64,000 bases of DNA from Streptomyces luteogriseus (GTDB lineage Bacteria; Actinomycetota; Actinomycetes; Streptomycetales; Streptomycetaceae), in contig NZ_JACHMS010000001.1 in the NCBI RefSeq assembly GCF_014205055.1, forward strand, positions 4,712,001 to 4,776,000, read 5' to 3'. Made by a program: the position numbers and the translations under genes. Under the pieces are notes generated by a model. It was given only the letters and a program-made list of their open reading frames with translations, made no database searches and was not told the origin of the DNA. Below, piece after piece: positions 1-64,000 of this stretch (position 1 is its first letter; each line of letters starts with the position of its first letter).

Positions 1-103
1 CGAGGAACTCGCCGTCCTCGATGTCGATCTCCAGCGCGTCGACGGCGGGCTTGGTGGAACCCGGGTAGATCCGGGTCGCCTTGTCGAACGAGACTGTGGC
101 CAT
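1..103 (-). CDS. msiK: MsiK-like sugar ABC transporter ATPase (5' end only)
   Basis: Only the first 34 codons are in the window; the gene runs off the left edge. The N-terminus MATVSFDKATRIYPGSTKPA is the characteristic start of MsiK/UgpC-type ATPases, the shared energy module that powers several sugar ABC importers (cellobiose, maltose, chitobiose) in Streptomyces. An AAGGGG ribosome binding site precedes the ATG at 103. The Walker and signature motifs lie outside the window. A DasR-type dre palindrome sits about 80-95 bp upstream, fitting a link to chitin/GlcNAc uptake. Identity rests on a short but very distinctive N-terminus. Confidence 0.85.
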   Translation of the reverse strand, partial: MATVSFDKATRIYPGSTKPAVDALEIDIEDGEFL

Positions 104-181
104 GGTGAATGAACCCCTTCTACCGGCAGGAACGTGCCGGACGATCCGAGTAGGAAGGCGGTGCCACGACGGGTGTTCCGT

Positions 182-197
182 TGTGGTGTAGTCCACG
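182..197. promoter_or_regulatory. Putative dre site (DasR operator) upstream of msiK
   Basis: The core TGGTGTAGTCCA (184-195) matches the DasR-responsive element consensus core TGGTCTAGACCA at 10 of 12 positions, including both conserved outer half-sites. It lies about 80 bp upstream of the msiK start. DasR is the GntR-family GlcNAc-6P-sensing regulator of chitin and GlcNAc uptake. The match is read from sequence; binding is inferred. Confidence 0.6.
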
Positions 198-236
198 CGT
201 GTGAACTGGCTCAGGACGGTACCTGGCGTTCACACG
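198..236. repeat. 9-bp inverted repeat beside the msiK dre site
   Basis: CGTGTGAAC (198-206) and GTTCACACG (228-236) are perfect inverted arms separated by 21 nt, directly adjoining the dre site. No T-tract follows and the spacer is long, so it could be a second operator for msiK rather than a terminator. The WYL gene end (309) is on the same strand upstream, so a termination role is not excluded. Confidence 0.4.
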
Positions 237-308
237 TCTGTCAGTAGTTCCGGGCCTGTGAACTTCGCGGAAATTTTCGAAGCGGCACGTCACGGCTGTG
301 CTGCCGGC

Positions 309-1277
309 TCATGTCTCCCCGTACCGGTCCGCCAGCACCGCTACCGCCCGGGCCACGGCCTGCCGCAGGCCGGGAGGGCCGAGGACCTCGGCCTCCGGGC
401 CGAGCCGGAGCAGGTCGCCCACGGCCACCGCCTCGGACTCGACGGTGAGCTCCACCTCCACCCAGCCGTCCCCGTCGGGCGGACCTGCGCTCTCCAGGGC
501 CCGTACGCCCGCCGCTCCGAACTGCATCGGCAGCAGCCGCCGCGCGCGGGGCGAGATCCGCAGCCGTGCGGTGTCCTGCCGCAGGGCGGCCTCCAGGCGC
601 CGGGAGGACTCGGCCCAGGAGGCGGCCAGGTCGAACCCCGCCGGGCGCTCGAAAACCTCCCCCGTGTCCTCCACGTCCAGCACGCGCGACACCCGGTAGG
701 TCCGTACGGCCTCCTCCGCCAGGGCCACCAGGTACCAGATGCCGCCCTTCAGGACGAGCCCCAGCGGCCGCACCTCCCGGCGCACCTCGCCGCGCCACCG
801 CCGGTAGTGCAGCCGCAGCACCCGCCGCTCCCACACGGCCGCGGCAACGGCTTCCAGACACGGCACCGGGTCGGCCTCCCGGAACCACGCGGGTGCGTCG
901 AGGTGGAATCGCTCCTGGACCCGCCGCGCCTGCCCGGACAGCTCGGCCGGCAGGGCCGCCTGGACCTTCAGCTGGGCACTGGCCAGCACCGCCCCGAGCC
1001 CCAGGTCCCGCGCGGGCCCGGGCATCCCGGCGAGGAAGAGCGAACCGGCCTCGGCGTCGGTCAGGCCGGTCAGCCGGGTCCGGTACCCGTCGACCAGCCG
1101 GTAGCCGCCCTCGGGCCCCCGGTCCGCGCACACCGGCACACCGGCCGCCCCCAGCGCCTCGACGTCGCGGTAGACCGTCCGCACCGACACCTCCAGCTCG
1201 GCGGCGAGCTCGGGCGCGGTCATCCGGCCGCGGTTCTGGAGCAGCAGGAGCAGGGAGAGGAGCCGGTCGGCGCGCAT
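309..1277 (-). CDS. YafY-type HTH/WYL transcriptional regulator
   Basis: 322 residues. The N-terminal winged helix (about 1-55) starts MRADRLLSLLLLLQNRG and contains the TAPELAAELEVSVRTVYRDVEAL recognition-helix region typical of HTH_11 (given here only as a locator). A WYL domain lies around 140-220, containing the GGIWYLVALAE stretch. WYL domains bind ligands or nucleic acid and control the HTH. The gene is divergent from a DUF3224 gene, and a perfect 14-bp-arm palindrome lies 24 bp upstream of the ATG, the expected position for an autoregulatory operator. The size and domain order are normal for the family. The ligand is unknown. Confidence 0.88.
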   Translation of the reverse strand: MRADRLLSLLLLLQNRGRMTAPELAAELEVSVRTVYRDVEALGAAGVPVCADRGPEGGYRLVDGYRTRLTGLTDAEAGSLFLAGMPGPARDLGLGAVLASAQLKVQAALPAELSGQARRVQERFHLDAPAWFREADPVPCLEAVAAAVWERRVLRLHYRRWRGEVRREVRPLGLVLKGGIWYLVALAEEAVRTYRVSRVLDVEDTGEVFERPAGFDLAASWAESSRRLEAALRQDTARLRISPRARRLLPMQFGAAGVRALESAGPPDGDGWVEVELTVESEAVAVGDLLRLGPEAEVLGPPGLRQAVARAVAVLADRYGET

Positions 1278-1300
1278 AGGGCCATTGTCCGGGCGTGCGT

Positions 1301-1333
1301 CGCCGTACCTGACAGGAGATGTCAGGTACGGCG
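1301..1333. promoter_or_regulatory. Palindromic operator between WYL regulator and DUF3224 gene
   Basis: The arms CGCCGTACCTGACA (1301-1314) and TGTCAGGTACGGCG (1320-1333) are perfectly complementary with a 5-nt centre. The site lies in the 104-bp divergent intergenic region, 24 bp from the WYL start and about 49 bp from the DUF3224 start. Its position and symmetry suggest the binding site of the WYL regulator, controlling both genes. It has no T-tract and lies upstream of both genes, so a terminator is unlikely. Confidence 0.65.
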
Positions 1334-1381
1334 CCCAGACTGGTCGTGGAAGTCCGGCTGAACGAACCGAGGGGACACACC

Positions 1382-1789
1382 ATGCGCACCACGACCGGCC
1401 ACTTCACCTTCGCCGACTGGCAGGAACGCGTGATCGGCCCCGGCGAGGACGCGAACCCGCGCCTGGCCCACGCCTCCGTCCGGAACACCTTCACCGGCGG
1501 CATCGAGGCCGCCGGGACGCACTGCGAGTACGCGATCGTCTACGTCACCGCGAAGACCGGCTCCTTCAGCGGCATGGAACTCCTCACGGGCAGCGTCGAC
1601 GGCCGTGAGGGGAGCTTCGCGGTCGAGGAGCGGGGGTTCTTCGACGAGGACGGAACCGTGCACTGCACCTTCGAGGTGGTGCCGGGCTCGGGAAGCGGGC
1701 AGTTGTCGGGCCTGAAGGGCAAGGGCGGCTTCACAGCACGGCACGGCGAGCCGGCTGTGCCGTACCGCTTCGAGTACGAGACGCCGTGA
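1382..1789 (+). CDS. DUF3224 family protein
   Basis: 135 residues, using the ATG at 1382 in preference to a frame extension back to 1319 that would cross the operator palindrome. A GAGGGGACA ribosome binding site precedes it. The protein is full length for DUF3224, small beta-barrel proteins that resemble the allene-oxide-cyclase/dirigent fold. It has no signal peptide. It is divergent from the WYL regulator, a pairing that suggests it is the regulator's main target. Its biochemical function is unknown. Confidence 0.82.
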   Translation: MRTTTGHFTFADWQERVIGPGEDANPRLAHASVRNTFTGGIEAAGTHCEYAIVYVTAKTGSFSGMELLTGSVDGREGSFAVEERGFFDEDGTVHCTFEVVPGSGSGQLSGLKGKGGFTARHGEPAVPYRFEYETP

Positions 1790-1887
1790 CCGCGACCCCG
1801 GCCCGAACGGAACTTCGTGGCTCGGCGTAACGGGCTCTGTGTACAGTGGAGCCGCCCTCGCGCGCGGCAACGCGACACACGGCGCCC

Positions 1888-1961
1888 GCCTCCTTAGCTC
1901 AGCTGGCCAGAGCAACGCACTTGTAATGCGTAGGTCGTCGGTTCGAATCCGACAGGGGGCT
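1888..1961 (+). tRNA. tRNA-Thr (anticodon TGT)
   Basis: A 74-nt cloverleaf. The acceptor stem pairs GCCTCCT with AGGGGGC, the D-arm is TAGCTCAGCTGGCCAGAGCA, the 5-bp anticodon stem is ACGCA/TGCGT with loop CTTGTAA (anticodon TGT at 1922-1924, reading ACA), and the T-loop is GGTTCGAATCC. CCA is not encoded; T1961 is the discriminator. A strong hairpin follows 6 nt downstream. Confidence 0.97.
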
Positions 1962-1967
1962 CCGCTG

Positions 1968-2000
1968 AACCCCAGGTCGGGTGTGATCCGACCTGGGGTT
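1968..2000 (+). terminator. Strong hairpin terminator after tRNA-Thr
   Basis: AACCCCAGGTCGG (1968-1980) and CCGACCTGGGGTT (1988-2000) form a perfect 13-bp stem with a 7-nt loop just downstream of the tRNA. It lacks a long T-run, as usual for Streptomyces terminators. Confidence 0.8.
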
Positions 2001-2140
2001 TGCGTCGATGTGATGCTTACCTGTTTCGACCCCAGGTAGGCAGCTGCGGGTGCGACACGATCCCCCTTCGGCGTGTGCGCGCCTCCTGCGAGAAGCAGCA
2101 TGGGTGGTGTCCTGCTGGGTGCTCTCCCGGTGGAGGTCCG

Positions 2141-2734
2141 ATGCGCCGCACCTTCGGTTTGGTTCTCGCCGCTTTCATCGCAGTCGCTGTCGGTTGTGCC
2201 GGCGACAAGGAGGTCACCACTCAACCGGACTCCAGCCCGCCGCTCACCACCGCGCCTACGCCGCGGCCCGCCACCTCCTCGGCGACCAGCCCGGCGCCGT
2301 CCGGGCCGGCCTCCGCCTCCGTGGGTGACGTTCTCGACCTCAAAGGCCTGGAGGACGGCGAGGCCCTCGCCGTCACCGTGGTGAGGGTGGTGGACCCGGC
2401 CCGGGCCGAGGACGAGTACTCCACTCCGGACGCGGGCAAGCGATTCGTGGCCGTCCAGTTCCGGCTGAAGAACACCGGCACCGCCGTCTACTCCGACTCC
2501 CCGGGCAACGGGGCCCGGCTCGTCGACGCTCAGGGCCAGCAGTTCGACTCGACGTATGAGGGGACCGCCGCGGGCCCCGGTTTCCCGGGAAGCGTCACGG
2601 CCGCACCGGGTGACAGCGTCCTGGGGTTCATCACCTTCGAGGTCCCGGCAGGCTCCCGGATCGCCAAGGTCCAGTTCGCGATGAGCAGCGGCTTCGCAGG
2701 CAATACCGGTCAGTGGGACGTCACGGCGCGCTGA
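2141..2734 (+). CDS. Secreted lipoprotein with DUF4352-type Ig-like domain
   Basis: 197 residues from ATG 2141, preceded by GGTGGAGGT. The N-terminus is a lipoprotein signal peptide (MRRTFGLVLAAFIAVAVGCAGD) with the lipidation Cys near residue 19. A Ser/Thr/Pro/Ala-rich linker (about 25-60) typical of surface anchoring follows. The C-terminal domain (about 65-195) contains the RFVAVQFRLKNTG motif of DUF4352/telomeric-repeat-factor-like beta-sandwiches found in exported actinobacterial proteins. It stands alone between a tRNA terminator and a convergent gene. Function unknown, likely extracellular protein-protein interaction. Confidence 0.82.
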   Translation: MRRTFGLVLAAFIAVAVGCAGDKEVTTQPDSSPPLTTAPTPRPATSSATSPAPSGPASASVGDVLDLKGLEDGEALAVTVVRVVDPARAEDEYSTPDAGKRFVAVQFRLKNTGTAVYSDSPGNGARLVDAQGQQFDSTYEGTAAGPGFPGSVTAAPGDSVLGFITFEVPAGSRIAKVQFAMSSGFAGNTGQWDVTAR

Positions 2735-2751
2735 CCGCGGAGGGACCGCGG
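2735..2751. terminator. Short hairpin between convergent genes
   Basis: CCGCGG (2735-2740) and CCGCGG (2746-2751) are self-complementary arms with a 5-nt loop. They lie in the 23-bp gap between convergent stop codons and could end transcription in either direction. The stem is short, so this is tentative. Confidence 0.35.
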
Positions 2752-2757
2752 CATCGG

Positions 2758-3657
2758 TCAGCGCCCGTGGCCGCGTAGCCGGCGGGCGATCTCCAGCTGG
2801 CCGTCGTCGGCCGGGCGGCCGTCCTCGATGTCCCACAGGGCGTTCTGGAGGAGACGGGCGAGGGTCCAGGCGTGGGCTCGGGGGCGGTCCAGGGCGAGGA
2901 TGTCGGTCATGGCGTCGAAGCGCCAGAGGATGTCGTCGGGGTCGTAGCGGTTGTCGAGGGCCGGCCACAGTTCGAAGCCGGGGTCGCCGGCGAGGGGCTT
3001 GGGGTCGATCGCGAGCCAGGGGGCGCGGGTGCCGGCAAGGACGTTCTCGTCGTGCAGGTCCCAGTGGAGGAGGCGGTCGCCGGGCTCGTCGATCACCTCG
3101 CGTACGGCGGCCGCGCAGTCGGCGACGACGCGGCGGGCCTCGGGGTCGGGGATGCGGCCGAGGGCCCACGGGGTCCGGTCGAGCATGCCCTGCGCGATGT
3201 CGCCGAGGCGGCGCATGCCGGGCGGCGCGGGGAAGGAGGTGAGATGGGCCAGGAGTTCGGCGATGGTGACCACGGCCTGGTGGGGGTCCGGCAGATGGGA
3301 CAGCATGCGGGTCTCGTCGAGGCGTTCCAGCAGCATGGTGCCGGTGGGCTCGTCGAGGTCGAGGAGGCGTACGGCTCCGTCGCCGTTCCAGGCGCGCAGT
3401 GCGACCGGTTCGCCCTCGCTCTCCTCGTCGAGGATCTGGAGCTTGAGGACCGCCGGGGTGCCGTCGGTGGTCCGGACGACCGGGACGACCAGGGCGCAGA
3501 CGCCGTGCATGGGCGTGCCGTCGGGTCTCAGGTCCCAGTGGTCGAGGAAGCGGGCCGTCTGCTCGGGCAGCCCGGCGATGAAGGCGCGGCCCGCCTCGCC
3601 GTTGAACTTCTCCTGTGATGCCGCCAGTTCCCGGGGGATGTCGATCACTCCCGGCAC
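2758..3657 (-). CDS. Aminoglycoside (streptomycin-type) phosphotransferase family protein
   Basis: 299 residues with the APH(6)/hydroxyurea-phosphotransferase fold. An N-lobe Lys lies in PAVLKLQ (about residue 70). The catalytic loop HWDLHDENVL (about 198-207) provides the Asp base and Asn, and IDPKPLAGD (about 217-225) is the metal-binding DFG equivalent. The family phosphorylates streptomycin or related small molecules, but many chromosomal Streptomyces paralogues have unknown substrates, so resistance is not implied. The gene lies 60 bp downstream of the MFS gene on the same strand and may be read through from that operon. Confidence 0.85.
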   Translation of the reverse strand: MPGVIDIPRELAASQEKFNGEAGRAFIAGLPEQTARFLDHWDLRPDGTPMHGVCALVVPVVRTTDGTPAVLKLQILDEESEGEPVALRAWNGDGAVRLLDLDEPTGTMLLERLDETRMLSHLPDPHQAVVTIAELLAHLTSFPAPPGMRRLGDIAQGMLDRTPWALGRIPDPEARRVVADCAAAVREVIDEPGDRLLHWDLHDENVLAGTRAPWLAIDPKPLAGDPGFELWPALDNRYDPDDILWRFDAMTDILALDRPRAHAWTLARLLQNALWDIEDGRPADDGQLEIARRLRGHGR

Positions 3658-3717
3658 GGTAGTGGCGCGCGCGGGGCGGGTCAGGCGAATTTCGCCCGGG
3701 CCCGGGCTCCGGGTCCC

Positions 3718-5292
3718 TCAGACCACCGGTTCCGGCACGGGTGTGTCCGTCGGGGTGCCGTGCTTCGGGGCCTTCTTCGTCACCATCAGGCCCGCGATGA
3801 GCCCGGCCAGCAGCATGATGCCGGCGGCCCACCAGATGGCGACGGTGTAGCCGTGGACGACGCCCTCGCGCATCACCCGGGTGCGGTCGGAGGGGTCGGT
3901 GAGGTGCGCGGTGACGTACGTCGCGGTGCTGGTCGTCGCGATGGTGTTGAGCAGGGCCGTGCCGATGGAGCCGCCGACCTGCTGCGAGGTGTTGACCGTC
4001 GCGGACGTCACGCCCGAGTCCTGGGGGGCGACGTCCGCGGTGGCGGTGGCGAAGACCGGCATGAACGTCAGGCCCATGCCGAGGCCGAGCAGCAGCAGCG
4101 CGGGCAGGATCTCGGAGGCGTAGGAGGAGTGCGTCGTGATCTGGGTGAGGAGCACCATGCCGGTCGCGGCCAGGACCATGCCGGGGACCATCAGCATGCG
4201 CGGCGGCACGCGCTGGAGGAGCCGGGCGGAGATCTGCGTGGAGCCGATGATGATCGCGCCGGTGAGGGGCAGGAAGGCCAGGCCCGTCTTGACGGGGGAG
4301 TACGCGAGGACGGCCTGGAGGTAGTACGTCATGAACAGGAACAGGCCGAACATGCCGATCACGGCCAGCGCCATGGTCAGGAAGCAGCCGGCGCGGTTGC
4401 GGTCGCGGATGATGTGCAGCGGCAGCAGCGGGCTGGGCGCCCGGGACTGCCACCACACGAACACCGCGAGCAGGACGACGCCCGCGGCGAACAGCGCCAG
4501 CACCAGCGCGTCGGTCCAGCCCCGGGACTCGGCCTCGCTGAAGCCGTAGACGATCGCGACGAGTCCGCCGCAGCCCAGCAGGACGCCGGGGACGTCGAGG
4601 CGGGCGCCGGTGTGGCCGGGGCGGTCGTGCAGCAGGGTGAGTGCGCCGAACAGGGCGACGATCGCGATGGGCACGTTGACGTAGAGGCACCAGCGCCAGT
4701 CCAGGTACTCGGTGAGCAGCCCGCCGACCATGAAGCCGATCGCGGCGCCGCTGCCGGCCAGGGCGCCGTAGATGCCGAAGGCCTTGCCGCGCTCCTTGGG
4801 GTCGGTGAACGTCGTCGTCAGCAGGGACAGCGCGGAGGGGGCCAGGACGGCGGCGAAGGCGCCCTGGAGCGCGCGGGCGCCGAAGAGCATGCCCGCGTTG
4901 ATTGCGGCGCCGCCGAGCGCGGAGGCGGCGGCGAAGCCGACCAGCCCGATGACGAAGGTCCGCTTGCGGCCCACCAGGTCGGCGATCCGGCCGCCCAGCA
5001 GGAGCAGTCCGCCGAAGGCGAGGGTGTAGGCGGTGATCACCCACTGCCGGTTGCCGTCGGACATGCCGAGGTCGCGCTGGGCGGAGGGCAGGGCGATGTT
5101 CACGATGGTCGCGTCGAGCACGACCATGAGCTGGGCCAGGGCGATGACGACCAAGCCCCACCAGCGGCGCGGGTCGGTGTCCACGGGAGGGCCCTGTTCG
5201 CCTGTCCGGGTGACACTCATCCCGTCAGAAGACCATGGATCCAGGCGGCCTGCATCCGCGGATCCTTCGCCGCTGGTGGGGCGTCGGGTCAT
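3718..5292 (-). CDS. DHA2-family (EmrB/QacA) MFS drug exporter
   Basis: 524 residues using ATG 5292, which overlaps the stop of the upstream oxidoreductase as ATGA, indicating translational coupling. An internal ATG at 5220 would give a 500-residue protein beginning MSVTRTGEQG. There are about 14 predicted membrane helices. The first contains AQLMVVLDATIVNIALPSA, the DHA2 motif D1, and the helix 2/3 loop has GGRIADLVGRKR, MFS motif A. It likely exports redox-active or lipophilic compounds by proton antiport. Co-transcription with a quinone reductase behind a SoxR-like box suggests response to redox-cycling compounds. Confidence 0.88.
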   Translation of the reverse strand: MTRRPTSGEGSADAGRLDPWSSDGMSVTRTGEQGPPVDTDPRRWWGLVVIALAQLMVVLDATIVNIALPSAQRDLGMSDGNRQWVITAYTLAFGGLLLLGGRIADLVGRKRTFVIGLVGFAAASALGGAAINAGMLFGARALQGAFAAVLAPSALSLLTTTFTDPKERGKAFGIYGALAGSGAAIGFMVGGLLTEYLDWRWCLYVNVPIAIVALFGALTLLHDRPGHTGARLDVPGVLLGCGGLVAIVYGFSEAESRGWTDALVLALFAAGVVLLAVFVWWQSRAPSPLLPLHIIRDRNRAGCFLTMALAVIGMFGLFLFMTYYLQAVLAYSPVKTGLAFLPLTGAIIIGSTQISARLLQRVPPRMLMVPGMVLAATGMVLLTQITTHSSYASEILPALLLLGLGMGLTFMPVFATATADVAPQDSGVTSATVNTSQQVGGSIGTALLNTIATTSTATYVTAHLTDPSDRTRVMREGVVHGYTVAIWWAAGIMLLAGLIAGLMVTKKAPKHGTPTDTPVPEPVV

Positions 5293-6272
5293 GGCTCCAG
5301 AACCACCTTTCCGATCGTGCCGCGGGTCTCCAGCGCGCGGTGCGCGGCCGCGGCCTCGGCGAGCGGGAAGCGCTGCACGGCGGGGGTGAGCCGGCCCGCG
5401 GCGGCCTCGGTGAGGGCGCGCAGTTCGAGGGTGCGGATGGGGTCGGGCCCGCCGGCCTTCCCCAGCATCACCGGGCCGAGGACCTGCTCGGAGACGCCGT
5501 CGACGAGGTAGGGCCCGCCGTCCCGGATGCCTTCGCCGGACCAGCCGAAGACGATGTGCTTGCCGCCGGGACCGAGGAGGCCGACGGCCTCGCGGGCGAT
5601 GTCGCCGCCGACGCCGTCGAAGACGACGGTCGCCCTCCGGCCGCCGAGGTGCGCACGGACCTTCGCGGGCCAGGCGGGGTCCTTGTAGTCGACGGCGAGG
5701 TCGGCGCCGCCCTCCTGCACGCGCGCGGTCTTCTCCGGCCCGCCCGCGAGGCCCACGACCGTCGCTCCGGCGTTCTTGGCGTACTGCACGAGAAGCGTGC
5801 CGATGCCTCCGGCCGCGGCCGGGACGATCACCACCGAGTCGGGGCCGAGCTCGGCGAACTGGAGGATGCCCATCGCCGTACGGCCCGTGCCGATCATGGC
5901 GACGGCCTCGGCGAAGTCCAGATCGCCCGGGATCTCGTGCAGGCGCTCGACCTCGGTGACGGCCAGCTCGGCGTAGCCCCCGGGGACGAAGCCGAGGTGG
6001 GCGACGACCCGTCTGCCGAGCCACAGGGCGGGGACGCCGTCACCCAGGGACTCGACGACCCCGGCGACCTCGCGGCCGGGGACCGTGGGCAGGGTCGCCG
6101 GCTCGTGGGCCGGGCCGCCCGGCATGCCCTCGCGCAGGGCGGCGTCCAGGAGGTGGACGCCCGCCGCCCGCACGGCGATGCGGACCTGGCCGGGGCCCGG
6201 CCGGGGGTCCTCGGCCTGTTCGTAGGTGAGGTTCTCGGCCGGGCCGAAGGCGTGCAGGCGGATGGCGCGCAT
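5289..6272 (-). CDS. Zinc-type alcohol dehydrogenase-like NADPH:quinone oxidoreductase
   Basis: 327 residues from ATG 6272; a longer frame would run through the SoxR-like box. It is a medium-chain dehydrogenase/reductase: a GroES-like N-domain (about 1-110) without the catalytic zinc ligands, then a Rossmann domain with VPAAAGGIGTLLVQYAK (about 150-166) for NADPH. The family reduces quinones and related electrophiles. It is the first gene of a two-gene operon with the MFS exporter. It resembles the S. coelicolor SoxR-regulated oxidoreductase SCO4266 by position and promoter site (from memory). Confidence 0.88.
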   Translation of the reverse strand: MRAIRLHAFGPAENLTYEQAEDPRPGPGQVRIAVRAAGVHLLDAALREGMPGGPAHEPATLPTVPGREVAGVVESLGDGVPALWLGRRVVAHLGFVPGGYAELAVTEVERLHEIPGDLDFAEAVAMIGTGRTAMGILQFAELGPDSVVIVPAAAGGIGTLLVQYAKNAGATVVGLAGGPEKTARVQEGGADLAVDYKDPAWPAKVRAHLGGRRATVVFDGVGGDIAREAVGLLGPGGKHIVFGWSGEGIRDGGPYLVDGVSEQVLGPVMLGKAGGPDPIRTLELRALTEAAAGRLTPAVQRFPLAEAAAAHRALETRGTIGKVVLEP

Positions 6273-6333
6273 GACAGCTCCTCTGGAGGGCGTTCGTTTC
6301 CTCTGACGGGGCGTTCGCTGCGACCAGCTTTCA

Positions 6334-6353
6334 ACCTCAAGCTTGCTTGAGGT
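6334..6353. promoter_or_regulatory. SoxR/MerR-type operator of the oxidoreductase-MFS operon
   Basis: ACCTCAAG-CTTG-CTTGAGGT is a near-perfect 20-nt palindrome closely matching SoxR boxes. Read on the minus strand, a TTGACC -35 element overlaps its left edge, and a long (about 19 bp) spacer would place it between -35 and -10 as in MerR-family promoters. It lies 62 bp upstream of the oxidoreductase start and overlaps the last codons of the FAD gene. Confidence 0.7.
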
Positions 6354-7497
6354 CAAGCGCGCGTCGTCCGAGGGCCAGCGAGACCGCCGTCAGGGCGCTG
6401 TTGAAGGAGACCTCCGACAGCACACCGGGAGCCGCGACCTGGTCGCCGGCGAGGTAGACCCCGTCGCCCCGGTCCACGGCCGGACGGTCGCGCCAGCTGG
6501 TGCCGGGCGGATCGACCGCGCCCGTACGGCCGCTCGCGACCGACTCGCGCCGCCAGGTGACGCGCTCCCGCCAGCCCGGGAAGCCGAGGTCGAGCAGCTG
6601 CTCGGCACGGGCGGTGCCGTCGGCCTTGGACTCGTGCGGGGCGAGGGGGATCTGCCCCTGGATCAGCTGCTCGCCGGCGGGGGCGAGACTGCGGTCCTGG
6701 GCGGTGAACCGCTCCAGCCAGCCGGGCGCGTCCAGGTCCGAGATCGCGAAGGCGTCTCCGCGCCGGGTGCGCACGGCCAGGTCGACCAGGGCGGTACGGC
6801 CGCTCGGCCAGGTCAGGGAGTCGTCGCCGAGCAGGCGGCGGGCGGCGTCCAGGGAGGTGGCGACGACGACGGGCGTGTCCGTGGGGAGCGTGTCGACACG
6901 GGACAGCGTCTCCATCCGGACGCCCAGGTTCCAGGCGCGGGCGGCCATCCGGTCGACGAGGCTCGCCCAGCCGCCGCGCGGGTAGTGCGCCTCGGGCGGC
7001 AGCTTGGTGGCGCGGCGCAGCCGCTCCTGCACGAACGCGGCCGACAGCGACCCGGGGTCGTGGTGGAACAGGGCGACCGCCGAGTAGTGGGCGGCGGCCC
7101 GGGCCCCCTCCTCGCCCGCGATGTCCGTCGCCCAGGTCAGGAAGTCCGCGTCCACGGGCGCCTGGCGGCCCGTCCGGCGCAGCAGCTTCAGCATCGCGAA
7201 GGGCGGGGTGCGGCGCAGCACGCCCTGGTGCCGCAGCCGGAGCCGGGCGGCCTCCAGGGGCGGGAGCGGGGCGAGCGGGCCGATGAGGTCCCGCTGCTTG
7301 AGCCAGGCCCAGTGCGGGCCGCCGTTGTAGAGGGCGTGCGGGCCCTCGTTGGTGCGGTACGGGCCCTCGGCGGTGCGCGCCCGGCCGCCGAGGGTGTGAT
7401 GGGCCTCGTGGATGGTGACCTTGGCGCCCGCCTCGGCAGCGGTGATCGCCGCGGTCAGTCCGGCGAGGCCACCGCCGATGACGGTGATGCGGTGCAT
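6337..7497 (-). CDS. FAD-dependent amine oxidase/phytoene desaturase-like protein
   Basis: 386 residues from ATG 7497. The N-terminal dinucleotide-binding motif VIGGGLAGLTAAITAAEAGA (residues 5-24) is followed by an acidic beta-2 end and the GGRART motif, as in NAD(P)/FAD amine oxidases and carotenoid desaturases. The C-terminal GVYLAGDQVAAPG motif (about 350-362) binds the FAD ribityl chain. It has no membrane segments. Its stop region carries the SoxR-like box of the next operon. The substrate cannot be told from sequence; no carotenoid genes are nearby. Confidence 0.82.
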   Translation of the reverse strand: MHRITVIGGGLAGLTAAITAAEAGAKVTIHEAHHTLGGRARTAEGPYRTNEGPHALYNGGPHWAWLKQRDLIGPLAPLPPLEAARLRLRHQGVLRRTPPFAMLKLLRRTGRQAPVDADFLTWATDIAGEEGARAAAHYSAVALFHHDPGSLSAAFVQERLRRATKLPPEAHYPRGGWASLVDRMAARAWNLGVRMETLSRVDTLPTDTPVVVATSLDAARRLLGDDSLTWPSGRTALVDLAVRTRRGDAFAISDLDAPGWLERFTAQDRSLAPAGEQLIQGQIPLAPHESKADGTARAEQLLDLGFPGWRERVTWRRESVASGRTGAVDPPGTSWRDRPAVDRGDGVYLAGDQVAAPGVLSEVSFNSALTAVSLALGRRALDLKQA

Positions 7498-7626
7498 GGC
7501 TGGAGATCTCCCTCGGGTCGGGGTCGCCTTCTGTGAGTACGACCGATCGAGGGCCCCGGAATGTGACATCACCGGTGTCCGTGCAGGTCAAGGCCTGTTG
7601 TCAGTGGCGGGGTGCAGCATGGGCGC

Positions 7627-8304
7627 ATGGCGAGGAGAGCGGCGGGCGGTACGGGTGTGAAGGGCGCGCGGCGACCGGAGGTGCGGCTGCCGGTGCTGGA
7701 GCCGTACGAGGGCGGCGGGCTGGAGCCGGACGGGGACTACGACGGGCTGGACTTCCGGGAGGCCGACCTCGCCGGGCAGGACGGGTCGGGCGCCCGTTTC
7801 ATGGACTGCGCCCTGACGGGCTGCGCGCTGGACGAGACCCGGCTGCGGCATGCCCGCGTCCTGGACTCCACCCTCACCGCCGTCCGGGGCGTCGGCACCG
7901 ACCTCGCCGAGGCGACCCTGCGCGATGTGGAGTTGACCGACGCCCGGCTCGGCGGACCGCAGTTGCACGGGGCGGTGCTGGAGCGGGTGCTGATCCGCGG
8001 CGGCAAGATCGACTATCTGAACCTGCGCACGGCCCGGCTCAGGGACGTCGTCTTCGAGGGCTGCGTGCTGGTCGAGCCGGATTTCGGCGGCGCCCGCCTG
8101 GAGCGCGTGGAGTTCGTCGACTGCGCCCTGAAGGGCGCCGACCTGCACGCGGCGACCCTCACGGACGTCGACCTGCGCGGCGCCGCGTCCCTGGAGATCA
8201 GCCGCGGGCTGGACCGGCTGTCGGGGGCCGTGATCAGCACGGCGCAACTGCTGGACCTGGCGCCGGTGCTGGCCGCGCAGTGGGGGATCCGGGTGGAGGG
8301 GTGA
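7627..8304 (+). CDS. Pentapeptide-repeat protein
   Basis: 225 residues from ATG 7627. From about residue 35 to 200 the sequence is a run of A(D/N)LXX-like pentapeptides (for example ADLAG, ARFMD, ADLHA, VDLRG), which fold as a right-handed quadrilateral beta-helix. A basic N-terminus (MARRAAGGTG) precedes it. Some pentapeptide proteins protect DNA gyrase by mimicking DNA, but most have no known role. It is divergent from the FAD gene. Confidence 0.85.
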   Translation: MARRAAGGTGVKGARRPEVRLPVLEPYEGGGLEPDGDYDGLDFREADLAGQDGSGARFMDCALTGCALDETRLRHARVLDSTLTAVRGVGTDLAEATLRDVELTDARLGGPQLHGAVLERVLIRGGKIDYLNLRTARLRDVVFEGCVLVEPDFGGARLERVEFVDCALKGADLHAATLTDVDLRGAASLEISRGLDRLSGAVISTAQLLDLAPVLAAQWGIRVEG

Positions 8305-8313
8305 CGGGGTTTC

Positions 8314-8472
8314 TCACCTCCCGTACCAGCCCTCCGATCCCGCCTGCTCCGGGCAGTCGTAGGACTGGTGCAGCCCGATGAGGGCGTTGCCCTGACCCGG
8401 TCCTTCACCGCCGACGACGGCCGGTGGACTGACCTTGTGGTTCATCCCGTAGGTCACGCGCCCCTGCGTCAT
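8314..8472 (-). CDS. Small hypothetical protein (52 aa)
   Basis: ATG at 8472 with a purine-rich ribosome binding site (GGGGAGAGCGGGAGC) and stop at 8314. The product begins MTQGRVTYGMNHKV, is rich in Gly/Pro, and has one Cys and no membrane helix or signal peptide. It lies 66 bp downstream of the 8539-9039 gene on the same strand, with which it could be co-transcribed, and fills an otherwise empty 234-bp gap. I do not recognise a family; the case rests on the Shine-Dalgarno and clean frame. Confidence 0.5.
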   Translation of the reverse strand: MTQGRVTYGMNHKVSPPAVVGGEGPGQGNALIGLHQSYDCPEQAGSEGWYGR

Positions 8473-8538
8473 GCTCCCGCTCTCCCCGTGTCAGGTACTG
8501 ATCACCGGTGACGGTGTCATCGCGGTCGCGGGAACGCC

Positions 8539-9039
8539 TCAGGAGACCCGGGGGAAGCGGGCCTGGAGGGTCCAGATCGCCGGGTTCTCCGCGAGGTCGT
8601 CGTGCAGGTCGGTGAGGTCGGCGATCAGGTCGTGCAGGAAGTCCCGTGCCTCGCGGCGCAGTTCGCTGTGGGAGACGGTGAGTGCGGGCTCCTCCGCGCG
8701 CATCCAGTCGGCCTCGATGTCCACCCAGCCGAAGCGGCGCTCGAACAGCATCCGGTCCGTCGACTCGGTGAAGTCCAGCTCCGCCCGCTGCGGCCGGGAC
8801 GCCCGCGAGCCCGCCGGGTCCCGGTCGATCCGCTCCACGATGTCGCACAGCGCCCACGCGAAGTCGAGCACCGGCACCCATCCCCAGGCTGTGGACACCT
8901 CGTGGTCCGTCTTGGTGTCCGCCAGATAGACGTCCCCGCAGAACAGGTCGTGCCGCAGCGCCCGGACGTCCGCGCGGCGGTAGTCGGTCTGCGGCGGGTC
9001 GGGGAAGCGGTTGGAGAGGGCGTAGCCGATGTCGAGCAC
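8539..9039 (-). CDS. Conserved hypothetical protein (166 aa)
   Basis: The coding signal is clear from about GTG 9039 (VLDIGYALSN) to the stop. A longer frame reaching 9222 would overlap the divergent peptidase gene and is rejected. The protein is soluble and acidic, with Trp-rich stretches (STAWGWVPVLDFAWAL) and a C-terminal Asp/Leu-rich helix (HDLIADLTDLHDDLAENP). No Shine-Dalgarno precedes the GTG, but a TACGAT -10-like hexamer (9065-9060) lies close upstream, so a short leader is plausible. No family recognised. Confidence 0.65.
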   Translation of the reverse strand: MLDIGYALSNRFPDPPQTDYRRADVRALRHDLFCGDVYLADTKTDHEVSTAWGWVPVLDFAWALCDIVERIDRDPAGSRASRPQRAELDFTESTDRMLFERRFGWVDIEADWMRAEEPALTVSHSELRREARDFLHDLIADLTDLHDDLAENPAIWTLQARFPRVS

Positions 9040-9076
9040 GGGGGTGATGGTGTCACGCGATCGTAGGATCACGAGC

Positions 9077-10492
9077 GTGGCCCGATCTGTACGTCTTGTC
9101 CGCCCGCTGCCCGCCGCCCCCCTGCTGGCATGCGCGCTCGTCCTCAGCGCGTGCGGCGGCGGGGTGCACGGCACCCCGGGCGGCTCCGGCGTCCGCGACC
9201 CGTACTTCCCGAAGGCCGGCAACGGCGGCTACGACGTCGCCCACTACGGCCTGCGCCTCGCCTACGACCCCGACGCCCACCACCTCACCGGCACGGCCAC
9301 CCTCACCGCCCGCGCGGCCGAGGACCTCTCCGCGTTCAACCTCGACCTGCTCGGCATGGAGGTCGAGCAGGTCACCGTCGGCGGCGAGACCGCCCGCTTC
9401 AACCGCGCCGGGCAGGAACTCACCGTCCGCCCGCCCGGAGACATCGACCGGGGCGGCACGTTCCGCGTGACCGTCCGCTACTCCGGAACGCCCGAGACCG
9501 TCACCGACCCGGACGGCACCCAGGAGGGCTGGCTGCGCACCACGGACGGGGTGCTCGCACTCGGCGAGCCGACGGGGTCGATGGCGTGGTTCCCCGGCAA
9601 CCACCACCCCTCCGACAAGGCGGCCTACGACCTCGCGGTGACCGTGCCGAAGGGGCTGCGGGCCGTCTCCAACGGGGAGTTGCGCAGCGAGCGGACCGCG
9701 CGGGGCCGTACGACGTTCGTGTGGCACAGCGGCCAGCCGATGGCGAGCTACCTCGCCACCCTCGCGATCGGCCGCTTCGACATCAGCCGCTCCAGGGCCG
9801 GGGACCTGCCCCTGTACACGGCCGTCGACCCGGCCGAGGCGGCGGCGAGCCGGCCCGTGCTCGGGCGGATTCCGGAGGTGCTGAGGTGGGCGGAGGGGAG
9901 GTTCGGGCCGTACCCCTTCTCCTCCACCGGCGCGATCGTCGACAGCGCGGCCTCCGTCGGCTACGCCCTGGAGACACAGACCCGGCCGGTCTTCCCCGGC
10001 GCCCCCGACCTCACGCTGCTCGTCCATGAGCTCGCCCACCAGTGGTACGGCGACTCCGTCACGCCCGAGAGCTGGCGGGACATGTGGCTCAACGAGGGGT
10101 TCGCGACCTACGCGGAGTGGCTGTGGGAGGAGGACCACGGCGGGGACAGCGCGCAGGAGACGTTCGACGCGGTGTACTCCGGCGCTTACTTCGACACGAA
10201 GGAGGCCGGGGAGGAGATCTGGGAGTTCCCGCCGGCGGACCCGCCGAACGCCGGGCAGATCTCCGACCCGCCCGTGTACTGGCGGGGGGCGATGGTGCTG
10301 CAGAAGGTGCGGCAGGCCGTCGGGGACGACCGGTTCTTCCCGATCCTGCGGGGGTGGGCGGCCGCGTACCGGCACGGCAACGCCGATACCTCCGACTTCA
10401 CGGCCTACGTGGAGAAGCAGGTGCCCGGGAAGGACCTGGAGAGCGTCTGGGACGCGTGGCTGTACGGGGAGGGGAAGCCGGAGCAGCCCTGA
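9077..10492 (+). CDS. Secreted M1-family zinc metallopeptidase lipoprotein
   Basis: 471 residues from GTG 9077. The signal peptide with lipobox LSAC gives lipidation near residue 26. The aminopeptidase-N fold shows an N-terminal beta-domain (about 50-230) and a catalytic domain with HELAHQWYGD (His317, Glu318, His321) and the third zinc ligand Glu340 in NEGFATYAEW, the exact M1 spacing. It lacks the long C-terminal helical domain of large PepN proteins. A TAGGAT hexamer (9064-9069) ends 7 nt before the GTG, suggesting a leaderless transcript. It likely trims peptides at the cell surface. Confidence 0.92.
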   Translation: MARSVRLVRPLPAAPLLACALVLSACGGGVHGTPGGSGVRDPYFPKAGNGGYDVAHYGLRLAYDPDAHHLTGTATLTARAAEDLSAFNLDLLGMEVEQVTVGGETARFNRAGQELTVRPPGDIDRGGTFRVTVRYSGTPETVTDPDGTQEGWLRTTDGVLALGEPTGSMAWFPGNHHPSDKAAYDLAVTVPKGLRAVSNGELRSERTARGRTTFVWHSGQPMASYLATLAIGRFDISRSRAGDLPLYTAVDPAEAAASRPVLGRIPEVLRWAEGRFGPYPFSSTGAIVDSAASVGYALETQTRPVFPGAPDLTLLVHELAHQWYGDSVTPESWRDMWLNEGFATYAEWLWEEDHGGDSAQETFDAVYSGAYFDTKEAGEEIWEFPPADPPNAGQISDPPVYWRGAMVLQKVRQAVGDDRFFPILRGWAAAYRHGNADTSDFTAYVEKQVPGKDLESVWDAWLYGEGKPEQP

Positions 10493-10496
10493 GGCC

Positions 10497-11009
10497 TCAC
10501 GGCCCGGTCAGTTCCTTGCGCAGGACCGCGCAGGGGCGCCCCAGCTGCTTGTCCTCACGATGGTCGACGACCTCGTAGCCGAGGGCGGTCCAGAAGGCCA
10601 GGGCCTTCGGGTTGTTGGCCAGGACGGCCAGGCGGACGGCGGTGCGGCCGGCCGCGCGGAAGCGGTCCTCCACCAGTGCGGCCAGGCGACGGCCGTGGCC
10701 CTGGCCGTGCAGGCTCGCGTCCACCATCAGCAGGCCGATCCACGGGTCCGGGTCGGCGGGGTCGGGGTGGTGCGCGAGGGTGACGGCGATGCCGGTCAGG
10801 CGGCCGGGGCTGCGGGCGAGCAGGATCTCGGTGCCGCTTCGCTCCCGCTCCTCGGACAGTGCGGTGGCGACCTGCTCGGGGCGGATGCCGTGCGGGTCGG
10901 GGAAGTCGCCGCTGAGGGTGTGGAACGCATGGTTGGAGGCGTAGAGGGCGGTCAGCTCCGTGAGGAGGGAATCGGCCAGAGGGTCCGCGGGCAGGGGGTC
11001 GAGGATCAT
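10497..11009 (-). CDS. GNAT acetyltransferase
   Basis: 170 residues from ATG 11009. The C-terminal GNAT core has the acetyl-CoA pyrophosphate-binding motif QGHGRRLAALV (about 113-123), then RLAVLANNPKALAFWTALGYE, the usual motif B region. Substrate unknown. It converges on the M1 peptidase with a 4-bp gap between stops. The upstream region 11010-11247 holds dispersed repeats and the terD terminator. Confidence 0.85.
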   Translation of the reverse strand: MILDPLPADPLADSLLTELTALYASNHAFHTLSGDFPDPHGIRPEQVATALSEERERSGTEILLARSPGRLTGIAVTLAHHPDPADPDPWIGLLMVDASLHGQGHGRRLAALVEDRFRAAGRTAVRLAVLANNPKALAFWTALGYEVVDHREDKQLGRPCAVLRKELTGP

Positions 11010-11044
11010 TGGGGAGACGTATCTCTGGTGGAGGGGCCTCGATG

Positions 11045-11222
11045 CGCCGTAGGGGCTCGGGGTCTTGGCCGGTGCGGGTGGGGTGTGGCTTGTCGCGCCC
11101 CGCGGCGGAGCCACCGATGCGGCACGGCCCCGCGCCCCCCTGAGGGCGAAGTCCCCGGGCGGCGCAGTTTCCCCGCGCCCCCTGAGGCGAAGCCCCCCGC
11201 ACCGGTCGTCCGGCCGGGGGGC
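11045..11222. repeat. Intergenic block of dispersed Streptomyces-type GC repeats
   Basis: The block contains two degenerate copies of a motif built on GGGGCTTG..CGCGCAGTTCCCCGCGCCCCT: 11045-11155 (GTCGCGCC ... GGCCCCGCGCCCCCCTGAGGG) and 11156-11185 (GGCGCAGTTTCCCCGCGCC). Related copies occur at 18776-18832, 21470-21530 and 26395-26475. The copies are GC-palindromic and noncoding; function unknown. Confidence 0.7.
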
Positions 11223-11224
11223 TT
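11190..11224 (-). terminator. Terminator of terD
   Basis: AAGCCCCCCG (11190-11199) and CGGGGGGCTT (11215-11224) form a 10-bp stem with a 15-nt loop, 23 bp beyond the terD stop codon. Confidence 0.75.
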
Positions 11225-11247
11225 CCCGCGAAACGCTCAGGCGTCCG

Positions 11248-11823
11248 TCAGACGTTCACGCCGAAGTCCTGGGCGATGCCGACCAGGCCCGAGGCGTAGC
11301 CCTGGCCGACCGCGCGGAACTTCCACTCCGCGCCGTTGCGGTAGAGCTCGCCGAAGACCATGGCCGTCTCCGTCGCCGCGTCCTCCGACAGGTCGTAGCG
11401 GGCGATCTCCGCGCCGCCGGCCTGGTTGACGATGCGGATGTAGGCGTTGCGGACCTGGCCGAAGTTCTGCGAGCGGTTCTCCGCGTCGTAGATCGAGACC
11501 GGGAAGACGATCTTGTCGATGTCGGCCGGGAGGGCGGCGAGGTTGACGTTGATCGCCTCGTCGTCGCCGGCGCCCTCGCCGGTGCGGTTGTCGCCCGTGT
11601 GGACGATGGTGTTGTCCGGCGTCTGCTTGTTGTTGAAGAACACGAAGTGGGCGTCCGAGTAGACCTTGCCCTGCGTGTTGACCGCGATCGCGGAGGCGTC
11701 GAGGTCGAAGTCCGTGCCGGTGGTGGTGCGGACGTCCCAGCCGAGGCCCACGGTGACGGCGGTCAGGCCCGGAGCCTCCTTGGTGAGCGAGACGTTGCCA
11801 CCCTTGGACAGGCTTACAGCCAT
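11248..11823 (-). CDS. terD: TerD-family calcium-binding stress protein
   Basis: 191 residues, full length for TerD, from ATG 11823 ([18 protein letters not shown]). It is a beta-sandwich with the family calcium sites: [18 protein letters not shown] (about 28-45) and [15 protein letters not shown] (about 77-91). TerD proteins bind Ca2+ and are linked to tellurite resistance, and in Streptomyces to growth and differentiation. The gene is monocistronic with its own terminator. Streptomyces usually has several terD paralogues, so the numbered paralogue is not assigned. Confidence 0.95.
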
Positions 11824-11969
11824 TGTTGGGAGTCCCTTCCCTCGTTTACGTACGGCAAAGAAGCTACAGCTACCCCCTTGAACGTGGAGAGGGGTACGCG
11901 AGGTTCCAGCTCCTTTACTTTCTTTACTCACGATTATTCGGGTGACGTGGACGGGACAGAAGCGGGAAC

Positions 11970-12407
11970 ATGGACGGCATGTCCGGTTCCCACGTCATCC
12001 GCGGCTCCGTCTCCCTGCCCGAGGCCGAGCTCATGTGGCGTTTCTCGCGGTCGTCGGGGCCGGGCGGGCAGCACGTCAACACCAGCGACTCGAAGGTCGA
12101 GCTGAGCTTCGACCTGGCGAAGACCGAGGCACTGCCCGCGGTGTGGAAGCAGCGCGCCCTGGAGCGGCTGGCGGGGCGCCTGGTCGACGGTGTCGTCACC
12201 GTCCGCTCCTCCGAGCACCGCTCCCAGTGGCGCAACCGCGAGGCCGCCGCCGTACGCCTCACCGCGCTCCTGGCCGAGGCCACCGCACCCCCGCCCAAGC
12301 CCCGCAAGCCGACCCGGATTCCCCGGGGCATCAACGAACGCCGGCTGCGGGAGAAGAAGCAGCGCTCGGAGACGAAGCGGGGGCGCGGCGCGCAGAACTG
12401 GGGCTAG
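11970..12407 (+). CDS. arfB: ArfB-like ribosome-rescue peptidyl-tRNA hydrolase
   Basis: 145 residues; an in-frame ATG at 11979 is an alternative start. The GGQ domain contains [18 protein letters not shown] (about 30-47), the catalytic loop that hydrolyses peptidyl-tRNA. It lacks the codon-recognition domains of RF1/RF2. The C-terminal tail is very basic ([18 protein letters not shown]), as in ArfB/YaeJ, where it enters the empty mRNA channel of stalled ribosomes. Its stop overlaps the stop of the convergent acetyltransferase gene. Confidence 0.9.
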
Positions 12408-12871
12408 GTCAGCTCCAGCACGCCCACGGTCTGGCCTCCGGAGGTCTCCCCGTTCGGGCGGAAGCCGAGTCCCAGGTAGAAGCCCTCCGGGCCGTCGGGT
12501 CCCGGGTGCCAGGTGACGTAGAGCTCTTCACTGCCGCGCCGGCGCAGTTCGGCCGCCACGGCCTCGACGGCGAAGCGGCCGTACCCCTTGCCCTGCTCCC
12601 CGGCAGCGATGTTCAGCCGCCACAGGCCCGAGCGGAAGGCGCTGCCGTCCTCGAACCAGTCGATGCCGAGGCAGGCCATGAGGAAGCCGACCGGGCGGTC
12701 GCCGTCGACGATCAGGCGGGGCCAGGCGTGGCCGGGATGGACGTAGGCCTCGGCGAGCGACTTCACCACGGGGGCGACGGCGTGTTCCTGGTCGGGGCGG
12801 ACGCGGATGCCGAGGGCGGCGTCGAGGTTTCGGGGGGTGATCTCCTCGAGCCGCGGGCCGGTCGTCGTCAT
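12404..12871 (-). CDS. GNAT acetyltransferase
   Basis: 155 residues. The motif WRLNIAAGEQGKGYGRFAVEAV (about 94-115, given as locator) holds the acetyl-CoA loop Q/RGxGxG, and GFYLGLGFRPNGE near the end is the usual GNAT C-terminal strand. It resembles spermidine/PaiA-type acetyltransferases. Its end overlaps the arfB stop by 4 bp in convergent orientation. Confidence 0.85.
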   Translation of the reverse strand: MTTTGPRLEEITPRNLDAALGIRVRPDQEHAVAPVVKSLAEAYVHPGHAWPRLIVDGDRPVGFLMACLGIDWFEDGSAFRSGLWRLNIAAGEQGKGYGRFAVEAVAAELRRRGSEELYVTWHPGPDGPEGFYLGLGFRPNGETSGGQTVGVLELT

Positions 12872-12916
12872 GGGCGCACCCTAGGCGGGGGGCACGGCAC
12901 CCGGCCAGCGAATTCC

Positions 12917-13501
12917 TCAGCCCAACTGCCGGTACCTGCCGCGGAAGTACGTCAGGGGGCCGCCCTCCGCGCTGGGGACGGCGGCGGTCAGGACCCGGCC
13001 GATGACCAGGGTGTGGTCGCCGGCGGGCACGCGTTGCTCGGTGCGGCACTCCAGGACGGCCAGGGCGCCGCCGACCATCGGGGAGCCGCTGTACTCGCCG
13101 CGCGTGTACGGGATGTCCGCGAACAGCAGCCGGTCGCTGACCCGGCCCTTCATCGCGAAACGGCCCGCGATGTGCCGCTGGCTCTCGGAGAGGACCGAGA
13201 CCGCCCACAGGTCCTGCTCCTCCAGCAGCTCGTCCATACGGGAGCCCTCGCGCAGGCTCACCAGCACCAGGGGCGGGTCCAGGGACACCGACATGAAGGC
13301 CGTGGCCGTCATGCCCACGTCCTCGCCGCCCGGCGCCGTCGGGTCGTCCGGGTCGAGCGGCGGCTCCTGCGCGGTCACCAGGACCACGCCCGAGGCCAGC
13401 CGGGACATGGCGGCGCGGAACTCGTCGTTGCTCACCCCCTCAGCATGCCCGGAGGTGGGTGACGGAATGATCGGGGACGTGGCAGCGGGAGTGTTCGGCA
13501 C
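12917..13501 (-). CDS. Flavin reductase-like FMN-binding protein
   Basis: 194 residues from GTG 13501; a GTG at 13435 (VSNDEFRAAM) is an alternative start that leaves the whole domain intact. The fold is the flavin-reductase/HpaC split barrel: FRAAMSRLASGVVLVTA at the start, GMTATAFMSVSLDPPLVLVS (about 63-82) for FMN binding, and GDHTLVIGRV near the end. Such proteins supply reduced flavin to monooxygenases. No monooxygenase is adjacent, so the partner is unknown. Confidence 0.88.
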   Translation of the reverse strand: MPNTPAATSPIIPSPTSGHAEGVSNDEFRAAMSRLASGVVLVTAQEPPLDPDDPTAPGGEDVGMTATAFMSVSLDPPLVLVSLREGSRMDELLEEQDLWAVSVLSESQRHIAGRFAMKGRVSDRLLFADIPYTRGEYSGSPMVGGALAVLECRTEQRVPAGDHTLVIGRVLTAAVPSAEGGPLTYFRGRYRQLG

Positions 13502-13692
13502 ACCGGAGACGCTAATCTCCGTCCCGCGCGCCCCGCATCGGGCTCCCGCCCGATCACGGTCCTAGGACTCGCGACGGACATCCGCGGTCTCCGGCGGTCA
13601 CCAGGGAAATACATGTGCGCAACCCGACAAAGTTTGCGTTCGGGAGAGCATGTGAAGAACGCAGAAACTCCACTCAATTGTTCAGGTTTGCC

Positions 13693-13708
13693 TGTGACTT
13701 GAGTCACA
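13693..13708. promoter_or_regulatory. BldD-like box upstream of cdgB
   Basis: TGTGACT-TG-AGTCACA has perfect 7-bp inverted arms and resembles the BldD operator (GTGAC...GTCAC type). It lies 130 bp upstream of the cdgB start in a 336-bp noncoding region (13502-13837). That region also holds a TTGACC motif at about 13720, but I could not assign a convincing -10. BldD is the c-di-GMP-binding master repressor of Streptomyces development, and cdgB is a known BldD target in S. coelicolor, so feedback control is likely. Confidence 0.65.
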
Positions 13709-13837
13709 AGGGGCAGGAATTGTTGACCCTGTGTACCGAGTGAGCAGCGCGCTGTGATTCAGTGGCGGGGAAGCTGCCAGGACGATACGCCGACGAGAAC
13801 CCTTGAATCGCTGCGAGTACTCGGGGGGAGGGCGAGC

Positions 13838-15496
13838 ATGGAGACCGAGTCGGAGCCTTACGTCCGTCTTGCGTCCCTGCGACAACTGCACCAGGTCATG
13901 GCCGACATGAACACGGCCCGCAGCCTGGCGGACACACTGCAGACCGTCGCGGAGGGCGTCGTGGCGGCCCTCGGGTACGAGCTGGCGTGCGTGAACCTGG
14001 TACGGCCGGACGGCGACCTCGTCGTCGCCGCCTTCGCCGGGAACCCCGCCGCCGAGGCCCTCATCACCGGCCGTGTCGGCTCGCGCGACTCCTGGGAACG
14101 CCGCCTCGGCATGGGCGAGCACTGGGGCGACCTGGTGTTCATACCGCACACCGAGGGCTGGGTCCTCGACGACGACGACGTCCCGCAGTGGTACACCGAC
14201 GGCCCCGCCCCCCGCTTCGAGGACGAGTGGCACCCGGCCGACCGGCTCTTCGCCCCCATGTACGCACCCGGCCCGCAGGGCAGCGGGAACAGCGGCGAAC
14301 TGGTCGGCGTCCTCTCGGTGGACCGGCCGCGCAACGGCCGCCGGCCCGGGGCATGGGGCCGCGAGGCGCTCCAGATGTACGCCTTCCAGGCCGCCATCGC
14401 CATCAGCAACGCCCGGCTGCGGGCCAACATGCAGCGCGCCCTCGTCCGGCTGGAGCGCGAACAGCAGGCACTGCGGGCCAGCGAGGAAAGCTTCAGGCAG
14501 GCCTTCGAGTACGCCCCGTCCGGGATGGCCATCGCCGAGATGGGCGGCGACCAGCACGGCCGGATCCTGCGCACGAACGACGCGCTGTGCCGGCTGCTGG
14601 GACGCCCGGCGTCCGCGATGCGCCGCTACTCGTTCTCCGACCTGGTCCACCCCGAGGACATAGGCACCCTGCTGCGCACCTCGGCCGAGGGCGGACGCGC
14701 GGAGCTGCGCCTCGGCCGCCGCGACGGCACATACGTGTGGGTGTCGCTGCGCAACAGCGTCGTCGCGGACGCCGCCGACGGGCCGCGCTTCCTGCTCACC
14801 CACGTCGAGGACATCGAGGAGCGCAAGCGCCGCGAGCTCCAGCTCGCCCACCGTGCCTCGCACGACTCGCTCACCGGCCTGCCGAACTCCGCGGAGCTGC
14901 GCTCCCGGCTGTCCTCCCGGCTCTGTCAACGCGCGTCGTCCCCGCACGCCGCCGTGGAGTCCGTCGACGCGGCCTACGGCCATCCCGCCTTCGACGTGGT
15001 CGGGCCCGGCTTCGACTTCCGGCAGGGCGCCGAGTCGTTCGACGCCTACGACCACCATGTGCACACCGTCGCCCCGGACGGGAACCACGACGACGGCACC
15101 AAGGGCCTCGCCGTGCTCTTCTGCGACCTCGACGGCTTCAAGTCGATCAACGACCGGTTCGGGCACAACGCGGGTGACGCGGTTCTCATCGAGGTGGCCC
15201 GTCGGCTGAGCGGCGGCGTCCGTGACGGTGACACGGTCGCGCGGCTCGGGGGTGACGAATTCGTCATCCTGGCGGACGGACTCGGCCGGGCCGACGCGCA
15301 GGACCTCGCGGTCCGGCTCCGCAACGAGATCATCCAGCCCATCCGCGCCGAGGGGCGGGCCGTCCGCGTGGGCGCCAGCTTCGGCATCGGATGGGCACAC
15401 TGTGGAATGACGGCGGACGAAGTGTTGAAATCCGCTGACGAGCGGATGTACGTCGAGAAACGATCTCGTCCCAAACAACACAGACGCGCCGGCTGA
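13838..15496 (+). CDS. cdgB: GAF-PAS-GGDEF diguanylate cyclase CdgB
   Basis: 552 residues from ATG 13838 after a GGGGGGAGGGCGAGC ribosome binding site. The domain order is GAF (about 20-200), PAS/PAC (about 215-330) and GGDEF (about 350-545). The active-site GGDEF is intact at 471-475 and an RDGD I-site (462-465) lies five residues before it, so product inhibition by c-di-GMP is expected. There is no EAL domain, so it should only synthesise c-di-GMP. The N-terminus METESEPYVRLASLRQLHQV and the gene position match CdgB, which controls aerial development and actinorhodin. The upstream BldD-like box suggests a c-di-GMP/BldD loop. Confidence 0.93.
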   Translation: METESEPYVRLASLRQLHQVMADMNTARSLADTLQTVAEGVVAALGYELACVNLVRPDGDLVVAAFAGNPAAEALITGRVGSRDSWERRLGMGEHWGDLVFIPHTEGWVLDDDDVPQWYTDGPAPRFEDEWHPADRLFAPMYAPGPQGSGNSGELVGVLSVDRPRNGRRPGAWGREALQMYAFQAAIAISNARLRANMQRALVRLEREQQALRASEESFRQAFEYAPSGMAIAEMGGDQHGRILRTNDALCRLLGRPASAMRRYSFSDLVHPEDIGTLLRTSAEGGRAELRLGRRDGTYVWVSLRNSVVADAADGPRFLLTHVEDIEERKRRELQLAHRASHDSLTGLPNSAELRSRLSSRLCQRASSPHAAVESVDAAYGHPAFDVVGPGFDFRQGAESFDAYDHHVHTVAPDGNHDDGTKGLAVLFCDLDGFKSINDRFGHNAGDAVLIEVARRLSGGVRDGDTVARLGGDEFVILADGLGRADAQDLAVRLRNEIIQPIRAEGRAVRVGASFGIGWAHCGMTADEVLKSADERMYVEKRSRPKQHRRAG

Positions 15497-15613
15497 AGCC
15501 CAGGTCAGTGAGTTGATGCGGTCTGAGTCACCCATTTGGGTCTCTGGGAGCGGGTAGGCTCGCTTACTCACCCGTGTACCGCATGCACCGCACCTGACTG
15601 AGGAGACCAAGGG

Positions 15614-16567
15614 ATGACGCCCGGCAACAACGGCGCGAGCACGCCCGAGGACGACGACCCGTTCGGCTATCTCTACGCCGACGGGCAGGCCAACGGGGCC
15701 CAGCCGCCGTCCGGGGGCGGCTACGGCTACCCGAACTCGGTCAACCGGGTGCGAGCGGTCGGTACGCGCCAGTACGGCCAGCAGCCGCAGAACGCACAGA
15801 CGGCGCCGTACGGCCAGGTCCCGCAGCAGGGCTCCTACAGCCAGCCGAACGCGCACTACGCCGCGCCGGAGACGCTGCCCGGCGGTGCGACCACCGCCCA
15901 GCAGCAGGTGCCGGGCGGCGGCGGTGGCGGCCGGGGTGGCCGCGGCCCGAACCACAAGGGCCTGCTGATCGGCGCGATCGCGGTGGTCGCCGCGGTCGTG
16001 ATCGGCATCGGCGTGGCCATGCTGGGCGGTGACAAGGACAAGGACAAGGCGTCCGACGAGGTGGGCACCGACCCGACCCAGTCCCAGGAGTCGAAGCCGA
16101 GCCCTTCGAAGAGCAAGGCCGGGGAGAGCGCGGCGGAGCTGCCCACAATCGACGCCAAGGCGCTGCGTCTCGGCGGTGCCGCGACCCTCGCCCAGGACGT
16201 CGAGGGCGCGCAGTCCGACGGCGGCATCTACGTCGGGAACCTCAACCAGGTGGGCTCGTCGGTCACCTGGACCGTCAACGGTGTCCCCAAGGACGGCGCG
16301 TACACCGTCTTCGCCCGCTACAGCACGGCGGACGAGGACCAGGAGATGACGCTCACCGTCAACGGCAAGCCGTTCGGCAGCAAGCTGAACATGGGCAACT
16401 TCGCCCACGCCAAGGACGGCGACTTCGCCAAGGGCTGGACGAAGACCTACGCCTGGCCGACCCTCAACAAGGGCACCAACACGATCACGGTCTCCTGCGC
16501 GGACGGCGACAAGTGCAACGTCCTCCTGGACCAGCTGTGGCTGAAGGCGGGCCAGGTCAAGGACTGA
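15614..16567 (+). CDS. Membrane-anchored protein with CBM35-like extracellular domain
   Basis: 317 residues. The cytoplasmic N-terminus (1-115) is rich in Gln/Gly/Pro/Tyr. One transmembrane helix follows (LLIGAIAVVAAVVIGIGVAM, about 117-136), then a charged Lys/Asp/Ser linker (about 137-175). The extracellular C-terminal domain (about 185-315) has the GGIYVGNLNQVGSSVTWTV and LLDQLWL motifs of carbohydrate-binding CBM35-like beta-sandwiches. It follows cdgB on the same strand after 117 bp and probably has its own promoter. The role, perhaps cell-wall binding, is inferred. Confidence 0.75.
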   Translation: MTPGNNGASTPEDDDPFGYLYADGQANGAQPPSGGGYGYPNSVNRVRAVGTRQYGQQPQNAQTAPYGQVPQQGSYSQPNAHYAAPETLPGGATTAQQQVPGGGGGGRGGRGPNHKGLLIGAIAVVAAVVIGIGVAMLGGDKDKDKASDEVGTDPTQSQESKPSPSKSKAGESAAELPTIDAKALRLGGAATLAQDVEGAQSDGGIYVGNLNQVGSSVTWTVNGVPKDGAYTVFARYSTADEDQEMTLTVNGKPFGSKLNMGNFAHAKDGDFAKGWTKTYAWPTLNKGTNTITVSCADGDKCNVLLDQLWLKAGQVKD

Positions 16568-16572
16568 CCGGC

Positions 16573-17502
16573 CTAGGCCGCGCTGACCTCTCCCGAAACC
16601 GTCACCCTCGTCAGCAGCTCCTCGTACACCCCCCGGTCGAACTCCCCGGCCACCGGTGCCTGCACCGTCGCTGCCGCCAGGGCTGTCGCCCGTACCACCC
16701 GGGCCGGCCAGGGGAGGTGTTCCACCAGGCCCGAGAGCAGGCCCGCCACCACCGAGTCGCCCGCGCCCGTCGGGTTGCCGCGTACGGAAGCCGGTGGGAC
16801 GGCTTGCCAGCGCCCTTCGCGGGTGACTGCCAGCAGGCCCTCCGGGCCGAGGGACGCGACGACCGCGCCCGCGCCCCGGCGGCGGGCGTCCTGGGTCGCG
16901 CGGAGTGGGTCGTGGGAGCCCGTCAGTTCCGCCAGTTCGTCGGAGTTCGGCTTGATGATGTCGGGGCGGGCCGCGACGCCACGGCGCAGGGGTTCGCCGC
17001 TGGTGTCCAGGAGGACCGGCACCGCGAAGGAGCGGGCCGTGCGGACCAGGCCCGCGTACGCGCCCACCGGGACTCCCGGCGGCAGGCTGCCGCACAGGGC
17101 CACGGCGGAGGCGGCGGGGAGCAGGTCGTCGTACGCAGCCAGGAAGGCCGACCATTCGGACGGCGTGATCGTCGGGCCCGGTTCGTTCAGCTGCGTCGTG
17201 TCGCCGGACCGGTCGTCGACCACGGCGACCGTGCGGCGGGTCGCGCCCGCCACCGGGACCAGCGCGTCCACCACCCCCGGCACCGCCGCGAGCTTCTCCT
17301 GCACGACCCGGCCCGTCGCCCCGCCCGTGAACCCCGTCACCGTCACCTCGTGCCCGAGGGCCGCCAGCACCCGGGCCACGTTGACGCCCTTGCCGCCGGG
17401 GCGTTCCGTCACCTCGGAGACGCGATGGGAGGCGTGCGGCCGGAGGGCCCGTACGCGATAGGTGATGTCGAGAGCGGTGTTCAGCGTGACCGTGAGGATC
17501 AC
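16573..17502 (-). CDS. PfkB-family 1-phosphofructokinase-like sugar kinase
   Basis: 309 residues from GTG 17502 (VILTVTLNTALDITY), the normal FruK-family start. It contains GGKGVNVARVLAALG (about 36-50), the substrate-binding PfkB motif 1, and GNPTGAGDSVVAGLL (about 240-254), with the catalytic Asp in GAGD. FruK and tagatose-6-phosphate kinases share these features, so the substrate is uncertain. The gene converges on the CBM-like protein gene with a 5-bp gap. Location beside nagA-nagK suggests amino-sugar or hexose-phosphate metabolism. Confidence 0.85.
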   Translation of the reverse strand: MILTVTLNTALDITYRVRALRPHASHRVSEVTERPGGKGVNVARVLAALGHEVTVTGFTGGATGRVVQEKLAAVPGVVDALVPVAGATRRTVAVVDDRSGDTTQLNEPGPTITPSEWSAFLAAYDDLLPAASAVALCGSLPPGVPVGAYAGLVRTARSFAVPVLLDTSGEPLRRGVAARPDIIKPNSDELAELTGSHDPLRATQDARRRGAGAVVASLGPEGLLAVTREGRWQAVPPASVRGNPTGAGDSVVAGLLSGLVEHLPWPARVVRATALAAATVQAPVAGEFDRGVYEELLTRVTVSGEVSAA

Positions 17503-17622
17503 CTGGGCCGACCTCCCCCGATGTGCTAGCCGACGTGAACGTGCAGGAAGCACGATCATGCCAAAGAGACGGCGGTCGGCCCAGCCCTGGAGTCGGCCAC
17601 CGTTTCCCGACTGCGGGATGGA

Positions 17623-18834
17623 TCAGCCCAGTTGGGGAGGGACCACCCATTCGCCCCGGCGCATGACGCCCTTCAGCTCGAAATCGGCGTCCAGGAGCAG
17701 CAGGTCGGCGTACTTGCCGGGCTCCAGTGAGCCGATCGTGTCGGCCAGGCCGAGCAGGCGGGCCGGGGTGGCGGACAGGGCCGTCACCGCGTCCTCCACG
17801 GAGAGGCCGTCGACCGTGACCGCCCGCTTGAACGCGCGGTCCAGGGTGAGCGTCGAGCCGGCGATCGTGCCGTCCTCCGTCAGCCGGGCCACGCCGTCGG
17901 CGACCTCCACCTCCAGCGGTCCCAGCCAGTAGCGGCCGTCGCCGAAGCCGGCCGCGTCCATCGCGTCCGTGATGAACGCGACCCGGTCCGCTCCCGCGTG
18001 GTGGAACGCCAGTTGCAGCGCCGCGGGGTGCAGGTGCGTGCCGTCGTTGATCAGCTCGACCGTGATGCGGTCGTCCTCCAGGAGAGCCGTGATCGGGCCG
18101 GGGGAGCGGTGGCCGAGCGGCGGCATCGCGTTGAAGAGGTGGGTGGCGACCGTGGCGCCCGCGTCGATGGCCTCCACCGTCTGCTCGTACGTGGCGTCCG
18201 TGTGGCCGATCGCCGCGATCACGCCGTGCTCGGCGAGGAGGCGTACGGAGTCGAGGCCGCCGGGCAGTTCGGTGGCCAGCGTGAGCATCTTCGCCCGGCC
18301 CCGGGCCGCGTCGATCAGCTTGCGGACGTCCGCGGGGTGGGGGTCGCGCAGGAGGGCCTCGGAGTGGGCGCCCTTGCGGCAGGGGGAGATGAACGGGCCC
18401 TCGAAGTGGATGCCGGCGATGTCGCCCTGTTCGGCCAGTTCGCTCAGCAGACCCGCGCGCTGCGTGAGGAAGTCCATGTCGCCGGTGACGGTGGAGGCGA
18501 CCAGGGTGGTCGTGCCGTGCAGGCGGTGGGTGTGGATGCCCTTGAGGATGTTGTCGACCGAGCCGGAGGTGAAGGAGGCTCCGCCGCCGCCGTGGTTGTG
18601 CAGGTCGACGAAGCCGGGGATGACGTAGTGGCCGGATGCGTCGATGACCTGGGCGTTCTCAGGGGCGGTGGCGGTGATGCGCGTTCCGTTGACGACGACC
18701 CGGCCGTTCGTGACCGTTTCCGTCGGGAGGATCACGGTCGCGCCGGTCAGGACCGTGGGGTGTCCGGCCGTTGCGGGGTGCGGGTGCGTGGGGGCTTGGC
18801 GCGCAGTTCCCCGCGCCCCCGGGTCGGCTGCCAT
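17623..18834 (-). CDS. nagA: N-acetylglucosamine-6-phosphate deacetylase NagA
   Basis: 403 residues. Amidohydrolase motifs: DLHNHGG (about 76-82), HFEGPFISP (about 143-151) with the metal-ligand Glu, AIGHTDATY (His), and ITDAMDAAGFGDG (catalytic Asp). It converts GlcNAc-6P to GlcN-6P and acetate. The ATG at 18834 overlaps the nagK stop as TGATG, indicating coupling. The first 27 or so residues are unlike other NagA proteins and are encoded by a dispersed intergenic repeat (GARGTARQAPTHPHP). The conserved part begins at about TVLTGATVILP. Confidence 0.92.
   Translation of the reverse strand: MAADPGARGTARQAPTHPHPATAGHPTVLTGATVILPTETVTNGRVVVNGTRITATAPENAQVIDASGHYVIPGFVDLHNHGGGGASFTSGSVDNILKGIHTHRLHGTTTLVASTVTGDMDFLTQRAGLLSELAEQGDIAGIHFEGPFISPCRKGAHSEALLRDPHPADVRKLIDAARGRAKMLTLATELPGGLDSVRLLAEHGVIAAIGHTDATYEQTVEAIDAGATVATHLFNAMPPLGHRSPGPITALLEDDRITVELINDGTHLHPAALQLAFHHAGADRVAFITDAMDAAGFGDGRYWLGPLEVEVADGVARLTEDGTIAGSTLTLDRAFKRAVTVDGLSVEDAVTALSATPARLLGLADTIGSLEPGKYADLLLLDADFELKGVMRRGEWVVPPQLG
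18776..18832. repeat. Dispersed GC repeat inside the 5' coding end of nagA
   Basis: GGGGCTTGGCGCGCAGTTCC followed by CCGCGCCCCCGGG (18791-18823) is a near-exact copy of the repeat seen at 21492-21523, between otsB and the DUF3263 gene. Here it falls within the first 25 codons of nagA. Confidence 0.75.
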
Positions 18835-19775
18835 CAGGGCGTTACCTCCATGCGGTCGGTCGATGCCAGAAGATCCCAGGCCAGCAGGCCCGCGCCGAGA
18901 CAGCCTGCGCTGTCACCCAGCGCCGCCGGGACGAGTGACGGCTGTTTCTGGAAGGTGACCCGCTGGCGGATGGCCTCCCTCAACGGCGTGAACAGGGTCT
19001 CTCCCGCCTCCGCCAGCCCGCCACCGATGATCAAAATGCGGGGGTCCAGCAGCGTCAGGGCCGTGACCAGGCCGTCGGCCAGGGCGTCGACCGCCTGCTG
19101 CCAGACCGCCCGGGCCTTCGGGGCGCCGGAGTCCACCGCCTTCGCGCAGTCCGCCGCGTCCGCGCCCGGGTCACCGCAGGCCGCGGCCCAGGCCTCGCTC
19201 ACGGCAGCCGCCGAGGCGAAGCGCTCCAGGCAGCCGTGCTGCCCGCAGGGGCATGGGGCTCCGCCGGGGCGTACGACGATGTGGCCGATCTCGCCCGCGA
19301 AACCGTGCGCGCCCGCCTCGACCCGGCCGTCGACGCCGATGGCCCCCGCGATGCCGGTGCCCAGGGCCACGAACAGGAACCGGTCCGCGCCCCGGCCCGC
19401 GCCGACCCGCCCCTCGGCGAGGCCGCCGGTGCGCACGTCGTGGCCGAGGGCGACCGGGACGCCGAGCCGCTCCGCCAGCAGGGCGCGCAGCGGGACGTCG
19501 CGCCAGCCGAGGTTGGCCGCGTAGACGGCGACGCCGTGCGCCTCGTCGACGATGCCGGGGACGGCCACGCCGGCGGCGGACGCGGGCGTGCCGAAGTGCT
19601 CGGCGCCGTACGCGCGCAGCTCGGCGGCGAAGTCGAGGATGCCCGCGACGACGGCGTCCGGTCCCTGGGCGCGTCCGGTGGCCCGGCGGGCCCGGTGCAG
19701 TACCTCGCCCCCGGGCCCGGCCAGCGCGGCCTTCATTCCGGTGCCGCCCACGTCGAGGGCGATGACATGTCTCAC
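18834..19775 (-). CDS. nagK: ROK-family sugar kinase, probable GlcNAc kinase NagK
   Basis: 313 residues from GTG 19775. The ATP phosphate loop is LDVGGTGMKAAL (6-17). The catalytic Asp lies in the ALGHDVRTGG region (about 113) and the ROK zinc signature is CPCGQHGCLE (about 178-187). There is no N-terminal HTH, so it is a kinase and not a ROK repressor. It forms a TGATG-coupled pair with nagA, and dre sites lie 29-62 bp upstream, as expected for DasR-controlled nagKA. It likely phosphorylates internalised GlcNAc for NagA. Confidence 0.85.
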   Translation of the reverse strand: MRHVIALDVGGTGMKAALAGPGGEVLHRARRATGRAQGPDAVVAGILDFAAELRAYGAEHFGTPASAAGVAVPGIVDEAHGVAVYAANLGWRDVPLRALLAERLGVPVALGHDVRTGGLAEGRVGAGRGADRFLFVALGTGIAGAIGVDGRVEAGAHGFAGEIGHIVVRPGGAPCPCGQHGCLERFASAAAVSEAWAAACGDPGADAADCAKAVDSGAPKARAVWQQAVDALADGLVTALTLLDPRILIIGGGLAEAGETLFTPLREAIRQRVTFQKQPSLVPAALGDSAGCLGAGLLAWDLLASTDRMEVTP

Positions 19776-19803
19776 GGAGAACAGTGTGACCCGGGGACCC
19801 GCA

Positions 19804-19837
19804 AGAGGTCTAGTCCACTCACGTGGTGTAGACCTTG
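19804..19837. promoter_or_regulatory. Two adjacent dre-like sites between nagKA and the sugar-binding lipoprotein gene
   Basis: Site 1 (19804-19819), AGAGGTCTAGTCCACT, and site 2 (19822-19837), CGTGGTGTAGACCTTG, both match the DasR dre consensus at 10 of the 12 core positions. They lie in the 118-bp divergent promoter region, so DasR could repress both nagKA and the lipoprotein gene and release them when GlcN-6P or GlcNAc-6P accumulates. Confidence 0.75.
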
Positions 19838-19893
19838 TTCCGGATATCGAAATGGTTCGGCGGCGGTGACGCCGGGGTTGGGGAAGAACAGCG

Positions 19894-21162
19894 GTGCAGC
19901 GGCGGCGGATGGCAGGAACGATCGCGGTGGTGTCCGCACTGGGCATGACGGCGGTCCTCGGCGGCTGCGGCGTCACGGGCGGCTCGGCCGACGTGACCCT
20001 GAAGCTGGTCGCCGCCGACTACGGCGACAGCGCGTCCAACGGCTCGAAGAAGTACTGGGACAAGCTCGTCGAGGAGTACGAGGCCGACCACCCCGACGTC
20101 AAGGTCGAGGTCAGCGTCTACTCCTGGAACGACGTCGACCGCAAGGTCAGGGAGATGGTCGCCGCCGGGGACCCGCCGGACATGGCGCAGATCGGCGCGT
20201 ACGCCGACTACGCCGCCCAGGACCAGCTCTACAAGGCCGACGAGCTGCTCTCCATACGCACGCAGGCCGACTTCGTCGGGCAGTTGGCCTCCGCGGGCCA
20301 GGTGAAGGGCGTGCAGTACGGGCTGCCGTTCGCCGCCTCCACCCGCGTCCTCTTCTACAACAAGACCCTCTTCGCCAAGGCCGGCATCACCCCGCCCGAG
20401 TCCTGGGACGACCTGGCCGAGGACGCCGAGGCGCTCAAGGCGAAGGGCGTGAAGTACCCCTACGCGCTGCCCCTCGGCCCGGAGGAGGCGCAGGCCGAGA
20501 CGATGCAGTGGATGCTCAGCGGCGGGGGCGGCTACACCGACGGCGTCGACAGCTACGGCATCGACTCCCCGGAGAACATCGACACCTTCTCCTGGCTGAA
20601 GGAGGACCTGGTCGGCAAGGACCTGACCGGGCCGGTCGCGCCCGGCGAGCTGAACCGGGCCGGGGCGTTCGCCGCCTTCGCCAAGGGCGAGGTCGGCATG
20701 CTCAACGGCCACCCCTCGCTGATGAAGATCGCCGCGAAGAACGGCGTCAAGTACGGGATGGTGCCCACGCCGGGCAAGGATGGCCCGAGCAGGTCCACGC
20801 TCGGCGTCACCGACTGGATGACGGCGTTCCGCAAGAACGGCCACCGCGACCAGGTGGGCGAGTTCCTCGACTTCGTCTACAGCGAGAAGAACGTGCTGGC
20901 CTTCTCCCGCGAGTACGACCTGCTGCCGGTCACCTCCTCCGCGTCCGGCACGATGGCCGCCTCCGACGAGGACCGGCACCTCAGGCCGTTCCTGGAGGAG
21001 CTGCTGGCCTCCGAGCTCTACCCCGTCGGCAAGACGTCCTGGGCCGACGTCAGTTCCCAGGTCAAGCAGCAGATCGGCAAGGCCGTCGCGCCCGGCGGCA
21101 GCCCCTCGGGCGTCCTCGGCCATCTCCAGGCGGCGGCCGTCCGGGCGGAGAGCGCGGAGTAG
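19894..21162 (+). CDS. Sugar ABC transporter substrate-binding lipoprotein
   Basis: 422 residues. The signal peptide MAGTIAVVSALGMTAVLGGC has lipobox LGGC, with the lipid Cys near residue 25; an in-frame ATG at 19909 is an alternative start. It is a family 1 solute-binding fold (MalE/UgpB type) with VKYPYALPLGPEEAQAETMQ-type hinge segments. No permease genes are adjacent, so it is an orphan binding protein that must use permeases elsewhere; MsiK could energise them. The shared dre region with nagKA suggests a GlcNAc-related oligosaccharide, which is inference. Confidence 0.88.
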   Translation: MQRRRMAGTIAVVSALGMTAVLGGCGVTGGSADVTLKLVAADYGDSASNGSKKYWDKLVEEYEADHPDVKVEVSVYSWNDVDRKVREMVAAGDPPDMAQIGAYADYAAQDQLYKADELLSIRTQADFVGQLASAGQVKGVQYGLPFAASTRVLFYNKTLFAKAGITPPESWDDLAEDAEALKAKGVKYPYALPLGPEEAQAETMQWMLSGGGGYTDGVDSYGIDSPENIDTFSWLKEDLVGKDLTGPVAPGELNRAGAFAAFAKGEVGMLNGHPSLMKIAAKNGVKYGMVPTPGKDGPSRSTLGVTDWMTAFRKNGHRDQVGEFLDFVYSEKNVLAFSREYDLLPVTSSASGTMAASDEDRHLRPFLEELLASELYPVGKTSWADVSSQVKQQIGKAVAPGGSPSGVLGHLQAAAVRAESAE

Positions 21163-21202
21163 CTCCGCTGTGCTGTCGGTGGGGGGCGTTACGGTGCCGT
21201 TC

Positions 21203-21448
21203 ATGGATGAGGACACGGGTGAGCAGGGGCTGGGGCGTAGGGAGCGGGACATTCTCGCGCTCGAACGCCGGGGCTTCTCCGGGCCCGGTGCGAAGGAACG
21301 GGCCATACGTGAGGAGCTGGACCTCGCTCCCGTTCGCTACTACCAGCTGCTCAACGCCCTGCTGGATGACGCTCGGGCGTTGGCGCATGATCCGGTGACG
21401 GTGAATCGGCTGCGGCGTGTTCGGGAGCGGCGTCGGTCCGAGCGGTGA
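21203..21448 (+). CDS. DUF3263 family protein
   Basis: 81 residues from ATG 21203 (MDEDTGEQGLGRRERDIL). It is small, highly charged and helical, with the DUF3263 core ILALERRGFSGPGAKERAI and RYYQLLNALLDDARAL, an arrangement resembling a helix-turn-helix DNA-binding domain. It lies 40 bp after the lipoprotein gene on the same strand and may be read through. DUF3263 proteins are widespread in Actinobacteria without an assigned role. Confidence 0.82.
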   Translation: MDEDTGEQGLGRRERDILALERRGFSGPGAKERAIREELDLAPVRYYQLLNALLDDARALAHDPVTVNRLRRVRERRRSER

Positions 21449-21469
21449 GGGCCGTGGGGCATCCGGCTG

Positions 21470-21530
21470 TCGGGTGGGTGCGGGTGCGTCGTGGTTGTTC
21501 GCGCAGTTCCCCGCGCCCCTAGGGGGTGCG
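21470..21530. repeat. Dispersed Streptomyces intergenic repeat copy
   Basis: GTGGTTGTTCGCGCAGTTCC followed by CCGCGCCCCTAGGGG (21490-21527) is a clean copy of the GC repeat seen elsewhere in the window. It lies between convergent genes (DUF3263 and otsB) and its GC palindromes may also end transcription. Confidence 0.7.
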
Positions 21531-21534
21531 GCCC

Positions 21535-22356
21535 TCAACCGACCCGATCGGCCAGCTCGGCCAGCAAGTCCACCACTCCCTCCGGGCCGTCCACCACCAC
21601 GTCCGCCCGCTCCCTCAGTTCGGTCACCTCGTCGCTGCCGCTGCACACCAGCAGGCCCGGGGTGCCGGTCGTGCGGAGGGTGTCGACGGCGGAGTAGGCG
21701 GGCAGGTCGCCCAGGTCGTCGCCGGCGTAGAGCACGGATCCGGCGTCGATCTCGCGGGCGAACTCGCTCAGGGCGACGCCCTTGTCCATGCCGGGCGGGC
21801 GCAGTTCGAGGACCATGCGGCCGGGCTCGACGATCAGGCCGTGCCGGGTCGCCAGCTCGGTGAGCGGCTCGCGCAGGGCGTCGAAGGCGGCCTGCGGGTC
21901 GGCGGCCCGGCGGGTGTGCACGGCCACCGCCCGGCCCTTGTCCTCGACCCAGGTCCCGCTGCCGTCGAGCAGCCCGGGCAGCTCGGCGCGTACGGCCGCG
22001 ACGCCCGGGTGCGGCTCGGGCGCGGTGACCTTGCCGCTGCGGGCGTCCCACCGCTCGGCGCCGTAGTGCCCGAGAACGACGAGGTGCTCCAGACCCGGCA
22101 CGTCCGCGAAGCCGCCGTTGCGGACCGCGACCTCGGCCGGCCGGCCGGTGATCACCGCCACGGCGGCCACCTTCGGCGCGAGGGCGGCCAGCGCGGACAG
22201 CGCCCGGGGATGGGCCCGGGCCAGCTCAGGATCGGCCACGATCGGCGCGAGCGTCCCGTCGAAGTCGAGCCCGATCAGTGCCTTGCCGGGCTGTGCGAGG
22301 AGGGCGTCGAGGCCGTCCTGCCCGGCCTGCGTGGCGGGGGTGGGAAGGCTGCTCAT
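21535..22356 (-). CDS. otsB: Trehalose-6-phosphate phosphatase OtsB
   Basis: 273 residues of the HAD superfamily. Motif I is LDFDGTLAP (about 30-38, nucleophile Asp), motif II is VITGRP, and motif IV is YAGDDLGDLPAY (about 212-223). It removes phosphate from trehalose-6-phosphate. The otsA stop lies 7 bp upstream, so the two genes form an operon. Full length for actinobacterial OtsB. Confidence 0.93.
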   Translation of the reverse strand: MSSLPTPATQAGQDGLDALLAQPGKALIGLDFDGTLAPIVADPELARAHPRALSALAALAPKVAAVAVITGRPAEVAVRNGGFADVPGLEHLVVLGHYGAERWDARSGKVTAPEPHPGVAAVRAELPGLLDGSGTWVEDKGRAVAVHTRRAADPQAAFDALREPLTELATRHGLIVEPGRMVLELRPPGMDKGVALSEFAREIDAGSVLYAGDDLGDLPAYSAVDTLRTTGTPGLLVCSGSDEVTELRERADVVVDGPEGVVDLLAELADRVG

Positions 22357-22363
22357 CCGGCCC

Positions 22364-23752
22364 TCAGCCCCTCAGCGCGTCGAGCTGGTCGACGAACCAC
22401 TGCGCCGGTGGCAGTGCCGTCGCCGCCGCGGCCAGGCGCTTGCTGCGTTCGGCGCGTTCCTCCGGGCGCATCGACAGGGCCTCGTGCAGGGCTGCCGCCG
22501 TGCCCGTGACGTCGTAGGGGTTCACCGTGATCGCGTCCTCGCCCAGCTCCTCGTGCGCCCCGGCCTCCCGCGACAGCACCAGCGCGCAGCCCGCGTCGGA
22601 GACCACCGGGACCTCCTTGGCGACGAGGTTCATGCCGTCGCGGATGGGGTTGACGAGGGCCACGTCGGCCAGCCGGTAGGCGGCCAGAGAGCGGGCGAAG
22701 TCGTCCTTGAGGTTGAGTACGACCGGGGTCCACCCCGGCGTCCCGTACTCGGCGTTGATCTCCTCCGAGAGCCGCTGCACCTCGGCCGTGTAGTCCCGGT
22801 ACACCGCGAGGTCCTGCCGGGACGGGTACGCGAAGGCGACGTGCACCACCCGCTCGCGCCACTCGGCGTGCGCCTCCAGCAGCCGGCGGTAGGCCAGCAG
22901 GCCGCGCACGATGTTCTTGGACAGCTCGGTGCGGTCGACCCGGACGATGGTGCGGCGGCCCTCGCCGATCTCCTGCCGCAGCGCGGCCATCCGCTCCTCG
23001 ACGTCCGCCTCGTGCGCCCGCTTGCGCAGGAAGTCCGCGTCGGCACCGAGGCCGTGCACCCCGACCCTGGTGCCGCCGAGCCCACCGGCGAACCGCTCGG
23101 CGCACGCGGTGAACGCCTCCGCCCAGCGCTCGGTGAGGAAGCCGAGGCGGTCCGCGCCGAGCATGCCGCGCAGCACCTGCCCGGCCACGTCGTCCGGCAG
23201 CATCCGGAAGTACTCGGGCGGCGCCCACGGCGTGTGCGAGAAGTGCCCGATGCGCAGGTCGGGCCGGAGCTCGCGGAGCATGCCCGGCACCAGCGTCAGG
23301 TGGTAGTCCTGCACCACGACCGCCGCGCCCTGCGCCGCCTCCTCGGCCAGCGCCTCGGCGAACGCCCGGTTGTACGCCTCGTAGGACGCCCACTGCCGCC
23401 GGAACTCCGCGTCGAAGACCGGCTCCAGGGGCGTCTGGTAGAGCATGTGGTGCACGAACCACAGGACCGAGTTGGCGATGCCGTTGTACGCGTCGGCGTG
23501 CACGTCGGCCGGGATGTCCAGCATCCGCACGCCGTCCTCGCCGATTCCGCGCCGGACCGCCTCCCGGTCGCCGTCGGACAGCGCCGAGCACACCCACAGC
23601 GCGTCCGCGTCGGAGCCGATGGCGGAGAGCCCGGAGACCAGTCCGCCGCCGCCTCGTTTGGCGTCCAGCGAACCGTCCTCGCCCACCGTGTACGAGACGG
23701 GACCCCGGTTGGAGGCCACCAGCACCTGCGCAGCACCGTACGTTGAAGCCAT
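22364..23752 (-). CDS. otsA: Trehalose-6-phosphate synthase OtsA
   Basis: 462 residues from ATG 23752 (MASTYGAAQVLVASNRGPVS). It is a GT20 glycosyltransferase with the GGGLVSGLSAIG loop (about 35-46, UDP-glucose site), VQDYHLTLVP (about 155-164), a Lys/Arg acceptor site in VGRVDRTELSKNI-like sequence, and LVNPIRDGMNLVAKE (about 372-386). It makes trehalose-6-phosphate from UDP-glucose and glucose-6-phosphate. It lies upstream of otsB in an operon, with 73 bp to the gpgS-like gene on the same strand. Confidence 0.93.
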   Translation of the reverse strand: MASTYGAAQVLVASNRGPVSYTVGEDGSLDAKRGGGGLVSGLSAIGSDADALWVCSALSDGDREAVRRGIGEDGVRMLDIPADVHADAYNGIANSVLWFVHHMLYQTPLEPVFDAEFRRQWASYEAYNRAFAEALAEEAAQGAAVVVQDYHLTLVPGMLRELRPDLRIGHFSHTPWAPPEYFRMLPDDVAGQVLRGMLGADRLGFLTERWAEAFTACAERFAGGLGGTRVGVHGLGADADFLRKRAHEADVEERMAALRQEIGEGRRTIVRVDRTELSKNIVRGLLAYRRLLEAHAEWRERVVHVAFAYPSRQDLAVYRDYTAEVQRLSEEINAEYGTPGWTPVVLNLKDDFARSLAAYRLADVALVNPIRDGMNLVAKEVPVVSDAGCALVLSREAGAHEELGEDAITVNPYDVTGTAAALHEALSMRPEERAERSKRLAAAATALPPAQWFVDQLDALRG

Positions 23753-23825
23753 AAGCCTCAACCTAGCCCGGCCCGGAAACGCTCAAACGTGCGGATCTGT
23801 CGTGCCCGGCCGAAAACGGCCCCGG

Positions 23826-24770
23826 TCAGGCCGCTTTCCGCGCCTGGTACTCGGCGATGTCCACCATCGGCGGACGCTCCTCGGTGTCCACGGAGTACGT
23901 CCGCGGCTCGAAGCCGTCCGCGCCCCGCTCGAACTGCGTCAGGGAGGGCCGCATCAGATGCCCGCGGGCCAGCCGCAGCTGGGCCGTGCGGTAGATCGCG
24001 GCGGCCATCCGGCCCAGCGCCTGCCCGTCCTGGTGCCGGTGCTTGCGCACGCCGACGTCGACCTGGGCGAGGGCGTCCAGGCCCGCCAGGTGCAGGGCGT
24101 CGACCAGCATGCCCAGCTCCACGCCGTACCCGACGGGGAACGGCAGCTGCTCCAGCAGGGAGCGGCGGGCCGCGTACTCGCCGCCGAGCGGCTGCACGAA
24201 GCCGGCCAGCTGCGGCCAGTGCATGTTGAGCAGCGGGCGTGCCATCAGCTCGGTGACCCGGCCGCCCTGCCCCGCGGCGCCGGCGAGGGGGCGGTCGTAC
24301 ATGGCCTTCACCAGGTCCACGTCCGGGTCCGTGAGCAGCGGGCCCACGATCCCCGAGACGAAGTCGGACGAGAAGTCCCTCAGGTCCGCGTCGACGAAGC
24401 AGACGATGTCCCCGTGGGTGACGAGCAGCGAGCGCCACAGCACCTCGCCCTTGCCGGGCACGGCGGGCAGGTGCGGGAGTATCCCGTCCCGGTGCACCAC
24501 CCGCGCGCCCGCGGCGGCGGCCACCTCGGACGTGCGGTCGGTCGACCCCGAGTCGACGACGACCAGCTCGTCGACGAGTGGGACCTGCCGCATCAGGTCG
24601 TGGCGGATGACGGAGACGATGTCGCCGACCGTCGCCTCCTCGTTGAGGGCGGGCAGCACCACGCTGACCGTCTGGCCGGTGCGCTGCTTGGCGGCCAGGA
24701 TCCGGTGGAGCGGGCGCTCGGTCGCGGACCAGGAACGGGTGCTCAGCCAGCGCTCGACTTCTTCCAGCAC
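23826..24770 (-). CDS. gpgS: Glucosyl-3-phosphoglycerate synthase-like glycosyltransferase
   Basis: 314 residues of GT81/GT2 type. The nucleotide-binding start is VSVVLPALNEEATVGDIV (about 35-52), then LVVVDSGSTDRTSE, the metal site is CFVDADLRDF (DxD, about 123-132), and GYGVELGMLVDAL (about 215-227) is the GpgS acceptor-site motif. The C-terminus carries the conserved RPPMVDIAEYQAR. The product, glucosyl-3-phosphoglycerate, is a precursor of glucosylglycerate or methylglucose polysaccharides. It sits directly upstream of otsA-otsB, grouping compatible-solute and glucan metabolism. I did not see mggB or gpgP nearby. Confidence 0.85.
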   Translation of the reverse strand: MLEEVERWLSTRSWSATERPLHRILAAKQRTGQTVSVVLPALNEEATVGDIVSVIRHDLMRQVPLVDELVVVDSGSTDRTSEVAAAAGARVVHRDGILPHLPAVPGKGEVLWRSLLVTHGDIVCFVDADLRDFSSDFVSGIVGPLLTDPDVDLVKAMYDRPLAGAAGQGGRVTELMARPLLNMHWPQLAGFVQPLGGEYAARRSLLEQLPFPVGYGVELGMLVDALHLAGLDALAQVDVGVRKHRHQDGQALGRMAAAIYRTAQLRLARGHLMRPSLTQFERGADGFEPRTYSVDTEERPPMVDIAEYQARKAA

Positions 24771-24927
24771 CGTGGCGGCTCCTCTGCGTACTCTCGGCGG
24801 GACGGACTGTGATCCATCTCGCGGTTCGGACGACTATCTCAACTGTCCTGGTCGTCGGTTACAGTCTTGAACAACGCGGATGACCATCGCATGTCCGGGG
24901 TCACCCGCCGCCTACAACCACATACAG

Positions 24928-25078
24928 CTCATCCAGAGGGGCAGAGGGATACGGCCCGATGAAGCCCCGGCAACCCTCCAGCCGATACTCGTAGGTCACT
25001 GTCGACCGCTCCGCGAGGTCCCGGCTCGGGAAGGTGCCAAATCCGTCTCACGGCGAGATGCGTCGTGAGGAAGATGAG
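24928..25078 (+). ncRNA. SAM-I (S-box) riboswitch upstream of thrC
   Basis: The conserved S-box core is present: CCAGAGGGGCAGAGGGA, then GGCCCGATGAAGCCCCGGCA and ACC. P1 is closed by CTCATC (24928-24933) and GATGAG (25073-25078). The 3' P1 strand overlaps the thrC Shine-Dalgarno (GAGGAAGG, 25076-25083), 12 nt before the ATG, so SAM binding should hide the ribosome site and switch translation off. No intrinsic terminator is visible, consistent with translational control. The 157 bp upstream (24771-24927) separate it from divergent gpgS and should hold both promoters. Confidence 0.92.
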
Positions 25079-25095
25079 GAAGGGCCTCGCCTCAC

Positions 25096-26382
25096 ATGGC
25101 TGTGCAGACTGTTGCAAGCACCACTGACTCCACCGTAGACCTCGGTCCCGCCGCGGCGCTGAGCTGCCGCGAGTGCGGTCACCGCGTCCCCCTCGGACCG
25201 GTCTTCGCGTGCCAGGAGTGTTTCGGCCCGCTGGAGATCGCCTACGACTTCTCGGCCTACGACACCGAAGAGCTCCGCAAGCGCATCGAAGCGGGACCCG
25301 CGAACATCTGGCGCTACGCCCCGCTGCTGCCGGTCCCGGCCGACGTCGCGGACAAGCCGAACATCAACCCCGGCTGGACCAAGCTCGTCAAGGCCGACAA
25401 CCTCGCGCGCGAGCTGGGCGTCGACGCCGGCAAGCTGTTCGTGAAGGACGACTCCGGCAACCCGACGCACTCCTTCAAGGACCGCGTCGTCGCGCAGGCC
25501 CTGGAGGCCGCCCGCGCCTTCGGCTTCACCACGCTCTCCTGCTCCTCCACCGGCAACCTCGCCGGTGCGGTGGGCGCCGCCGCGGCCCGCGCCGGCTTCC
25601 GCTCGTGCGTGTTCATCCCGCACGACCTGGAGCAGGGCAAGGTCGTCATGGCCGCGGTCTACGGCGGCGAGCTCGTCGGGATCGAGGGCAACTACGACGA
25701 CGTGAACCGCTTCTGCTCCGAGCTGATCGGCGACCCGGCGGGCGAGGGCTGGGGCTTCGTCAACGTCAACCTCCGGCCGTACTACGCGGAGGGCTCCAAG
25801 ACCCTCGCGTACGAGATCTGCGAGCAGCTCGGCTGGCGGCTGCCGGACCAGCTGGTGGTGCCCATCGCCTCCGGCTCGCAGCTGACGAAGATCGACAAGG
25901 GTCTTCAGGAGCTGATCAAGCTCGGTCTGGTCGAGGACAAGCCCTACAAGATCTTCGGTGCGCAGGCCGAGGGCTGCTCGCCGGTGTCCGTCGCCTACAA
26001 GGCCGGGCACGACGTCGTCCGCCCGCAGAAGCCGAACACCATCGCCAAGTCGCTGGCCATCGGCAACCCGGCGGACGGGCCCTACGTGCTGGACATCGCG
26101 CGGCGGACCGGCGGTGCGGTGGAGGACGTGAACGACGAGCAGGTCGTCGACGCGATCAAGATCCTCGCGCGCACCGAGGGGATCTTCGCGGAGACCGCCG
26201 GTGGTGTGACGGTGGGCGTGACGAAGAAGCTGCTGGAGAACGGGCTGCTCGACCCGTCGAAGTCGATCGTCGTTCTGAACACCGGTGATGGTCTGAAGAC
26301 GCTGGACGCGGTGGCGGGGACCGGGCTCACCGCGACCATCCGTCCCAGCCTGGAGTCGTTCCGGGAAGCCGGACTCGTCTGA
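25096..26382 (+). CDS. thrC: Threonine synthase
   Basis: 428 residues of PLP fold type II. The PLP lysine is K128 in NPTHSFKDR, the phosphate loop is SSTGNLAGAVGAAAA (about 153-167), and an N-terminal CRECGH...CQEC pair (about 24-42) looks like a small zinc motif common in the ThrC subgroup. It converts O-phosphohomoserine to threonine. The SAM-I riboswitch in the leader places threonine synthesis under SAM control. Phosphohomoserine/homoserine is the branch point with methionine, so this couples the two branches. Followed by a repeat and a CysO-like gene. Confidence 0.96.
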   Translation: MAVQTVASTTDSTVDLGPAAALSCRECGHRVPLGPVFACQECFGPLEIAYDFSAYDTEELRKRIEAGPANIWRYAPLLPVPADVADKPNINPGWTKLVKADNLARELGVDAGKLFVKDDSGNPTHSFKDRVVAQALEAARAFGFTTLSCSSTGNLAGAVGAAAARAGFRSCVFIPHDLEQGKVVMAAVYGGELVGIEGNYDDVNRFCSELIGDPAGEGWGFVNVNLRPYYAEGSKTLAYEICEQLGWRLPDQLVVPIASGSQLTKIDKGLQELIKLGLVEDKPYKIFGAQAEGCSPVSVAYKAGHDVVRPQKPNTIAKSLAIGNPADGPYVLDIARRTGGAVEDVNDEQVVDAIKILARTEGIFAETAGGVTVGVTKKLLENGLLDPSKSIVVLNTGDGLKTLDAVAGTGLTATIRPSLESFREAGLV

Positions 26383-26394
26383 TCGTCGTTCGCT

Positions 26395-26475
26395 GCGGGC
26401 CGGTGGGGGCTGGTCGCGCCCACACGGCGGAGCCGCACATCGACACAGCCCCGCGCCCCTGAGGGCGCGCCCCAG
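26395..26475. repeat. Dispersed GC repeat between thrC and cysO
   Basis: GTGGGGGCTGGTCGCGCC ... AGCCCCGCGCCCCTGAGGG is a variant of the dispersed repeat, with an internal insertion (CACACGGCGGAGCCGCACAT) that is also seen in the 11085-11120 copy. The copy sits between two genes on the same strand and may fold into a GC hairpin. Confidence 0.65.
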
Positions 26476-26508
26476 CCGTAGCCCAAAATGAACCGGAGGA
26501 CATGTTCG

Positions 26509-26784
26509 ATGAGCGTCACCGTTCGGATCCCCACCATCCTGCGTACCTACACCGGCGGGCAGGCCGAGGTCGCCGCCGAGGGCGCGAACCTCGGCGAGGT
26601 CATCGCCGACCTCGAGAAGAACCACACCGGGATCGCCGCCCGGGTGCTGGACGACCAGGGCAAGCTGCGCCGGTTCGTCAACGTGTACGTCAACGACGAC
26701 GACGTGCGGTTCGAGCAGGGTCTGGAGACGGCCACCCCGGACGGTGCCGGCGTGTCGATCATTCCCGCCGTCGCCGGCGGCTGA
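26509..26784 (+). CDS. cysO: CysO-like ubiquitin-fold sulfur carrier (MoaD/ThiS family)
   Basis: 91 residues from ATG 26509, 8 nt after a CCGGAGGA ribosome site; an upstream in-frame ATG at 26488 would place that site inside the gene. It has a beta-grasp fold ending in the di-glycine AVAGG that receives thiocarboxylate. The sequence SVTVRIPTILRTYTGGQ and FVNVYVNDDDVRF closely matches Mycobacterium CysO, the sulfur donor to CysM for cysteine synthesis (from memory). The usual neighbours mec and cysM are not in the window. It follows thrC by 126 bp. Confidence 0.88.
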   Translation: MSVTVRIPTILRTYTGGQAEVAAEGANLGEVIADLEKNHTGIAARVLDDQGKLRRFVNVYVNDDDVRFEQGLETATPDGAGVSIIPAVAGG

Positions 26785-26839
26785 ACCGGTCGAGCGGCCT
26801 GTTATTACCTTCGGTAACTGCCGTCACTGAGAGTTCATC

Positions 26840-26878
26840 GAATTGCCCCCTCCGTGAGAGAAGCGGAGGGGGCAATTC
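26840..26878 (+). terminator. Strong hairpin terminator after cysO
   Basis: GAATTGCCCCCTCCG (26840-26854) and CGGAGGGGGCAATTC (26864-26878) form a perfect 15-bp stem with a 9-nt loop, 56 bp after the cysO stop. Confidence 0.88.
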
Positions 26879-27229
26879 TGCGTGATTGAGCGCGGTACAG
26901 TTGGGGAACGCGGTCCTGATCCGCTGATCGGAACCCTGAATTCCCGCTGCGAGCCCGACAAGATGTAGCCAAAGTGTGTACATCTTTTGCGGCTTTTGTT
27001 CCCTTTGTGTGGCCCGACTTGCCCTGAATTCGGGCGAATTCCCCCCACATTCCGGACCCGGCGCGTCCAGAATTCTCGTCCGATTGACCTGTTGCAGACG
27101 GCAGTTGGACAGATACATTCAGCCGCGGTCGACGCGTTCCGGCGCACGCCCCCAACCGTGGGGGGTGAGGTCTGACCCGGGTTCACGAAGTGTGGATCTG
27201 TGCAAGGGCCAGTAATAGGGGAGTTAGGC
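26879..27229 (+). promoter_or_regulatory. Long promoter/leader region of the cold-shock gene
   Basis: This is 351 bp without a convincing gene and of lower GC than its surroundings. A possible promoter is TTGCAG (27092-27097), 16-bp spacer, TACATT (27114-27119), which would leave a leader of about 100 nt before the cold-shock ATG. Long structured leaders are typical of CspA-type genes. GAATTC-rich inverted segments at 27026-27042 may form a small hairpin. Short open frames here lack ribosome sites. Confidence 0.4.
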
Positions 27230-27433
27230 ATGGCTCAGGGCACCGTCAAGTGGTTCAACGCGGAGAAGGGGTACGGCTTCATCGCGGTCGACGGTGGTGC
27301 GGATGTTTTCGTCCACTACAGCGCGATTCAGATGGACGGCTACCGCACCCTTGAAGAGGGCCAGCGGGTCGAGTTCGAGATCTCGCAGGGCCAGAAGGGA
27401 CCGCAGGCCGACATGGTTCGCGTCGCTGCCTGA
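27230..27433 (+). CDS. CspA-family cold-shock protein
   Basis: 67 residues ([18 protein letters not shown]). It is an OB-fold with RNP1 (KGYGFIAV, 14-21) and RNP2 (VFVHY, 27-31) aromatic nucleic-acid-binding motifs. It binds single-stranded RNA/DNA as a chaperone. It is one of several Streptomyces paralogues; another begins at the right edge of the window. Its own promoter region and terminator make it monocistronic. Confidence 0.95.
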
Positions 27434-27473
27434 ACGCGCACCACGACCAACGCTCACGCGACCGGTCTTCTCA

Positions 27474-27507
27474 GAAGGGCCCGTACCCCCCGGGGTGCGG
27501 GCCCTTC
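27474..27507 (+). terminator. Terminator of the cold-shock gene
   Basis: GAAGGGCCCGTACCCC and GGGGTGCGGGCCCTTC pair along almost their full length (one G-T pair), 40 bp after the stop codon. The next 130 bp before CIRCE hold no gene I can support. Confidence 0.85.
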
Positions 27508-27637
27508 GGCCTGTTCGAACGGCCTGCGGGGCGGTGTTCGCGGGTGGCTGACGCCCCCGCCCGATCCCGGGGAGGCGCTTGCGCCCGCCCGTCACCCGAC
27601 CACCACCCCTCAACGCGCACTCGCTACGCGAGCGCGC

Positions 27638-27664
27638 CTTGCACTCTCGGGGGTCGAGTGCTAA
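27638..27664. promoter_or_regulatory. CIRCE element 1 (HrcA operator) overlapping the groEL2 promoter
   Basis: CTTGCACTC-N9-GAGTGCTAA matches CIRCE (TTAGCACTC-N9-GAGTGCTAA), with a perfect right arm and a degenerate left arm. TTGCAC (27639-27644), 17 bp, TAATCA (27662-27667) form a vegetative-type promoter within it, so HrcA binding would block RNA polymerase. Confidence 0.85.
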
Positions 27665-27672
27665 TCATTGCG

Positions 27673-27699
27673 TTAGCACTCTGAAGGTGAGAGTGACAA
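27673..27699. promoter_or_regulatory. CIRCE element 2 (HrcA operator) upstream of groEL2
   Basis: TTAGCACTC-N9-GAGTGACAA has a perfect left arm and a right arm with two mismatches, 8 bp downstream of the first element. In the transcript it lies at the 5' end of the roughly 130-nt leader, so it may also act at the RNA level. Confidence 0.8.
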
Positions 27700-27796
27700 C
27701 GTAAGGACCGGGTCGGTGAGGCCCGCAGGCCAGGTGGGGAAGGAACCACAAGGCAAGCGAGCCGTCCGTCGCGGGCGCGGGCGCGGTCCGAAGTAA

Positions 27797-29449
<1,653 letters not shown>

Positions 29450-29477
29450 TCGACCCCAGGGTTGATCAACGTCCTTG

Positions 29478-29521
29478 CCGAGGGCGGCACTTCCTGTTCC
29501 GACAGGGGGTGCCGCCCTCGG
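29478..29521 (+). terminator. Terminator of groEL2
   Basis: CCGAGGGCGGCAC and GTGCCGCCCTCGG form a perfect outer 13-bp stem that continues inward through CCTGT/ACAGG to a TCCG tetraloop, giving about 20 bp of hairpin starting 28 bp after the stop. Confidence 0.92.
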
Positions 29522-29605
29522 GCGTGTCCGGGGGTGCGCCCTGCCGCATGGCCGGGGCGCACCCTGCCGCATGCTCGGGGGCGCGCCCTTTCGCGTGTCC
29601 GGGAT
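29522..29605. repeat. Imperfect 23-26 bp tandem repeat after groEL2
   Basis: There are about 3.3 units of the form GTGTCCGGGGGTGCGCCCTG + CCGCAT (29524-29549), then 29550-29572 and 29573-29596, and a partial unit. Units share CGGGG(G)TGCGCCCTGCCGCAT with drift. Noncoding, between the groEL2 terminator and the next gene. Confidence 0.6.
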
Positions 29606-29703
29606 CACAGTGGGCGCGGGATGGCGCGGCCGGGCCGGGTGGTTGAACCATGCGTCCTATGCGTATGCACATACCATCCGGTACCCCCGAGGGAGCCCCC
29701 CAC

Positions 29704-30828
29704 GTGACTGTCGCCGCCTCCGCATCCCGCGCCGCCGAAATCCTGTCCCGGCCCGTATCGCTGGGCGGCCTGACCGTTCCGAACCGGATCGTGATGGCGC
29801 CGATGACCCGCATGTTCTCCCCGGGCGGCGTGCCCGGCGAGGATGTCGTCTCGTACTATGCGCGCCGCGCCGCCGCCGGAGTCGGCCTGATCGTCACCGA
29901 GGGCACCTACGTCGGCCACGACTCGGCCGGGCAGAGCGACCGCGTGCCGCGCTTCCACGGTGACGAGCAGCTCGCGGGCTGGGCGAAGGTCGCCGAGGCG
30001 GTGCACGCCGCGGGCGGCACGATCGTGCCCCAGCTGTGGCACATCGGCATGGTCCGCAACCAGGGCGAGCCCCCGTTCGCCGACGCCCCGGCCGTCGGCC
30101 CCTCCGGCCTGCGCATCGGCGCCGACGAGGCCACCGGCAAGGCCATGACCCAGGCCGACATCGACGCCGTCATCGGCGCGTTCGCCGAGGCCGCAGCGGC
30201 CGCCGAGCGCATCGGCTTCGACGGTGTCGAACTGCACGGCGCCCACGGCTACCTGCTCGACCAGTTCCTCTGGGAGGGCACCAACCGCCGCACCGACGCC
30301 TACGGCGGCGACCGGGTCGCCCGCGCCAAGCTCTCGGAGGAGATCGTCGCGGCCGTCCGCGAGACCGTGTCGGCCGACTTCCCCGTCATCTTCCGCTTCT
30401 CCCAGTGGAAGCAGGAGGCCTACGACGCCCGCCTCGCCGAGACGCCCGAGGAGCTGGAGGCCATCCTGACCCCGCTCGCGGCGGCCGGTGTCGACGCCTT
30501 CCACGCCTCCACCCGCCGCTACTGGCTGCCCGAGTTCGACGACTCCGACCTGAACCTGGCCGGCTGGACCAAGAAGCTGACCGGCAAGCCGACCATCACC
30601 GTCGGCTCGGTCGGCCTGAACGGCGACTTCATCAAGGCCTTCCAGGGCCAGGGCGCCGAGATCGGTGACCTCGACAACCTCCTGGACCGTTTCGAGCGCG
30701 ACGAGTTCGACATGGTCGCCGTGGGCCGCGCGCTGCTCCAGGACCCCGAGTGGGCCCGGAAGGTGCTCGACGGCCGCGTGGAGGAGCTGGCGCCCTACAA
30801 CCCGGCGTCGCTGAAGTCCCTCAGCTGA
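29704..30828 (+). CDS. Old Yellow Enzyme-family NADH:flavin oxidoreductase
   Basis: 374 residues from GTG 29704 after GAGGGAGCC; earlier in-frame ATGs lack a ribosome site. It is an FMN TIM barrel with LSRPVSLGGLTVPNRIVMAPMTR at the start (locator), the substrate pair in GVELHGAHGYLLDQFL (His/His-type OYE motif, about 193-208) and TNRRTDAYGGD. It ends with FDMVAVGRALLQDPEW, the FMN phosphate site. It probably reduces activated C=C bonds (alkene reductase); the physiological substrate is unknown. Stand-alone gene. Confidence 0.9.
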   Translation: MTVAASASRAAEILSRPVSLGGLTVPNRIVMAPMTRMFSPGGVPGEDVVSYYARRAAAGVGLIVTEGTYVGHDSAGQSDRVPRFHGDEQLAGWAKVAEAVHAAGGTIVPQLWHIGMVRNQGEPPFADAPAVGPSGLRIGADEATGKAMTQADIDAVIGAFAEAAAAAERIGFDGVELHGAHGYLLDQFLWEGTNRRTDAYGGDRVARAKLSEEIVAAVRETVSADFPVIFRFSQWKQEAYDARLAETPEELEAILTPLAAAGVDAFHASTRRYWLPEFDDSDLNLAGWTKKLTGKPTITVGSVGLNGDFIKAFQGQGAEIGDLDNLLDRFERDEFDMVAVGRALLQDPEWARKVLDGRVEELAPYNPASLKSLS

Positions 30829-30916
30829 CCTCCGTCACCTGAGGCCTGGATCTGCTTGCGTCAGTCAAGGACACTGGCTGAGCGCCTGTTCACCGGCACT
30901 GAGCGAGGAGATCCAG

Positions 30917-32467
30917 ATGACGACGACCGAGTCCCGTACGGCGACGGACGGCCCGTCCGATCAGCCCGCACCGGTGGTGCGCACCACCGCCGGTGCGGTC
31001 CGGGGCCGGAGGGAGACGGGGCTCGCGGTCTTCCGCGGTATCCCGTTCGCGGCGCCGCCGGTGGGCGAGGCCCGCTTCCAGGCGCCCCGCCCCGCCCGGC
31101 CCTGGGACGGCATACGCGACGCCGACGCCTTCGGCCCGCCGCCCCCGCAGGACCTCGGCAACCTGGCCGGCCCGGGCCTGCTCGAACTTCCCGAGGGCGA
31201 CGAGTGGCTCACGGTCAACGTCTGGACACCCGAACCCGACCCGGGGGCCCGCCGCCCGGTGATGGTGTGGATCTACGGTGGCGCCTACAAGCTCGGCCAC
31301 TCCGGCAGCCCCGGCTACGACGCCCGGCACCTCGCCGCCGACGGCGACGTGGTGGTCGTGTCCCTCAACTACCGCCTGGGCATGGAGGGTTTCGCGCACA
31401 TCGAGGGAGCGCCCGCCAACCGCGGACTGCTCGACCAGGTGGCCGCGCTGGAGTGGGTACGGGACAACGTCGAGGCGTTCGGCGGCGACCCCGACCAGGT
31501 CACGGTCTTCGGGGAGTCCGCGGGCGCCGGGTCGGTCGCCTCGCTGCTCTCCATGCCGCGCGCGGCCGGGCTGTTCCGGCGCGCGATCGCCCAGAGCGTG
31601 CCGGGGACGTTCTTCTCCGACGCGCTCGCCCGGGACATCGGCACCGCCCTCGCCGCCGAGGTGGGGCTGCGCCCCACGGTCGCCGACCTCGCGACGATCG
31701 CCCCGCACCGGCTCACGTCGGCGGGCGAGACGCTGAGCGCCAAGATGCTCCAGCGCATCGACCGCTGGGGCCAGGCGGCGCCCACCGTCACCCCGTTCTC
31801 CCCGGTCGTCGACGGCGAGGTCCTGCCGACGAGCCCGTGGCAGGCGTTGCGGTCCGGATCGGCGAAGGACGTCGACCTCCTCGTCGGCCACAACCGCGAC
31901 GAGTACCGCCTCTTCATCGCCATGGCCGGACAGCTCGGCCAGATATCCGACGAGAGGGCCGCCTCGGCCCTGAGCCTCTTCGCTCCCGGCGGTGAACAGG
32001 CATACCGCGACGCCTTCCCCGACGCCTCCCCGGGCGAGCTCTACGAACGCGTCCAGACGGACTGGCTGTTCAACATGCCCTCCCTGCACCTGGCCGAGGC
32101 CCAGCGCGCGGGCGGCGGCAGCGCGTACGTCTACGAACTGACCTGGCCGGCCCCCGGCAACGGCGGCGCGCTCGGCGCCTGCCACGGCCTGGACATCCCG
32201 CTGCTGTTCGGCACCTACGGGGCGGACCTGGGGCTGCTGCTCTTCGCTGGCGCGGAGCCCTCCGCCGAGGCCCTCGACCTGTCGTCCCGCTTCCGTGCGT
32301 CCTGGACGTCCTTCGCGAGGTCGGGCGACCCGGGCTGGCCGGCGTACGACGACGAGCGGCGGCTGGTGCAGGTGCTGGACGCGGAGCCGGTGGTGAGGGC
32401 GTACCCGGAGGAGCGGTCACGGCGGCTGTGGGAGGGGTACGAGTTCCTGCCGCTTCCGCTGCTGTGA
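30917..32467 (+). CDS. Type B carboxylesterase
   Basis: 516 residues of the alpha/beta hydrolase fold. The nucleophile is S201 in FGESAGAGS. The oxyanion segment VWIYGGAYKLGHSG (about 116-129) and GPLRFQAPRPARPW-like N-terminal signature (about 50-65) are typical of para-nitrobenzyl/cholinesterase-type esterases, and the catalytic His is in CHGLDIPLLFG (about 421-431). No signal peptide, so it is intracellular. It lies 88 bp after the OYE gene. Confidence 0.9.
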   Translation: MTTTESRTATDGPSDQPAPVVRTTAGAVRGRRETGLAVFRGIPFAAPPVGEARFQAPRPARPWDGIRDADAFGPPPPQDLGNLAGPGLLELPEGDEWLTVNVWTPEPDPGARRPVMVWIYGGAYKLGHSGSPGYDARHLAADGDVVVVSLNYRLGMEGFAHIEGAPANRGLLDQVAALEWVRDNVEAFGGDPDQVTVFGESAGAGSVASLLSMPRAAGLFRRAIAQSVPGTFFSDALARDIGTALAAEVGLRPTVADLATIAPHRLTSAGETLSAKMLQRIDRWGQAAPTVTPFSPVVDGEVLPTSPWQALRSGSAKDVDLLVGHNRDEYRLFIAMAGQLGQISDERAASALSLFAPGGEQAYRDAFPDASPGELYERVQTDWLFNMPSLHLAEAQRAGGGSAYVYELTWPAPGNGGALGACHGLDIPLLFGTYGADLGLLLFAGAEPSAEALDLSSRFRASWTSFARSGDPGWPAYDDERRLVQVLDAEPVVRAYPEERSRRLWEGYEFLPLPLL

Positions 32468-32477
32468 GGGCGATCCG

Positions 32478-33047
32478 TTACAGGTTGCCCATGGGCTCGA
32501 TGTCCACCCTCACCGGCGTCCCCCACACGCGCAGCACCTCGTAGTCGGTGAACTCGTGCACCAGCCGGTACGCCATGGCGGCCCGGGGAGCCTTGCGCTG
32601 GGCGTTGATGAAGAGTTCGGCCTCCCGTCGGTCCCGGCGCGGGGTGCCGCACAGCTGCCAGGTCTGGCCGTTCCACAGCTCCGCAAGCCAGCGCTGCTGG
32701 GGCTGGGGGCGGTCGCCGCGCACGCCGTAGCGGGACTGGACGGGCTCGGTGTGCGGCTGCTGGGGCGCGGGCCCGTTGAACTCGTTCCGGCGGGCTGCCC
32801 TGCGGCGCGTCTCGCACAGCAGGCACAGATCGGGGGCGGCCTCGTCGACCGGGCCGTTCGGGTGCTCGGGGCAGCGGGTAGTGGGCGCGGCGCCCGTGAC
32901 ACTCTCGTCCAGCAGGTCCAGGGCGCGCTTCAGGTCGGCTTTGACCTCGTGCAGCTTGGCGTCCGGGGTGTCGGAGCCGAGGGCTTCCCCGTGCTCGCCG
33001 AGGAGGCGTAGGGCGCGGCCTAGGGCGGTGAGCTGGGCGTGGTTCAT
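32478..33047 (-). CDS. Uncharacterised protein with CxnC zinc-like motif (189 aa)
   Basis: The N-terminal helical region (MNHAQLTALGRALRLLGEHG) is followed by CPEHPNG (about 68-74) and CLLCETRRRAARR (about 84-96), a likely small zinc-binding knuckle. The C-terminus has WLAELWNGQTWQLCGTPRRD and a half reading VLRVWGTPVRVDIEPMG. I do not recognise the family. It lies 13 bp downstream of the Uma2 gene in the same direction, so is probably in the same transcript. Confidence 0.7.
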   Translation of the reverse strand: MNHAQLTALGRALRLLGEHGEALGSDTPDAKLHEVKADLKRALDLLDESVTGAAPTTRCPEHPNGPVDEAAPDLCLLCETRRRAARRNEFNGPAPQQPHTEPVQSRYGVRGDRPQPQQRWLAELWNGQTWQLCGTPRRDRREAELFINAQRKAPRAAMAYRLVHEFTDYEVLRVWGTPVRVDIEPMGNL

Positions 33048-33060
33048 GCGTCCATTGTCC

Positions 33061-33732
33061 TCAGTCGGCGTAGTCCTTGAGCTTTTCGGTGTCCAGGGTG
33101 ATGTTCACGGGGGCGGGGAGCTCGACGGTGGCGCCCCAGGGGTGCCGGGAGATCTGCTGGTAGCGGCCGTCTTTCGGTTCGCTGTGGACGGTGAGTGTGT
33201 TGTTGTCGCGGTCGATGAGGAGGTAGACGGGGATGTCGGCCGCCGCGTAGCCGAGGGGCTTGTCGATGCGGTCGCGCTGGTCGGTGTCGCGGTCGTGGGA
33301 GGTGATCTCCACGGCCATCAGGGATCCGTCGGGGTTCGACCACTCGCCATCGCCTCGGAAGTGGTCCACTGGCACCAGAGTTCCGTCCGTGCGCGCGCGG
33401 CCCGTGCGGTAGGTCTCGGCCTTGACACCGGACTCGGGTACCAGATCCAGGTCGGGACGGTGCTGCATGCACTGGCGCAACAGCCACATGAAGATCGAGC
33501 GGTGGTTGCCGTCAGGCATGGCCTTGACCTCTAGTTTTCCGTTCATGTACTCCAGCCGCACGGTCTCCGGGGCGCGGCGCTCCAGCTCTTCGAAGTCCTC
33601 GACGCTGAGCGGGTCTTTCGTACGGACGCGCCCGTCGACGTACTCGAGCCGTACGTGGTTCGGGGCCACGTCGACCAGCTCCTCGAAGTCCTCGATGGGC
33701 ATCAGCGGGCGGTCAGCGGTACCAGGCGTCAT
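33061..33732 (-). CDS. Uma2-family (DUF820) restriction-endonuclease-fold protein with duplicated N-terminus
   Basis: 223 residues from ATG 33732. The PD-(D/E)XK-like core is at about 90-185: the acidic residue in VPVDHFRGDGEW, MAVEITSHDRDTD with the E/T strand, and a following KPLGYAAADIPVYLLID strand. The N-terminus contains two consecutive copies of a DFEEL...APxxVRLEYxxG(R/K) unit (about 13-37 and 42-66), whereas Uma2 proteins normally have one. The family is abundant in Streptomyces and cyanobacteria; nuclease activity is predicted by fold only. Confidence 0.85.
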   Translation of the reverse strand: MTPGTADRPLMPIEDFEELVDVAPNHVRLEYVDGRVRTKDPLSVEDFEELERRAPETVRLEYMNGKLEVKAMPDGNHRSIFMWLLRQCMQHRPDLDLVPESGVKAETYRTGRARTDGTLVPVDHFRGDGEWSNPDGSLMAVEITSHDRDTDQRDRIDKPLGYAAADIPVYLLIDRDNNTLTVHSEPKDGRYQQISRHPWGATVELPAPVNITLDTEKLKDYAD

Positions 33733-33791
33733 GGTGGTGCCTCCTCCCTTCCATCGTGCCCTCAGGGAGTGGCGTCGCACCGTAGGAGCCG

Positions 33792-34646
33792 TCATGTGTG
33801 TGCCCTCTCTTGTCGTTGTCGGGACATCGCGGCGCGGATCTGGGCCGCGTGGTCGTGGACCGTGGGGGCGGGCAGGGGTGCGGGGGGTTGTGCGGGGACG
33901 CGTTCACCCCGGCAGGCGCTGCAACGGCCCCCTGGCAGGGATTCCGGACGGCCCGGGGCGCCGCAGTTCGCGCACTCCAGGACTCGGAGAGGCGGACGCG
34001 GGGTGGGCGGAGACGGGAGTTTGCTGGTCAGGCGGTTGCGGACCAGGGCTGCGGCGTGGTGGACGGGTGTCGGCAGGCCGGCTGTGAGGGCGCGCAGTAC
34101 GTCCTCCTCCGATGCGCCCCGTGCGAACCAGTCCGTCACCAGTGGGGCGAGTGTCGCGCAGTCCGCATCGGAGAGGGACAGGACGGGGGCTGTGCGGCCG
34201 AGGGCGGCCAGGAGGATGTGGGCGCGGGAGCGGGTGGGGCGTGCTGCCTGCGGCCGTGGTGCGTCGCCGCGGGTGAACGACGTCCACCAATCGTCATCCC
34301 TGGCGGTACGGGACCACCACGATCGGGTGATCCAGCGCGAGCTGCCGTCGTCGGCCGTCACGCACTCCCGGCCTCGGCGCAGGTGGCCTGCCTGCTGGAT
34401 GCGGTTGAGGGCGGTGCCCAGGGCGCACTGTCCGTACGGGAGCTGTTTCGCCAGCGTCTTCACGGAGATGTCCGCGCCGTCGGGGAGTCGGTCCAGGTAG
34501 GCGGCGATGGCGGCTTCGCGGGGTGGGAGGTGGGCGAAGTCGTGTTTCGTGCGCGGGGGTTGGTCGGGGGCCGTGCGTTTGCCGTAGCCCGGCCCCGCCA
34601 TGGGGTGCGCGGACGGGGAGGCAGCACTACAGTTGGCTTCAGCCAT
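33792..34646 (-). CDS. HTH protein with C-terminal zinc ribbon (284 aa)
   Basis: The N-terminal winged-helix-like domain (about 35-110) contains REAAIAAYLDRLPDGADISV followed by TLAKQLPYGQCALGTALNRI. The middle is helical and the C-terminus has CANCGAPGR...GGRCSACRG (about 225-250), a CxxC/CxxC zinc ribbon. A GAAGGAC ribosome site precedes ATG 34646. Such proteins are frequent singletons in Streptomyces, often near mobile or XRE/DUF397 genes; regulation is inferred. A conserved-looking hairpin lies in its leader. Confidence 0.75.
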   Translation of the reverse strand: MAEANCSAASPSAHPMAGPGYGKRTAPDQPPRTKHDFAHLPPREAAIAAYLDRLPDGADISVKTLAKQLPYGQCALGTALNRIQQAGHLRRGRECVTADDGSSRWITRSWWSRTARDDDWWTSFTRGDAPRPQAARPTRSRAHILLAALGRTAPVLSLSDADCATLAPLVTDWFARGASEEDVLRALTAGLPTPVHHAAALVRNRLTSKLPSPPTPRPPLRVLECANCGAPGRPESLPGGRCSACRGERVPAQPPAPLPAPTVHDHAAQIRAAMSRQRQERAHT

Positions 34647-34680
34647 GGGATCGAACTTGTCCTTCGATCTAAGTGGTCAA

Positions 34681-34714
34681 GCCCCCGCAGGTGTTGGTAG
34701 CACCGGGCGGGGGC
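34681..34714 (-). ncRNA. Structured leader hairpin upstream of the HTH/zinc-ribbon gene
   Basis: GCCCCCGC (34681-34688) and GCGGGGGC (34707-34714) form an 8-bp GC stem enclosing a second stem GGTG/CACC with a 7-nt loop. On the minus strand it lies 35 nt before the ATG, followed by TTGACCACTTAGATC. It could be an attenuator, a protein-binding leader, or the end of an upstream transcript. Confidence 0.45.
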
Positions 34715-34785
34715 TGTTGCGTATGCAGGCACGTTAGAGGGCTGTCACTGTCCGTGGCAAGCCGAACGCTTCAAGTCAACACGCG

Positions 34786-34817
34786 GGGTGGGAGGGCGGG
34801 TTGAGGCCCTCCCACCC
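34786..34817 (-). terminator. Terminator of the XRE-DUF397 operon
   Basis: GGGTGGGAGGGC (34786-34797) and GCCCTCCCACCC (34806-34817) form a perfect 12-bp stem with an 8-nt loop, 40 bp beyond the DUF397 stop. Confidence 0.88.
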
Positions 34818-34856
34818 GTTCCTTGAAAAGAGAGCTCGAAGCTCGGATCCCGAAGC

Positions 34857-35048
34857 TCAGGCCCTCTCGCCCTTGAGGTTCTCGACGAAAGCGGACCAGG
34901 CGGCGGCACGGAACACGAGCTTCGGGCCTTCGGGGTTCTTGGAGTCGCGAACAGGGATGAGGGCGCGGTGGCCGTCGGCTATTTCCAGGCAGTCGCCGCC
35001 GCTGCCGCCGCTGTAGCTGGACTTGTACCACTCAGGCGTGTTCCTCAT
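34857..35048 (-). CDS. DUF397 family small protein
   Basis: 63 residues with the family hallmarks WYKSSYSGGSGGDCLEIA at the N-terminus and VRDSKNPEGP in the middle, ending FRAAAWSAFVENLKG. Its start overlaps the end of the XRE regulator gene by 17 bp, the classic WhiJ-type pairing in which the small acidic protein relieves or modulates the DNA-binding partner. The pair ends at a strong terminator. Confidence 0.93.
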   Translation of the reverse strand: MRNTPEWYKSSYSGGSGGDCLEIADGHRALIPVRDSKNPEGPKLVFRAAAWSAFVENLKGERA

Positions 35049-35943
35049 GGCCGCAATCCTGCGCGATGTCTTCGATGAGAGCCAGGGATCCGTCCGGGGA
35101 GAGGGCGCAGGCGGTGAGGAGCTGGAAAGTGCGCCGCTGGTGGTGGACGGTTGCCGGGTCGTCCTCCAGTCGTCCCGTGCCGACTCCCTCGAAGTAGAGC
35201 AACGGAGGCGCGTCGTCGAAATCCATCAGCTTCATGGAGCCCTCCATCGACGCGTGGGCTCCCGCGCCGAACGGCAACACCTGCACGATGATCCGGTTCC
35301 TGCGGATCAGGGCTGTGACATGGCGTAGCGCTCCTGCCATGACCTCTCGCCCACCGGTCTCCCTCCGTAGTGCGGCCTCGTCAATCACCATCCACAACAA
35401 CGGGCTTGTTGGATCGTCGAGGATGCGGGCCCTGTCCATCCGGGCGGCCACCAACTCCTCGATCACTGCCTCCGGTGCTGTGGGCCGGTACGCGCGGAAC
35501 ACAGCCCGTGCGTACGCGGGGGTTTGCAGCAGCCCGGGAATGAGGAGCGGCGCGAACTGCCTGATTTCCGTAGCTGCCGCCTCCGCTTCCGCCGCCTCCG
35601 CGAAGTGCTCCGGATACTTCGACTTCGCCGCCGCCCCGCAGTTCCGCTGGAAGAAGTCCCCCGTCCCCAACTCCTCGTCCAGCAAACGGGCGTACTCCGC
35701 CTGCAGCCTCCGCGTCCCGGCCTCCAACTGCCCGATGAACGACCCGCTCACGAACAGCCGTTGCCCCAGTTCCTCCTGGCTGAGCCCGGCCTTCTCGCGG
35801 GCGTGGCGGAGTTCGGCGCCCAGGAGGGCTCGAGGGGAGGAGGACGGGTCGAGGTCCCTGGAACCGGGCATGGGCAACTCCCTGTCGTACAGATCGGGTT
35901 GTTGGGCCGCCGTATCTGGCCAGGTTAGAGACGCGTCGGCCAC
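35032..35943 (-). CDS. XRE/DUF5753 helix-turn-helix regulator (WhiJ-like)
   Basis: 303 residues; MPGSRDL at 35871 is an alternative start closer to the domain. The HTH is at about 42-90 (GAELRHAREKAGLSQEELGQ then RLFVSGSFIGQLEAG). The DUF5753 domain spans about 120-300 (LLIPGLLQTPAYARA and VQVLPFGAGAHASMEGS). WhiJ-type regulators repress development or antibiotic genes and act with DUF397 partners. It is coupled to the DUF397 gene and divergent, 42 bp, from a small conserved gene. Confidence 0.93.
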   Translation of the reverse strand: MADASLTWPDTAAQQPDLYDRELPMPGSRDLDPSSSPRALLGAELRHAREKAGLSQEELGQRLFVSGSFIGQLEAGTRRLQAEYARLLDEELGTGDFFQRNCGAAAKSKYPEHFAEAAEAEAAATEIRQFAPLLIPGLLQTPAYARAVFRAYRPTAPEAVIEELVAARMDRARILDDPTSPLLWMVIDEAALRRETGGREVMAGALRHVTALIRRNRIIVQVLPFGAGAHASMEGSMKLMDFDDAPPLLYFEGVGTGRLEDDPATVHHQRRTFQLLTACALSPDGSLALIEDIAQDCGHEEHA

Positions 35944-35985
35944 GCTGTGTGGTGAATCACAAACTCAGCGTGGAGGTAGGGAACG

Positions 35986-36231
35986 GTGCGTTCGACCGAA
36001 GAGATCGTGCAATCGCTGCGGGACGCCCTCGCCGGAGTCGGGGTCGTGCTGCCGTCGCTGGGCGTCGACCCGGTGACCGGTGCGAGCGACGAGCCGTTCG
36101 CGCTGGTCGATCTGGGGCGCTGCAACGTACGGACGGCCGAGCACCTCACCGACGTACTGCGCTCGCTGCCTGCGGGGGAGACGCTGCGGGCGCGCGTGCG
36201 GCAGGTCAACCGGGAACCCAAGTCGCGGTGA
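35986..36231 (+). CDS. Small conserved Streptomyces protein (81 aa) beside the XRE/DUF397 pair
   Basis: GTG 35986 preceded by GGAGGTAGG at an ideal distance. Sequence features are STEEIVQSLRDALAGVGVVL, GVDPVTGASDEPFALVDLGRC and LRARVRQVNRE. It is soluble, with no signal peptide. I recall similar small proteins as a frequent neighbour of XRE/DUF397 pairs. It shares a 42-bp divergent promoter gap with the regulator, so is a likely regulatory target. Confidence 0.8.
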   Translation: MRSTEEIVQSLRDALAGVGVVLPSLGVDPVTGASDEPFALVDLGRCNVRTAEHLTDVLRSLPAGETLRARVRQVNREPKSR

Positions 36232-36367
36232 AGTAATAGTGGCCGGCAGGTGTACAACCATTCACCCGCCCATGCCGTCGAACAGACGTATCGCGCATAC
36301 ACCCGGCGTTCGCCCCACCGCACGCCACTCCGGAAATGCACGTCCTTTCCCAGAGAAAGCACTCTTC

Positions 36368-38398
36368 ATGACGTTCCGTTGGCTGTGTGGTGTCCTGCGT
36401 GTGCGCGGGAAGACCGACCTTTTCCTCGTGTTCCTGTTCGCCGCCGGATTCGCCGCACTGCCCGTCTTCGCGTTGCTCCCGTCGCTGTGGGGCTTCGCCG
36501 CGGCCTCGGCCGTGACGTACGCCGTGGACGAGGTGCTGCACACCCGCTCGCCCGCGTTCGTGCGGCGGCTGGCCGCGTTGCAGCTGACCCGTACGATGCG
36601 GTTCGCCGTGCGGACGGTGATGCTGCTCGCGCTGGCCGAGCGGATGGACGCGCCGGGCGGGGTGCTGGTGGCCGCGCTGGCCGTGTTCGCCGCCCACTTC
36701 ACGCTGGTGATCCTGTTCACGGCGGTGCACCACGCCATCCGGCGACGGCGCACGCTGCCGGTCGTGGTGCGCAATCTCGACATGAGCGGGGCGGGCATTC
36801 CGCAGTCGCCGCCCGGTCTTCTCTACCGGCGTTTCCTGCGCAAGCTGCTGCACTTGGACCTGCCGGCCCACGCGGGGCTGCTCGTCGCGCTGGCGGCCGG
36901 GGCGTGGCAGCCCGCGGGCATCGGCTTCGCCGTCACCGCCGGGCTCGCGGTCGCGGCGGTGGTGGCGCTGCTCGGGCAGTTGCGCCGGGCCCGCCGGATG
37001 CCGTCGGGGGACGAGGTGATCGCCGAGGTCAACCGCCAACTGGCCGGGTACCGGCCGGAGGTGGCGCTGTACTTCAGTTTCGCGTCCGTGTCCCGGGACT
37101 TCATGTACCAGGTCAACATGTGGATCGAGACGCTGGAGCAGCTCGACCGGCGGCCGTTGATCATCCTCCGGGAGCGGGCCTCGTTCCGCTTCCTGGGCCG
37201 TACGTCGATCCCGGTCCTGTGCGTGCCGAAGGCCGACGACGTGGCGCAGCTGGAGCTGCCCGAGCTGCGGGTCGTGCTCTACCCGGGCAACGCGGGCAAG
37301 AACGTGCACATGCTGCGCGTCGCCGAGGCCAAGCACGTCTTCATCGGGCACGGCGACAGCGACAAGCTCGCCAGCAGCAACCGGGTGAGCAAGGTGTACG
37401 ACGAGATCTGGGTGGCCGGGCGGGCCGGGCGCGACCGCTACCAGCGGGTGCGGCACGCGATCAGCGACTCGGCGATCGTCGAGGTGGGCCGTCCGCAGCT
37501 GTCGTCGATCCGGCTGCACGCCGACCATGTGCCGGGGCCGCTGCCGACCGTGCTGTACGCGCCGACCTGGGAGGGCTGGAGCGACGACGACTGCCACACG
37601 TCGCTGATCCCGATGGGCGTGCCGCTGGTCGAGAAGCTGCTCGCGGAGAACGTGCGGGTCCTCTACAAACCGCATCCCCTCACCGGCAAGCGCTCCCGCG
37701 CGGCGGCCGAGGCGGACCGGGCCGTCCGGGAGCTGCTGCGCGCCGACAACGAGCGGCGTGGCGCCCAGGAGACCGAGGCGGCGATCGCCGCCGTCCGTCC
37801 GAGGCTCGCGGAGATCCAGGCCCGGCTCGGTGAACTGTCCGGGCGGCTCGCCGGCGACGACGCCCAGCAGACGCGCGAGGCCCGCCCGTCCGGCCTGGAC
37901 GGGGAGGCCGAGTGGCACGAGCTGCGCGCCGAATGGCACCGGTTGTTCTGGGAGAGCCGGGGCCCGCTCGGGCACCAGGTGATCGTCAAGCAGCTGCCCA
38001 CGCTGTACGCGTGCTTCGACCAGGCCGACATCCTCGTCAGTGATGTCTCCTCGGTGGTGGCGGACTTCGTGGCGAGCCTCAAGCCGTACGTCCTGACCAA
38101 CGCGAACGACCTGCCCGACGCCGACTTCCGGGCGGCCTACACCACGGCCGGCGGCGCGTACCTGCTGGACCGGGCCTGCACCCGGCTGCCGGAGATCCTC
38201 GACTCGGTGCGCACACCGGGCCGCGACCCGATGGCACCCGAGCGCCGGGTCCTCAAGGAGTACGTCCTCGGCCCGGACCGCCCCACCTCGATGGAGCGCT
38301 TCAACGCGGCGGTCAACGCCCTGGCCGAGAAGGCGACGGCCGAGCAGGAAGAGCGTTGCGAGGCGAGGCAGTCGGTGGTGGTCGAGCTTCTGGGCTGA
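36368..38398 (+). CDS. CDP-glycerol glycerophosphotransferase (TagB/TagF)-like membrane protein
   Basis: 676 residues from ATG 36368. The N-terminal third (about 1-210) has about five membrane helices, for example LFLVFLFAAGFAALPVFALL and LVALAAGAWQPAGIGFAVTA. The C-terminal GT-B domain has VLYAPTWEGWSDDDCH (about 396-411), LYKPHPLTG and ADILVSDVSSVVADFVAS, the TagF-type motifs. A long charged insertion (about 455-520) separates the last two motifs. It likely polymerises or transfers glycerol-phosphate-type units to the envelope; the donor is unproven. The 136 bp upstream hold no gene. Confidence 0.8.
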   Translation: MTFRWLCGVLRVRGKTDLFLVFLFAAGFAALPVFALLPSLWGFAAASAVTYAVDEVLHTRSPAFVRRLAALQLTRTMRFAVRTVMLLALAERMDAPGGVLVAALAVFAAHFTLVILFTAVHHAIRRRRTLPVVVRNLDMSGAGIPQSPPGLLYRRFLRKLLHLDLPAHAGLLVALAAGAWQPAGIGFAVTAGLAVAAVVALLGQLRRARRMPSGDEVIAEVNRQLAGYRPEVALYFSFASVSRDFMYQVNMWIETLEQLDRRPLIILRERASFRFLGRTSIPVLCVPKADDVAQLELPELRVVLYPGNAGKNVHMLRVAEAKHVFIGHGDSDKLASSNRVSKVYDEIWVAGRAGRDRYQRVRHAISDSAIVEVGRPQLSSIRLHADHVPGPLPTVLYAPTWEGWSDDDCHTSLIPMGVPLVEKLLAENVRVLYKPHPLTGKRSRAAAEADRAVRELLRADNERRGAQETEAAIAAVRPRLAEIQARLGELSGRLAGDDAQQTREARPSGLDGEAEWHELRAEWHRLFWESRGPLGHQVIVKQLPTLYACFDQADILVSDVSSVVADFVASLKPYVLTNANDLPDADFRAAYTTAGGAYLLDRACTRLPEILDSVRTPGRDPMAPERRVLKEYVLGPDRPTSMERFNAAVNALAEKATAEQEERCEARQSVVVELLG

Positions 38399-38494
38399 CG
38401 GGGGCCGATCCGATGGCCGGTGAGCCGGGGCGTGGACCTCGTTGGATATCGTGGCGGGCGCCGACGAACGTTCGAGTGACAGGGGATCGGGACC

Positions 38495-39136
38495 ATGAGC
38501 GCGTCCGGTACCGCGATGGCGGCCGACGGTGCCGGAGGGACGGGGAGTTCGCGGCCCGCCCCGTCCGGCGGACGCAGGGCCGTCAGTTCCGTGCTGTGGG
38601 CCGTGCTGGTGCCCGCGCTGCTGCTCCTCGGCGCCGCGCTCGGGCAGTGGATGACCTGGGCCGGAGTCGTCGTCGCGCTGGCGACCATCGCGGTCGCCGC
38701 CTGCGTCGTCGGCGGCTCCTGGCACCGGGCCGGGGCGGCGACCCTCGTCTCCTTCGCCGGCTTCGCGCTGATGCTGTTCGCGGGACCCGCCATGTACGAG
38801 GCGTACATGAAGACCGTCGGAGAGCCCGTCGACGCCGTGGTGACGCAGGTGGCCGACCGGGATCAGCGGCGCGGGCCGGACATGTTCTGCACGGTTCGGG
38901 AGCTGGGCGGGGGCCGCGAGACGTACGAGGTGTCCCAGCAGGAGAACTGCTTCGGGCAGGCCCGGCCCGGCGACCGCGTCGAGATCCGCAAGGATCCTCT
39001 CGGACTGCTCGACCCGAGGCTGCCCGACAGCCCCGACCAGCGGAACACCACGGAGATCACGATCGCGGTCACCGCCGGACTGACGCTGCTCGTCGCCGCG
39101 GGCACCTTCTACGGCGGGCAGCGCCGCCGCGGCTAG
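38495..39136 (+). CDS. Membrane protein with DUF3592-like extracytoplasmic loop
   Basis: 213 residues. Two or three helices at about 30-95 (AVLVPALLLLGAALGQW, VVVALATIAVAACVVGG, LVSFAGFALMLFAGPAMY) are followed by a roughly 75-residue loop with VDAVVTQVADRDQRRG and GDRVEIRKDPLGLLDP, and a final helix (ITIAVTAGLTLLVAAGTF). Two Cys in the loop (FCTV, NCFG) could form a disulphide. Function unknown. It follows the transferase gene by 96 bp. Confidence 0.75.
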   Translation: MSASGTAMAADGAGGTGSSRPAPSGGRRAVSSVLWAVLVPALLLLGAALGQWMTWAGVVVALATIAVAACVVGGSWHRAGAATLVSFAGFALMLFAGPAMYEAYMKTVGEPVDAVVTQVADRDQRRGPDMFCTVRELGGGRETYEVSQQENCFGQARPGDRVEIRKDPLGLLDPRLPDSPDQRNTTEITIAVTAGLTLLVAAGTFYGGQRRRG

Positions 39137-39275
39137 GACCTGGTCCGTGTCACCCGCCCCGGGACACCCGCGGTGTCGACGGGCGCGATCAGCACACTCC
39201 GCGGTTACGTCGGACACGTCGGTTACGTGACCACCGGACAGGCCTCGGGGCGGCAGGGCCCGGCCCACGGCCGCA

Positions 39276-40208
39276 TCAGCCGCTCGCCGCCAGGGCCGCC
39301 CGCAGATGACCGTCGGACTCCGCCAGGAGTCTGGCCGCCGTCGGGCCGTCCACGTCGGCCAGGATCGTGAGGATGGCGTTCTTCACCTCGCCGTCGGTGG
39401 CCGTGAGGGCGTCCTCGATCTCCTTGTCCCCGGCGCCGGTGGCGAGGGCGACGATGCGGTGGGAGCGGGCGCGGAGCTTGTCGTTCGAGGCGCGGACGTC
39501 GACCATCAGGTTCCCGTAGGTCTTGCCCAGCCGGATCATCGTGATCGTCGACAGCATGTTGAGGACGAGCTTCTGCGCCGTGCCGGACTTCAGGCGGGTG
39601 GAGCCGGTGAGCAGTTCGGGGCCCACGACGATCTCGATGCCGTGGTCGGCGGCGGCTGCGAGCGGGCTGCCGGGGTTGCAGGCGAGGCCGATGGTGAGGC
39701 AGCCGCGGGCCCGGGCGTGCTCGACGGCGCCGATGGCGTACGGGGTGCGGCCGGAGGCGGAGATGCCGACCACCGTGTCGTCGGGGGTCGGGGCGAGGGT
39801 CTCCAGGTCGGTCCTCGCCAGGGCCCGGGAGTCCTCCGCGCCCTCGACCGAGGTGACCACGGCGTCCGGGCCGCCCGCGATCAGGCCGACGACCCGGGAG
39901 GGATCGGTGTTGAACGTGGGCGGGCACTCGGAGGCATCCAGGATGCCCAGCCGGCCCGCCGTGCCCGCGCCCGCGTAGACCAGACGCCCGCCCCGGGCCA
40001 TCCGCTCCGCGACGGCGTCGATCGCGGCGGCGATCTGCGGCAGCCGCGCCGCGACCGCCCCGGCCACGGTGGCGTCCTCGCCGTTCATCAGCCGGGCGAT
40101 GTCGAGGGTGGGCAGCCGGTCGATGTCCGCGAGCTCCGGTCGGAAGGCCTCGGTGGTCAGGGACTCCAACTCGGTCCTGAGATCACGGGGGTGGGAGGTG
40201 GAGGTCAT
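39276..40208 (-). CDS. murQ: N-acetylmuramic acid 6-phosphate etherase MurQ
   Basis: 310 residues with a SIS sugar-isomerase fold. LVYAGAGTAGRLGILDASECPPTF (about 76-99, locator) and TVVGISASGRTPYAIGA are the MurQ signatures, with the catalytic Glu in ASECPPT. The helical C-terminus (RLLAESDGHLRAALAA) is UBA-like. It cleaves the lactyl ether of MurNAc-6P to give GlcNAc-6P in peptidoglycan recycling; NagA in this window would process that product. It lies 46 bp downstream of the murR-like gene on the same strand. Confidence 0.95.
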   Translation of the reverse strand: MTSTSHPRDLRTELESLTTEAFRPELADIDRLPTLDIARLMNGEDATVAGAVAARLPQIAAAIDAVAERMARGGRLVYAGAGTAGRLGILDASECPPTFNTDPSRVVGLIAGGPDAVVTSVEGAEDSRALARTDLETLAPTPDDTVVGISASGRTPYAIGAVEHARARGCLTIGLACNPGSPLAAAADHGIEIVVGPELLTGSTRLKSGTAQKLVLNMLSTITMIRLGKTYGNLMVDVRASNDKLRARSHRIVALATGAGDKEIEDALTATDGEVKNAILTILADVDGPTAARLLAESDGHLRAALAASG

Positions 40209-40254
40209 GAACGGCTCTTTCCGTGTCTTTCCGGTGCTGGGCGGTGCGGCGGCC

Positions 40255-41190
40255 TCAGGAACGGTGCCGGTGGGCCAGCGCCTCGTACGACGCCGACAGC
40301 GCGGGCGCCGCCTTCTCGTACGTCCGCTGCGCCACCCCCACGAACAGGCAGTCCACCACGAGGAGCTGCCCGGTCCGGGACGACATGGCCGCCGGGCGCA
40401 GCTCGCTCTCGCGTGCGGTGGACGTGGTGAGGACGTGGTCGGCGTACTGCGTGACCGGGCCGTTCGGGCGGCCGGTGATCGCCACCGTCGTCGCCCCGCG
40501 CTCGAAGGCGACCCGCAGCGGCTCGATGACGTCCCCGGTCGACCCGGAGTGCGTGATGGCGATCGCGACGTCGCCCGCGCGCAGTTGCACGGCGTTGGTG
40601 ACGGCGAGGTGCGGGTCGCTGTGGGAGTGCGCCATCAGCCCTATGCGCAGCAGCTTCTGCGTGAGGTCCTGGGCGACCAGGCCGGACGCACCGACGCCGT
40701 ACACATCGGTGCGGCGAGCCGCGGTCAGGGCGGTGACGGCCGCGCCCAGCTGGACGGTGTCGAGGCCGGCGGCGGTGTCGGCGAGGGTCTGCTGCTCGTC
40801 GTAGGCGAGCTTGGCGACCACGTCGGCGATCGGGTCGTCCACCGCGATGTCCGTGGTGATGGCGGGGGCGCGGCCCGACTGCTGCTGCGCGGCGAGACCG
40901 GCGAGGGCCAGGCGCAGGTCCCGGTAACCCGGATAGCCCAGCAGGCGGGCGGTGCGTACGACGGTCGCCTCGCTGGTGCCGGTGAGCTCGGCGAGGCCGG
41001 TGACCGTGAGGGCCGCGCAGCCGGCCGGGTCGCCCGCCACGGCCTCGGCGACGCGCTGCATGGACCGCGTCATCGACGGGCCCAGCGTGCGGACCTTGGC
41101 CGCGAGGGCGGCCGGGGCGGGCGGGGCGCCGCTCGCGCCCGAGGGGCCGCCACGCTCGCGGGCGAAAATTTCCTTCACGTCTCGGGTCAC
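40255..41190 (-). CDS. MurR/RpiR-family transcriptional regulator
   Basis: 311 residues from GTG 41190 (VTRDVKEIFARERGG). The HTH_6 domain (about 30-105) includes LAELTGTSEATVVRTARLLG. The SIS sugar-phosphate-binding domain (about 140-275) includes VYGVGASGLVAQDL and ITHSGSTGDVIEPLR. By position, it should sense MurNAc-6P or GlcNAc-6P and control murQ. Earlier in-frame starts would run into the divergent gene. Palindromic GAAA...TTTC sequences flank the start. Confidence 0.9.
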   Translation of the reverse strand: MTRDVKEIFARERGGPSGASGAPPAPAALAAKVRTLGPSMTRSMQRVAEAVAGDPAGCAALTVTGLAELTGTSEATVVRTARLLGYPGYRDLRLALAGLAAQQQSGRAPAITTDIAVDDPIADVVAKLAYDEQQTLADTAAGLDTVQLGAAVTALTAARRTDVYGVGASGLVAQDLTQKLLRIGLMAHSHSDPHLAVTNAVQLRAGDVAIAITHSGSTGDVIEPLRVAFERGATTVAITGRPNGPVTQYADHVLTTSTARESELRPAAMSSRTGQLLVVDCLFVGVAQRTYEKAAPALSASYEALAHRHRS

Positions 41191-41194
41191 GATT

Positions 41195-41207
41195 GAAAGA
41201 TATTTTC
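41195..41207. promoter_or_regulatory. Candidate MurR operator
   Basis: GAAAGATATTTTC (GAAA/TTTC half-sites) lies immediately upstream of the regulator start, and a second palindrome GAAAATTTC lies at 41164-41172 within the first codons. AT-rich GAAA..TTTC palindromes suit RpiR-family regulators and stand out in this GC-rich DNA. Confidence 0.5.
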
Positions 41208-41245
41208 GGGGCGGCAGTGGGGTCAAGAGTGCGCACAATGGGTGC

Positions 41246-41626
41246 ATGGATCCCATCAGCCCCCTGGAGCAGGCGCTGCACGCCGCGCGCGCCCTCGTGC
41301 TGGCCGACCTCGTCGCGGGACGCGTCGCCGACGCGGACGTCGTGTCCCTGGTCGAGGAGTCCGTCAAGCAGCGGCGATGGTGGGTCGAGCAGTGGCCCGA
41401 GGGTGCCCGGTACGTGGCCGGCCTGGTCGCGCAGGACGTCCAGGACGCCCTGCTGGAGCGGTACGGCCGCTGGCCGCTGTGCCCGGTGTGCGGCACCGGC
41501 GAGCCGCACGCGCTCGACGTGGAACCGGAGTTGGGGCCCGACCCGCACTGGGTGTGCAGCGAGGCGGGCGTGAAGGTCGCCGCCGTGGGATCGCTGGGCG
41601 AGGCCATCGGCGGGCCGAAGGCCTGA
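41246..41626 (+). CDS. Uncharacterised 126-aa protein with zinc-knuckle-like motif
   Basis: ATG 41246. The N-terminal helices (SPLEQALHAARALVLADLVAG) are followed by CPVCGTGEPHALDVEPELGP and a later HWVCSEAG, suggesting a Cys/His metal site. Soluble. It is divergent from murR (55 bp) and followed after 7 bp by the DUF4031 gene, so the two probably form an operon. No named family recognised. Confidence 0.75.
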   Translation: MDPISPLEQALHAARALVLADLVAGRVADADVVSLVEESVKQRRWWVEQWPEGARYVAGLVAQDVQDALLERYGRWPLCPVCGTGEPHALDVEPELGPDPHWVCSEAGVKVAAVGSLGEAIGGPKA

Positions 41627-41633
41627 GGCGTTC

Positions 41634-41921
41634 GTGACGATCTACATCGACCCGCCGACCTGGCCCGGCCACGGCCGCCTGTGGTCCCACCTCGTCAGCG
41701 ACGTCTCCTACGACGAACTGCACGCCTTCGCCGCCGGCCTCGGCGTCCCCCGCCGGGCCTTCGAACGCGACCACTACGACATCCCCGACCAGCGGTACGC
41801 CGACGCGGTGCGGGCCGGGGCGGTGGAGGTCAGCAGCCGCGAGGTGGTGCGGCTGCTGCACGCGGCGGGGCTGCGGCGGCCCAAGGGGCGCTATCCCTCG
41901 CCGGGTTCGCGCAGCTCGTAG
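41634..41921 (+). CDS. DUF4031 domain protein
   Basis: 95 residues from GTG 41634 (VTIYIDPPTWPGHGRLWSHL), the DUF4031 signature, with LGVPRRAFERDHYDIPDQRY in the middle and RLLHAAGLRRPKGR near the end. A small cytosolic protein of unknown function, usually near the N-terminus of HD or pyrophosphohydrolase proteins in other genomes (from memory). Its last 31 bp overlap the 3' end of the convergent GNAT fusion gene. Confidence 0.88.
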   Translation: MTIYIDPPTWPGHGRLWSHLVSDVSYDELHAFAAGLGVPRRAFERDHYDIPDQRYADAVRAGAVEVSSREVVRLLHAAGLRRPKGRYPSPGSRSS

Positions 41922-42970
41922 GTCAGGTGCTCGGGGTCCTCGGCGACCTGGGTGAAGCCGGCCCGCGCGAGCACGTTCTGCGACGGCAGATTGTCCCGCT
42001 CGACGTTCGCGACCACGGTCCGCACCTCGTCCCGCTCCAGTGCCCAGGCCGACAGCGCGCGCAGCGCCTCGGTGGCGTAGCCGTGGCCGCGGGCGCCCTC
42101 GACCAGGTCGTAGCCGACCTCGACCCGGCCCGCCCCGTCCGGGACGCCGTGGAAGCCCATGGCGCCGATCGCGCGGCCGTCCTCGCGCCGGACCAGCGCG
42201 TACGTGCCCCACTCCGGCCGGTGGACGCCGTCCTCGTACTGCTTGTACACCAGCCCGCTTCCGACCCGGGTGCCCTCCATCGGGCCGCCCTCGATCCACT
42301 CGAAGCCGCCGTCGCCGATCGTGGACAGGTCGGCGGCCGCCGCGGGGGTGACCCCCTCCAGGGTGAGCCGCTCGGTGCCGATCACCAGGTTGTTGCTCCA
42401 GCGCCACTGCGTGACCGGGGCACGGCCGTCCAGTTCCCCGCGGCCGGTGGCCCACAGCAGGGTCGGCCACGGGGTGGGGCCGGGCTGGACGTGCGGGAAG
42501 AGCCGGGTGAGTACGAAGCCGCACAGCTCGGGCGCCGGTTCGTACGGCACGCCGAGCCCCTCGGCGATGTCGTGCGAGTGCAGCAGCACCTCGGCCACGC
42601 CCATCGCGGCGAACCCCTCGCGGTTCGCGCTGCGGAACGGGTACGGGTGGAAGGCCCGCACATGCCGCGGGGCGGTACGGATCGCGGCCGCGAGCAGGGC
42701 CCCCGTCGTGCCGATCACCCGCGGCACGTCCTCGTTGCCGGTGTCCTCCTCCATCGACAGCTCGAACGGCGAGTACCCGTCCTGCTCCCGCCCCGCCAGC
42801 TGCCCCGCGTACGCGATGAGGTCCTCGGCGATGTGCACCGCCGTCTCCCGGCAGTCCCACTCCAGCCGCCCGGCCCGCACGCCTTCCCAGTCCCGCTCGG
42901 TGACCGCCCCCAACAGGCCCACGCACTCGGCGACGGCCTGCTCCACCTGTTCCGCACCCGTTGTCCACAT
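41891..42970 (-). CDS. Maleylpyruvate isomerase/DinB-like and GNAT acetyltransferase fusion
   Basis: 359 residues. The N-terminal half (about 1-200) is a mycothiol-dependent maleylpyruvate isomerase/DinB four-helix fold with metal-ligand His in WDCRETAVHIAEDL (about 38-51) and HSHDIAEGLG (about 132-141). The C-terminal half (about 200-355) is a RimJ/RimL-type GNAT with VEVGYDLVEGARGHGYATEA (acetyl-CoA loop) and NVERDNLPSQNVLARAGF. It begins 9 bp after the caspase-HSP90 stop, so it may be the last gene of that operon. Substrate unknown. Confidence 0.85.
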   Translation of the reverse strand: MWTTGAEQVEQAVAECVGLLGAVTERDWEGVRAGRLEWDCRETAVHIAEDLIAYAGQLAGREQDGYSPFELSMEEDTGNEDVPRVIGTTGALLAAAIRTAPRHVRAFHPYPFRSANREGFAAMGVAEVLLHSHDIAEGLGVPYEPAPELCGFVLTRLFPHVQPGPTPWPTLLWATGRGELDGRAPVTQWRWSNNLVIGTERLTLEGVTPAAAADLSTIGDGGFEWIEGGPMEGTRVGSGLVYKQYEDGVHRPEWGTYALVRREDGRAIGAMGFHGVPDGAGRVEVGYDLVEGARGHGYATEALRALSAWALERDEVRTVVANVERDNLPSQNVLARAGFTQVAEDPEHLTYELREPGEG

Positions 42971-42979
42971 GGGGGCAGG

Positions 42980-45900
42980 CTACGAGGGGGTGGGCGAAGG
43001 GGGCGACGGGTTTTCCGGTTCCGGGAACCAGTCCTCGATCTCGTGGCGCATGCCGAGTTCGGTGGCTTTGAGGGCGGTCTCCCGGAGCGTCCTGGCGGCG
43101 GACATCGCTACGACGGTCAGGGTGACGAGGGAGAGTGGGGGGTCTTCCGGGTGAGGGGCGGACGGGGAGTGGTTCTCGGCGGTCAGGTACTGGAGGAGGT
43201 CTTTCCCCCGTTCGCACTCTCTGAGCCAGACTGCGGACGGAGAGACGACGTCGTAGCCGAAATCGACCAGAGAGGTGGTGGCACTTGTTTCGTCCACGGC
43301 ATGAAGTGTGGCCGGGGACACAGGGCCGAGGGACGCGGGATCGGGAACCCTGCTGAACAGGAGCAGGGCGGAAAGCCTGTCGCTCGTGCGGGACACGACC
43401 CTGGAGCTGACTGAGCACTGGAAGCCCCACGAGGTGTACAGGTCGATGGCCTCGGACAGGGGAATGTCCGCCTCCTCCGCGCTGCCGAACACCGTGCTCA
43501 GGGGCAGCGGGCGGCTCGAGTCCAGGATGACGTTCGGGTTTACGAGGGCGATTTCTTCCGGTGAGGGCAGTTGGCCTTCGTCGTCGGGGACAGGCGCTGC
43601 CGCAAATCCGAGCTCACGTAGCCTTGCTGCCACCTCGTGCACCGGCCTGTCGACACGGTGGGCGACAGCGCTCATGTAGAGCAGTGAGACTTCTTGGTCC
43701 ACCCACGGACGCTGGCCGCTGGAAAAGAGGAGGGCCTGGTCGTCCACCGTCGGCTCGGGGAATGCCGAAGCGTCGGGGGGCAGAAGGAAGCCGAGTTCCG
43801 AAAGGAACTCGACGATCTGGCCGATCGTCATGTCAATACTGTGCGCCACCGAGGCCAGTTGGGCCTGGGAGACCGAGAGAGCGGCTTCCGGGGCGGCCGG
43901 CGGAGTGGCGTGCGAAGCCCAGAGGGTGCTGATGATGCTTCGTTCCTCGTCGGTCCAGCGGAGTCGGACCGGGAGATCCGCCGGAACGGTGAAGCCCAGC
44001 TCGTGCAGACGCTCTGCCGCCTCGCGGGTGGAGCAGTCGCGCCGCACCGCGCTGACGCAGACCTGCGTGGCGGAGAGCACGGAGTCGGGTGTGAGCCAGC
44101 CTGACCGGTCGCCGATCTGCCGCAACAAGGGAAGATCATCACAGTCCGCATGCGCGCAGCCCGACAGGGGCTCCACTTGGTACCCCAGGGCGGTCAACCG
44201 GGCAGCCACCTCAGCAGGCGGATGCTTCGAACACTGACTCAGCCTGAACACCTCAGCGGTGCGGATGCGCTCTGCGGGGTCCTTCCAGCGAAACAGGGAG
44301 CTGAGCTTGTTCACGGGGTGCGCCAGCGTCGAGTCGGTGCGCCAGTTCCTGTACGTCAGGTCCCAGCGCGGAAACCGGGCATATCCACGGGACAGAAGCA
44401 GAAGGTCCGACGGGCGCGCACTGAGTTCGTCGGACGGGGCGGTTCCCGGCAGAGATGCGGACTCCCCCGACGCGGCCCGGTAGAGCGCTCGCAGACGCCA
44501 CCGCAGCACAGGAGAGGGCATGGTGCGGAAGAACTGTGCTGCGTGAGAGGTGTGATCCTCCGGATAGCTGCCGGTCACCAGCGGCAGAAGGCCCCTGTCC
44601 GGGAGGAAGAAGCCGACCTTGCTGAAGGGCAGTGAGACGTCTCCCACCCGCAACTCCAGATCGGCGTGCAGCGCGTGCTCTGCAACGAGGTCACCGAATT
44701 CGAGGGTGGACGCGCTGACCTCGGTCAACCAGCCGACGGTGAAGAGAGGGAGTCCGGGACGCGTCAGGCTCGGTGCGGCGCGGGTCATAACAGCGCGAAC
44801 ATGGCCCGCATCGAAGGAACGCGCCCTCCTACGGTCCACAGTGAGCACGGGCGCGTGTGCTCCGTGCAGATTCACGACGATTCCATAGGGGAGCCTCGAC
44901 GAGCGGAGCCTTTCCGAGTCCGTCAGCAAGCCGTCCGACAGGATGATTCCCTTGGCCCGGATCCACCAGAGGTCGGGGGAGTCCGAGTCGATGCAGACAT
45001 GACTCCCGTGCCGGCGACTCGGTTTCCGCTTGGAGAGCTCCCTCGCGAGTGCCGTGCGGGAGAGTTCCCCAGGCATCCAGCTGTGCTCCCTGGACCCGTG
45101 CACCGCCGACGTCCGATAGGGCGCCACCCACAGCAGCCGCTGCAGCGCATCCACACACGACACGTGCTTCCCCTGGCGCGAAAGCAGCAAGCGCACGGCC
45201 GTCCCCGGCTCGATCCCCTCCCCCAGATCCTCCACCCGAAACAGGTTCCCCGGCCCCGCGATCGTCACCTGCAGCAGCCGCCCGGGCCGGCCGTCGCGCC
45301 CCATGCGGCAGGTGCGGACCACGATCTCGTCGGCCAGCATGAAGTAGCTCAGGACGCCGATGCCGAAGCGGGAGTTGGGGTACAGGCGGAGCTTGGGGTC
45401 GGGGAGTTCGCTCCAGGCGACCTGTTCCTCGATGTACTCGGGCAGGTCGACGAAGCGGGTGCCGCCCTGGGCGAAGACGCTGCCGAGTTCGGTGATGCCC
45501 ATGCCGATGCCGTTGTCGCGGCATTCCAGATAGGGGCGGCCATCGGAGCCGACGCCCTGGACGAACTCGATCCGGCCTTCGAAGGAATCCGTCGGCTGTC
45601 CCGTGCGCTGGAGGTATTGCGTGCGGCAGTCCCGGTAGCGCAGCGCGTCCAGCGCGTTCTGGTACAGCTCGCGGACCGCCAGCTCCCGGTCCCCATACAG
45701 CTGTTCGCCCATGAGGAGCTCTTGGACGCGGTCCTCGGCGAGCTGGAAGCGGATGCCGTCGGAGAACTGGTCGGGCGTGTTGCCGTCGAGGCGTACCCGA
45801 CTGCCGTCGGCGTAGGGCGGAAGCGCGCCGAGCGCGGCCAGGGCCGGGTTGTCGCCGCGGTTGATCTCGCGGAGGAGAGCATCGACCCGGGTGGCGTGCT

Positions 45901-47662
45901 CCCGTAGCGCGATCTGGACGGCCGGGTGGGTGCACACCGCGTTCAGCGACCGGCCCACACCGGAATGGCGCCAGTCGGAGCGGCGCACGGTGGTCAGGAG
46001 GTCGCCCAGGTCGACGCTGTCGTAGATGCCGATGTGCTCCACGACGATCTCGGGCAGGTCGACGGGGTCCACGGCCATCGCGGAGGCGGCCTTGAGCAGG
46101 GCGGATACCAGGGGGGCGCGCACCTCGTGCTCGTCGCCCGTGGCGGCGGCGATGACGTCGTGCTCCTCGTGGTGCGTGCCGCTCGCGGGGCGGGTGACGG
46201 TCCGGCGCACCGAGAACGGAGCCGTGCGGTGCTCCTTCAGCAGCCGCATCAGGCGGTCCGCGGAGAGCGCGTCGGCCGCCCACTGCGGCTGGTCGGAGCC
46301 GCTCGGCACCTCTCCGAGGAGGGACTTGAGCGCCTCCGCCGCGTACAGCTCCGGCTGCTGGATCAGCCAGCGGTGGAACAGCCACCAGCGGATCCGCTCT
46401 ACGGAGTCGCGGGCCGCCGGCTTGTCGTGCAGGGTGAGCAGCCGCCGTCTGAGCCGTGGGAAGCCCTGGCCGAACTTACGGAAGCGGGTGTGGTCTGGAC
46501 CGGTGGCGCAGCCGTCCGTGCCGAGCACGCCGACGCGCTGTGCGGCCTCCTGGGTCCAGAAGGTCTGCTCGACCAGGGGCAGCAGGACCGCCAGCGCGGC
46601 CTCGGTCGGTGACAGCAGGACGCCGTCAGCCAGCCGGCCGGTGAGGAAGCCCAGCCTGTCGTGGGTGCGTCGGGCCAGCTCGGCATCGTGCCAGGGGTCG
46701 TCGCGCAGCGCGTGCGCCGCGCCCTCGTACGCCGAGGCAAGCCGGGTCGCCAGGGCTGCGCACGTCTCCTGGAGGTGGCGGCGTGCGGGGCCCTCAGGGG
46801 TGCGCTGCCAGATGGGGTGCCGTTCCGCCGAGCGGATCCAGGGGTGGGCCTCGGTGTGACGGTCGGGCCCCGGCAACAGAGGGAAGTCCACCCCGCCCGA
46901 GGTGGCCGCGGTCTCCGTGACGACGGTGACCTGCTGGGGTGCGCGGGTCTTGCCGTAGGCGCGGTGCAGCTCCTCTACCCGGGTCTGGATCCGCGCGGCG
47001 AACTCGCGCAGACGCAGGGCGTGGGGGTCCGCCGCGATGGTGTCGGCGAGGGCGCGGGAGAAGAGGCTGAACGACTCACCCGGCTGCGTACCGGCGTCGA
47101 AGCCCGGCCGGACCGTCTCCTTCTCGCCGACGAACAGCGCGAATTGGGGTGCTGTGCAGGCGTGCACGTAGGCCACCTTGCGCCGCAGCGCGTTGGCGAC
47201 CTTGCGCCGGGGCCAGGGCTGCACGCCGGGCGGTGCCGCCATGGTGTCGCGGTCGATGCCCTCGCGGCAGGCGTCGACGAGGAAGACGACATGGGCCGCC
47301 GAAGAGTCCTCCAGCTCACGCTCCCAGCCGATCTCGATGCAACTCTCGGCGAACACCCCGACGTCGAAAGTGGCGTCCTCCGGGATCAAGAAGTCCTTGC
47401 CCTCGAAGTGCTGGCCGTGGCCGCTGAGCAGGATCAGCAGGGTGTCGCCCTGGCCGGCGTCGCGCAGGAAACCGCGAATGCGGCCGTTGACGGTGTTCGG
47501 GGTGATGCCGCGCTTGCTCTCGACGATCTCCGCCGACTGGAACCCGCGCTCGACCAGCACGTCCCGGACCCGCTGGAGGTCGTCGCGGACGAACGGCAAG
47601 TCCTGGATGCGCGGGTCGTCGTAATCGCTTGCCCCGATGAGCAGCGCCTTGTGCTGAGGCAT
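42980..47662 (-). CDS. Caspase-like protease fused to an HSP90-like ATPase and seven C-terminal HTH-like repeats
   Basis: 1,560 residues. (1) Residues 1-260: peptidase C14/caspase fold with MPQHKALLIGASDYDD, catalytic His82 in LLSGHGQHF and Cys132 in FLVDACREG; the dyad is intact. (2) 260-600: helical linker. (3) About 600-950: HSP90/GHKL-type ATPase with N-box RELYQNALDA (664-673), CRDNGIGMG (714-722) and RFGIGVLSYF (765-774). (4) About 950-1130: mixed region, possibly the HSP90 middle domain. (5) About 1136-1545: seven degenerate repeats at 61-66-residue spacing, each ending like EVAARLxxLGFxV; their lengths suggest winged-HTH modules. No transmembrane segment. No Shine-Dalgarno precedes ATG 47662, and a 24-codon ORF with a strong one stops 10 bp upstream. 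By analogy with multidomain NTPase/caspase conflict proteins, I infer a sensor-switch-protease effector. The third-position GC looks lower in the last third. Confidence 0.88.
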   Translation of the reverse strand: MPQHKALLIGASDYDDPRIQDLPFVRDDLQRVRDVLVERGFQSAEIVESKRGITPNTVNGRIRGFLRDAGQGDTLLILLSGHGQHFEGKDFLIPEDATFDVGVFAESCIEIGWERELEDSSAAHVVFLVDACREGIDRDTMAAPPGVQPWPRRKVANALRRKVAYVHACTAPQFALFVGEKETVRPGFDAGTQPGESFSLFSRALADTIAADPHALRLREFAARIQTRVEELHRAYGKTRAPQQVTVVTETAATSGGVDFPLLPGPDRHTEAHPWIRSAERHPIWQRTPEGPARRHLQETCAALATRLASAYEGAAHALRDDPWHDAELARRTHDRLGFLTGRLADGVLLSPTEAALAVLLPLVEQTFWTQEAAQRVGVLGTDGCATGPDHTRFRKFGQGFPRLRRRLLTLHDKPAARDSVERIRWWLFHRWLIQQPELYAAEALKSLLGEVPSGSDQPQWAADALSADRLMRLLKEHRTAPFSVRRTVTRPASGTHHEEHDVIAAATGDEHEVRAPLVSALLKAASAMAVDPVDLPEIVVEHIGIYDSVDLGDLLTTVRRSDWRHSGVGRSLNAVCTHPAVQIALREHATRVDALLREINRGDNPALAALGALPPYADGSRVRLDGNTPDQFSDGIRFQLAEDRVQELLMGEQLYGDRELAVRELYQNALDALRYRDCRTQYLQRTGQPTDSFEGRIEFVQGVGSDGRPYLECRDNGIGMGITELGSVFAQGGTRFVDLPEYIEEQVAWSELPDPKLRLYPNSRFGIGVLSYFMLADEIVVRTCRMGRDGRPGRLLQVTIAGPGNLFRVEDLGEGIEPGTAVRLLLSRQGKHVSCVDALQRLLWVAPYRTSAVHGSREHSWMPGELSRTALARELSKRKPSRRHGSHVCIDSDSPDLWWIRAKGIILSDGLLTDSERLRSSRLPYGIVVNLHGAHAPVLTVDRRRARSFDAGHVRAVMTRAAPSLTRPGLPLFTVGWLTEVSASTLEFGDLVAEHALHADLELRVGDVSLPFSKVGFFLPDRGLLPLVTGSYPEDHTSHAAQFFRTMPSPVLRWRLRALYRAASGESASLPGTAPSDELSARPSDLLLLSRGYARFPRWDLTYRNWRTDSTLAHPVNKLSSLFRWKDPAERIRTAEVFRLSQCSKHPPAEVAARLTALGYQVEPLSGCAHADCDDLPLLRQIGDRSGWLTPDSVLSATQVCVSAVRRDCSTREAAERLHELGFTVPADLPVRLRWTDEERSIISTLWASHATPPAAPEAALSVSQAQLASVAHSIDMTIGQIVEFLSELGFLLPPDASAFPEPTVDDQALLFSSGQRPWVDQEVSLLYMSAVAHRVDRPVHEVAARLRELGFAAAPVPDDEGQLPSPEEIALVNPNVILDSSRPLPLSTVFGSAEEADIPLSEAIDLYTSWGFQCSVSSRVVSRTSDRLSALLLFSRVPDPASLGPVSPATLHAVDETSATTSLVDFGYDVVSPSAVWLRECERGKDLLQYLTAENHSPSAPHPEDPPLSLVTLTVVAMSAARTLRETALKATELGMRHEIEDWFPEPENPSPPSPTPS

Positions 47663-47672
47663 GCGCGGCGGG

Positions 47673-47747
47673 TCAGGCGGGCTGGACCGAGGCGACCCTC
47701 GCGGTCGTGGTCGCCGCTGGTCTCCGGTTCACCGCGCTGCCGCTCAT
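47673..47747 (-). CDS. 24-codon leader ORF upstream of the caspase-HSP90 gene
   Basis: ATG 47747 is preceded at 5 nt by a strong ribosome site (GCAGGGGGACGGC). The ORF encodes MSGSAVNRRPAATTTARVAS plus four residues and stops with TGA at 47673, 10 bp before the caspase ATG, which has no ribosome site of its own (AGCCCGCCTGACCCGCCGCG precedes it). Translational coupling is the simplest reading. The peptide is basic, Ala/Thr-rich and could also be functional. Confidence 0.6.
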   Translation of the reverse strand: MSGSAVNRRPAATTTARVASVQPA

Positions 47748-47828
47748 GCCGTCCCCCTGCCGCTCGGCCGTTCGTCCGACAACTTTAGTTCACTGGGCGG
47801 TCGTTGCGTCCCTGGTTGAGCGGTGTTC

Positions 47829-48167
47829 TCAGGGACGCCTGAAGACCAGGGTGAGTCCACGGGTGCCCTGCATCTGGCCGGTGCCGAGGAGCTGGATGCC
47901 GCCGCTCGCGGTGACTTGGAAGGACAGCTGGGCCTCGGCGAGCGGGAGGGTGCCTCCCCGGGCCGCGGCGTCCTCGAACAACTGCTGGAGCGCGTCGACG
48001 GTCTCGGCGAGGTTCTTGCGCAGGGGGCCGAGCGGGACGGACCGCAGGGCCGGCTCGCCGCTGCCGTTGCCGAACAGGCCCATGGAGTCGTCGTCGCCCT
48101 CCTCGGCGACGGTGACCCAGAACGGCAGGCTCGGCTCGATGGCCTCGGGTTCGCTGGTGTGGTCCAT
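47829..48167 (-). CDS. Pepco-like small protein associated with the caspase gene
   Basis: 112 residues from ATG 48167 after GGGAGGGAACACGG. The N-terminus has PFWVTVAEEGDD and the C-terminal half has AEAQLSFQVTASGGIQLLGT and RGLTLVFRRP, the pattern I associate with peptidase-co-occurring (Pepco/trypco-type) domains: a short beta-rich module found next to trypsin or caspase conflict genes. The middle (LGPLRKNLAETVDALQQLFEDA) is an amphipathic helix. It may regulate or recruit the caspase. Assigned from memory of the pattern. Confidence 0.7.
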   Translation of the reverse strand: MDHTSEPEAIEPSLPFWVTVAEEGDDDSMGLFGNGSGEPALRSVPLGPLRKNLAETVDALQQLFEDAAARGGTLPLAEAQLSFQVTASGGIQLLGTGQMQGTRGLTLVFRRP

Positions 48168-48202
48168 CCGTGTTCCCTCCCTGTGGCGCGGTGGGGCCAA
48201 CC

Positions 48203-48883
48203 CTAGGACGCGGAGCCTGGGCCGGAGGGCGAATCCTCGAGCAGCTCCAGTTCCGACCGCAGGTTGTAGCGGGCCGTGGCCTCCCACTCCGCCGCGCCGT
48301 GGGGTGTCCTGAACAGATGTGGGAGGTCGAGCAGTTGGCGCAGGATCGCGGCGCGGCCCTCGCGGAAGGCGTCGTTGGGGACGAAGTGGTACTCCTCGCG
48401 GACGGCCGTGGTGTAGGCGGCGTACGCCGACGGGGGCGAGGCGAGGATCGCGAGGTCGGCGTCGCACAGGACCTGGCCGTCGGGGTCGTCGTCGGCGGGG
48501 TCGTGGGTGACGGTGAGCCGGACCAGGCGGGCCACCTCGGCGGTCTTCGCGTCCGGGACGCCGGCCTCCGCGAGGGCGCGTTCGGCGAGGCGGGCCGAGC
48601 GTTCCTCGTTCTCGGAGCGGTCGGGCAGGTAGACCGCGTCGTGGAACCAGGCGGCGAGCCGGACCACGTCCGGGTCGTGCGCGTACCGCTCCAGTTCGTC
48701 GACGCGGTCCAGGACCGCCGTGAGGTGCTCGACCGTGTGGTAGCGGCGCTGCGGCTCCTGCCAGCGGGTGAGCAGGGCGTCGGCGTACGGCGCCGGGTCC
48801 GGGCCGCCGGCCGGGCCGCGGGCCGCTTCCAGGGTGCGGGCGAAGCGGGTGTGCAGGGAGTGCGGGGAGTCGAGGTCGGGCAT
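48203..48883 (-). CDS. HD-domain metal-dependent hydrolase-like protein
   Basis: 226 residues. The HD motif is AAWFHDAVY (about 74-82) with an upstream His in RRYHTVEHLTAV (about 46-57) and a later Asp in LCDADLAIL (about 139-147), matching predicted HD phosphohydrolases. The middle helix NEERSARLAERALAEAG is conserved in this subgroup. It lies 35 bp upstream of the Pepco-like gene on the same strand, so it may share its promoter, but the family is also found alone. Substrate unknown. Confidence 0.82.
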   Translation of the reverse strand: MPDLDSPHSLHTRFARTLEAARGPAGGPDPAPYADALLTRWQEPQRRYHTVEHLTAVLDRVDELERYAHDPDVVRLAAWFHDAVYLPDRSENEERSARLAERALAEAGVPDAKTAEVARLVRLTVTHDPADDDPDGQVLCDADLAILASPPSAYAAYTTAVREEYHFVPNDAFREGRAAILRQLLDLPHLFRTPHGAAEWEATARYNLRSELELLEDSPSGPGSAS

Positions 48884-48930
48884 GGGGGCATTCTCCCGCC
48901 GGGCGGGGTCGGGGATCTAGCGTGGTGGGC

Positions 48931-49611
48931 ATGACGACTCCTGCTGATGTTCCTGACGTACGGGACCCCGAGCAGCCCGGACGGCTGCTGACGATCGAGC
49001 GTGAGGCGCTGATCCCGCTGCTGCGGGGCCGGGCCGGGGAGGATTTCGCGCGGCCCGTCGCCGCGTGTCCGGGCTGGACGGTGCGGGATGTGCTGGCGCA
49101 CTGCTCGGCCGCGCTCACCCGGGTGGCGGAGGGCAGGTTCGAGGAGGGCGTGTTCTCGCCCGAGTCCAACGACCGGGACATCGCCGAGCGGGCCGGCTGG
49201 AGCGACGCGCAGATCGTCGACGAGCTGGAGCGGGGGATGGGCGCCGCCGGGCCCGTGATCGCCGGGGCCGGCGGGAAGCTGGACGGTCTCGCTCTCGGGG
49301 AGTGGGTGCACGCCGGTGATGTGCGCGAGGCCCTCGGGGAGGCCGGGGCGTACGGCGGGGCCGGTCTGCCGGACGCGCTCGCGCTGCTCGCCCGGATCAC
49401 CCGCGAGCGGGGGCATGTGGCGCTGCACGCCGACCTCGACGACCTGGACGAGCCGCTGCGGCTGGGGGAGAGCGGCGGGGAGCGGCCCCCGGGTCGCTTC
49501 ATCGGGGACGGGCCGACGCTCGTACGGCTGTACGCGGGGCGGCCGGTCGACGGGGTGCCGGCGTTCGAGCTGGCCGGGGTGGAGGCGAAGGAGCTGAACA
49601 TCTTCGGCTGA
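48931..49611 (+). CDS. Maleylpyruvate isomerase/DinB-family protein
   Basis: 226 residues from ATG 48931. Mycothiol-dependent maleylpyruvate isomerase N-terminal fold: VAACPGWTVRDVLAHCSAAL (about 43-62) provides the first metal-ligand His, and LALGEWVHAGDVREALG (about 121-137) the HxxD pair. There is a short C-terminal SCP2-like region. Proteins of this family are thought to use mycothiol as cofactor in actinobacteria; the substrate is unknown. Divergent from the HD gene (47 bp). Confidence 0.82.
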   Translation: MTTPADVPDVRDPEQPGRLLTIEREALIPLLRGRAGEDFARPVAACPGWTVRDVLAHCSAALTRVAEGRFEEGVFSPESNDRDIAERAGWSDAQIVDELERGMGAAGPVIAGAGGKLDGLALGEWVHAGDVREALGEAGAYGGAGLPDALALLARITRERGHVALHADLDDLDEPLRLGESGGERPPGRFIGDGPTLVRLYAGRPVDGVPAFELAGVEAKELNIFG

Positions 49612-49668
49612 CGCGGCCCGAGGGGGCCGGGGGCTTGGGATCCGGCGGGAGTGGGCAGCGTAGTCTTG

Positions 49669-49684
49669 ATTGGACTAGACCTGT
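49669..49684. promoter_or_regulatory. Possible dre site upstream of cutC
   Basis: ATTGGACTAGACCTGT: the core TGGACTAGACCT matches the dre core TGGTCTAGACCA at 10 of 12 positions. It lies 50 bp upstream of the cutC start, in the promoter position. Of the four dre-like sites this is the least expected by function. Confidence 0.45.
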
Positions 49685-49734
49685 CGCAACCGTCAGGCGT
49701 CCGTACGCCGACGCCATGCCGACGAAGGGGCCCC

Positions 49735-50427
49735 ATGAGCAAGCGTGCAGTCCTGGAGGTGATCGCCCTCGGCGTCGAGGACGCGGTCGCCGCCCAGGCG
49801 GGAGGCGCGGACCGCCTCGAGCTGGTCAGCGACATGGCGGCCGACGGGCTCAGCCCGTCGGCCGCCACCGTCGCGGGGATCCGGCGTGCGGTCGACATCT
49901 CCCTGCGGGTGATGATCCGTCTGGCGGACGGGTTCGCGGCGGGGGATGTCGAACGGCTCGCCGGTACGGCCGCGGAGTTGCGGGAGGCCGGGGCGTCGGA
50001 GTTCGTGCTGGGCTTCCTTGACGCGGGGCGCGCGGTTGATCTCGCGGCCGTGGAGCGGGTGGTCGCCGTTCTGGACGGAAGCCCGTGGACGTTCCACCGG
50101 GCGATCGACCGGGCCTCCGACCGGGACGCCCTGCGCAAGCAGCTGGACGGGATGCCGGGGCTGGACACGTACCTGACGGCCGGGGCCTCCGGTGGGGTCG
50201 ACGAGGGGCTGCCCGTGCTGCTCGCGGAGGCGGCCCGGCAGGGAGAGCCGGGGTACGAGCAGCATCTCCTGGTGGGGGGCGGGCTCCGGCTCGACCACGT
50301 GCCGACGCTGCTGACGGCCGGGGTCGACGGCTTCCACATCGGCGGAGCGGCTCGGCCTGGGGGTTGGGAGGCGCCGGTGTCGGCGGATGCCGTCGCACGG
50401 TGGCGGGCCGCCCTGGACGCCGTCTGA
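49735..50427 (+). CDS. cutC: CutC-family protein
   Basis: 230 residues, a TIM barrel full length for CutC. Signatures are LEVIALGVEDAVAAQAGGAD (6-25), RLELVSDMAADGLSPS (about 26-41), FVLGFLDAGRAVD, and TFHRAIDRASD (about 117-127). CutC was named for copper homeostasis, but the biochemical role is uncertain and an amidohydrolase/isomerase-like sugar function has been suggested. A dre-like site upstream hints at a link to amino-sugar regulation. ATG 49735 follows an AAGGGGCCCC ribosome region. Confidence 0.93.
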   Translation: MSKRAVLEVIALGVEDAVAAQAGGADRLELVSDMAADGLSPSAATVAGIRRAVDISLRVMIRLADGFAAGDVERLAGTAAELREAGASEFVLGFLDAGRAVDLAAVERVVAVLDGSPWTFHRAIDRASDRDALRKQLDGMPGLDTYLTAGASGGVDEGLPVLLAEAARQGEPGYEQHLLVGGGLRLDHVPTLLTAGVDGFHIGGAARPGGWEAPVSADAVARWRAALDAV

Positions 50428-50530
50428 ACTGCCATGTCCCCGACGGGCGACGGCAGTTCGCCGTCCCGCGTTTGTCCACGTTGCCTCTGTACCCGGAAGC
50501 AGGGGCCGTGTCCGTGCGTTGTGCCGTTGC

Positions 50531-52147
50531 ATGAGCCTGCGCTTCTCATTGATGGGTCCGGTACGAGCCTGGCGCGACGAAGAGGAGGTCGAACTGGGGC
50601 CGCGCCAGCAGCGGGCAGTGCTGGCGGCGTTGCTGCTGAACAACGGCATCCGGCTGAGCAACGATCAGTTGATCAACATGGTCTGGGACAACCCGACGCC
50701 GAGCGCGGTGATGGCGTTACGGACATACGTGTACAAGATCCGCAAGACGCTTCCGGAGCTGAACCTGAAGTCCAGGGACGGGGGGTACACGGTCCGCGCG
50801 GAGATCGTCGAAGACTGCCGCGGAGAGCCCTTGGAAGGCCTCAGGAGTGCCTACTTCGACGCGCAACGGGTGCGGCTCGGCGACCACCGGCTCAAGGCGC
50901 GGGAGGACTGCCTCGAACGTGAACTCGACGTGCTGGAGCTGCAGAAGCACGTCGCCGCCTTCCCGCTCAGGGAACGACCGCGCGCTCTCCTGATGCGCGC
51001 GCTCTACCTGGAGGGCAGGCAGGGCGAAGCACTTGACCACTTCCACCGGGCGCGCGCACTCCTCAACGAGGAGCTCGGCCTGGAACCAGGACCCGAGCTG
51101 CGCGAGGTCCACGCGCGGATCCTCAACGGCGAACTCACCCCGCCGCGCAGGCCGGAGCAGCTGCTGCCGGATCTGACCGACTTCACCGGCCGCGCCGAGG
51201 AGATCGCGCAGGCTCTGAGGACGCTGCCGGACACCGTGGGCATCACCGGTATGCGGGGCAGCGGCAAGACCGCGCTGGCCACCCGGATCGGCCACCTCGT
51301 CAAGGGCCGCTTCCCGGACGGGCAGATCTTCGTCAGGGGCGGGGACGTCGCGGGCGAGCTGTTGCGTGCGGTCGGCGTGGAGAACCCCACCGGCGACAGA
51401 GCCGCACTGTGGCGGGAGAAGGCGCGCGGCAAGCGTTTCCTGGTCGTGGCCGACGACGTGCAGGACGCGGCGGCCGTACGCGATCTCGCCACGCCCGGCT
51501 CGGCGATGATTCTCACGAGTGTCCGCCGGCTGAACGAGCTGCCGGGGGTGACCTGGCTGGAGATCGCCGGGCTGACCGGGAGGGAGGCGCGGGAGTTCTT
51601 CCGCAAGGTCCTCGGCCCGGTACGCGCGGACGCGGAATCCGAGCAGGTTGAGGTGCTGCTGGAACGCCTCTCGCGACTGCCGCACCCGATCAGGGTGATC
51701 GGCGGCCGGCTCAGCTCGCGTCCGCACTGGACGATCGAGATGATGCTGCTCCAGATGGAGCGGAGCAGCAGGCTCACCAACGTGGTCCCGCCCGACTGCG
51801 TCGCGATGCTGGCCCCGTTGATCGAGGCCGAGAAGCAGCTGAGCGATCCGGAACGGCACATGCTCTCGTGCTTCGCGCGCCAGGATGCCGAGGTGATCGA
51901 CAGTCACGAGGCGGCGGAGATGTCCGGGGGGGACCCCGGCGAGATCGAGCTGGTGCTGGAATCGCTCGCGGACGTGCATCTGATCGAGCCGCTCGTACTC
52001 GGCCGCTATCGGCTGCCGCAGTTCGTGCGCCTCTGCTTCAGGCTGCACGCGGCGGCTTTCTCACCATCCGACCATGGCGTACCTGACCATGGCGTACCTG
52101 ACCATGTGGTGCCTGACCAGGCGGTATATGCGGAAGTTATGCTCTGA
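50531..52147 (+). CDS. SARP-type regulator with NB-ARC domain
   Basis: 538 residues. The OmpR-type winged helix (about 1-95, VLAALLLNNGIRLSNDQLI) and the BTAD domain (about 100-210, LEGRQGEALDHFHRARALLN) are the AfsR/SARP activator module. An NB-ARC/STAND ATPase (about 225-430) has P-loop GMRGSGKTAL near 240 and a Walker B-like FLVVADDV. There is no TPR sensor region; the protein stops after the ATPase with a degenerate tail encoded by a 15-bp tandem repeat. It likely activates a nearby or distant target. No biosynthetic cluster lies in the window. It follows cutC by 103 bp. Confidence 0.88.
   Translation: MSLRFSLMGPVRAWRDEEEVELGPRQQRAVLAALLLNNGIRLSNDQLINMVWDNPTPSAVMALRTYVYKIRKTLPELNLKSRDGGYTVRAEIVEDCRGEPLEGLRSAYFDAQRVRLGDHRLKAREDCLERELDVLELQKHVAAFPLRERPRALLMRALYLEGRQGEALDHFHRARALLNEELGLEPGPELREVHARILNGELTPPRRPEQLLPDLTDFTGRAEEIAQALRTLPDTVGITGMRGSGKTALATRIGHLVKGRFPDGQIFVRGGDVAGELLRAVGVENPTGDRAALWREKARGKRFLVVADDVQDAAAVRDLATPGSAMILTSVRRLNELPGVTWLEIAGLTGREAREFFRKVLGPVRADAESEQVEVLLERLSRLPHPIRVIGGRLSSRPHWTIEMMLLQMERSSRLTNVVPPDCVAMLAPLIEAEKQLSDPERHMLSCFARQDAEVIDSHEAAEMSGGDPGEIELVLESLADVHLIEPLVLGRYRLPQFVRLCFRLHAAAFSPSDHGVPDHGVPDHVVPDQAVYAEVML
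52070..52129. repeat. Four-unit 15-bp tandem repeat at the 3' end of the SARP gene
   Basis: Units start at 52070, 52085, 52100 and 52115. The first two are identical (GACCATGGCGTACCT), the third has three changes and the fourth is degenerate. Each encodes DH(G/V)VP-like pentapeptides, so copy number can change without shifting frame. Confidence 0.85.
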
Positions 52148-52174
52148 CGATCCGGCGCGGCCAAGTTGGCCGAC

Positions 52175-52915
52175 ATGACAACCAACGAACTGCAGGACAA
52201 GAAGGCACTCGTCACCGGCGCCACGTCGGGCATCGGCCGCGCGATCGCGGTCAAGCTCGCGGAGGCGGGAGCCACCGTCTATGTGACCGGGCGCAGGGCC
52301 GAGCTCGGCAAGGAGACCGTCGAGCTGATCGAGCGGGCGGGCGGCACGGGCCACTTCGTCGTCGCGGACGTCGCGAACATCGACGACGTCCGCAGGCTCG
52401 CCGAGGAGGTCGGCGAGGTGGACGTGCTCGTGAACAACGCCGGCATCTTCCCGTTCTCGACGACCCCCGAGCAACCGCTCGACAGCTACGACCGGGTGTT
52501 CGACGTCAATGTCCGTGCGACCTACTTCCTGACGGCCGCGCTCGTGCCGGCCATGGTGGCGAAGGGGAAGGGCACGATCGTCAACGTGTCGTCGGTCGCC
52601 GGGCAGATCGGCACCCCGTTCGGCTCCGCCTACAACGCCACCAAGGCCGCGATGGACGCGCTGACCCGGTCGTGGGCCGTCGAGTTCGGCGCGGCGGGCG
52701 TGCGCGTCAACTCCGTGGCGCCCGGCCCGATCCGCACCGACATGGCCGTCGAAACGGTGGGCGAGATGTTCGACGAGTTCAGCCGGAACACGCCGCTCGC
52801 CCGCGCCGGCGAGCCCGAGGAGATCGCCGAGGCCGTGGCGTTCCTGGCTTCCGACAAGGCCGGCTACATCACCGGCGCGGTGCTCGCCGCCGACGGGGGC
52901 TACGTCGCGACCTGA
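52175..52915 (+). CDS. SDR-family NAD(P)-dependent oxidoreductase
   Basis: 246 residues from ATG 52175 (MTTNELQDKK). Rossmann motif TGATSGIGRAIA (about 14-25), NNAGIFPFS (about 88-96), the catalytic Ser in VNVSSVAGQIG, and the active-site YNATKAAM (Tyr-x3-Lys, about 153-160), ending in ITGAVLAADGGYVAT. The TGRRAE segment after beta-2 favours NADP. A classical 3-ketoacyl-reductase-type SDR; the substrate is unknown. It follows the SARP gene by 27 bp and may be its target. Confidence 0.92.
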   Translation: MTTNELQDKKALVTGATSGIGRAIAVKLAEAGATVYVTGRRAELGKETVELIERAGGTGHFVVADVANIDDVRRLAEEVGEVDVLVNNAGIFPFSTTPEQPLDSYDRVFDVNVRATYFLTAALVPAMVAKGKGTIVNVSSVAGQIGTPFGSAYNATKAAMDALTRSWAVEFGAAGVRVNSVAPGPIRTDMAVETVGEMFDEFSRNTPLARAGEPEEIAEAVAFLASDKAGYITGAVLAADGGYVAT

Positions 52916-52919
52916 GCGG

Positions 52920-54959
52920 TCACGCCAGCTGCGGCGGCAGCCCGGCCGTGTGCGTGACGATCAGACCCGACACCGCTCGCGTCAGCGCCACGTACAGCCG
53001 CCGCAGCCCCGTCCGTTCGTCCGGCTCGCCGTCGACCACGGCCTGGGGTTCGTCCAGGACGACGTAGTCGTACTCCAGGCCCTTCGCGAGGGACGCCGGG
53101 ACCAGGGTCAGGCGGGTGTCCATGGTCGTCTCCTCACCGGGGCCGAGGTACGGGATCCCGGCCTGCTCGAGGGCCCCCGCCAGCTCCGGGACGCGGGCGT
53201 CCGCCGCGATCAGGCCCGTCGAGCCCTCGTGGCGCAGCAGTTCGCGACAGGCCTCGACCACGTCCTTCGGGCCGGAGACCGGCCGCACCTCGAAGTGGCC
53301 CGGGTTCTCGCGGATCGAGACGACCGGGGTGAGCCCGGGGGCGATGTGCGGGAGCAGCCGGGAGGCGTAGGTGATGACGTCCGTCGGGACGCGGAAACCG
53401 GCCGTCAGCTCCTCCACCAGCGCCTCCGGCTTGCCCAGGTGCGTCAGCGCCTCCTGCCAGTTCCGGGTCGCCCACGGCGTCGTGCCCTGCGCCAGGTCGC
53501 CGAGGACGGTCGCGCTGCCGGTGGTGCAGCGGCGGCCGACCGCCCGGTACTGCATGGGGGAGAGGTCCTGCGCCTCGTCGAGGACGACATGCCCGAGGGA
53601 GTGCGTGCGCTGGATCAGGTCCGTGGCCTCGTCGATCAGGACGGCGTCCGCCGCCGACCACTTGGCCGACTTCACGCTGCGTGCCGGCTTCGCCCAGAGG
53701 ATCGCCTTCTGCTCGTCCGCGTCGAGGATTCCCTCGGCGTGCGCCGCGAGGAACTCCGCGTCCGACAGCAGCCGCAGCACCAGCTTCGCCGGGTCGACCG
53801 CCGGCCAGACCGCCTTCACCGCCGCCTTGACCGCGCTGTTGCGGGCCACCGCGTCCTGCACCCGGTCGTCCGGCGCCTCACCCGACCGTTCCATCTGCAC
53901 CAGCACGGCGTGCGCGATGCGCTGCGGCAGGGCCTCGCGGGCGGCGCCGTAGCGGATGTCCCGGTCGAGCAACTCGCGGACGAGCTCCTCCAGTTCGTAC
54001 GCCGGTACCCGCCAGCGGCGGGAGCCGCGCACGACCACGACCGGCTCGACGGGCATCGTGACGTGCGCGTAGAGGGCCCGGCGCAGCACCCGCGCCAGCC
54101 GGGCGTCGCCCTTGACCACGGCGGCTCGCGCGTCGTCCGTGCCCTTGATCTCGACGTGGGCGACGAGGTCGTCGACGGTCGCCTGCTGCACGGTCAACTC
54201 GCCCAGCGCGGGCAGCACTTGCTCGATGTAGTGCAGGAAGGACCGGTTCGGCCCGATGACCAGTGTGCCGGTGCGGGCGAGGCGCTCGCGGTGGGCGTAG
54301 AGGAGGTAGGCGACCCGGTGCAGGCCGACGGCCGTCTTCCCGGTGCCCGGGCCCCCTTGCACGCACACCGTGCCGGAGAGGCCGGACCGGACGATCTCGT
54401 CCTGCTCCGGCTGGATCGTCGCGACGATGTCCCGCATCGGACCGACGCGCGGCCGCTCGATCTCCTGCTGGAGCAACTTGCTGGTCCGGGCCGCCTCCGC
54501 CGGGTCCGACAGGTGCTCGTCCTCGTACGCCGTGATGTCGCCGCGCGTGTAGCCGAAGCGGCGGCGCAGCGCGACGTCCATCGGGTCCTTCTTGGAGGCG
54601 CGGTAGAACGGCTGCGAGACCGGTGCGCGCCAGTCGATGACCATGGGGTCGCCGTCGTGGTCGTGCACGTGCCGGCGTCCGATGTAGAAGCGCTCCCCCT
54701 GCGCCCCCTCGGCCTGCTCGGCGCCCGGCGCGCACAGGTAGTCGAGCCGGCCGAAGAACAGCGGGGTGTCGCTGAGGTCCGCGAGGGCCTTGATGCGCTC
54801 CTCGATCTGGCGGGCCAGCACCTCGGCGTTGACCCAGTTCGCGGTGACGTCGCTGATGTCGAGGGCCTCGACGTCCTCGCGCATGGCGCGCAGGGCGGAA
54901 CGGGACGCGGAGAGGTGGGAGCGCTCACGCGAGAGCGGGTCGTCGACGGGCGTGGACAA
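52920..54959 (-). CDS. helD: HelD-like UvrD/Rep-family helicase (RNA polymerase recycling factor)
   Basis: 679 residues from TTG 54959, which follows a CCGGAGGCACCCCC ribosome site. The N-terminal coiled-coil arm (about 1-75, SRERSHLSASRSALRAMRED) is followed by the SF1 ATPase with Walker A GGPGTGKTAVG (about 207-217), Walker B-like VVLDEAQDLSPMQ (about 458-470), and the C-terminal YDYVVLDEPQ and YVALTRAVSGL. HelD removes stalled RNA polymerase from DNA, and in actinobacteria can confer rifampicin tolerance. Convergent with the SDR gene, 4-bp gap. Confidence 0.9.
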   Translation of the reverse strand: MSTPVDDPLSRERSHLSASRSALRAMREDVEALDISDVTANWVNAEVLARQIEERIKALADLSDTPLFFGRLDYLCAPGAEQAEGAQGERFYIGRRHVHDHDGDPMVIDWRAPVSQPFYRASKKDPMDVALRRRFGYTRGDITAYEDEHLSDPAEAARTSKLLQQEIERPRVGPMRDIVATIQPEQDEIVRSGLSGTVCVQGGPGTGKTAVGLHRVAYLLYAHRERLARTGTLVIGPNRSFLHYIEQVLPALGELTVQQATVDDLVAHVEIKGTDDARAAVVKGDARLARVLRRALYAHVTMPVEPVVVVRGSRRWRVPAYELEELVRELLDRDIRYGAAREALPQRIAHAVLVQMERSGEAPDDRVQDAVARNSAVKAAVKAVWPAVDPAKLVLRLLSDAEFLAAHAEGILDADEQKAILWAKPARSVKSAKWSAADAVLIDEATDLIQRTHSLGHVVLDEAQDLSPMQYRAVGRRCTTGSATVLGDLAQGTTPWATRNWQEALTHLGKPEALVEELTAGFRVPTDVITYASRLLPHIAPGLTPVVSIRENPGHFEVRPVSGPKDVVEACRELLRHEGSTGLIAADARVPELAGALEQAGIPYLGPGEETTMDTRLTLVPASLAKGLEYDYVVLDEPQAVVDGEPDERTGLRRLYVALTRAVSGLIVTHTAGLPPQLA

Positions 54960-55247
54960 GGGGGTGCCTCCGGAGGGACCTGCTGAAGAGTGGGCGGTGA
55001 GATGCCGGCCGGTTTCCGTCCGGTCGGCGGCGCTCCGTGAGGGAGGCGGGCAAGAGCGGAGATCTTAGAGGAGCGGGGGCGCCGGTCGCCAACGGTTTTC
55101 TCAGCCCGTCCTCGCTCCCTCATCCCCTAGGGGACAGGGCCCTCCTCCCTCAGGGGAACGGGTCGCCCCATGGGCGTACGCGGACCGCCGCAAGGTTCGG
55201 TCCAGAGACCGACGCAGGCTTTACGGTCGAAAACGCACCATGGAGAC

Positions 55248-55439
55248 ATGAGCGCAGCAACCATCCACCCCGCCCCGGCACCGGGCCGCCCGCCCGGCGC
55301 CACCGCCGTGGCCGGCAGTCACCGCCACCGCCTCGGCGATGCCCTGCGCGCCGTCAAGGTCTTCGCGGGCGCCGCCTTCGACGTGGTCGTACTCGGTGAG
55401 TACGGAGAGGAAGTCGGCGTGGTCCGCCGCCGCAGGTAA
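55248..55439 (+). CDS. Small conserved Streptomyces protein (63 aa)
   Basis: ATG 55248 with a GGAGAC ribosome site. The Pro/Ala-rich N-terminus (MSAATIHPAPAPGRPP) precedes AVAGSHRHRLGDALRAVKVF and VVLGEYGEEVGVVRRRR. The predicted short helix (RAVKVFAGAAFDVVVLGE) is amphipathic and not clearly a membrane segment. I recognise the pattern as a common Streptomyces orphan but no function. Divergent from helD and convergent with the XPB gene (20-bp gap). Confidence 0.7.
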   Translation: MSAATIHPAPAPGRPPGATAVAGSHRHRLGDALRAVKVFAGAAFDVVVLGEYGEEVGVVRRRR

Positions 55440-55459
55440 CGGGCCCCGCCCCTCCTGGC

Positions 55460-57103
55460 TCAGCTCTCCGCCAGCAGCTCGTCCGCGTCCATGATCCGGT
55501 ACGCGTACCCCTGTTCCGCCAGGAACCGCTGGCGGTGGGCGGCGAAGTCCTGGTCGATGGTGTCCCGGGCGACCACCGAGTAGAAGTGCGCCTGGTGGCC
55601 GTCGGACTTGGGCCGCAGGACCCGGCCGAGGCGCTGGGCCTCCTCCTGCCGGGAGCCGAAGGTGCCCGAGACCTGGATGGCGACCGTCGCCTCCGGAAGG
55701 TCGATCGAGAAGTTCGCGACCTTGGACACGACGAGCACGCTGATCTCGCCCTCCCGGAAGGCGTCGAAGAGCTTCTCCCGCTGCGCGTTCGACGTCTCGC
55801 CCTTGATCACGGGCGCGCCCAGATGCTCCCCGAGCTCGTCGAGCTGGTCGATGTACTGGCCGATGACCAGGATCTGCTGCCCGGCGAAGCGGCGGACGAT
55901 GGCCTCCGTGACCTTGCGCTTGGTCGCGGTCGTCGCGCAGAAGCGGTACTTCTCCTCCGTCTCGGCCGTGGCGTACGCGAGCCGCTCGGCGTCCGTCAGA
56001 TTGACCCGGACCTCGACGCAGTCGGCGGGCGCGATGTAGCCCTGCGCCTCGATCTCCTTCCACGGCGCGTCGAACCGCTTGGGCCCGATCAGGGAGAACA
56101 CGTCGGACTCCCGGCCGTCCTCGCGCACCAGGGTGGCGGTCAGGCCGAGCCGCCGCCGGGCCTGGAGGTCGGCGGTGAACTTGAAGACCGGCGCGGGCAG
56201 CAGGTGCACCTCGTCGTAGACGATCAGGCCCCAGTCCCGTGAGTCGAACAGCTCCAGGTGCGGGTAGACGCCCTTCCGCCGGGTCGTCAGCACCTGGTAC
56301 GTGGCGATCGTGACGGGCCGGATCTCCTTCTTCGTCCCGCTGTACTCGCCGATCTCCTCCTCGGTGAGCGAGGTCCGCTTCACCAGCTCGTGCTTCCACT
56401 GCCGGGCGGAGACGGTGTTCGTGACGAGGATGAGGGTGGTCGACTTCGCCTGGGCCATCGACCCGGCCCCGACCAGCGTCTTCCCGGCGCCACAGGGCAG
56501 GACGACGACGCCCGAGCCGCCGTGCCAGAAGTTCTCCACGGCCTGCTTCTGGTACGGCCGCAGCGCCCAGCCGTCCTCGGCCAGCTCGATCTCGTGCGCC
56601 TCGCCGTCGACGTACCCGGCGAGGTCCTCGGCCGGCCAGCCCAGCTTCAGCAGCGTCTGCTTGATCTGCCCGCGCTCGGAAGGGTGCACGACGACCGTGT
56701 CCGGGTCGATGCGGGCCCCCACCAGCGGCGTGACCCGCTTCGATCTGAGGATCTCCTCCAGCACCGGGCGGTCGGTGGTGGTCAGCACCAGCCCGTGCGC
56801 CGGGTGCTTGGAGAGGGTGAGACGGCCGTAGCGGTCCATCGTCTCGGCGATGTCGACGAGCAGCGCGTGCGGCACGGGGTAGCGGCTGTACTGCACGAGC
56901 GCGTCCACGACCTGCTCGGCGTCGTGGCCCGCCGCGCGGGCGTTCCACAGGCCCAGCGGGGTGACGCGGTAGGTGTGGATGTGCTCCGGCGCCCGCTCCA
57001 GTTCCGCGAACGGGGCGATGGACCGGCGGCAGTCGTCGGCCTGCTCGTGGTCGACTTCCAGGAGCAGGGTCTTGTCGGACTGGACGATCAGCGGACCATT
57101 CAC
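55460..57103 (-). CDS. XPB/Ssl2-type DNA repair helicase
   Basis: 547 residues from GTG 57103 (VNGPLIVQSDKTLLLEVDHE). The N-terminal XPB-specific domain (about 1-165) contains GLVLTTTDRPVLEEILRSK. The SF2 core has Walker A LPCGAGKTLVGAG (about 205-217), VYDEVHLLPAP (DEVH box, about 294-304), LGLTATLVREDGRE (motif III, with the RED motif), and the C-terminal QEEAQRLGRVLRPK (motif VI). A 3'-5' helicase in bacterial nucleotide repair. A large XPB/Ssl2-N-like protein is encoded on the same strand about 2 kb away. Confidence 0.93.
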   Translation of the reverse strand: MNGPLIVQSDKTLLLEVDHEQADDCRRSIAPFAELERAPEHIHTYRVTPLGLWNARAAGHDAEQVVDALVQYSRYPVPHALLVDIAETMDRYGRLTLSKHPAHGLVLTTTDRPVLEEILRSKRVTPLVGARIDPDTVVVHPSERGQIKQTLLKLGWPAEDLAGYVDGEAHEIELAEDGWALRPYQKQAVENFWHGGSGVVVLPCGAGKTLVGAGSMAQAKSTTLILVTNTVSARQWKHELVKRTSLTEEEIGEYSGTKKEIRPVTIATYQVLTTRRKGVYPHLELFDSRDWGLIVYDEVHLLPAPVFKFTADLQARRRLGLTATLVREDGRESDVFSLIGPKRFDAPWKEIEAQGYIAPADCVEVRVNLTDAERLAYATAETEEKYRFCATTATKRKVTEAIVRRFAGQQILVIGQYIDQLDELGEHLGAPVIKGETSNAQREKLFDAFREGEISVLVVSKVANFSIDLPEATVAIQVSGTFGSRQEEAQRLGRVLRPKSDGHQAHFYSVVARDTIDQDFAAHRQRFLAEQGYAYRIMDADELLAES

Positions 57104-57284
57104 GCGCGGCACCCTTTCTGCGGCCGGAGGACTCGGACGGCTCGACAGCGCGACGCCTCGGCCAAACGTCCAGTGTGCCTGATCGACCGGGTCGGGTGGT
57201 GTGATCTGCGCGTCCGGTCGTACTGAATGCCTATTCATCCCAACGTGTGGTGTGAATTCAGTTTTTCCATCGCGGCCCCGAAGA

Positions 57285-58532
57285 ATGGCGAGGGTGCAGA
57301 ACCCGACGACCACCACGCTGGGCTACGCCCTGTTCGCCACCCGCTGGCTCCAGGCCCCGCTGTACTTCGGGCTGGTGGCCGCCCAGGGCGTCTACGTCTA
57401 CAAGTTCTTCAAGGAGCTGTGGACCTTAATCCTGATGTGCGTGAGCGGGCACGCCACCGAGACGTACGTGATGCTCGCCGTGCTCAAGCTGGTCGACGTC
57501 GTCATGATCGCCAACCTGCTGATCATGGTGATCGTCGGCGGCTACGAGACGTTCGTCTCGCGCATCGGCCTCCAGGGCCACCGTGACCAGCCCGAATGGC
57601 TCTCCCACGTCAACTCCAACGTACTGAAGGTCAAGCTCGCCACGGCGATCGTGGGCATCTCCTCCGTGCACCTGCTCCAGATGTTCGTGGACGTCCACCA
57701 CACGTCCCACCACGCCCTGTTGTGGGGGACGGTGATCCACATGGCGTTCATCGCGTCGGCGGCGATCCTCGCCTACATGTCGGGGCCGATGGTCGCCCAG
57801 ACGGACCGCGCCCACGGCGACCGTTCCCCGTCCGCACCGGCCGAGGCCGCCCGCCCCCAGGAGCACGGGCACACGGGCCGGCGGCAGGAGAAGCCGGACC
57901 CCGAGACCCCGGCCGCCCCGCCCGCCCTCCCGCGACAGCCCGAACCGGACGCCGACGCCGAGGCCCGCATCCGCGCCGCCGGGTTCCCCGCGCGCAAGCT
58001 GCTGGAGGACTTCGACGAGCAGCACCCCCGGGGCTTCGACCGGGAGGCCGTGGCGCGGCTCGGCAAGGCGGACTTCGTCACCGCCCGGCGCAACGTGGTC
58101 CTCGTCGGCCCGACCGGCACCGGCAAGACTCATCTGGCCGTCGCCCTGGGCGTCCGTGCGTGCCAGGCCGGGCACCGCGTGCTGTTCGCGACCGCCGCCG
58201 AGTGGGCTGCCCGGCTCGCGGACGCCCGGGCCGCCGGCCGGCTCGACGCGGAGCTGACCGCCCTCGACGATCACCCCCTCCTGATCGTCGACGAGGTCGG
58301 CTACACGCCCCTCGACCCGGCGACGGCGGGCCTGTTCTTCCAGCTCGTCGCCCACCGCTATGAACGGGCCTCGCTGATCGTCACCAGCGACCGGCCGCTC
58401 GGCCGCTGGGACGAGGTCTTCGGCCCGTCCGCCCCGGCGCTGACGGACCGGCTCGCCCATCACGCCGACGTCGTGCGGCTGGACGGGGACAGCTACCGGA
58501 CGCGCCGCGCTACTTCAACGTGGGCAGACTGA
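57285..58532 (+). CDS. UPF0114 (YqhA) membrane protein fused to an IstB-like ATPase
   Basis: 415 residues from ATG 57285. Residues about 1-175 are a full UPF0114 membrane domain with three or four helices (LFATRWLQAPLYFGLVAAQG, LVDVVMIANLLIMVIVGGYE, LATAIVGISSVHLLQMFVDV). A charged Pro-rich linker (175-235) leads to an IstB/DnaC-like AAA+ domain (about 235-410) with P-loop GPTGTGKTHLAVALG (near 275-289), LLIVDEVGYTPLDP (Walker B) and LTDRLAHHADVVRLDGDSYR. IstB proteins are the helper ATPases of IS21 transposases, but no istA, terminal repeats or target duplication are visible. The frame is open across the junction. UPF0114 function is unknown. Confidence 0.85.
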   Translation: MARVQNPTTTTLGYALFATRWLQAPLYFGLVAAQGVYVYKFFKELWTLILMCVSGHATETYVMLAVLKLVDVVMIANLLIMVIVGGYETFVSRIGLQGHRDQPEWLSHVNSNVLKVKLATAIVGISSVHLLQMFVDVHHTSHHALLWGTVIHMAFIASAAILAYMSGPMVAQTDRAHGDRSPSAPAEAARPQEHGHTGRRQEKPDPETPAAPPALPRQPEPDADAEARIRAAGFPARKLLEDFDEQHPRGFDREAVARLGKADFVTARRNVVLVGPTGTGKTHLAVALGVRACQAGHRVLFATAAEWAARLADARAAGRLDAELTALDDHPLLIVDEVGYTPLDPATAGLFFQLVAHRYERASLIVTSDRPLGRWDEVFGPSAPALTDRLAHHADVVRLDGDSYRTRRATSTWAD

Positions 58533-58698
58533 CGTTCTGGATCAACGGCCCTTCGACGGTGACCCCCTCGGTGACCAGCGGCTCCACGGCGGCGACCGGC
58601 AGGGGCAGGGGCAGCGCGGGGGCCGCTGCGGCGGAGGGCGCGAGCGCCCCCACGAGCGCGACGGCACAGAGGGCGGCGGCGGGCAGGTTCTCACGCAT
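58510..58698 (-). CDS. Small secreted peptide (62 aa)
   Basis: ATG 58698 (MRENLPAAALCAVALVGALA), with a signal peptide ending near PSAAAAPA and a mature part of about 35 residues rich in Leu/Pro/Val that ends GPLIQNVSLPTLK. No cysteines in the mature part. Its 3' end overlaps the 3' end of the UPF0114-IstB gene by 23 bp in convergent orientation. I do not recognise the family, though small Val/Leu-rich secreted proteins such as rodlins and chaplins are common in Streptomyces; it lacks the chaplin motif. Confidence 0.62.
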   Translation of the reverse strand: MRENLPAAALCAVALVGALAPSAAAAPALPLPLPVAAVEPLVTEGVTVEGPLIQNVSLPTLK

Positions 58699-58808
58699 GG
58701 GAACGGCAGGGCCTTTCGGAGACTGACATCGGGGGACGGCGACACCGCACCGCCGCGTGCCGGCCCGGGGGGACGCCCGGACCGGCACGCGGAGCGCGCG
58801 GAAGCGGA

Positions 58809-58940
58809 TCAGATCTGCGGTGTCTCCAGGACGAGGCCGGCGACGTCGATGCTCACCGCGGAGGCCGGGGTGGCGAGCCCCCCGAACGTCATCAGGGCGG
58901 CGGTGACGAGGACGGCGGCGACTCGGCGGACAGCGCGCAT
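58809..58940 (-). CDS. Very small secreted peptide (43 aa)
   Basis: ATG 58940 with a strong ribosome site (GAAAGGAAG, 8 nt). It encodes MRAVRRVAAVLVTAALMTFG, a typical signal peptide with cleavage after ATPASA, leaving a mature peptide of about 16 residues (VSIDVAGLVLETPQI). It lies 110 bp upstream of the 62-aa secreted gene on the same strand; the two may be co-transcribed. No family recognised. Confidence 0.6.
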   Translation of the reverse strand: MRAVRRVAAVLVTAALMTFGGLATPASAVSIDVAGLVLETPQI

Positions 58941-59131
58941 GCGCGGACTTCCTTTCGGCGGAGCTCACGAGGACACCCGGTGGCTGCCCCCGCGCGCACG
59001 ACGTGATGCGGCACGCCCGGGAAGGTCGCCCGAGCGTGGGAAATCCCCGGCGTGGCGTGCATGAACGCCCGCCTGCACCCGAACGGGTGACGGCCCCCGC
59101 GTCCTCGTCAGTGCGGTGGTCCGTGTGGTCG

Positions 59132-61672
59132 TCAGCCCGCGTCGTCGGCGAGCTCCGCCACCCCGGTGATCCGGTGCAGCGGATACGTGCGGACCTCGTC
59201 CGCGGTGTGGTCGTACGCCGTGACGAAGCCGCCCTCGACGCGGATCGGGGCGACGACCCGCTGGCTGGCGGCGCCCTCGGCGTTCACGTAGCCGATCCAC
59301 AGGGCCTCGCCGGTGAGGACGGCGGCCTGCATGGTGGCGAGGGTCTCGGCGGCACCGGTGCGGGGCAGCTCGCCGTTGGCCGCCGGGGCCGCACCGGGCT
59401 TGCGCGGGGTGGTGGAGGCGAGGTCGCCGGCTCGGATGGCGCGCAGCGCGGCCGCGAGGAGGGTGTCGTCGGGGACCGGCGGGCCGTCCGGGACCGGCTC
59501 GGGCGCGGTGCGCGGCGGGGTGCGGTGGGCCAGGGCGCGGGTGATCAGCACATCGCCCTCGGCGGACTCGGCGGCCGGTGCGAACCCCATCGACCGCAGG
59601 CCTTCCAGGAGCCCGGCCGGGTCGGTCTGGGCGGCCAGCACGGTCGGGGCGAGCCGGCGCAGCCCCAGCCCGGCGGCCCGCTTGTCGGCCAGGATCTCGC
59701 TGAGCATCGCGTCGTCGTCGCAGCGCACATACGCCGAGGCCGCGCCGACCCGCAGATGCCCGTGCCGGCGGGCCACGTCGTCGATCAGGTACGCGAGCGG
59801 CTGCGGTACCGGCGTGCGGGAGTGCGTGGCGAGGAAGGCGTGCAGGTCGGAGGCGGCCTGCCCGGCGTCCAGCGCCCGCCGCACCGAGCCGGGCGTGAAC
59901 CGGTAGACGGTCGCCCCGCCCTTGGACTCGACGTCCGCCAGCACGTCCAGCATGTCCGCGAGCGGCCGTTGCAGCGGGCCGGGCGCCACCGCCGTCAGGT
60001 CGGCCTGGAGCAGCACGTGGTCCAGCGGCTCGGGCAGCAGCGGCGCGAGCAGCCGGGCCGCGGCGGCGGAGGCAACGGCCTGTTCGGCGGGGGAGAGGGG
60101 AGCGAGCGGGGTGGTGCGGTGATGGTGGTGGACGGGCAGCTTGTCCCCCGGCCCGGCAGGTTCCGCTTCCGGGCCCGGCGTGGGAGCCGCGGGCGCGCCC
60201 AGCAGCGCCCGGCCCTGCGCCGACAGCGCGCCCCGGCCCGTGACACCCAGCAGCTCCGCCTCGGACAGCGCCCATTCGGCGAGCCGGCCGCGCAGATCGT
60301 CCTCGCGCCGGTCGCCGCGCAGGGGCCGCTCCCAGCGCAGCCGGGCCAGCACCGACCCGGCGGCGGGCGCGGCGCCCTCCGGTAGCCCGGCCAGCAGCGC
60401 CAGCACCCGGTGCCGTACCTCGGGCGCGGCCGAGCGGTCCAGGCCCGGCCCGAGCGCCGACAACGTACGGTCTTTGGCGTCCCGCCCGCCCACGAGACCG
60501 GCCGTGCGGGTCGCCGCCAGCCACGCCGTGACCAGCAGCGACCAGCGCTCGGCGGCGGGCAGTTCCAGCCACTCGTCGTACGCCGGGGTCGCCGCGTACC
60601 GCTCGTCGGCCTCGCCGTCCGAGGCGATCAGGCCCGCCGCGTACGCCAGCTCCACCCAGAACGCGGCGGCCGGCTCGGGCACGTCGAGCGCGACGGCGGT
60701 CCGCTTCAGGTCGCGCACGCTCAGCCCACCGGCCCGCAGCACCGCGGGCCCGCCCTCGTCCCAGTCCTTCAGCAGCTCCTCGACGGTCGCGAGCGCGGTG
60801 TACGCCTGCCCGGCCGCGGCACTGTCCACAACCTGTGGACGGTGAACGGCCGCCGTCTCGACCACCGGCGGCATCGGCTCGGGCGTCCGGTGCGCCAGGC
60901 CCCGCCGCAGATGCAGGGCGACCTCGCGCGGCAGGACGACCGTCCCGGGCGCGGTCGGCAGCAGCAGTCCGCGGTCCAGCAGCCAGCGCAGCCGGGGCGC
61001 CGGATCGGCCGTGACCTGCCCGTACGGCGGCCCCCACACCAGGCGCTCCAGCACGTCGAGGGAGTCGGCCGGGGCGTCGGCGAGCAGCGCGGCCATCCGG
61101 GCCCGGTCCGTGAACAGCCCGGCCAGGGCGGTCACCGCGGAGACCGAGTCGTGCGTCGAGGCGAGTCCCGCGGCCGTGACGATCTCCTGGATCCGGCCCG
61201 GGGACATTCCGGCGGTGGCCTCCTGGACCGTCGGGCCGAGCCCGGTCGGCGAGGGGTGCTGCGGCGAGGGCGCCAGCAGCTCACGCGCCGTGCGCACCAG
61301 TCGCAGCCGGTCGTCGTCACCCCACACCAGGGCCTGCTCGCGCAAAACGTCCAGGGCGTGCGGCAGCGCGGCGACGACGGCCGGGTCGGCGTCGTCCCCG
61401 GCCATGAGCCCGAGCAGTTCGCCGTACGCCGCCGGGTCCGCCGCCACGGCCAGTGCCTCCGCCGTCTGGAGCGCGAACCGGTCCAGCCGCTCCAGCGCCC
61501 GCACGACCGAGGCACGGGTGCCGGCCCGGGTCGCGAGCTGGGTGAGGTCGGTGGGGACGGGCGTGATGAGATCCGGGCGGCTGCGCAGGAGCGCGCCCAG
61601 CGAAGCGTCGCCCCGCGCGCGGAGCTCTTCCGCGAGGGAGCGGGGGGCCGGGGGCCTGTCCTCGGTGCTCAT
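59132..61672 (-). CDS. Large helicase-associated protein with XPB/Ssl2 N-terminal-like domain
   Basis: 846 residues from ATG 61672 (MSTEDRPPAPRSLAEELRAR); an ATG at 61681 adds three residues. No Walker motifs. The C-terminal region (about 500-690) contains DHVLLQADLTAVAPGPLQRP and TVYRFTPGSVRRALDAGQAA, the Helicase_C_3/XPB-N domain, and the end (about 770-845) has EALWIGYVNAEGAASQRVVA and VRTYPLHRITGVAEL, a WYL-like fold. The N-terminal half is a chain of winged-helix-like segments. It probably works with the XPB helicase in repair. The 190 bp upstream towards 58941 hold no gene. Confidence 0.85.
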   Translation of the reverse strand: MSTEDRPPAPRSLAEELRARGDASLGALLRSRPDLITPVPTDLTQLATRAGTRASVVRALERLDRFALQTAEALAVAADPAAYGELLGLMAGDDADPAVVAALPHALDVLREQALVWGDDDRLRLVRTARELLAPSPQHPSPTGLGPTVQEATAGMSPGRIQEIVTAAGLASTHDSVSAVTALAGLFTDRARMAALLADAPADSLDVLERLVWGPPYGQVTADPAPRLRWLLDRGLLLPTAPGTVVLPREVALHLRRGLAHRTPEPMPPVVETAAVHRPQVVDSAAAGQAYTALATVEELLKDWDEGGPAVLRAGGLSVRDLKRTAVALDVPEPAAAFWVELAYAAGLIASDGEADERYAATPAYDEWLELPAAERWSLLVTAWLAATRTAGLVGGRDAKDRTLSALGPGLDRSAAPEVRHRVLALLAGLPEGAAPAAGSVLARLRWERPLRGDRREDDLRGRLAEWALSEAELLGVTGRGALSAQGRALLGAPAAPTPGPEAEPAGPGDKLPVHHHHRTTPLAPLSPAEQAVASAAAARLLAPLLPEPLDHVLLQADLTAVAPGPLQRPLADMLDVLADVESKGGATVYRFTPGSVRRALDAGQAASDLHAFLATHSRTPVPQPLAYLIDDVARRHGHLRVGAASAYVRCDDDAMLSEILADKRAAGLGLRRLAPTVLAAQTDPAGLLEGLRSMGFAPAAESAEGDVLITRALAHRTPPRTAPEPVPDGPPVPDDTLLAAALRAIRAGDLASTTPRKPGAAPAANGELPRTGAAETLATMQAAVLTGEALWIGYVNAEGAASQRVVAPIRVEGGFVTAYDHTADEVRTYPLHRITGVAELADDAG

Positions 61673-61836
61673 CCGGTCCACGGTAGCGGGTCGGCCCCGG
61701 CGGCAGGGCCGACTGTGCGGGGCCCCGGCCGGGTCCCCTTACCCGAACGCGGGACGGGGTTTTGGCCGCTTCGTGGGCACTCGCGGTACCGTCGTGCGAC
61801 GGCGTCACGCAACGCACCCGCCCCGGAGGGGACTTC

Positions 61837-62826
61837 GTGGGGATTGAGAGCGACCAGGTCGTTTACGAGTATCTGAGCCGCGTCGGCGACGTGGCCCAGC
61901 AGCGGCAGTTGTCGTCGGCCACCCGTATGCGTCTGGTCGCGGACCTGCGCAACGAGATCGACAAGCGCCGCGCGAAGGCCACCGTCGACTCGCCCGCCGC
62001 CGTCCGCCGCATCCTGTCCCGCCTGGGCAGCCCCGACGACATCGTGACCGCGGCGGCGGGCGGTACGGGCGGTGAGCCGCACAGCGCCGCCCCCGCCTCG
62101 GTCCCCGTGCAGCGCGAGGCCGAGCCGGAGGAGCGGACGCAGGGCGTCATGCGGCGCGTCGTACCGCGTCCCCGGCCCGCGCGGTCCGCCGGGGAGCCGC
62201 ATCCCGCGCCCTCCGACGGCCCGGCCCCGCCGCACCTGGCCGCCGGGCACGAGCTCGGCGACAGCACGCACAAGCCGGACTGGTGGCGGGTGGACAGCGG
62301 CCCCTTCGGCGTGGGCGACGAGGTGCCGGGGTTCGTGGGCGGCGTGGAGGTGCCGGACCTGCTGAAGCCGCCGGCGCCGCGGAAGGCGGAGAAGGCCAAG
62401 CCGGACGCCGAGGAAACGGCCCCGGTCGTCGAGACCGCCGAGGTGACCGAGCAGGGCGGCCGCCGCCGTCTCCCGCGTCTGCCCACGACGAACTGGAGCA
62501 ACCCGCTCCTCCTGATCGCCGCAGGCCTCCTCGTCGCCGGTGCCGTCCTCGGCAACTGGTTCGTCCTCCTGCTCGGCTGGCTCATCGCCTACGCCTCCCG
62601 CCGCCTCACCCAGGCCGAGACGAAGTGGGCGGTCGTCATCCTGCCGAGCCTCTCCGTGGCGGGGGGCCTGGTGTGGCTGTGGGGCCGGATGAACGGCCGC
62701 TGGGGCGACCCGATCGCCGAGGGCCACATGAACGCCGCGGTGGCGGAGACCTGGCCGTGGGTGGTCAGGGGCGCGGCGGTGACGTCCGCCCTGTTCCTGG
62801 TGTGGCGCTCACAGCGCCCGCGCTAG
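61837..62826 (+). CDS. Membrane protein with DUF1700-like N-terminal domain
   Basis: 329 residues from GTG 61837 after CCGGAGGGGAC. The N-terminal helical domain (about 1-75: ESDQVVYEYLSRVGDVAQQR and VRRILSRLGSPDDIVTAAA) resembles the HAAS/DUF1700 domain of actinobacterial signalling proteins. A long charged, Pro-rich linker (75-215) precedes four predicted helices (LLLIAAGLLVAGAVLGNWFV, LLLGWLIAYASR, WAVVILPSLSVAGGLVWLWG, VVRGAAVTSALFLVW). Topology suggests a cytoplasmic sensor with a membrane tail. Divergent from the 846-aa gene (164 bp). Confidence 0.78.
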   Translation: MGIESDQVVYEYLSRVGDVAQQRQLSSATRMRLVADLRNEIDKRRAKATVDSPAAVRRILSRLGSPDDIVTAAAGGTGGEPHSAAPASVPVQREAEPEERTQGVMRRVVPRPRPARSAGEPHPAPSDGPAPPHLAAGHELGDSTHKPDWWRVDSGPFGVGDEVPGFVGGVEVPDLLKPPAPRKAEKAKPDAEETAPVVETAEVTEQGGRRRLPRLPTTNWSNPLLLIAAGLLVAGAVLGNWFVLLLGWLIAYASRRLTQAETKWAVVILPSLSVAGGLVWLWGRMNGRWGDPIAEGHMNAAVAETWPWVVRGAAVTSALFLVWRSQRPR

Positions 62827-62869
62827 GGCGCCACAGCCGGACGCCTGGCGGTCACACCCTCTGGGCACA

Positions 62870-63511
62870 ATGGCCCATATGGCCTTCATGACCCCGCCCG
62901 CGCTCACCGTCGGCTTCGACCTCGACATGACCCTCATCGACTCCCGGCCCGGCATCCGCGCCTGCTACCAGGCGCTGTCCGAGCGGACGGGCACGTACAT
63001 CGACGCCGACCTGGCGGTCACACGGCTCGGGCCGCCGCTGGCCGAGGAGCTGATCAACTGGTTCCCGGCCGAGGAGATCGCGGCCATGGCGGACCTGTAC
63101 CGGGAGATGTACCCGGCCATCGCCATCACCGCGACCCCGGCGATGACCGGCGCCCGCGAGGCCATCGCGGCCGTACGGGAGGCCGGCGGACGCGCGATAG
63201 TCGTCACCGCCAAGTACGAGCCCAACGCCAAACTGCACCTCGCCCACCTCGGCATCGAGCCCGACGCCGTCATCGGCGACCTGTGGGCCGAGCAGAAGGC
63301 GGAGGCCCTGCGCGAGCACGACGCGGGCGTCTACGTCGGCGACCACGTCGGGGACGTCCGCGGCGCCCGGACCGCCGGGGCGCTCTCGGTCGCCGTGGCC
63401 ACCGGCCCCTGCCCCGAAGAGGAACTGCGCGCGGCGGGCGCGGACGTCGTCCTCACCGATCTGACCGAATTCCCGCGGTGGCTTTCGGACTACCGCCCCG
63501 CGCGCGCCTGA
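62870..63511 (+). CDS. HAD-superfamily phosphatase
   Basis: 213 residues; ATGs at 62870, 62879 and 62888 are all in frame and none has a strong ribosome site, so the start is uncertain. Motif I is GFDLDMTLIDS (about 15-25), with the usual DxD changed only in flanking residues. Motif II is VVTAKYE (about 109-115) with Thr, Lys in motif III, and motif IV is VYVGDHVGDVRGARTAG (about 157-173). A phosphoglycolate-phosphatase-like fold with an alpha-helical cap (about 30-95). Substrate not predicted. It overlaps the end of the next convergent gene by 22 bp. Confidence 0.88.
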   Translation: MAHMAFMTPPALTVGFDLDMTLIDSRPGIRACYQALSERTGTYIDADLAVTRLGPPLAEELINWFPAEEIAAMADLYREMYPAIAITATPAMTGAREAIAAVREAGGRAIVVTAKYEPNAKLHLAHLGIEPDAVIGDLWAEQKAEALREHDAGVYVGDHVGDVRGARTAGALSVAVATGPCPEEELRAAGADVVLTDLTEFPRWLSDYRPARA

Positions 63512-63738
63512 CGGCGGCCCGCCGCCACGGAACGCAGTACTCCCGCACCGGCCATCAGGAATCCGACGGCCATGAGCATGCTCAATCCGAACATGTACGT
63601 CGGAAAGGGAGTCGTCCCGAGGAACAGCGGGGCGACCGTGACCAGTGTGGCCAGGGCGCCGATGAAGAAGACGACGGCTCCGGCACGGACCAGGCGGTCA
63701 CCGGGAGCGGCGGAATTCGTTTGGGTTTTGTCACGCAC
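63490..63738 (-). CDS. Small membrane protein (82 aa)
   Basis: GTG 63738 (VRDKTQTNSAAPGDRLVR). It has two transmembrane helices (GAVVFFIGALATLVTVAPLF and MFGLSMLMAVGFLMAGAGVL) separated by a short loop (LGTTPFPTY) and a basic tail. Function unknown. Its 3' end overlaps the HAD gene by 22 bp. It is divergent from the cold-shock gene. Confidence 0.75.
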   Translation of the reverse strand: MRDKTQTNSAAPGDRLVRAGAVVFFIGALATLVTVAPLFLGTTPFPTYMFGLSMLMAVGFLMAGAGVLRSVAAGRRQARAGR

Positions 63739-63783
63739 CCGACCAGGGTAGTTCCCAGCGCGAAGGAACAACCGGGTGACGTC

Positions 63784-63811
63784 TTGTCACCGGCTGCAAG
63801 AGCATTAGCCT
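63784..63811 (+). promoter_or_regulatory. Predicted promoter of the right-edge cold-shock gene
   Basis: TTGTCA (63784-63789), 16-bp spacer, TAGCCT (63806-63811) fit a vegetative Streptomyces promoter. It would give a leader of about 85 nt before the GTG start, as common for CspA-type genes. Confidence 0.55.
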
Positions 63812-63901
63812 GGGTACCGGCGGGTCGTACGACCCGCCCGAGTGCTATCAAGAGCCGTTTCCAGAAGCAGTTTTCCGACGAGTACGAGGACGAGGACAGA
63901 C

Positions 63902-64000
63902 GTGCCTACCGGCAAGGTCAAGTGGTTCAACAGCGAGAAGGGCTTCGGCTTTCTCTCCCGCGACGACGGCGGTGACGTCTTCGTCCATTCCTCGGTCCTC
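63902..64000 (+). CDS. CspA-family cold-shock protein (5' end only)
   Basis: The first 33 codons from GTG 63902 read [20 protein letters not shown] followed by [13 protein letters not shown], with RNP1 KGFGFL and RNP2 VFVHSS. It continues beyond the right edge. The [20 protein letters not shown] type differs from the 67-residue cold-shock protein at 27230 and is usually longer, about 127 residues, with a charged C-terminal tail in Streptomyces (family knowledge). Confidence 0.92.

Follow-up and report, generated by a model that had tools for sequence, protein, structure and literature searches.

The window analysed here, a stretch of 64,000 nucleotides from Streptomyces luteogriseus, is part of an 8.7 Mb genome. 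Within it, a single open reading frame encodes both a UPF0114 membrane domain and an IstB-type AAA+ ATPase, laid out as follows (coordinates are positions in the window):

57285..58532, plus strand: the UPF0114-IstB fusion ORF, 415 amino acids without an internal stop, both domains being present in 80/80 of the best relatives
57330..57686, plus strand: UPF0114 domain (PF03350), residues 16-134, with four predicted membrane helices
57801..57953, plus strand: variable linker, residues about 173-223, which ranges from 29 to 124 amino acids among 81 sequences
57960..58511, plus strand: IstB-type AAA+ domain (PF01695), residues 226-409

The start codon is uncertain: the ATG at 57285 is used throughout, and a longer in-frame start (GTG at 57201) as well as later starts are possible.

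The initial annotation read this frame as a complete UPF0114 protein joined in frame to an IstB ATPase without its N-terminal region, and the matches to Pfam and NCBIfam models within the one 415-residue frame bear this out. The UPF0114 profile is matched in full (PF03350, positions 1-117 of 117; E = 1.4e-35, 122.5 bits against a cut-off of 23.1), and the match to TIGR00645, the NCBIfam model of the same family, extends to residue 167 (173.8 bits against 144.4), so the protein holds the complete profile above both curated cut-offs. UPF0114/TIGR00645 proteins, such as E. coli YqhA, are usually small membrane proteins without further domains; in the fusion, the membrane domain is followed by a linker and then an ATPase. 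The match to the IstB_IS21 profile runs from position 50 to 235 of 238 (PF01695; E = 1.8e-55, 188.5 bits against 24.1), with the N-terminal part absent, and that to NF038214, the NCBIfam IstB model, begins at profile position 47 (214.4 bits against 200). Another NCBIfam model, NF005098, scores 271.4 bits, below its cut-off of 296. Where IstB has a helical dimerisation domain at its N-terminus (about 65 residues), the fusion has the linker and UPF0114, and comparison with a standalone IstB (L148) indicates that IstB sequence is retained only from just past the N-terminal domain onward.

The predicted structure is informative mainly for the ATPase. An AlphaFold model (40 relatives) is mostly good there (blocks of pLDDT 83-96 within residues 261-400) and does poorly on UPF0114 and on the linker (under 50 at residues 167-220); a separate model of UPF0114 alone is also of low confidence (mean pLDDT 62.7). 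A fold search with the whole model, which barely probed the UPF0114 half, gave IstB as the best solved match (5bq5, Z 24.1, rmsd 2.3 over 184 residues; 8q3w, Z 24.1, rmsd 5.8 over 210 residues), followed by DnaC, DnaA, and DnaI at Z of about 16-19. No solved structure matched the UPF0114 half by sequence. Hydropathy peaks and the low-confidence model helices fit four membrane helices, the first of them weakly hydrophobic. The loop at residues 88-118 is more positively charged than those at 42-62 and 136-146, and loop charges and hydropathy together suggest a topology with both termini inside.

Distribution and origin of the fusion

A scan of genome contigs with the fusion protein found 303 relatives. 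The best 80 were examined, and all are from Streptomyces by title. Both domains lie in one uninterrupted frame in every one of these 80, a set that was chosen by similarity and is weakly biased to intact copies. Fusions in other genomes, for which the initial annotation had suggested a search, are thus plentiful, and the separate genes or frame break that it had named as possible contrary evidence were not seen among the 80. Scans with the UPF0114 model provide a sampling that does not select for the fusion. UPF0114 is present in 22 of 121 genomes of the genus, and 21 genomes of the genus have it among 147 of the order. The union comprises 41 UPF0114-bearing Streptomyces genomes (two of them, G000 and G091, common to both scans), in which the domain is fused in 37, cut by a contig end in two (G105 and G032), and standalone in two: G233, whose protein (L116) is 80% identical, and G012, whose protein (L110) is 57% identical. 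The counts of 37/41 and 80/80 are not independent, since many genomes are common to both. UPF0114 occurs once per genome where it is present, and as it was found in so few of the 121 genomes, the gene is dispensable for the genus.

Outside the genus, UPF0114 was found in two genomes of the same order (L128 and L130) and in 16 others of the phylum, and within the stretch fetched, no ATPase lies behind it in either set (0/2 and 0/16). The model also matches in E. coli and one archaeon. None of 43 matching phage records covers 80% of the fusion query, and the fusion is in none of the best-scoring 5000 plasmid records. The open-access literature searched describes no UPF0114-IstB fusion, most subscription journals and protein databases being outside its scope. 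An artefact of assembly or annotation that joined two genes is an explanation to which no weight can be given, as all 80 of the best relatives (best 80 of 303) are fused in public assemblies, some in records titled complete. At the level of sequence, the domain fusion is confirmed as genuine.

Phylogenetic trees bear on how often it arose. The tree of AAA+ domains was made from 117 fused rows and 35 standalone IstBs, with exact duplicates and fragments under 140 amino acids left out; as the 117 rows include some genomes twice, 102 distinct fused domains were used for a recount. With either set, the fused domains form one clade with moderate support (0.887 for 117 rows, 0.847 for 102), and none of the 35 standalone IstBs falls inside it. 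The UPF0114 tree comprises 98 fused rows, amounting to 83 distinct cores, and seven standalone proteins. Here too the fused proteins form a clade of moderate support (0.825), with L116 as sister to all of them, then L128 and L130. The fused UPF0114 domain is 77-80% identical to its three nearest standalone relatives. Among standalone IstBs, the nearest fetched share 62-65% identity with the fused domain across some 185 residues, and annotated plasmid IstBs reach 65.8% among the matches listed. In the three loci tested, the ORF preceding the nearest IstBs is in each case an IS21 transposase.

Since standalone UPF0114 is the outgroup state, the IS21 IstB sequence was evidently appended, once, to a UPF0114 gene. 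The tree pattern fits a single fusion event within or just before Streptomyces, and L116 could represent a later loss if the moderate support misleads. The initial annotation had offered a choice between a domesticated IstB and an IstB fragment that landed on a host gene, and these turn out to be one story: a piece joined once and thereafter kept under purifying selection has been domesticated. This evolutionary part of the account, an IstB ATPase of single origin and since domesticated, is well supported by the sequences compared.

Constraint on the two domains

Selection was gauged by dN/dS (Nei-Gojobori) over pairs of 81 sequences, those with dS between 0.15 and 0.9 being kept and the rest dropped; the pairs are not independent of one another. 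The median is 0.091 for UPF0114 (3163 of 3240 pairs), 0.347 for the AAA+ domain (3194 pairs), and 1.096 for the linker (1444 pairs, limited by alignment). Of the neighbouring genes, an XPB helicase gene gives 0.069 and one of 849 codons 0.194, each from at most 40 sequences. The conservation of both domains and the linker was held out by the initial annotation as a check, and purifying selection is apparent for the two domains, at about 0.09 and 0.35, but not for the linker, which is at about 1.1 and varies from 29 to 124 amino acids. A P-x-Q motif considered for the linker is found in only 29 of the 81 sequences and is not claimed. The constraint on the AAA+ domain, weaker than that on UPF0114, would also suit an ATPase that is a modest accessory.

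The residues of the nucleotide site were mapped to the fusion by alignment with IS5376 IstB, taking Tyr170, Asn199 (sensor I), and Arg237 (sensor II) with the roles given in the available part of PMC11208146, and Glu167 from the title of structure 8q4d:

58107..58130, plus strand: Walker A, residues 275-282 (GPTGTGKT); Lys281 in 102/102 distinct fused domains
58284..58304, plus strand: Walker B and switch tyrosine, residues 334-340 (IVDEVGY); Asp336 in 102/102, Glu337 in 100/102, Tyr340 in 100/102
58389..58391, plus strand: sensor I position, residue 369, Asp here and Asn in IstB
58449..58499, plus strand: finger-like Arg389 (DRL) and sensor II Arg405 (SYR), both in 102/102 fused and 35/35 standalone domains

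We infer that Arg389 is the finger. Degradation of the ATPase motifs, raised by the initial annotation as a possible sign against it, is not general among the 102 fused domains, but it did occur in one deep fused lineage, where L095 and L096 have Ala in place of Glu337. This version of the protein perhaps binds ATP and does not hydrolyse it, and the loss suggests that hydrolysis may not be needed there.

At the sensor I position, Asn has consistently given way to Asp, in an active site that is mostly intact elsewhere. The 102 distinct fused domains have Asp in 91 cases, Asn in nine, and Gly and Ser in one each, while Asn is found in 34 of the 35 standalone domains.

Chromosomal setting

In the window, the fusion has as neighbours the XPB helicase gene and, downstream, the 849-aa ORF, which has no NCBIfam match at 1e-10. 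The initial annotation had seen no transposase partner, and none was found: the neighbours are the two genes just named, and no IS21 transposase is found above cut-off in the genome, where the model gives three weak partial matches, the best at 41 bits against 160. From 57100 to 59150, there are only short imperfect repeats and no convincing terminal repeats or duplications, and inspection of 25 loci by eye gave no consistent IS ends and no inverted ends or duplications.

XPB adjoins the fusion in 58 of the 80 loci. L047 and L064 have no XPB in the stretch fetched but do have the 849-aa gene downstream. An XPB homologue is present in all 23 of a set of hand-picked genomes, most of which lack the fusion, and in 16 of them, the 849-aa gene lies 99-1415 bp from XPB (flanks of at most 1500 bp). 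In the other seven (L202, L210, L211, L213, L214, L217, and L218), the sole match found lies within XPB and looks like chance. For loci that match on both sides, resemblance to the window mostly breaks off between 57091 and 57205 and restarts near 59131-59151. The loci without XPB represent many different neighbourhoods. Seven of these 22 (L063, L065, L069, L071, L080, L082, and L083) have downstream an Ohr peroxiredoxin and a MarR/OhrR-type regulator, names that come from the pair at L063.

In comparisons of 15 pairs of loci, the pairs drawn from different contexts mostly show 81-91% identity over a segment that opens some 100 bp ahead of the start and closes at about the stop codon, and are unlike beyond it; three pairs, L080/L083, L065/L063, and L081/L084, have flanks in common as well. 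With likeness mostly confined to the ORF and its upstream region, it seems that the gene moved, or was transferred, along with the region that controls it. Clade 2 loci such as L068, L075, L076, L070, and L077 have the same aspect, that of a relocating promoter-plus-ORF unit, with homology over about 100 bp upstream and the ORF. A mobile gene cassette was considered and not adopted, as no inverted ends or duplications were seen and relocation by recombination explains the pattern equally well.

The upstream region includes one conserved element:

57217..57284, plus strand: conserved 5' block upstream of the fusion, consisting of a palindrome-like ACTGAATGCCTATTCATCC, then GTGG..GAATTCAG

The block aligns in 23 sequences from both main clades and several chromosomal contexts, while L081 and L084 do not show it in the corresponding region. 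Within the window's own genome, no second copy of its first 29 bases occurs at up to three mismatches. It is possibly a promoter/operator region. The upstream palindrome in the window, TGAATGCCTATTCA, has what we take to be the form of an ARG box, and an ArgR-type operator was considered and rejected: the exact sequence is found in only 8 of 80 loci, and the wider conserved sequence differs. A scan of 57000-59150 for promoters (sigma-70 type only) and terminators found none, and two Rfam matches in 57100-58700, both below the gathering score, were taken as chance.

Two small predicted peptides that look secreted lie on the minus strand between the fusion and the 849-aa gene, one of 62 amino acids (58510-58698) and one of 43 (58812-58940). 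The longer one converges on the fusion, its stop end overlapping the fusion's 3' end, with an offset of -16 or -13 in 38 of the 51 loci that have a match.

What the fused protein may do

The AAA+ part of the fusion is like IS21 IstB. It is 32-36% identical to the IS5376 protein (5bq5, 8q3w, 8q4d; Z 22.8-24.1), and nearly all members of the fusion family share the catalytic residues of IstB. It differs in that the N-terminal dimerisation domain is lacking, that there is no IS21 transposase above cut-off and no clear IS ends, that it is placed behind a membrane protein, and that sensor I has gone from Asn to Asp in 91 of 102 fused domains. According to the available part of PMC11208146, IstB dimerises through its first 65 residues, and its ATPase module does not by itself suffice to engage IstA. 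With the N-terminal domain absent, the fusion should not be an IstA helper.

Two other kinds of AAA+ protein offer comparisons. The helicase loaders DnaC and DnaI have the same fold (3ecc, Z 18.6; 6qem, Z 17.5; 2w58, Z 16.4) at 17-21% identity, and the fusion reaches neither of their equivalog cut-offs (NF005931, 23.5 bits against 357; NF006505, 16.8 against 228). We know of no membrane anchor in DnaC or DnaI. FtsH is a membrane-anchored AAA+ protein, with a membrane domain and a cytoplasmic AAA+ domain in one chain, but the fusion has an AAA+ domain of the IstB/DnaC type, no protease domain, and UPF0114 as its membrane part. The AAA+ part of the fusion also matches a PADLOC model, PDLC02630 (DrmD of DISARM), at E = 9.5e-41; this model may include IstB sequences and give the DrmD name wrongly to ordinary IS21 helpers.

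To our knowledge, no function has been established for UPF0114. PMC10991953 cites a B. subtilis YqhA, which is presumably an unrelated protein that bears the same name. The available parts of three reports concern proteins of the family: overexpression of E. coli yqhA led to growth in 6 mM H2O2 (PMC8228696), a strain evolved to tolerate inhibitors acquired the yqhA substitution W14L (PMC10991953), and a putative chloride-channel domain was noted in Buchnera YqhA (PMC3246468). Together with the Ohr neighbours, the yqhA reports hint at stress physiology, possibly with a link to peroxide.

The best explanation, whose chances we put at about even, is that the protein is a membrane-tethered, domesticated IstB ATPase, born once in Streptomyces, that drives, gates, or clusters its UPF0114 part. 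The evolutionary events rest on sequence: in the Streptomyces lineage, the AAA+ part of an IS21-family IstB was evidently joined once behind a complete UPF0114 gene. From there we infer a mechanism as follows. The four-helix UPF0114 domain would be embedded in the membrane, its C-terminus facing the cytoplasm, so that a flexible tether keeps the ATPase at the inner face. Having lost the IstB N-terminal domain, the protein would be expected neither to form the two-fold IstB decamer nor to grip IstA. The nucleotide site and the trans-acting arginine would permit neighbouring AAA+ domains to assemble in an ATP-dependent manner, and the binding and hydrolysis of ATP would in turn act on the UPF0114 part by driving, gating, or clustering it. 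The product would be a cellular ATP-dependent membrane device, not a transposition factor. We suggest only tentatively that the transposon-derived AAA+ domain is the engine of an ATP-driven membrane machine and that, once rid of the dimerisation domain, it is able to assemble into rings or spirals at the membrane.

Perhaps, instead, UPF0114 serves mainly to anchor the ATPase, which would recruit a client protein of the cytoplasm to the membrane or remodel it there, behaving as a DnaC-like loader. This would require no function of UPF0114 beyond anchoring, and the nearest folds include, along with DnaA, the client-handling proteins IstB, DnaC, and DnaI. However, the constraint on UPF0114 (dN/dS of 0.09, with 71 positions conserved in at least 98% of the 98 fused rows and in 7/7 standalone proteins) exceeds what a mere anchor would need, and no single partner gene accompanies the fusion across contexts, so we regard a client adaptor as rather unlikely. 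Nor does it seem likely, to a hardly different degree, that the membrane ATPase still holds DNA, chromosomal or incoming, as IstB holds its target, in the absence of a transposase. The AAA+ core is kept, and according to the available part of PMC11208146, the AAA+ module of IstB binds duplex DNA by itself, albeit weakly (1.5 uM); full-length IstB binds 30-fold more tightly, partly by means of the N-terminal domain that the fusion lacks. The charge of the helices from beta-2 to Walker B speaks on both sides: clade 2 is roughly neutral to positive (+0.7, 21 distinct sequences), much as are nine of the nearest IstBs (+0.9), whereas clade 1, to which the window belongs, is acidic there, with a mean of -2.3 (76 distinct) against +2.0 for the 35 standalone IstBs. 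A general loss of DNA binding was considered from these charges and dropped, as the decrease is seen in clade 1 and in five deep sequences (-1.4) but not in clade 2.

A further reading would make UPF0114 the working part and the IstB piece a harmless, slowly decaying remnant of read-through into an IS. The dN/dS of the AAA+ domain is indeed about four times that of UPF0114, L095 and L096 have lost the Walker B Glu, and the ATPase is absent in G233 (L116), a Streptomyces strain with a close UPF0114, and in the two other genomes of the order. A neutral tail of such age would nonetheless be expected to be frame-broken in some lineages, and no broken copy is found in the best 80 of 303 relatives, even if a set chosen by similarity is weakly biased to intact ones. 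Moreover, the dN/dS of the AAA+ domain (0.35) is well under 1 while that of the adjacent linker is near 1, and the Walker A Lys and both arginines are present in 102/102 fused domains. A passive remnant is therefore very improbable.

Transposases are known to become domesticated. Here it is a transposition helper ATPase that seems to have been repurposed, after losing exactly the domain that made it a helper, and it provides a natural case of an IstB/DnaC-type AAA+ domain without its N-terminal control domain. An ATPase attached to UPF0114/YqhA also makes the role of that family testable through point mutants of the ATPase. If the more tentative reading, that of an ATP-driven membrane machine, is true, the fusion could reveal UPF0114 to be a transporter or channel under the control of energy or nucleotides.
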